From NCBI GenBank assembly GCA_003136915.1, contig PLEB01000415.1, positions 1-16,150 on the forward strand: 16,150 nt of DNA, given 5' to 3'. The notes beneath the pieces were generated by a model. The model was not told where the DNA came from and made no database searches. It saw only the letters and a list, made by a program, of their open reading frames with translations. Made by a program: the position numbers and the translations under genes. Below, piece after piece: positions 1 to 16,150 of the stretch. The DNA is from Chitinophagaceae bacterium (GTDB lineage Bacteria > Bacteroidota > Bacteroidia > Chitinophagales > Chitinophagaceae). Within the stretch, counting starts at the first letter, position 1. Each line of letters opens with the position of its first letter.

Positions 1-1404
1 CTGGTCCGTTATGTGCCTGATGAATCGGTGTTCAAGAACTTTCATTTCATCAATGAATACCTGGACAATCAGTTCTGGAACTATTGTTATCTGAATGCAG
101 GACTGGTAATTCAATATAACGGTAAGAAATACATTTCCAAGAATGGTCTCCTCGACCTGCTTAAACGAAGGACGAATGAAGATGAACTTTGTTATCCCAT
201 CATTCATCTAAAGGGAGAAGACATTGAAGTAGCTATAACTCATAACAATGATTATGGCGAAGAGATATTCAGTTTTGTCAACGGCCAGTATACCACTCAG
301 GGCGGCACACATCAGCAGGCCTTCCGCGAAGCTTTCGTTAAAGTGGTGCGCGACTTTTACAAGAAAGATTATGATTCATCTGATATCCGTCAAAGCATTA
401 CCGCAGTCGTTTCTGTGCGCGTGGTGGAGCCTATTTTCGAGTCTCAGACGAAGACTAAACTAGGGAGCCAGTATGTGGAAGAGGGTGGTGCCAGCATGAA
501 AAATTTTGTACATGATTTTCTTGTGCGTGAACTGGACAATTACCTCCATAAAAATCCTTCCATCGCCGATGCGATGAAGAAACGGATTGAAAGGAGTGAG
601 AAAGAAAGAAAAGTGTTATCAGGCATCCGGAAACTGGCGAATGAGCGGGCCAAGAAAGCCAATCTGCATAATCGTAAACTTCGGGATTGCCGCGTGCACT
701 ATAATGAGGAAGTTACCGGGAAGGACAAAGACCTGATTGCCGAAAGGCAAAAGGAGAGCACGATCTTTATAACAGAAGGAGATTCCGCCAGCGGATCGAT
801 TACTAAAGTTCGGAATGTGGAAACACAGGCGGTTTTCAGTTTGCGCGGGAAACCGCTGAATTGTTTTGGTCTTACTAAGAAAGTTGTGTATGAGAACGAA
901 GAATTCAATCTTTTGCAACATGCCCTGAATGTAGAAGATGGCATTGAAGGATTGAGGTACAACAATATTGTATTCGCCACGGATGCCGATGTGGACGGAA
1001 TGCATATCAGGCTGCTTCTCATGACCTTCTTTTTACAATTCTTTCCAGATCTTGTCAAGAACAACCACGTGTATATCTTAGATACCCCCCTTTTTCGTGT
1101 GCGCAACAAGCAGGAGACTATTTATTGCTACGACGAAAAAGAGAAACAGGCAGCAACGAAAAAATTGGGAGCTAAGCCCGAAGTGACGCGATTCAAAGGA
1201 TTGGGAGAGATCTCTCCGGAGGAATTTGCCCGTTTTATCGGTCCGGATATGAAAGTCCAGCCCGTTATGATTATGCCAGAAACGCATATTCAGCAGTTAC
1301 TGGAATATTATATGGGCAAGAATACTCCTCAGCGGCAGGACTTCATTATCGGAAATCTCCGTATGGAAATTGACCGTTCCGAGCAAAACGGATTGGTCGC
1401 ATAA
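1..1404 (+). CDS. parE: DNA topoisomerase IV subunit B (ParE), 5' end missing
   Basis: ATPase subunit of topoisomerase IV, the type IIA enzyme that decatenates chromosomes together with ParC. The reading frame is open from base 1, so the gene starts outside the window; 467 codons are present and most of the N-terminal GHKL ATPase domain is missing. The visible part covers the transducer domain (about residues 1-170) and the TOPRIM domain. TOPRIM shows EGDSASGS (the catalytic Glu is codon 259) and TDADVDG with the metal-binding Asp at codons 328, 330 and 332. RFKGLGE follows. The short C-terminus after the [18 protein letters not shown] segment, and the Bacteroidota-like sequence around TOPRIM, favour ParE over GyrB; this choice comes from remembered family features, not an alignment. 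No parC follows directly. The next gene starts 11 bases after the stop. Confidence 0.93.
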
Positions 1405-1415
1405 AATCTTTTTTG

Positions 1416-2237
1416 ATGTTTCATATCGTTTTTCAACCGGGCGACGTAGAAGTGCTTACAACCGCGATGGATATGGATGAGGGGCTGGATGGTGAGATCA
1501 TCCTGATATCAGACGATTATTCTCTCGGTCCTATAAGTAATCTTTCTTCGGAAGAAGGTATGGCAATGCGGAAGGCGTGGTGGCACCAAATCTCACAAAC
1601 AAGGCCCGAAGAAGAAAAACGACATGCCGGGCTGATCCACAATGACCGCGCAAGTCTCCAACCAATCCTGAACCGGATGCATGAAGAAGAATTCGACCAG
1701 ATATGGATCTGGGTGGCTTCAAATGTGCAGGACCTGAGTGGTTACTATTGGCTAATTTCCCTGTTAAAAGAATTTGCGGGCCGTATTTATGTGGTTTCAT
1801 TAAATAACCTTCCCTTCATTAATGAAAAAGGGACTGTTTTTTACCCTTCTTATCTTTCTGAAATTCCTCCCAGGGAATTCCTGAAAGCCAAACGTCTGGC
1901 TCGGCCTGTAACATTGGCTGAATTTGAGACAGACCCGGACGAATGGACAAAACTCGGACAGGAAAACAAAAATATTCGCGTGCTGGACAGCGGCAAAAAA
2001 TTGGTTCAACACCCGGACGAATATTTTGATTTGTCGCTCAAGAAATTCCTGACTGCGGATTTTCAAAAATCTTCCCGGATCATACATCATTTTCTTTCCA
2101 AATCTCCGGTGAAGACTGGAGAAGTTTTTCTACGATGGCGCTTGGAACAACTGGATAATTCCGGTGAAATTGAACGACAAGGTGAAATGTTAAAAATCTC
2201 GCAAAATGACAAGGGAGATACGGAGCTCTCTCTTTAA
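1416..2237 (+). CDS. DUF1835 domain protein (with DUF3658-like C-terminal part)
   Basis: A 273-residue cytoplasmic protein of unknown function. The first 40 residues carry the DUF1835 signature: a beta strand (FHIVFQPGD), then GEIILISDDYSLGPI, matching the usual pattern of 'I.F.D.lS.GPi'. The C-terminal third (about residues 195-265) looks like the winged-helix-like DUF3658 region often fused to DUF1835. No signal peptide or membrane segment is visible. I chose ATG at 1416; an in-frame TTG lies one codon upstream at 1413. The gene begins 11 bases after parE, so the two are probably co-transcribed. This position next to parE says nothing certain about its role. The family call is made by pattern recognition and is fairly secure; the function is open. 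Confidence 0.8.
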   Translation: MFHIVFQPGDVEVLTTAMDMDEGLDGEIILISDDYSLGPISNLSSEEGMAMRKAWWHQISQTRPEEEKRHAGLIHNDRASLQPILNRMHEEEFDQIWIWVASNVQDLSGYYWLISLLKEFAGRIYVVSLNNLPFINEKGTVFYPSYLSEIPPREFLKAKRLARPVTLAEFETDPDEWTKLGQENKNIRVLDSGKKLVQHPDEYFDLSLKKFLTADFQKSSRIIHHFLSKSPVKTGEVFLRWRLEQLDNSGEIERQGEMLKISQNDKGDTELSL

Positions 2238-2332
2238 GAATTTGTTACCAAGTGTTAGTAATTCGTTATACCATTCATAACAGGAATCCTTTATGCGGTT
2301 TTTGCGTAACTTAATGTATAAACGTATGAGTT

Positions 2333-2764
2333 ATGAAAAAGATGATGATTATTGCTTTGGCTCTGGGGCTCACTTTGGGAGCATCGGCCCAAAGGCATGG
2401 CGGTGGAGGATACCACGGAGGCGGTTATTTTGTCAGGCCCAATGTTAGCTTTGGACTGGGGTTTTATTCACCATTCGGGCCTTATGGGTATTATTCTCCC
2501 TTTGGGATGTATGGTCCATATGGATACGGATACCCGCCGTATAATTATGGTTACGGACGTGGAGGGAGATCCTCTCAACTTGCCTCAAAGGTTCAGGACA
2601 TAAAGATTGATTATGCTGACAGGATCTATTCAGCCAAACACGATACCCGGATCTCTCATAGGGAAAGAAGGCAGAATGTACGGGCGCTGAAACGCGAAAG
2701 GGATAGAGCTGTGCAGGATGAGATCATGAATTATTATAAGAATCCGAGTCCGAATACCCGTTGA
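2333..2764 (+). CDS. Small secreted Gly/Tyr-rich protein with basic helical tail
   Basis: A 143-residue protein of unknown function. Residues 1-20 form a clear Sec signal peptide (KK, hydrophobic core, cleavage near ASA-Q). Residues 21-78 are low-complexity Gly/Tyr/Pro/His sequence with a repeated YSPFG unit (near residues 45-49 and 54-58) and GPYGYGYPP-type stretches. Residues 82-136 are strongly charged, rich in Arg/Lys/Asp/Glu, and predicted helical. The layout resembles small exported proteins common in Chitinophagaceae and Flavobacteriia, whose role is unknown; a surface or matrix association is only a guess. It stands alone between the parE/DUF1835 pair and a convergent desaturase gene, and a strong hairpin terminator follows the stop codon. 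No convincing promoter was found in the 95 bases upstream. Confidence 0.8.
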   Translation: MKKMMIIALALGLTLGASAQRHGGGGYHGGGYFVRPNVSFGLGFYSPFGPYGYYSPFGMYGPYGYGYPPYNYGYGRGGRSSQLASKVQDIKIDYADRIYSAKHDTRISHRERRQNVRALKRERDRAVQDEIMNYYKNPSPNTR

Positions 2765-2783
2765 ACGAAACGCGGTTTTGAGT

Positions 2784-2823
2784 ATTCCGTGTACCGGGAA
2801 AGCCGGTTCACGGAATTTTATTT
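2784..2823 (+). terminator. Intrinsic terminator between convergent genes
   Basis: A long hairpin: ATTCCGTG (2784-2791) pairs with CACGGAAT (2809-2816), and inside it ACCGG (2793-2797) pairs with CCGGT (2803-2807) around a GAAAG loop, with one T-T mismatch. TTTTATTT follows on the plus strand. It starts 19 bases after the stop of the Gly/Tyr-rich gene. The stem could also slow transcription from the desaturase side, but the T-tract suits plus-strand termination best. Confidence 0.85.
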
Positions 2824-3913
2824 AGGACCCTGCCGGTTTTTTCCCCAGCATCTTCATCATTCGGAAATGTGAAACAACGGCACCCGTCATGGTGCGGAAC
2901 TCGTGGTACTGGACGTGGTAATTCATGCAGATCTGTTTTACGATACCAGCGATAGCGGGATAATGCACATGACTGATCCTTGGGAACAAATGGTGCTCGA
3001 TCTGGAAATTCAGGCCTCCCACGAACCAGGAAACCACTTTGTTCCTTGGAGCAAAATTGGCCGTGGTCCGCATCTGGTGTATGGCCCATTCATCTTCTAT
3101 CTTTTGGGGTTCAATTCCCGGTGCAAAAACAAATTCTGCTTTTTCCACTACGTGGGCCAGTTGAAATACGAGCGCCAGCGTCAGACCCATCGTGACGTGC
3201 ATGCACGCAAAGCCAATGGCCCAGGGACCCCAGCCGACAAAATGAACCGGGATCAGAATATAGAATACCACATAGACCAGTTTGCTCGTCCAGAAAATGA
3301 AATGCTCATCCAGACTCATCTTTTGTAAAGCGGTATTATGAATTTTCCTTTTGAAATATTTATTGAAATCCATCATGGTAACCCAGGCAAAGGATGAGAT
3401 GGCATAAACTAGCACAACATAAAAATGCTGGAACCGATGAGCACCCACCCATTTTTGAGAAGGGCATTGTCGCATCAGCGGACTCTTGGCGATATCATCA
3501 TCCAGCCCATCCACGTTGGTATAGGTATGATGAATAATATTGTGCTTGAATTTCCAGATAAAAGCATTTCCACCCAGCAGGTTCAGGCTTAGCCCCATCA
3601 GCGTATTCACCCAAGTGCGTTTAGAATACGCACCATGATTCGCATCATGCATAATATTAAATCCGATACTTGCAAGAATAAATCCGAGCAAGGTGCAAAG
3701 CACAACCCCAACAAATGCAGGAAAGTGAATGAGGAGCAGAAGAATATAAACGGCGACAGCTGCAGGAACCAGGGTGGCCGTTTTGATGAACAATTTCCAG
3801 TTCCCTGTTTTGTTTATGTGTTTGCTGGAAAAATATAAATCGACGGAACGCTTTAATTCCTGATGAAAGGAATTGTCTTTATTGGTGAAGGAAACTTTAT
3901 ACATGGCGGGCAA
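2822..3913 (-). CDS. Membrane fatty acid desaturase (acyl-CoA / acyl-lipid type)
   Basis: A 363-residue integral membrane di-iron desaturase that introduces a double bond into fatty acyl chains. Three histidine boxes are visible: HDANHG (residues 89-94), HNIIHH (124-129) and QIEHH (314-318). The Gln in place of the first His of box three is typical of the front-end (delta-5/delta-6, linoleoyl-CoA) branch of the family, but no cytochrome b5 domain is fused. Hydrophobic segments lie near residues 45-85, 162-180 and 207-255. The annotated start is ATG at 3913; a second ATG at 3904 is possible. The gene is monocistronic or nearly so, converges on the Gly/Tyr-rich gene, and has a good Bacteroidota promoter about 36 bases upstream. 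Electron donor and regioselectivity cannot be read from the sequence. Confidence 0.92.
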   Translation of the reverse strand: MPAMYKVSFTNKDNSFHQELKRSVDLYFSSKHINKTGNWKLFIKTATLVPAAVAVYILLLLIHFPAFVGVVLCTLLGFILASIGFNIMHDANHGAYSKRTWVNTLMGLSLNLLGGNAFIWKFKHNIIHHTYTNVDGLDDDIAKSPLMRQCPSQKWVGAHRFQHFYVVLVYAISSFAWVTMMDFNKYFKRKIHNTALQKMSLDEHFIFWTSKLVYVVFYILIPVHFVGWGPWAIGFACMHVTMGLTLALVFQLAHVVEKAEFVFAPGIEPQKIEDEWAIHQMRTTANFAPRNKVVSWFVGGLNFQIEHHLFPRISHVHYPAIAGIVKQICMNYHVQYHEFRTMTGAVVSHFRMMKMLGKKPAGS

Positions 3914-4217
3914 TAGGTTACAAGTAAGAAATGTAATGGCGGCCTGCGCAAAGGTACATCAGATTTAATGGGCGCAAAAATGAAATGTCCACCTGAATTG
4001 TTAAGTCCTCAGTTCTTCGCAAACCGCATGTAAAACGGACAATTACCATATATATTTCGCAACCTGCATATGGTTGCAAACAAACTGATTCGGTTTCCCT
4101 GAACTCGCAGGGTGTCCAGGCCGGAAGAAACACCCTTCCATAGCAACCGGACTTCTCCCGCTTTAGTGAGAAGGCAGTTTACGCATTTTGGACAGTTGCT
4201 CATGAGCGGTCGGATGC
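3914..4217. other. Intergenic region between the two minus-strand genes
   Basis: This 304-base stretch holds the desaturase promoter near its left end. It also contains a small inverted repeat, GCAACC (4059-4064) and GGTTGC (4072-4077), with a 7-base loop and no T-tract, so it is not a convincing terminator. A 64-codon minus-strand frame (4203-4009) begins 14 bases after the acyltransferase stop and encodes a CPKCVNC motif near its start. Nothing else supports it as a gene. Nothing further is recognised. Confidence 0.6.
3949..3978 (-). promoter_or_regulatory. Bacteroidota-type promoter of the desaturase gene
   Basis: On the minus strand, TTTG (3978-3975) is followed after 18 bases by TACCTTTG (3956-3949). 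This is an exact match to the Bacteroidota housekeeping pattern TTTG / TAnnTTTG. It predicts a start near 3942 and a leader of about 30 bases before the ATG at 3913. Confidence 0.7.
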
Positions 4218-4823
4218 TTAATGAAGAAAAGGTTGCGAAAGTCTATACCCTGTTCTTCTTAAGTAAAAGATAACATACCGGATTTGTTTTGAAGTATATT
4301 CAGTTTTGAATGAAAATCCGGCCTCCAGAAAAAGTTCCTTAAGTGCAGACTGGTCGATAGGGATGCTAACCCAGATTCTTTGTGGCTCTGGAAAGGAAAA
4401 AAAATAATCCAGCATTAGCATCAACGCACTTTTTAGCCGGACATCCCAACCCGCTGTGCCCTTCAGCATATAGGTAAGAATGCAATCTCCCGTTGAAGTG
4501 GACATTCTGAAATACAATTCATGTAAATTGATCAGGAAAATATCAAACTGACAAACCGGCGATGACGGGCTATCGACTAGAAAGGACTGCCTGTTCACGG
4601 ATTCCAGTGATTTCCTATAATGCCTGATCAACCGGCCATCTTTTTGAAGCAACAAGGAATTGCAGAGCAGGTGAGGATCATTTATCCACAAGTATAACAA
4701 GTGCAGATCACCTATGATATCAACGTGCCTTAAAGACAGGTTGAACGAATTATCCGGGGAATGATGTTGGGCCAGTATCTGATAATTCTCAAAGAAACCT
4801 ATCCTTTTGAAAAATGGAGCCAT
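4218..4823 (-). CDS. GNAT-like acyltransferase, siderophore-type (AlcB/IucB-like) family
   Basis: A protein of about 201 residues with the layout of the GNAT_8 family, which acylates hydroxylamine or amine groups in siderophore synthesis. The clues are an N-terminal segment ending in DLHLLYLWINDP (about residues 39-50), a central strand pair (CQFDIFLINLHELYF) and a C-terminal region around LKELFLEAGF (161-170), matching the usual 'L.r.GF' helix of GNAT folds. Overall similarity is weak, and the acetyl-CoA loop (R/Q-x-x-G-x-A) is not obvious. No siderophore synthetase or TonB receptor is adjacent, so it is an orphan and the substrate is unknown. I chose ATG at 4823; an in-frame TTG at 4844 has GGAG 12 bases upstream and would add seven residues. 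It diverges from the sugar operon. Confidence 0.6.
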   Translation of the reverse strand: MAPFFKRIGFFENYQILAQHHSPDNSFNLSLRHVDIIGDLHLLYLWINDPHLLCNSLLLQKDGRLIRHYRKSLESVNRQSFLVDSPSSPVCQFDIFLINLHELYFRMSTSTGDCILTYMLKGTAGWDVRLKSALMLMLDYFFSFPEPQRIWVSIPIDQSALKELFLEAGFSFKTEYTSKQIRYVIFYLRRTGYRLSQPFLH

Positions 4824-4974
4824 GGGGATTGAGATTCCCGGCAAATAATTTTTTTTTCTCCAGAATTAAAAAGTGCAAATCACCTTGGAAATCCTGGAAA
4901 TTTTAGTTATGGTATGAAGACAATCCCGTATTTGGTTACCGGCCCCAAGGCTGGGAACATTAAAATTTGTTCAA
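4824..4974. other. Divergent intergenic region
   Basis: Upstream region shared by the minus-strand acyltransferase and the plus-strand sugar operon. It is AT-rich, with a T-run at 4849-4857. A weak plus-strand promoter-like pair is present: TTTG at 4931-4934 and TAAAATTTG at 4961-4969. The latter has one base too many between TA and TTTG, and the spacing (26 bases) is too long, so I do not call it. No gene and no further piece of the LacI-type regulator was found here. Confidence 0.4.
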
Positions 4975-4986
4975 TTAAACGTTTAA
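4975..4986. promoter_or_regulatory. Perfect 12-bp palindrome, candidate LacI-family operator
   Basis: TTAAACGTTTAA is a perfect inverted repeat centred on CG. That symmetry, with a central CG, is what LacI-family repressors usually bind. It lies directly in front of a LacI C-terminal remnant and about 150 bases ahead of the sugar operon, where an operator over the transcription start would be expected. Binding is inferred from form and place only; an AT-rich palindrome of this length can occur by chance. Confidence 0.45.
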
Positions 4987-5139
4987 GCATACTTTATTGA
5001 AGATATTGGAAAACGGGCGCTGGATATTCTGATGAATCAGATCAAAAACCCAAACGGTATAAAGGAGCATGTCATTATCGAGACCAGACTTATCGAGCGG
5101 AAAAGCAGTGTCCGACCGGTCATTAGGTCTGCCGGATGA
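4987..5139 (+). pseudogene. C-terminal remnant of a LacI-family transcriptional regulator
   Basis: About 50 codons, open from just after an in-frame TAA (4984-4986) to TGA at 5137-5139, read as the end of a LacI/PurR-type sugar-binding domain. IEDIGKRALDILMNQI matches the conserved 'e.G..A...Ll..i' helix, and EHVIIETRLIERKSS matches the family's closing strand 'ehv.l.t.LI.R.S'. The DNA-binding domain and most of the effector domain are absent from the bases upstream in any frame. There is no suitable start codon at its beginning, so it is a truncated relic. Its stop overlaps the ATG of the next gene as ATGA, suggesting the intact regulator was once the first, translationally coupled gene of this operon. 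Confidence 0.75.
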
Positions 5140-6434
5140 TTCATTCAGAAGCAATTCTTAACCGTAAAAAAAATACAAAGGATGTGCTTATTGAGAAAAT
5201 GCATTTCAGTCATTTTTATGTCTGGATTATGATAACCACCGGTTGCGCAGATCATCCTTCGGGAAGCGAAGAAAAAAAGGATTCTACTTTTGCCTCAGGA
5301 ACTTTCGGCTACGACCTTTCATTTCTGAAATCGCATGATGACGTGATTGTACTTTCAGATGATAAGGACCAGTCAAAACTGATCGTCTCCCCAAAATACC
5401 AGGCCAAGGTTTTTACTTCCACTGCTGGAGGTGACAGTGGTCAAAGTTTTGGCTGGATTAATTATAAGGCTTTTGCGGGAACGCCGAATACACATATGAA
5501 TGCCTATGGCGGCGAAAACCGGATCTGGCTGGGCCCTGAGGGAGGGAAGTATTCTTTATTTTTCACGAGGGGCAGCAAAATGGTTTTCGACAATTGGAAA
5601 ACGCCCGCTGCTTTTGATACGGAAGCCTGGAACGTGATTTCAAAAAGCAAGGGAAAGGTTAGCCTCCGGAAAGAAATGTCGCTTCAGAATTACGCCGGAA
5701 CAGATTTGCAACTGGTTGTGAACCGTTCTATTTCGCTGATCCCGCGCGGGCAGCTGTTTTCAATATTGGATCTCAGTCCGGATGATTCGGTGCAGGCGAT
5801 TGGATATGAAGCACAGAATACAATTACCAATTCAGGTAAATTTGACTGGAATGAAAAAACAGGTATGCCTTGTATCTGGATGCTGGATATGTTTAAGCCA
5901 TCTGAAAACACAGTCATCCTGATTCCTTACAAGAACGCATCTGATTCCGCATCAAAAATTGCTACGACAAATTATTTTGGAGAAATACCCCCTGCCAGAT
6001 TGAAGCATAGCCATGGGATCTTATTTTTTAGAGCGGATGGTAGAAACAGGGGTAAGCTCGGGTTGGATCCTGGTCGGGCCACCAGGTTTGCCGGCAGTTA
6101 TGATGAATCGCATCAGATACTAACAATTGCCTATTTTGACCTGGACGCATCGGCAAAATATCTTAACCAGGAATGGAGCACGGTCAAACCTTCTTTTTCA
6201 GGGGATGCAGTGAATGCTTATAACGATGGTCCGCTTGCGGACGGAACTCAGATGGGTCCATTTTATGAGATCGAAAGTGTGTCGCCCGCAGCATTCCTGA
6301 AACCGGGCGAATCCTTGTTGCACCGTCACAGCGTGTTCCATTTTACAGGTACGCAATCCGGATTAAATAAAATTACAGAAGCAGTTTTTCATATTTCCAT
6401 TGATCAGATCAATGCTGCTTTCCAGGGATTTTAG
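5136..6434 (+). CDS. DUF6786-like lipoprotein, first gene of the sugar operon
   Basis: A 432-residue predicted lipoprotein of unknown function, resembling the DUF6786 family found near Bacteroidota sugar-utilisation genes. A hydrophobic stretch (about residues 24-36) ends at Cys37 in the lipobox-like TTGC, so it should be lipid-anchored after cleavage. The rest is rich in strands with Gly/Trp/Asn turns and conserved-looking blocks such as GENRIWLGPEGG (about residues 125-136), reminiscent of the galactose-mutarotase-like beta-sandwich; no catalytic residues can be named. The start is uncertain. ATG at 5136 overlaps the LacI remnant's stop, while GTG at 5184 or ATG at 5199 would give a shorter, more usual signal peptide. 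The gene lies 26 bases ahead of the GH172 gene. The DUF number is given from memory. Confidence 0.72.
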   Translation: MIHSEAILNRKKNTKDVLIEKMHFSHFYVWIMITTGCADHPSGSEEKKDSTFASGTFGYDLSFLKSHDDVIVLSDDKDQSKLIVSPKYQAKVFTSTAGGDSGQSFGWINYKAFAGTPNTHMNAYGGENRIWLGPEGGKYSLFFTRGSKMVFDNWKTPAAFDTEAWNVISKSKGKVSLRKEMSLQNYAGTDLQLVVNRSISLIPRGQLFSILDLSPDDSVQAIGYEAQNTITNSGKFDWNEKTGMPCIWMLDMFKPSENTVILIPYKNASDSASKIATTNYFGEIPPARLKHSHGILFFRADGRNRGKLGLDPGRATRFAGSYDESHQILTIAYFDLDASAKYLNQEWSTVKPSFSGDAVNAYNDGPLADGTQMGPFYEIESVSPAAFLKPGESLLHRHSVFHFTGTQSGLNKITEAVFHISIDQINAAFQGF

Positions 6435-6460
6435 CAATTCACTGTCTAAATTTTCACAGC

Positions 6461-7627
6461 ATGAAAAAAAATATATTTGCCTGCCTGAGTATTAGCGTGG
6501 CTATCTCCGCATCAGTTTCCGGTCAGTCTAAATTTAACGGGATCGACGCGAACATGGGTAATATATTCCGGCTCTCGGATGCAAAAACAAGGTCAATCAG
6601 TCCTGAGAATTTCAATGGCGCCAAGGGAAAGGGCGGAATGGCAGCAGAAGGAACGGGTAAAGAAGCTGCACGTGACCTGGGCAAGGGATGGAAAATAAGT
6701 CCGTGTGTCGTGATCAAAGCCAAAACCACCTTTACCGTGGCGGAGATCGAAGGACCAGGTTCAATCCAGCATATTTGGATGACACCTACCGGCGTATGGC
6801 GAAATTCCATTCTCAGGTTTTACTGGGATGACGAAGCCTCACCCTCTGTTGAAGTACCCGTGGGTGATTTTTTCGGAATGGGCTGGGGTCAGTATTCGCC
6901 GCTGCAGTCGCTTGCGGTTTGTGTAAATCCGGGTAGTGCATTTAATTGTTATTGGCCGATGCCTTTTAAAAAGAAATGCCGGATCACGATGGAAAATATA
7001 GATGAAACGGAAATGGTTTTATATTACCAGGTGGATTATATTCTCACGGAGCTGCCTTCGGATGCTGCTTATTTTCATGCGCAATTCCGCAGAACAAATC
7101 CTTTGCCTTACAAGTCCGATTATACCCTGGTAGACGGAATCAGGGGACGCGGGCAGTATGTGGGCACATACATTGCGCTCGGCGTGCATGGTAATGGATG
7201 GTGGGGTGAAGGCGAGATCAAGTTTTTCATGGACGGGGATACGGATTATCCGACGATTTGCGGCACCGGCACGGAAGATTATTTCTGCGGCTCTTATGAT
7301 TTTGATACGAGGAAGAAAAATGCGGCAGGCGTGGAGGTTTCTGAATTCACTGAATTCAGCACGCCCTATTCCGGTCTGCACCAGGTAATTCGCGGAGACG
7401 GCCATTATGACGTATCGCAACGATTCGGCATGTATCGATGGCATATTAAAGATCCAATTCGTTTTGAAAAAGATCTTAAGGTAACTATTCAGGCATTGGG
7501 CTGGCGTTCCGGAGGACGTTACCTTCCGTTGCAAGATGATATTGCATCAACTGTATTCTGGTATCAGACCGAACCGCATAATCCCTTCCCGGCCTTGCCG
7601 GGCAAAGATGCGCTGGAAGTAAATTAG
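6461..7627 (+). CDS. Secreted DUF2961 / GH172 family glycoside hydrolase
   Basis: A 388-residue exported enzyme of family GH172 (formerly DUF2961). Residues 1-22 are a Sec signal peptide. The two jelly-roll domains of the family are recognisable from conserved blocks: GPGSIQHIWMTP (98-109), the VPVGDFFGMGWG segment (132-143), WWGEGEIKFFMDGD (247-260) and CGTGTEDYF (267-275). The Glu in GTGTEDYF (E272) and one in GEGEIKF (E250 or E252) are the likely catalytic pair, by analogy with the characterised enzymes. Known members are a difructose-dianhydride-forming/hydrolysing enzyme and D-arabinofuranosidases of gut Bacteroidota; they form oligomers through the jelly rolls. The neighbouring fucI fits release of D-arabinose, but substrate cannot be decided from sequence. 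ATG at 6461 gives the signal peptide directly. Confidence 0.9.
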   Translation: MKKNIFACLSISVAISASVSGQSKFNGIDANMGNIFRLSDAKTRSISPENFNGAKGKGGMAAEGTGKEAARDLGKGWKISPCVVIKAKTTFTVAEIEGPGSIQHIWMTPTGVWRNSILRFYWDDEASPSVEVPVGDFFGMGWGQYSPLQSLAVCVNPGSAFNCYWPMPFKKKCRITMENIDETEMVLYYQVDYILTELPSDAAYFHAQFRRTNPLPYKSDYTLVDGIRGRGQYVGTYIALGVHGNGWWGEGEIKFFMDGDTDYPTICGTGTEDYFCGSYDFDTRKKNAAGVEVSEFTEFSTPYSGLHQVIRGDGHYDVSQRFGMYRWHIKDPIRFEKDLKVTIQALGWRSGGRYLPLQDDIASTVFWYQTEPHNPFPALPGKDALEVN

Positions 7628-7689
7628 GCCGCATTGAAATCCATAAGGGCTTTCCGCCAAATATTTAAAAAAATAAAACGATCGCTCAG

Positions 7690-9462
7690 ATGCATCAGCA
7701 AACCGACTATCCCAAAATAGGCATCAGGCCGATAATCGATGGCCGCCTTGGAGGTGTCCGGGAATCCCTGGAACAAACCACTATGAAAATGGCGAATAAT
7801 GTAGCGGCCTTTTATGAGCGCATTTTAAAATATCCAGATGGAACCCGGGTGCAATGTGTAATTGCAGATTCCTGCATTGGTGGCGTTGCTGAAGCCGCAC
7901 GCTGCGCAAGGAAATTTGAAAATAACCAGGTGGGCGTTTCGCTTTCGGTAACTCCCTGTTGGTGTTACGGGAGTGAAACTATAGATATGGACCCTTTGTT
8001 ACCAAAAGCCATTTGGGGATTTAATGGAACCGAACGTCCGGGCGCAGTATATCTGGCGGCCGCTCTGGCGGCACATAATCAGATGGGTATTCCTGCTTTT
8101 GGTATTTACGGAAAAGACGTGCAGGACCTGGGAGATGAAAATATTCCTGAGGATGTTCAGGATCGCCTGCTCAGCTTTGCACGGGCAGGTCTTGCTGTCG
8201 CCATCATGCGCGGCAAATCCTACCTGGCCGTAGGCTCGGTTTGTATGGGCATTGCGGGATCCATGGTAAACCCGGATCTTTTCCGGGAATATTTTGGCAT
8301 GCGTAATGAATTCGTGGATTCCTCTGAAGTGCTGCGTAGGATTGAGAAAAAAATTTATGACGAAATGGAATTTGAGAAGGCCGTTGGCTGGGTAAAAAAT
8401 AATTGCAGGGAGGGCGAAGATTTTAATCTTCCGGCGAAACAATTTTCCCGTGAACAGAAAGATAAAGATTGGGATTTTGTAGTGAAGATGACCATGATCA
8501 TCCGGGATCTGATGACCGGCAATGAACGCTTGAAAGAAAAAGGTTTTGGAGAAGAAGCACAGGGTCACCATGCCCTGGTATCCGGATTTCAGGGTCAGAG
8601 ACAGTGGACAGATTTTTTGCCGAACGGGGATTTTGCTGAAGCCATGTTGAATTCTTCCTTCGATTGGAACGGGATTCGCGCACCGTATATGGTTGCCACG
8701 GAGAATGATTCACTCAACGGTATGAGCATGTTGTTTAATTATCTACTCACCCATACGGCCCAGATTTTCGCAGATGTAAGAACATATTGGAGCCCGGAGG
8801 CTGTGAACAGAGTTTCCGGATGGAAACCGGATGGCGCGGCAGCGAATGGATTTATTCATCTGATCAATTCAGGTGCCTGCACACTGGACGGAACCGGCAG
8901 ACAAAGCAAGAATGGTAAACCTGCCATGAAACCATATTGGGAGATCACACCTGAAGAAGCAAGTGAATGTCTTCAGGCGACCGTTTGGCACCCGGCCGCC
9001 AATGGATATTTCCGCGGGGGCGGATACTCATCCAAGTTTGTAACCGGGGCCGGGATGCCGGTAACCATGTGCCGGTTAAATCTGGTAAGAGGTATCGGGC
9101 CCGTTTTGCAGATTGTAGAAGGAGAAACAATCGCGCTGCCAGAAAAAGTCCATAAGATATTGGATGAAAGAACTGATAGAACCTGGCCCACAACCTGGTT
9201 CGTTCCGCGGCTGACGGACAGAGGTTATTTTAAAGATGTATATTCTGTAATGGCGAATTGGGGAGCAAATCATGGAGCGATCAGCTACGGCCATATCGGC
9301 CGCGATCTGATTTCGATGGCATCCATTCTCCGGATACCAGTTTGCATGCACAATGTTTCCGAGAAAAACATTTTCCGGCCCTCGGCATGGACTGCTTTCG
9401 GATCTGAACAGGAGGGCGCTGATTATCGCGCCTGTGCTGCTTATGGACCTCTTTATGGATGA
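7690..9462 (+). CDS. fucI: L-fucose isomerase (also D-arabinose isomerase)
   Basis: Cytoplasmic Mn2+-dependent aldose-ketose isomerase that converts L-fucose to L-fuculose; the E. coli enzyme also converts D-arabinose to D-ribulose. The 590 residues equal the usual length and the sequence is collinear with E. coli FucI. Blocks seen: the [19 protein letters not shown] start (residues 10-28), [10 protein letters not shown] (299-308), [10 protein letters not shown] (335-344), [12 protein letters not shown] (360-371), YFRGGGYSS (440-448), MANWGANHG (521-529) and the RPSAW...YGPLY end. Metal ligands are present: E338, D362 and H528, matching E337, D361 and H528 of E. coli. It sits 62 bases after GH172 and 24 before the symporter. 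Neither fuculokinase nor the aldolase is in the window, so the rest of the pathway must lie elsewhere. Confidence 0.97.
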
Positions 9463-9486
9463 TTTGAACATTATAACACGATTCAT

Positions 9487-10857
9487 ATGAATTTGAGAAA
9501 TGGAAATAAGGTCCAGGGCCTTCTCAGGGCCGCTGACGGATCCAGTTACCTGCGGCCTTTTATCATGATCACCAGCCTGTTCCTGCTCTGGGGTTTTGCG
9601 CATGGATTGCTGGATGTACTGGACAAACATTTTCAGAATACACTGCATGTATCCAAAGCGGAATCTGGCTTCGTCCAGTTTTCACTTTATATCGGCTATC
9701 TCGTTATGGCATATCCTGCAGGTTTGTTTATGAAGCGCTATGGATATAAAAAGGGAATCATATTGGGTTTGTCATTATTTGCCCTGGGCGCATTCTTATT
9801 TTTTCCCGCGGTAAAACTGGATTTAATTATTCATGCAAAGCTGGCCCTATTTGTTTCGTTCCTGATTGCCCTGTTTATTATCGCCTGCGGACTGGCCTGC
9901 CTGGAAACGGCGGCAAATCCATATACAACTGTTCTTGGTCCTTCGCGCGGCGCAGCCAGGCGAATAAATATCGCGCAATCATTCAACGGACTGGGATGGA
10001 TACTCGGACCACTAATGGGCGGTTTCTTTATTTTCGGAGCCGAACAAACCGGAAATGCAGATAAGTTTGATTCCCTGCTCAAACCTTATATGCTGGTTGG
10101 CAGTATTGTTGTGTTTGTTGCGATCATATTTGCTTTTACGCGACTGCCTGCTATCCAGGAAGAAAATGTGGAAGGTATAGAAGCAGATGCACCAACCCGG
10201 GAATTATTAAAACATCCATCATTCGTGCTGGCCGTGATCGCCCAGTTTCTTTATGTTGCCGCTCAAACAGGTGTTAATTCATTTTTCATTAACTACGTAA
10301 CGGAAACACTATCGGGCGTGCGGGCTACTATCGCAGGGATGATGGAGCACCTGGGATATTTCGGGCAAGTATTCATGCCCAAGAATGCAGAACAGGCGGC
10401 CTCGCTTATCCTCGCGTTGGGAGGTATGGGATGCTTCTGGATTGGCCGGTTGTTTGGCGCATACCTGATGAAGTTCGTGCGGCCCCAGCGCTTGCTTGCT
10501 GTGTATGCAGTAATAAATGTTTGTCTCACCGCCATCGTGGTGATGCGACTGGGATGGATAAGCGTCATTGCGCTGTTCTCTACCTACTTTTTTATGTCGC
10601 TTATGTTTCCGACAATTTTTGCATTGGGCCTCCGGAATCTCGGCCCGCTCACAAAGAAGGCAGCTTCTTTCCTGGTCATGGCTGTAGCGGGGGGCGCCTT
10701 TTGCCCGCCATTGATGGGCGCCGTCGGAGATCATTTTGGAATGTCCGTAGCCTTTATTATTCCACTGTGTTGCTTTGTCTTTATTGCATATTATGCTATG
10801 TCAAGAAAAAAAACATTAGATGAAAATGTGAATCAACCGGTTTTGAATCATCATTAA
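9487..10857 (+). CDS. fucP: FHS-type sugar:H+ symporter, FucP-like
   Basis: A 456-residue, 12-helix major facilitator of the fucose-galactose-glucose:H+ symporter family in the inner membrane. Family marks are the first helix with LLWGFAHGLLDVLDKHFQ (residues 33-50) and CLETAANPYTTVLGP in helix 4 (138-152). Asp46 and Glu140 correspond to the substrate/proton residues D46 and E135 of E. coli FucP; position 43 is Asp here instead of Asn. E. coli FucP carries L-fucose, L-galactose and D-arabinose, so the sugar here need not be fucose. A stretch of about 60 residues between helices 6 and 8 contains a charged loop (EENVEGIEADAP), which is usual. It lies between fucI and GH116 in the operon, and its stop TAA is followed directly by the ATG of the next gene. 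Confidence 0.92.
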   Translation: MNLRNGNKVQGLLRAADGSSYLRPFIMITSLFLLWGFAHGLLDVLDKHFQNTLHVSKAESGFVQFSLYIGYLVMAYPAGLFMKRYGYKKGIILGLSLFALGAFLFFPAVKLDLIIHAKLALFVSFLIALFIIACGLACLETAANPYTTVLGPSRGAARRINIAQSFNGLGWILGPLMGGFFIFGAEQTGNADKFDSLLKPYMLVGSIVVFVAIIFAFTRLPAIQEENVEGIEADAPTRELLKHPSFVLAVIAQFLYVAAQTGVNSFFINYVTETLSGVRATIAGMMEHLGYFGQVFMPKNAEQAASLILALGGMGCFWIGRLFGAYLMKFVRPQRLLAVYAVINVCLTAIVVMRLGWISVIALFSTYFFMSLMFPTIFALGLRNLGPLTKKAASFLVMAVAGGAFCPPLMGAVGDHFGMSVAFIIPLCCFVFIAYYAMSRKKTLDENVNQPVLNHH

Positions 10858-13506
10858 ATGCATTTGCACATGAAGGACCATCAAAAACGCAGGGCTTTCA
10901 TAAAGACCCTCGCCCTCGGAGGAATAGGTGCGACAGCACCGATCCATTTGTTGCGTGCAGGAGAATCGGAACAGGCCGCACAAAAATTCGATGATACCGG
11001 AAATATTGCGCCCGGCCCTGAAAGAAAATTCAATGGTGACTATAAGGGCGATTATCTTAACCGACTGGCATTTCCCATTGGCGGCCTCGGCGCCGGGATG
11101 TTTTGTCTGGAAGGCACCGGTGCCATATCTCATATGAGCGTGGTAAACAAGCCCGGTATTTTTAATGAGCCTGCGATGTTTGCTGCTATCTGCGTAAAGG
11201 GATTAAAAAATGGCGCTAAGGTACTGGAGGGACAGGCACCGGAATGGAAATATTTTGGGCGGCGCGGAAGTGGAAACGGTCTCGAGGGTTCTACGCTGGG
11301 CCTTCCGCGTTTTAAAACTGCAGAATGCAATATTCGATTTCCTTACAGCACTATCCGTTTGAGTGATCTTGAATTGCCGCTCCAGGTGCAGATCACCGGA
11401 TGGAGTCCTTTTATCCCGACGGATGAAGATAATTCCGGACTGCCTGCAGGCGCGCTTGAATATCGGTTCGTAAATAAAGGAAAAGAAAAGCTTGACCTGG
11501 TATTTTCTTATAATTCAAAAAATTTTCTTGCCGTTGAGGGAAATACCCTAAATACTATCGAGGCATTTCCCCTCGGCTTCATACTAACCCAGCAAGGCAC
11601 AAAAGAAAAACCGAATGCTGAAGCAGGTTTTGCCATTTTTACCAACGAGGATAGTACAGTAGTTGATCATTGCTGGTTCCGCGGAGGTTGGTGGGATCCA
11701 TTGACTATGGCATGGAATAATATCCGCGAAGGACGCGCCCAGGCTGTTGCTGCCGTTGCGAAAGACGCCGGCGGCGCTTCTCTTTTTGTTCCTTTTTCCT
11801 TAGCTCCGGGATCTTCAAAATCTATCCGGGTAATGATGGCTTGGTATGTACCTGAAACGGATCTGCATATCGGAATGCGTGTGCCTGAAGAAAAGAAAGA
11901 CTGCAATCCGGAAACAGGATGTTGTGCGGGGCCATCCGACCTTGGAGTGGCCAACGGGAAGCAAAATCCTTCTCCAAATTATAAACCCTGGTATAGCAGC
12001 AAATTCAATGATGTAAGGGAAGTGGCTGACTATTGGAATAAAAATTATGCAGACCTGAACAAAAAATCAACTCTTTTTAAAGAAGCATTTTATTCCAGCA
12101 CCTTGCCTTCAGAAGTATTGGAAGCAGTTGCGGCAAATCTGACAATTTTAAAATCTCCAACTGTTCTCAGACAGTACGATGGTCGTCTATGGAGTTGGGA
12201 GGGATGTGGTGACGATGAGGGATGTTGTCACGGGTCCTGCACGCATGTTTGGAACTATGCACAGGCTATTCCGCATTTATTTCCGTCACTGGAAAAAACC
12301 CTGCGTAATACAGAATTTTGTGAGAACCAAAATCACGCGGGTCATCAGGGATTTCGTGCGAATTTGCCGATCAGCCCGTTGAAACATGATTTTCACGCGG
12401 CGGCTGACGGACAATTGGGAGGAATCATGAAAGTATACCGCGAATGGCGAATCAGTGGAGATAATAGCTGGCTGGGTAGAATTTATCCCATGGTTTGTGT
12501 GAGCATGGATTATAGCATCAATACCTGGGATCCAAAACACAGGGGTGTAATTGAAGAGCCGCACCACAATACATACGACATAGAATTCTGGGGACCCGAT
12601 GGCATGTGCTGCAGTTTTTACCTTGGTGCACTTACGGCGATCATCAGGATGGGAAACTATCTGAAGAAGGATGTTCGTAAATATCAGGAATTATATGAAA
12701 AGGGCAGAAACTACCTGGAAACTCAGTTATATAATGGAGAATATTTCTTCCAGGATATCGAATATAAAAACCTGAATGCTCCTGATCCGTCTACAGCGCT
12801 ATCTTTTGGCGGAGATTATTCTCCGGAAGCAAGGGAAATATTAAAAAAAGAAGGACCAAAATATCAATATGGCAACGGTTGTTTGAGCGATGGTATATTG
12901 GGCGCCTGGATCGGCAGCATGTGCGGACTGGATTCTTTTATTGACCCTCTAAAAATCAAAAGTCATTTACTCGCCGTACACAAATACAATCTGAAAAAAA
13001 ATCTTATAGACCATGCGAATCCGCAGCGGCCCGATTTTGCCCTGGGCAAAGAAGGTGGCCTCCTGCTCTGTACCTGGCCAAAGGGTGGCAAGCTCTCACT
13101 GCCTTTTGTTTATAGTGATGAGGTATGGACAGGTATTGAATACCAGGTGGCTTCTCATTTGATCCTTACAGGCAGTGTGCAGGCAGGGTTAGAGATTGTT
13201 CGTACCTGCAGGGAGCGGTACGACGGAAGGATCCGGAACCCGTTCAATGAATACGAGTGCGGTCATTGGTATGCCCGGGCCATGTCCAGCTACGGACTCT
13301 TGCATGCGCTTACTGGTCTCCGTTATGATGCCGTTGATAAAATATTGTATCTGGATTCCCGAATTGGGGATTTTACCTGTTTTATTTCAACTGCCACGGG
13401 TTTCGGAACAGTGGGCATAAGCAAAGGAAAGCCTTCGCTTAAAGTTTTTTATGGAAATATTCCATTGAATAAGATGATCGTGAACGGAAAAGAACTGAGT
13501 ATATGA
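10858..13506 (+). CDS. Tat-exported GH116-type glycosidase (DUF608 / GBA2-like)
   Basis: An 882-residue enzyme related to GH116 (acid beta-glucosidase/beta-xylosidase, human GBA2). Residues 10-16 (KRRAFIK) with the hydrophobic stretch behind them form a twin-arginine signal. The N-terminal beta-sandwich starts near LAFPIGGLGAG (70-80); the catalytic (alpha/alpha)6 barrel begins around residue 420. Likely nucleophile is E448 (LWSWEGCG), acid/base D574 (HNTYDIEFWG), and the sugar-binding E798/R807 pair lies in EYECGHWYARA. These are assigned by analogy with TxGH116 (E441, D593, E777, R786). Unusual are cysteine clusters: C349/C355/C356, C450/C456/C457/C461 right behind the nucleophile, and C584/C585 close to the acid/base. 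Start may be 10858 (abutting fucP's stop) or ATG 10870. The stop overlaps the FKBP start as ATGA. Confidence 0.88.
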   Translation: MHLHMKDHQKRRAFIKTLALGGIGATAPIHLLRAGESEQAAQKFDDTGNIAPGPERKFNGDYKGDYLNRLAFPIGGLGAGMFCLEGTGAISHMSVVNKPGIFNEPAMFAAICVKGLKNGAKVLEGQAPEWKYFGRRGSGNGLEGSTLGLPRFKTAECNIRFPYSTIRLSDLELPLQVQITGWSPFIPTDEDNSGLPAGALEYRFVNKGKEKLDLVFSYNSKNFLAVEGNTLNTIEAFPLGFILTQQGTKEKPNAEAGFAIFTNEDSTVVDHCWFRGGWWDPLTMAWNNIREGRAQAVAAVAKDAGGASLFVPFSLAPGSSKSIRVMMAWYVPETDLHIGMRVPEEKKDCNPETGCCAGPSDLGVANGKQNPSPNYKPWYSSKFNDVREVADYWNKNYADLNKKSTLFKEAFYSSTLPSEVLEAVAANLTILKSPTVLRQYDGRLWSWEGCGDDEGCCHGSCTHVWNYAQAIPHLFPSLEKTLRNTEFCENQNHAGHQGFRANLPISPLKHDFHAAADGQLGGIMKVYREWRISGDNSWLGRIYPMVCVSMDYSINTWDPKHRGVIEEPHHNTYDIEFWGPDGMCCSFYLGALTAIIRMGNYLKKDVRKYQELYEKGRNYLETQLYNGEYFFQDIEYKNLNAPDPSTALSFGGDYSPEAREILKKEGPKYQYGNGCLSDGILGAWIGSMCGLDSFIDPLKIKSHLLAVHKYNLKKNLIDHANPQRPDFALGKEGGLLLCTWPKGGKLSLPFVYSDEVWTGIEYQVASHLILTGSVQAGLEIVRTCRERYDGRIRNPFNEYECGHWYARAMSSYGLLHALTGLRYDAVDKILYLDSRIGDFTCFISTATGFGTVGISKGKPSLKVFYGNIPLNKMIVNGKELSI

Positions 13507-13841
13507 TGCAGGTAGAGAAAGATGCAGTGGTAATCATCCGGTATATCATGAAAAACAGCCGCGGCGACCTGTTGGAAAATACCATGGAGGGCCCTCCGGC
13601 CAGCTATGTTCATGGAAGTTCCGGAATATTAAAGACCCTGCAGAGCCAGCTGGAAGGATTAAGGATCGGAGAAAGTAAACAAATATTCTTATCCCGGCAG
13701 GATGATTCAGCAGGAGATGATTTCATATTTGACGTTCTGATTGAAAATATAAGGGCCGGATTGCCGCAGGAGATTAAGCTCGGATATCCGCTTAATACGG
13801 TTCCGGTAGAATGTGCGCCCGGTTGTATTTGTTACTATTAA
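13503..13841 (+). CDS. Minimal SlyD-like FKBP-type prolyl isomerase with Cys-rich tail
   Basis: A 112-residue cytoplasmic protein resembling the FKBP half of SlyD. VVIIRYIMKNSRGDLLENT (9-27), SYVHGSSGILKTLQSQLEGLRIGES (34-58) and the closing strand FIFDVLIENIRAG (74-86) match the usual 'V.l.Y.l...G...d', 'y.hG...ll..le..LeGl..Ge' and 'f.v.v..ir' pattern. The insert-in-flap chaperone domain of SlyD is absent or extremely short. The last residues contain C104, C108 and C110 (CAPGCIC), a possible metal-binding tail standing in for the His/Cys tail of SlyD. No signal peptide. The ATG overlaps the GH116 stop by four bases and the COG0523 gene starts four bases after its stop, so translation of the three is probably coupled. 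Role in folding or metal delivery to GH116 is inference. Confidence 0.75.
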   Translation: MMQVEKDAVVIIRYIMKNSRGDLLENTMEGPPASYVHGSSGILKTLQSQLEGLRIGESKQIFLSRQDDSAGDDFIFDVLIENIRAGLPQEIKLGYPLNTVPVECAPGCICYY

Positions 13842-13845
13842 AATA

Positions 13846-14913
13846 ATGCTGATGAAAATTCATCTCCTGGGTGGTTTTTTAGGAAGCGGAAAAACAACTG
13901 CCATACAATCCGCGATCCGGGTTCTGGGGGACCAGGGTGTTAAATGCGGCGTCATAACGAATGACCAGGGAATCAGACTGGTGGACGCTGATCTTTTTAA
14001 GCAAATGGGCGTGCCCGGGAGGCAGGTAACAAATGGATGCTTTTGTTGTAACTATCAGGATCTGGAAAGTCAGATTCAGTCACTCATAGAAACTGAGCAA
14101 CCCGAAATTATTTTTGCAGAATCCGTAGGCTCATGTACAGATATTGTTGCAACGGTACTGAAACCCTTGCGCCGGTTCAGACCTGACGTGCGTACAACTT
14201 TATCTGTATTTGCAGATGGATTGTTATTACACATGTTATTGGTAGACGGCGCTGAGTTGTTTGAAGATCCTGTCAGGTACCTCTATTTCAAACAACTTGA
14301 AGAGGCTCGTATGCTTATCATTAATAAAGTGGATTTATTAAATCCCGGTCAACTCGGGGATCTCAAAAAAGTGCTTGAGGAAAAGTATGGGAACAGCTTA
14401 GTACAATTTCAGAATTCCCAAGATAAGGACAGTATCGGGAGATGGCTGCAACAACTGGATAAGATTCCTTCCTTGTTGATTCCCGAGTCTCTTGAGATTG
14501 ACTACGATATATATGGAGCGGGGGAAGCAAAACTGGCCTGGCTTGACCAGGAAATGGAAATAGAAAGTGAATCCGGAGGAGCAAACCTTGGCGCTGTTGA
14601 TTTGATTCGTGGCATATTTCATAAGGTGACTGCGTGTAAATATGCCATCGGTCACCTGAAATTTTTGCTCAACGGTAAGAACAAAATCAGTTTCACTGCA
14701 AGTTCTCCCCGCTCATTCAGCATTAAAATCCATCCGGCTGTTTCCGCGACCTTATTATTGAATGCCAGGGTGCAAACGGAACCAGAAACGCTTTTACAAC
14801 TGATATCGGAATCTGTGCGGGAAGAAGAAGAACGGTCAAAAATCAGTATCCGGATAAGAAGTACCTCTGCATTTCGGCCAGGTTATCCTATCCCGGCCCA
14901 TCGTATCGGATAA
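13846..14913 (+). CDS. COG0523 (CobW/G3E) family GTPase, putative metal chaperone
   Basis: A 355-residue G3E-family P-loop GTPase. Walker A is GGFLGSGKTT (residues 9-18), the metal-binding GCxCC motif is GCFCC (64-68; C65, C67, C68), the Walker B/switch II region reads FAESVGSCTD, and NKVD is at 160-163. COG0523 proteins deliver Zn, Co, Fe or other metals to client enzymes, using GTP hydrolysis. The C-terminal part (about 225-355) does not show the usual CobW_C core with its SF.Y..RPFHP-like motif. Instead it has AWLDQEMEIESESG and AIGHLKFLLNG, so it may be a distinct subgroup with its own client. ATG at 13846 is preferred; ATG at 13852 is equally possible, and a GTG upstream would overlap the FKBP gene. 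It is the last gene of the operon. Confidence 0.85.
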   Translation: MLMKIHLLGGFLGSGKTTAIQSAIRVLGDQGVKCGVITNDQGIRLVDADLFKQMGVPGRQVTNGCFCCNYQDLESQIQSLIETEQPEIIFAESVGSCTDIVATVLKPLRRFRPDVRTTLSVFADGLLLHMLLVDGAELFEDPVRYLYFKQLEEARMLIINKVDLLNPGQLGDLKKVLEEKYGNSLVQFQNSQDKDSIGRWLQQLDKIPSLLIPESLEIDYDIYGAGEAKLAWLDQEMEIESESGGANLGAVDLIRGIFHKVTACKYAIGHLKFLLNGKNKISFTASSPRSFSIKIHPAVSATLLLNARVQTEPETLLQLISESVREEEERSKISIRIRSTSAFRPGYPIPAHRIG

Positions 14914-15072
14914 TACTGATGAATCTTCCAAGATTAGCCGGTGATTTTAGTGATGTGACAGGATTTATTTTGGTTTTGAATGGAGCAGATATTAAGATCT
15001 GGAAGATTGGAAGAATAAATAGAAATTTGTTAAGCCAATTTGCTTATTTATGGGGATTAATAGTCATATCCG
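14914..15072 (+). other. Intergenic region between operon end and sigma factor gene
   Basis: AT-rich. AATCTT (14922-14927) and AAGATT (14930-14935) form a near-perfect palindrome just behind the GTPase stop. AATCTTCC (14922-14929) is also the inverted copy of GGAAGATT (15001-15008). No T-tract follows, so this is not a clear terminator. A 60-codon frame (14919-15101) has no recognisable content and runs into the sigma factor gene. No exact TAnnTTTG promoter box was found. Confidence 0.4.
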
Positions 15073-15666
15073 ATGCAGCCTGTTTTAATACCAGTGGTTG
15101 AACTTCGGGAAATCCAGCGCAGGCTTGCGCTGAATGATCCTGCTGCCCTCCGGCAGTTGTACGGGATCTTCAGCGATAAACTCTTTCAGTTTGCCCACGC
15201 TTTGTTGCGTTCAAGGGAAATGGCAGAAGAAGTGGTTGAAGATGTTTTCATTCAGGTGTGGAGAAAAAGCCAGCGGATCAGTGAAATAGAGAACCTTCCA
15301 TTTTATCTTTATACCTCAACGCGGAATTTTTGTATTAATTATCACCGGAAATATCACCGGAACCGCCCCATGAATATTGATGAAGTAGAATTGCCCTACT
15401 ATAAAATAGAAGCAACCGCAGAGGAACTGATGATAGTAAATGAAATGTTGCAGCAGTTCCATAAGGCATTAAATGCATTACCGCCCAAATGCCGGTTAAT
15501 TTTTAAGCTGATCAAGGAAGAAGGCTTGAAATATAAAGAAGTGGCGGCGTTGCTGTCTATCAGTCAGAAAACGGTGGAGGCTCAGATGGGGATAGCCTTT
15601 AAACGGATTTCTCAAAGTATCCCGCTTCAGGTAAGTACTTCGCGCGACAGCAGCCGCGTCCGGTAA
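15073..15666 (+). CDS. ECF RNA polymerase sigma factor
   Basis: A 197-residue sigma-70 family factor of the extracytoplasmic-function type. Region 2 spans about residues 20-95 (DPAALRQLYGIFSDKLFQFA, then EEVVEDVFIQVWRKS, the core RNA-polymerase and -10 contact part). Region 4 covers about 125-183 with the helix-turn-helix YKEVAALLSISQKTVEAQMGIAFKRI for the -35 element. Length and sequence are those of the FecI-like ECF group that is very abundant in Bacteroidota. A FecR-type anti-sigma gene begins 118 bases downstream. Such pairs typically control a neighbouring SusC/SusD or other TonB-dependent system, which is not in the window. Whether it also acts on the sugar operon upstream cannot be told. 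ATG at 15073 fits the family's N-terminus. Confidence 0.93.
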   Translation: MQPVLIPVVELREIQRRLALNDPAALRQLYGIFSDKLFQFAHALLRSREMAEEVVEDVFIQVWRKSQRISEIENLPFYLYTSTRNFCINYHRKYHRNRPMNIDEVELPYYKIEATAEELMIVNEMLQQFHKALNALPPKCRLIFKLIKEEGLKYKEVAALLSISQKTVEAQMGIAFKRISQSIPLQVSTSRDSSRVR

Positions 15667-15694
15667 TACGATTTTAATAGCATACTGCGGGTCG

Positions 15695-15749
15695 TTCAGG
15701 CCTGAATGAAATCCCTTCATTTTTTATTTTTTTAAGGGTATGAGCCCTT
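15695..15749 (+). terminator. Hairpin cluster between sigma and anti-sigma genes
   Basis: Three elements follow each other. TTCAGGCCTGAA (15695-15706) is a perfect 12-bp palindrome. AATGAA (15705-15710) pairs with TTCATT (15716-15721) around ATCCC, followed by TTTTATTTTTTT, the form of a weak intrinsic terminator. AAGGG (15734-15738) pairs with CCCTT (15745-15749). It could terminate or attenuate transcription between the two genes, lowering anti-sigma relative to sigma expression. The stems are short, so the call is tentative. Confidence 0.5.
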
Positions 15750-15784
15750 CTTGGTTGTTATAGTCAGGAGCAACCGTTCTACTT

Positions 15785-16150
15785 ATGGATTCAGAAAGAA
15801 TCTGGATATTACTCGCCCGCAAAAAAGCCGGGGAAGCCAGCCCGGAGGAATTGGCGGAACTGGAATCCCTTCAGGGGAACACAGCCTATTCCAATGAAGT
15901 GATGGATAAGATCTGGGATTCCCCGATGCATTCTTTTCCGGAAATGAAAATTAACCCGGGTCATTGGGACCGTTTAGAACACCGCATCCATCAGGCACCG
16001 GTTAAAAGATTATCACTGAAAATTGCGTGGGCTGCTGCAGCCTGTGTGCTGAGTATCGGGATTAGCTGGCTGGTTTTTATATACAGATCTGACTTCAAAA
16101 CAGAGAAACCGCTTACAGCCTCGCTGAATACGGTTACCACTAAACCTTCT
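15785..16150 (+). CDS. FecR-like anti-sigma factor, 3' end missing
   Basis: The first 122 codons of a FecR-family transmembrane anti-sigma factor; the frame is still open at the window edge. The N-terminal cytoplasmic part has the typical ILLARKKAGEASPEELAELESL helix (residues 8-29), which binds the ECF sigma factor. A single transmembrane helix runs about residues 79-100 (IAWAAAACVLSIGISWLVFIY) after a basic KR patch. The periplasmic FecR domain, which senses the signal from a TonB-dependent receptor, would follow outside the window. It belongs with the sigma factor 118 bases upstream. ATG at 15785 gives the correct family N-terminus. Confidence 0.88.
   Translation, partial: MDSERIWILLARKKAGEASPEELAELESLQGNTAYSNEVMDKIWDSPMHSFPEMKINPGHWDRLEHRIHQAPVKRLSLKIAWAAAACVLSIGISWLVFIYRSDFKTEKPLTASLNTVTTKPS

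Follow-up and report, generated by a model that had tools for sequence, protein, structure and literature searches.

What would a glycosidase need from a prolyl isomerase and a GTPase of a metal-chaperone family? The question is raised by a 16,150-nucleotide stretch of DNA from a Chitinophagaceae bacterium (contig PLEB01000415.1; hereafter the window), in which a gene for a GH116 glycosidase is followed by genes for an FKBP and a COG0523/G3E GTPase (Table 1). In the initial annotation, these were read as a possible maturation module, with the FKBP and the GTPase folding and metallating the GH116 enzyme in the cytoplasm before its export through the Tat pathway.

The GH116 enzyme and its locus

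The described layout, a GH116 gene with a KRRAFIK leader followed by the FKBP and GTPase genes, is real and requires only small start-codon corrections. The TGA stop of GH116 (13504-13506) and the ATG of the FKBP (13503) share the sequence ATGA, giving a 4-base overlap that is reduced to 1 base if the FKBP begins at the second Met of MMQV. The ATG of the GTPase at 13846 sits 4 bases past the FKBP stop; this gap may be 10 bases, with the start at ATG 13852, because relatives align from that Met onward. The GH116 gene itself may start at ATG 10870, since relatives (e.g. L006) begin at a Met matching its fifth residue. The genome from which the window derives is 80% complete; a search of it for DUF4185 (GH183) gave no match, but neither did its control.

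Table 1 Features of the window, with the evidence or conservation recorded for each
Feature	Position	Strand	Evidence or conservation
DUF6786 protein, first gene of likely operon	5136..6434	+	
DUF2961 protein, GH172 exo-α-D-arabinofuranosidase homologue (ExoMA1, 8ic8)	6461..7627	+	E 1.7e-128
L-fucose isomerase FucI	7690..9462	+	
FucP-type sugar:H+ symporter	9487..10857	+	
GH116 glycosidase, 882 aa, ExoMA2-like (GH116 subfamily 4, PMC10509167)	10858..13506	+	ORF, Pfam, nearest structure
Twin arginines of Tat leader (KRRAFIK)	10888..10893	+	Sequence pattern
N-domain loop cysteines C349, C355, C356 (CNPETGCC)	11902..11925	+	Clade A only
Glu448, equivalent to ExoMA2 catalytic nucleophile Glu431	12199..12201	+	147/147 aligned relatives
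Cys450, common in clade A, no determinant	12205..12207	+	
Cys456-Cys457 doublet; C456 separates partner-bearing from partner-free GH116	12223..12228	+	
Cys461, third thiol of CC-x3-C site	12238..12240	+	147/147
His463, equivalent to ExoMA2 His446, substrate binding	12244..12246	+	146/147 aligned relatives
Cys488, tracks doublet in clade A only	12319..12321	+	
Arg500, equivalent to ExoMA2 Arg483, substrate binding	12355..12357	+	147/147 aligned relatives
Asp574, equivalent to ExoMA2 acid/base Asp557	12577..12579	+	147/147 aligned relatives
Short SlyD-type FKBP, 112 aa, no room for insert-in-flap chaperone domain	13503..13841	+	
C-terminal CxxxCxC tail of FKBP (C104, C108, C110)	13812..13832	+	
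COG0523/G3E GTPase, 355 aa	13846..14913	+	
CxCC motif (GCFCC) of GTPase	14038..14049	+	Invariant in 18/18 aligned

Pfam searches identified DUF608 (2.8e-55) and Glyco_hydr_116N (8e-37) domains in the GH116 protein. Its nearest solved relative is ExoMA2 (E 2.6e-106; 4e-190 with a profile), an exo-β-D-arabinofuranosidase of GH116 subfamily 4 (PDB 8IC6/8IC7, PMC10509167). The window enzyme keeps all four ExoMA2-type active-site residues (Glu, His, Arg and Asp), where residue numbers of the chain and of the paper differ by 4, a shift derived by hand. As far as the sections of that paper covered here describe it, the ExoMA2 gene is likewise clustered with genes for a GH172 enzyme and a putative isomerase, whereas ExoMA2 differs from the window protein in having Ser at the C456 position (its two Cys there are 440 and 444 in our numbering) and no signal sequence. 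The same sections describe no metal or metal partner for ExoMA2; in the main text, 'zinc', 'Zn2+' and 'calcium' are absent, and 'metal' occurs for column purification only (PMC10509167). The operon looks like one for D-arabinan use, in which FucI is probably a D-arabinose isomerase, and the GH172/FucI context suggests that the GH116 protein is probably an exo-β-D-arabinofuranosidase.

Partner genes accompany GH116 enzymes carrying Cys456

GH116 relatives are numerous, with 7678 counted in a broad search. In a first set of neighbourhoods (80 of 459 GH116 relatives), the commonest neighbour clusters were the FKBP (32 loci) and the GTPase (26), followed by DUF2961 (24). Profile searches lifted the FKBP to 35/80 loci, with the GTPase at 26/80, which overturned an earlier impression of FKBP rarity drawn from 4 matches among 7 candidates. 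Both cysteine clusters noted initially, C349/355/356 and C450/456/457/461, are present in the window enzyme, the C456-C457 doublet lying eight residues past the catalytic Glu. With an FKBP counted as adjacent up to 2.6 kb from the GH116 frame and a GTPase up to 2.0 kb, one or both partners were found, among 153 distinct relatives, beside 68 of the 100 doublet enzymes and beside none of the 53 with Ser or Ala at position 456. The same split was observed in clade A (58/89 versus 0/22) and in the distant clade C (10/11 versus 0/12). One of 154 rows, L091, had been dropped because it duplicates the L196 gene. The adjacency rule was originally 2.6 kb for both partners, and the GTPase limit was reduced after locus L077 had been seen; under the original rule, 1/53 non-doublet enzymes had a partner, namely the second GH116 copy of L077, 2570 bases from the GTPase, with a doublet-type GH116 sitting between the two.

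Of all the cysteines, C456 alone follows the partner groups in both clades. The N-domain loop C349/C355/C356 is absent from clade C, L039 and L046, all of which still have partners, and the last two loci led us to reject the whole clusters as the determinant. C450 was rejected as well: L077 lacks it and keeps its partners, while L067, L157 and others combine C450 with an SC pair and have no partner. The expectation that GH116 proteins without the cysteine clusters lack the partners thus holds for C456 (0/53 loci, 0/28 genomes) but not for the clusters as a whole. The association is also conserved in related genomes, so that both checks open to computation favour the initial reading. The gene order is not fixed: GH116-FKBP-GTPase, found in 14/100 doublet loci (window not counted), is one of several arrangements. 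A single partner was present in many doublet loci (FKBP only in 25, GTPase only in 22 of the 100).

The association extends to whole genomes. In 394 genomes of the family, a sample of a larger number, the GTPase subfamily was found in 33 of 49 doublet genomes, 0/28 with non-doublet GH116 only and 0/314 without GH116, and is therefore confined to doublet genomes (33/33). The corresponding counts for the short FKBP were 21/49, 0/28 and 1/314. G495, G574 and G795 hold GH116 fragments with undefined doublet state; as at most 2, 12 and 5 candidates were scored per genome in the three family searches, single absences may be misses. The GTPase was also located elsewhere in 13 of 48 genomes whose GH116 had no adjacent GTPase, all 13 of them doublet genomes; this search covered 49 of the 54 GTPase-less loci and left out L018. 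The subfamily is not a general one: at E 1e-40 it was found in none of 315 genomes from elsewhere in the class, where GH116 is likewise rare (7/396 genomes). There appears to be no strict need for the partners, because 32/100 doublet enzymes have none adjacent (only 5 of these end <1 kb from a contig end) and Segetibacter koreensis (99% complete, doublet GH116) has neither gene. Of the 49 doublet genomes in the family sample, 8 had neither the GTPase nor the short FKBP, S. koreensis being one of them.

Partner proteins and the export leader

Searched alone, the window FKBP gave no Pfam match and weak SlyD matches. A profile of 29 FKBP sequences, 15 of which contain Pfam FKBP_C (the window's own not among them), matched E. 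coli SlyD at 4.7e-16. The SlyD matches stop at profile position 68, and only SlyD-FKBP1A chimeras, which we take to be without the insert-in-flap domain, match positions 1-96. The SlyD-type assignment made initially is therefore retained for the FKBP domain, but the insert-in-flap chaperone domain was not found in the window protein (112 aa), which is thus without the part by which SlyD binds Tat signals. For E. coli SlyD itself, both binding to Tat signal peptides and a role in nickel supply are described in the portion of PMC11198818 covered here.

A putative metal-binding Cys tail (C-x3-C or C-x4-CC) ends the FKBP in 46/49 distinct relatives, a count that excludes the window's own protein, the long SlyD proteins of seven loci (L087-L090, L092-L094) and matches scoring <60 bits. 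In L039 and L046, FKBP and GTPase form a single ORF, and these fusions have no Cys tail. Longer SlyD proteins (~165 aa) are found beside the clade C doublet GH116 of L194, L196 and L201, with the tails CGPEGCC, CSGEPGCC and CGPAGCC. The long SlyD of genus g222 was rejected as a module member, as it is also present in G568, G682, G753 and G802, four genomes of that genus that gave no GH116 match.

The GTPase contains a cobW domain (PF02492, 1.3e-25), and its CxCC motif, P-loop and N-K-x-D can be read in the window sequence, placing it in COG0523. Among the named equivalogs searched (CobW, ZigA, CobW_rel_Se), the best score was 54.9 bits versus an NCBIfam curated cut-off of 180.

The N-terminal leader of the window GH116 is MHLHMKDHQKRRAFIKTLALGG. 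With its twin arginines and a TatC in the same genome (6.9e-61), the enzyme is a predicted Tat substrate. A pattern search recognised a Tat-like leader in all 66 full-length partner-bearing GH116 relatives; the leader is also carried by 30/34 clade A and C enzymes without C456, and so it does not track the doublet and was rejected as the partner determinant.

A proposed metal-loading module and its alternatives

We consider it likely, with some doubt remaining, that the three genes act together to mature one enzyme, and that the GTPase and the Cys-tailed FKBP load a metal into a Cys3 site of GH116 before Tat export. The enzyme would keep the standard catalytic Glu and Asp and add a three-thiol site, C456-C457-x3-C461, which in the sequence comes after the nucleophile Glu448 and ahead of the substrate-binding His463. 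The CxCC motif of the GTPase would pick up a metal ion, most likely zinc, although iron or cobalt would also be possible. The CxxxCxC tail of the small FKBP would help the GTPase with the metal, the GTPase would pass it to the Cys3 site in the cytoplasm, and the folded holo-enzyme would then leave via Tat. The gene linkage behind this scheme is strong. Against metal loading, ExoMA2 has the SC form yet is active; the many loci with a single partner, the missing Tat-binding domain of the window FKBP and the Tat leaders of non-doublet enzymes also count against the scheme.

Parts of this scheme have precedents. In nickel delivery to [NiFe]-hydrogenase by SlyD and HypB, a metal-tailed FKBP works with a G3E GTPase, a pairing like the one seen here; SlyD handles nickel, serves many clients and has its own chaperone domain, a part absent from the window FKBP. 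Nitrile hydratase holds its metal in a cluster of three Cys; it is cytoplasmic, and we know of no FKBP or Tat export associated with it. The metal of the Fe-type enzyme is iron, as opposed to zinc as the most likely metal of GH116. Its COG0523 activator, Nha3, is dedicated to one enzyme, as we propose for the GTPase here; in the covered part of the same review, zinc homeostasis and the maturation of nitrile hydratase are among the roles given for COG0523, and gene-cluster studies are said possibly to allow the clients of COG0523 GTPases to be predicted (PMC9164220). A literature search returned no paper linking GH116 with COG0523 among the matches listed.

A zinc-cysteine glycosidase site is known from a separate family, the GH127/GH146 β-L-arabinofuranosidases HypBA1 and BtGH146, where zinc is bound in the active site of the catalytic domain by three cysteines and a glutamate, C417 and C418 of HypBA1 being adjacent. 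Zinc and a Cys nucleophile have been shown there and are only proposed for GH116; the covered part of the source describes no chaperone genes for GH127/146, unlike the situation in the window (PMC10728902). Pfam, structure and profile searches with the window GH116 matched GH116 families only, with no homology to GH127/146. It is possible, though doubtful, that doublet GH116 enzymes are zinc-thiolate glycosidases, with a pocket metal on C456/C457/C461 (perhaps with Glu448) and possibly a Cys nucleophile. They would then represent a second, independent invention of the GH127/146 chemistry, and would be the first glycosidases served by a GTPase-FKBP pair of their own for metal insertion, toggled in evolution by one residue.

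The partners might instead handle thiols and no metal, the Cys-tailed FKBP folding or protecting an oxidation- or disulfide-prone CC pair and the GTPase acting as a regulator or chaperone. The additional clade A cysteines (349, 355, 356, 450 and 488) could form disulfides in an exported protein, and a quarter of the doublet loci have the FKBP but no GTPase next to GH116. We nevertheless regard this as unlikely, given that the GTPase subfamily, with its invariant CxCC, is by itself restricted to doublet genomes, that it also occurs without an adjacent FKBP, and that C456 alone among the cysteines follows the partners in both clades. Quite unlikely, too, is a purely structural metal site served by a metal-scarcity device that is dispensable in metal-replete cells. 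The many partner-free doublet enzymes, S. koreensis among them, would fit such a device, as would a COG0523 subgroup tied to zinc limitation (PMC2770081, in the part covered), but the thiol site falls in sequence between nucleophile and substrate-binding His, and, in the tally of neighbour clusters at 80 loci, the other commonest neighbours are sugar-operon genes.

Two further explanations are contradicted by the distribution of the genes. FucI, an Mn enzyme, had been named as the alternative client, and it shares the gene run with GH172 and DUF6786 in the window and some relatives, which would make GH116 a mere operon neighbour. Yet, counted within a few kb either side of GH116 and hence as lower bounds, FucI accompanied only 7/58 partner-bearing enzymes in clade A and 0/10 in clade C, GH172 9/58 and 2/10, and DUF6786 13/58 and 3/10; all three also occur with the 22 partner-free non-doublet enzymes of clade A (3, 6 and 8, respectively). 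This co-occurrence disfavours each of them as the client, and we find it very improbable that the partners serve FucI or another sugar-operon enzyme. Shared ancestry alone, with doublet and partners as joint markers of the same lineages and no biochemical link between them, is barely credible. On a tree of the window enzyme and the 147 GH116 relatives that reach 780 aa, the doublet changes only 7 times, and an independent-pairs test (starred branches) yielded 5 pairs with a median p of 0.25, being underpowered. The partner state, however, changes ~24 times with 67/67 partner-bearing tips on a doublet background, a Pagel-type test of doublet versus partner gave LR 25.3 (p 4e-5), none of 1335 and none of 353 retained simulations left every non-doublet tip partner-free, and the dependence is the same in clades A and C.

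Under the favoured metal-loading module, a single client and a single residue, C456, are predicted for this COG0523 subfamily, and sister GH116 enzymes that lack both C456 and the partners are natural controls. If it is correct, one operon would link a SlyD-like FKBP with a Cys tail, a GTPase of the G3E type and an enzyme exported by Tat, and doublet GH116 expressed alone may be inactive. Glycosidases would then join the enzymes with dedicated metal-insertion machinery, and hidden metalloglycosidases would be recognisable from sequence.

Gene arrangement at GH116 loci

The GH116, FKBP-like and COG0523 GTPase genes form the end of one same-strand gene run. As the initial annotation had read it, the FKBP-like gene starts inside the end of the GH116 gene. 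Upstream of them lie genes for DUF6786 and DUF2961 proteins, FucI and a FucP-type symporter.

Genes of the run with their positions in the window
Feature	Position	Strand	Remarks
DUF6786 protein	5136-6434		same-strand gene run, upstream of GH116
GH116 gene	10858-13506	+	carries both GH116 Pfam domains
FKBP-like gene	13503-13841	same as GH116	112-residue product
COG0523 GTPase gene	13846-14913	same as GH116	cobW domain

In the neighbourhoods of 80 GH116 loci, all from named genomes and chosen as the 80 best among 459 relatives, the commonest neighbour clusters were the FKBP and the GTPase, present in 35 and 26 of the fetched stretches, respectively. Orders and orientations of these partners varied among loci whose GH116 carries the cysteine doublet C456-C457 (window numbering), eight residues past the catalytic Glu448. 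Among 100 such enzymes, the window left out, 14 showed the order GH116-FKBP-GTPase, 5 the order GH116-GTPase-FKBP and 2 a fused FKBP-GTPase, while 25 had an FKBP without adjacent GTPase, 22 a GTPase without adjacent FKBP and 32 no adjacent partner. The proposed conservation of the triplet thus holds as a recurrent association, but not as an exact gene order. The fusions are single ORFs of similar length from two separate assemblies (loci L039:3713-5023 and L046:8484-9779) and lack the Cys tail. The genome of locus L043 has an FKBP beside a GTPase, away from the fetched GH116 locus.

Several loci showed further features. At L012, L018, L047, L077, L119 and L121, the Tat-type doublet GH116 adjoins a second GH116 paralogue with the motif EGVGSCVGTC, about 1040 aa long where complete and without a Tat-like leader. 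At L115, a same-strand GTPase (L115:16665-17738) stands at the 5' end of a gene run, about 9 kb from GH116, in the order GTPase-DUF2961-regulator-DUF6786-FucI-FucP-kinase-GH116, the genes being named by likeness to the window or by eye. At L028 and L029, the FKBP and GTPase are separated by one gene that we take, judging by eye, to be aquaporin-like; the downstream gene is presumably altronate-dehydratase-like, again judged by eye. The GH116 of L167 (genome G502) and the GTPases of L032 and L130 are each split over two frames, through decay or assembly error.

Cysteine 456 and the presence of partners

The closest solved relative of the window GH116 is the exo-beta-D-arabinofuranosidase ExoMA2 (E 2.6e-106; profile 4e-190). 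By alignment, E448 and H463 correspond to its nucleophile Glu431 and to His446 (excerpt of PMC10509167), with an offset of four between chain and paper numbering that was derived by hand. The intervening motif is EGC-x5-CC-x3-C-TH. Its C457 and C461 are kept in all 147 GH116 relatives; at position 456, 94 of these have Cys and the other 53 have Ser or Ala (non-doublet). Defining adjacency, by rules of our own, as an FKBP within 2.6 kb or a GTPase within 2.0 kb, we found an adjacent partner for 68 of 100 enzymes with C456 and for 0 of 53 without it. The GTPase limit had been tightened from 2.6 to 2.0 kb after the data were seen; at 2.6 kb for both partners, the second count becomes 1 of 53, the exception being the second GH116 of L077, which lies behind a doublet-type GH116.

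The same division was seen within groups of relatives. In clade A, which holds the window-like enzymes, partners adjoin 58 of 89 doublet and 0 of 22 non-doublet GH116; in the distant clade C (26-35% identity to the window protein), they adjoin 10 of 11 and 0 of 12, and the sole unpartnered doublet, at L186, ends 43 bases before the contig end. Clades B and X are all non-doublet and unpartnered (0/19), and 17 of the 19 have no Tat-like leader. Column 456 was the sole alignment column that fully separated both groups in clades A and C. Because the groups had been drawn by this very column, the result shows no more than the lack of any other single residue change that divides them as cleanly in both clades. 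Judged from these alignments, C456 would be the residue that decides partner presence, for a sampling within Bacteroidota and mostly from one family. The initial annotation had expected GH116 proteins without the cysteine clusters to lack the partners; this was borne out for the key cysteine, but not for the clusters as a whole.

Kinship was taken into account with a FastTree phylogeny (148 rows, motif columns left out), on which the doublet needed 7 changes and partner presence 24. A Pagel-type test with bounded rates favoured dependence (LR 25.3, 4 df, p 4e-5). When partners were simulated to evolve independently of the doublet (3000 runs under each of two rate models), all 53 non-doublet tips were partner-free in 0 of 1335 and 0 of 353 of the runs retained, those whose partner count differed from the observed count by no more than 20. 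An independent-pairs test, with only 5 usable pairs, was not significant (median p 0.25).

Distribution of the partners across genomes

One set of 394 family genomes was searched three times, with the best 2, 12 and 5 candidates per genome scored, so that single absences may be misses. GH116 was found in 80 genomes, of which 49 had the doublet, 28 had non-doublet types only among those read and 3 had unreadable fragments. At E 1e-60 or better, 33 genomes have the GTPase subfamily, all of them among the 49 with the doublet (0/28 non-doublet-only, 0/3 fragment, 0/314 without GH116). The short FKBP was present in 22, namely 21 of the 49, 0/28, 0/3 and 1/314. The zeros among the 28 agree with the expectation of the initial annotation. 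Fisher tests of doublet versus non-doublet genomes, uncorrected for kinship, gave 7.7e-10 for the GTPase and 1.1e-5 for the short FKBP. The single short FKBP in a genome without a GH116 match lies at L207 (G817:C18:1-8000), and no GH116 was found in the 8 kb around it.

Eight doublet genomes had neither the GTPase subfamily nor the short FKBP. In two of them (G584, G693), GH116 adjoins a longer SlyD whose tail reads CGPxGCC, and in three (G722, G779, G823) a long Cys-tailed SlyD lies elsewhere; in G663 the GH116 runs off the contig, and in G557, 69% complete, it is a 561-aa frame within the contig. Searches of the doublet genome G666, taken as Segetibacter koreensis, found neither partner. In the 80-locus set, 48 genomes without a GTPase adjoining GH116 were searched genome-wide: 13, all doublet, have a strong match elsewhere, and the 11 non-doublet genomes among the 48 gave either no match or only weak ones (E 1e-16 to 1e-11), which were to COG0523 proteins of other kinds.

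The window GTPase reached none of the NCBIfam cut-offs. Its subfamily is well bounded, since among 316 class genomes the window's own alone reached E 1e-40 or better; the 20 other class genomes listed had 3 to 17 GTPase candidates each at first look. GH116 is likewise rare in the class (7/396 genomes). Five proteins of 543-545 aa (P0174, P0185, P0213, P0215, P0223; P0185 is named Segetibacter sp.) combine the GTPase domain with a listed LUD-domain match, C-terminal in P0174 (2.5e-5). At L209, L210 and L212, GH116-linked GTPase copies occur in fetched stretches from which GH116 is absent, and these genomes also have a doublet GH116.

The window FKBP on its own matched no Pfam family and matched SlyD weakly; a 29-sequence profile matched E. 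coli SlyD at 4.7e-16, and 15 of its 29 members matched FKBP_C. The window protein is too short for the insert-in-flap chaperone domain. The FKBP relatives finish with a cysteine tail, for example CAPGCICYY or CGPGCCC. Among 49 distinct ones, 46 have the pattern C-x3-C or C-x4-CC; the other three are the two GTPase fusions and one with C-x5-CC.

Predicted export, proposed metal supply and proposed role of the operon

A Tat-like leader was found on all 66 full-length partner-bearing GH116, and TatC is present in the window's genome, in line with the Tat type first assigned. The proposed client would thus always be of the folded-export type, its export being predicted. Of the 34 non-doublet enzymes in clades A and C, 30 carry such a leader as well; therefore export does not need the partners. 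FucI, named earlier as the alternative client, is disfavoured along with GH172 and DUF6786, as the presence of none of them tracks that of the partners in the fetched stretches.

Three-thiol motifs occur in the FKBP tail, in the CxCC of the GTPase (18 of 18 aligned members) and in the CC-x3-C of GH116. Because each protein carries one, and the genes share an operon or two of them are fused, the motifs suggest that FKBP, GTPase and GH116 may relay a thiophilic metal. COG0523 proteins have known roles in zinc homeostasis, in the biosynthesis of cobalamin and in maturing nitrile hydratase (PMC9164220). SlyD is a source of nickel and also binds Tat signals (PMC11198818), the binding being by a domain that the window FKBP lacks. 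GH127/146 arabinofuranosidases coordinate zinc through three Cys, one of them the nucleophile, together with a Glu (PMC10728902), so such an enzyme can carry zinc in this way. In our judgement, zinc is the most likely metal of the putative relay. In GH116 it may be either catalytic or structural, since both the doublet and the non-doublet type retain Glu448 and Asp574, and ExoMA2, which has Ser at the position of C456, is active (PMC10509167).

The DUF6786 protein, whose gene lies near GH116 in 18 of 80 loci and for which we found no credible solved relative, is a candidate new enzyme of D-arabinan use. The window DUF2961 product resembles the GH172 exo-alpha-D-arabinofuranosidase ExoMA1 (E 1.7e-128), and a predicted fucose isomerase is the most abundant carbohydrate-active enzyme of D-arabinan-grown Dysgonomonas gadei (excerpt of PMC10115798). 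Together with the likeness of GH116 to ExoMA2, the operon therefore looks to be directed at D-arabinose-containing glycans.
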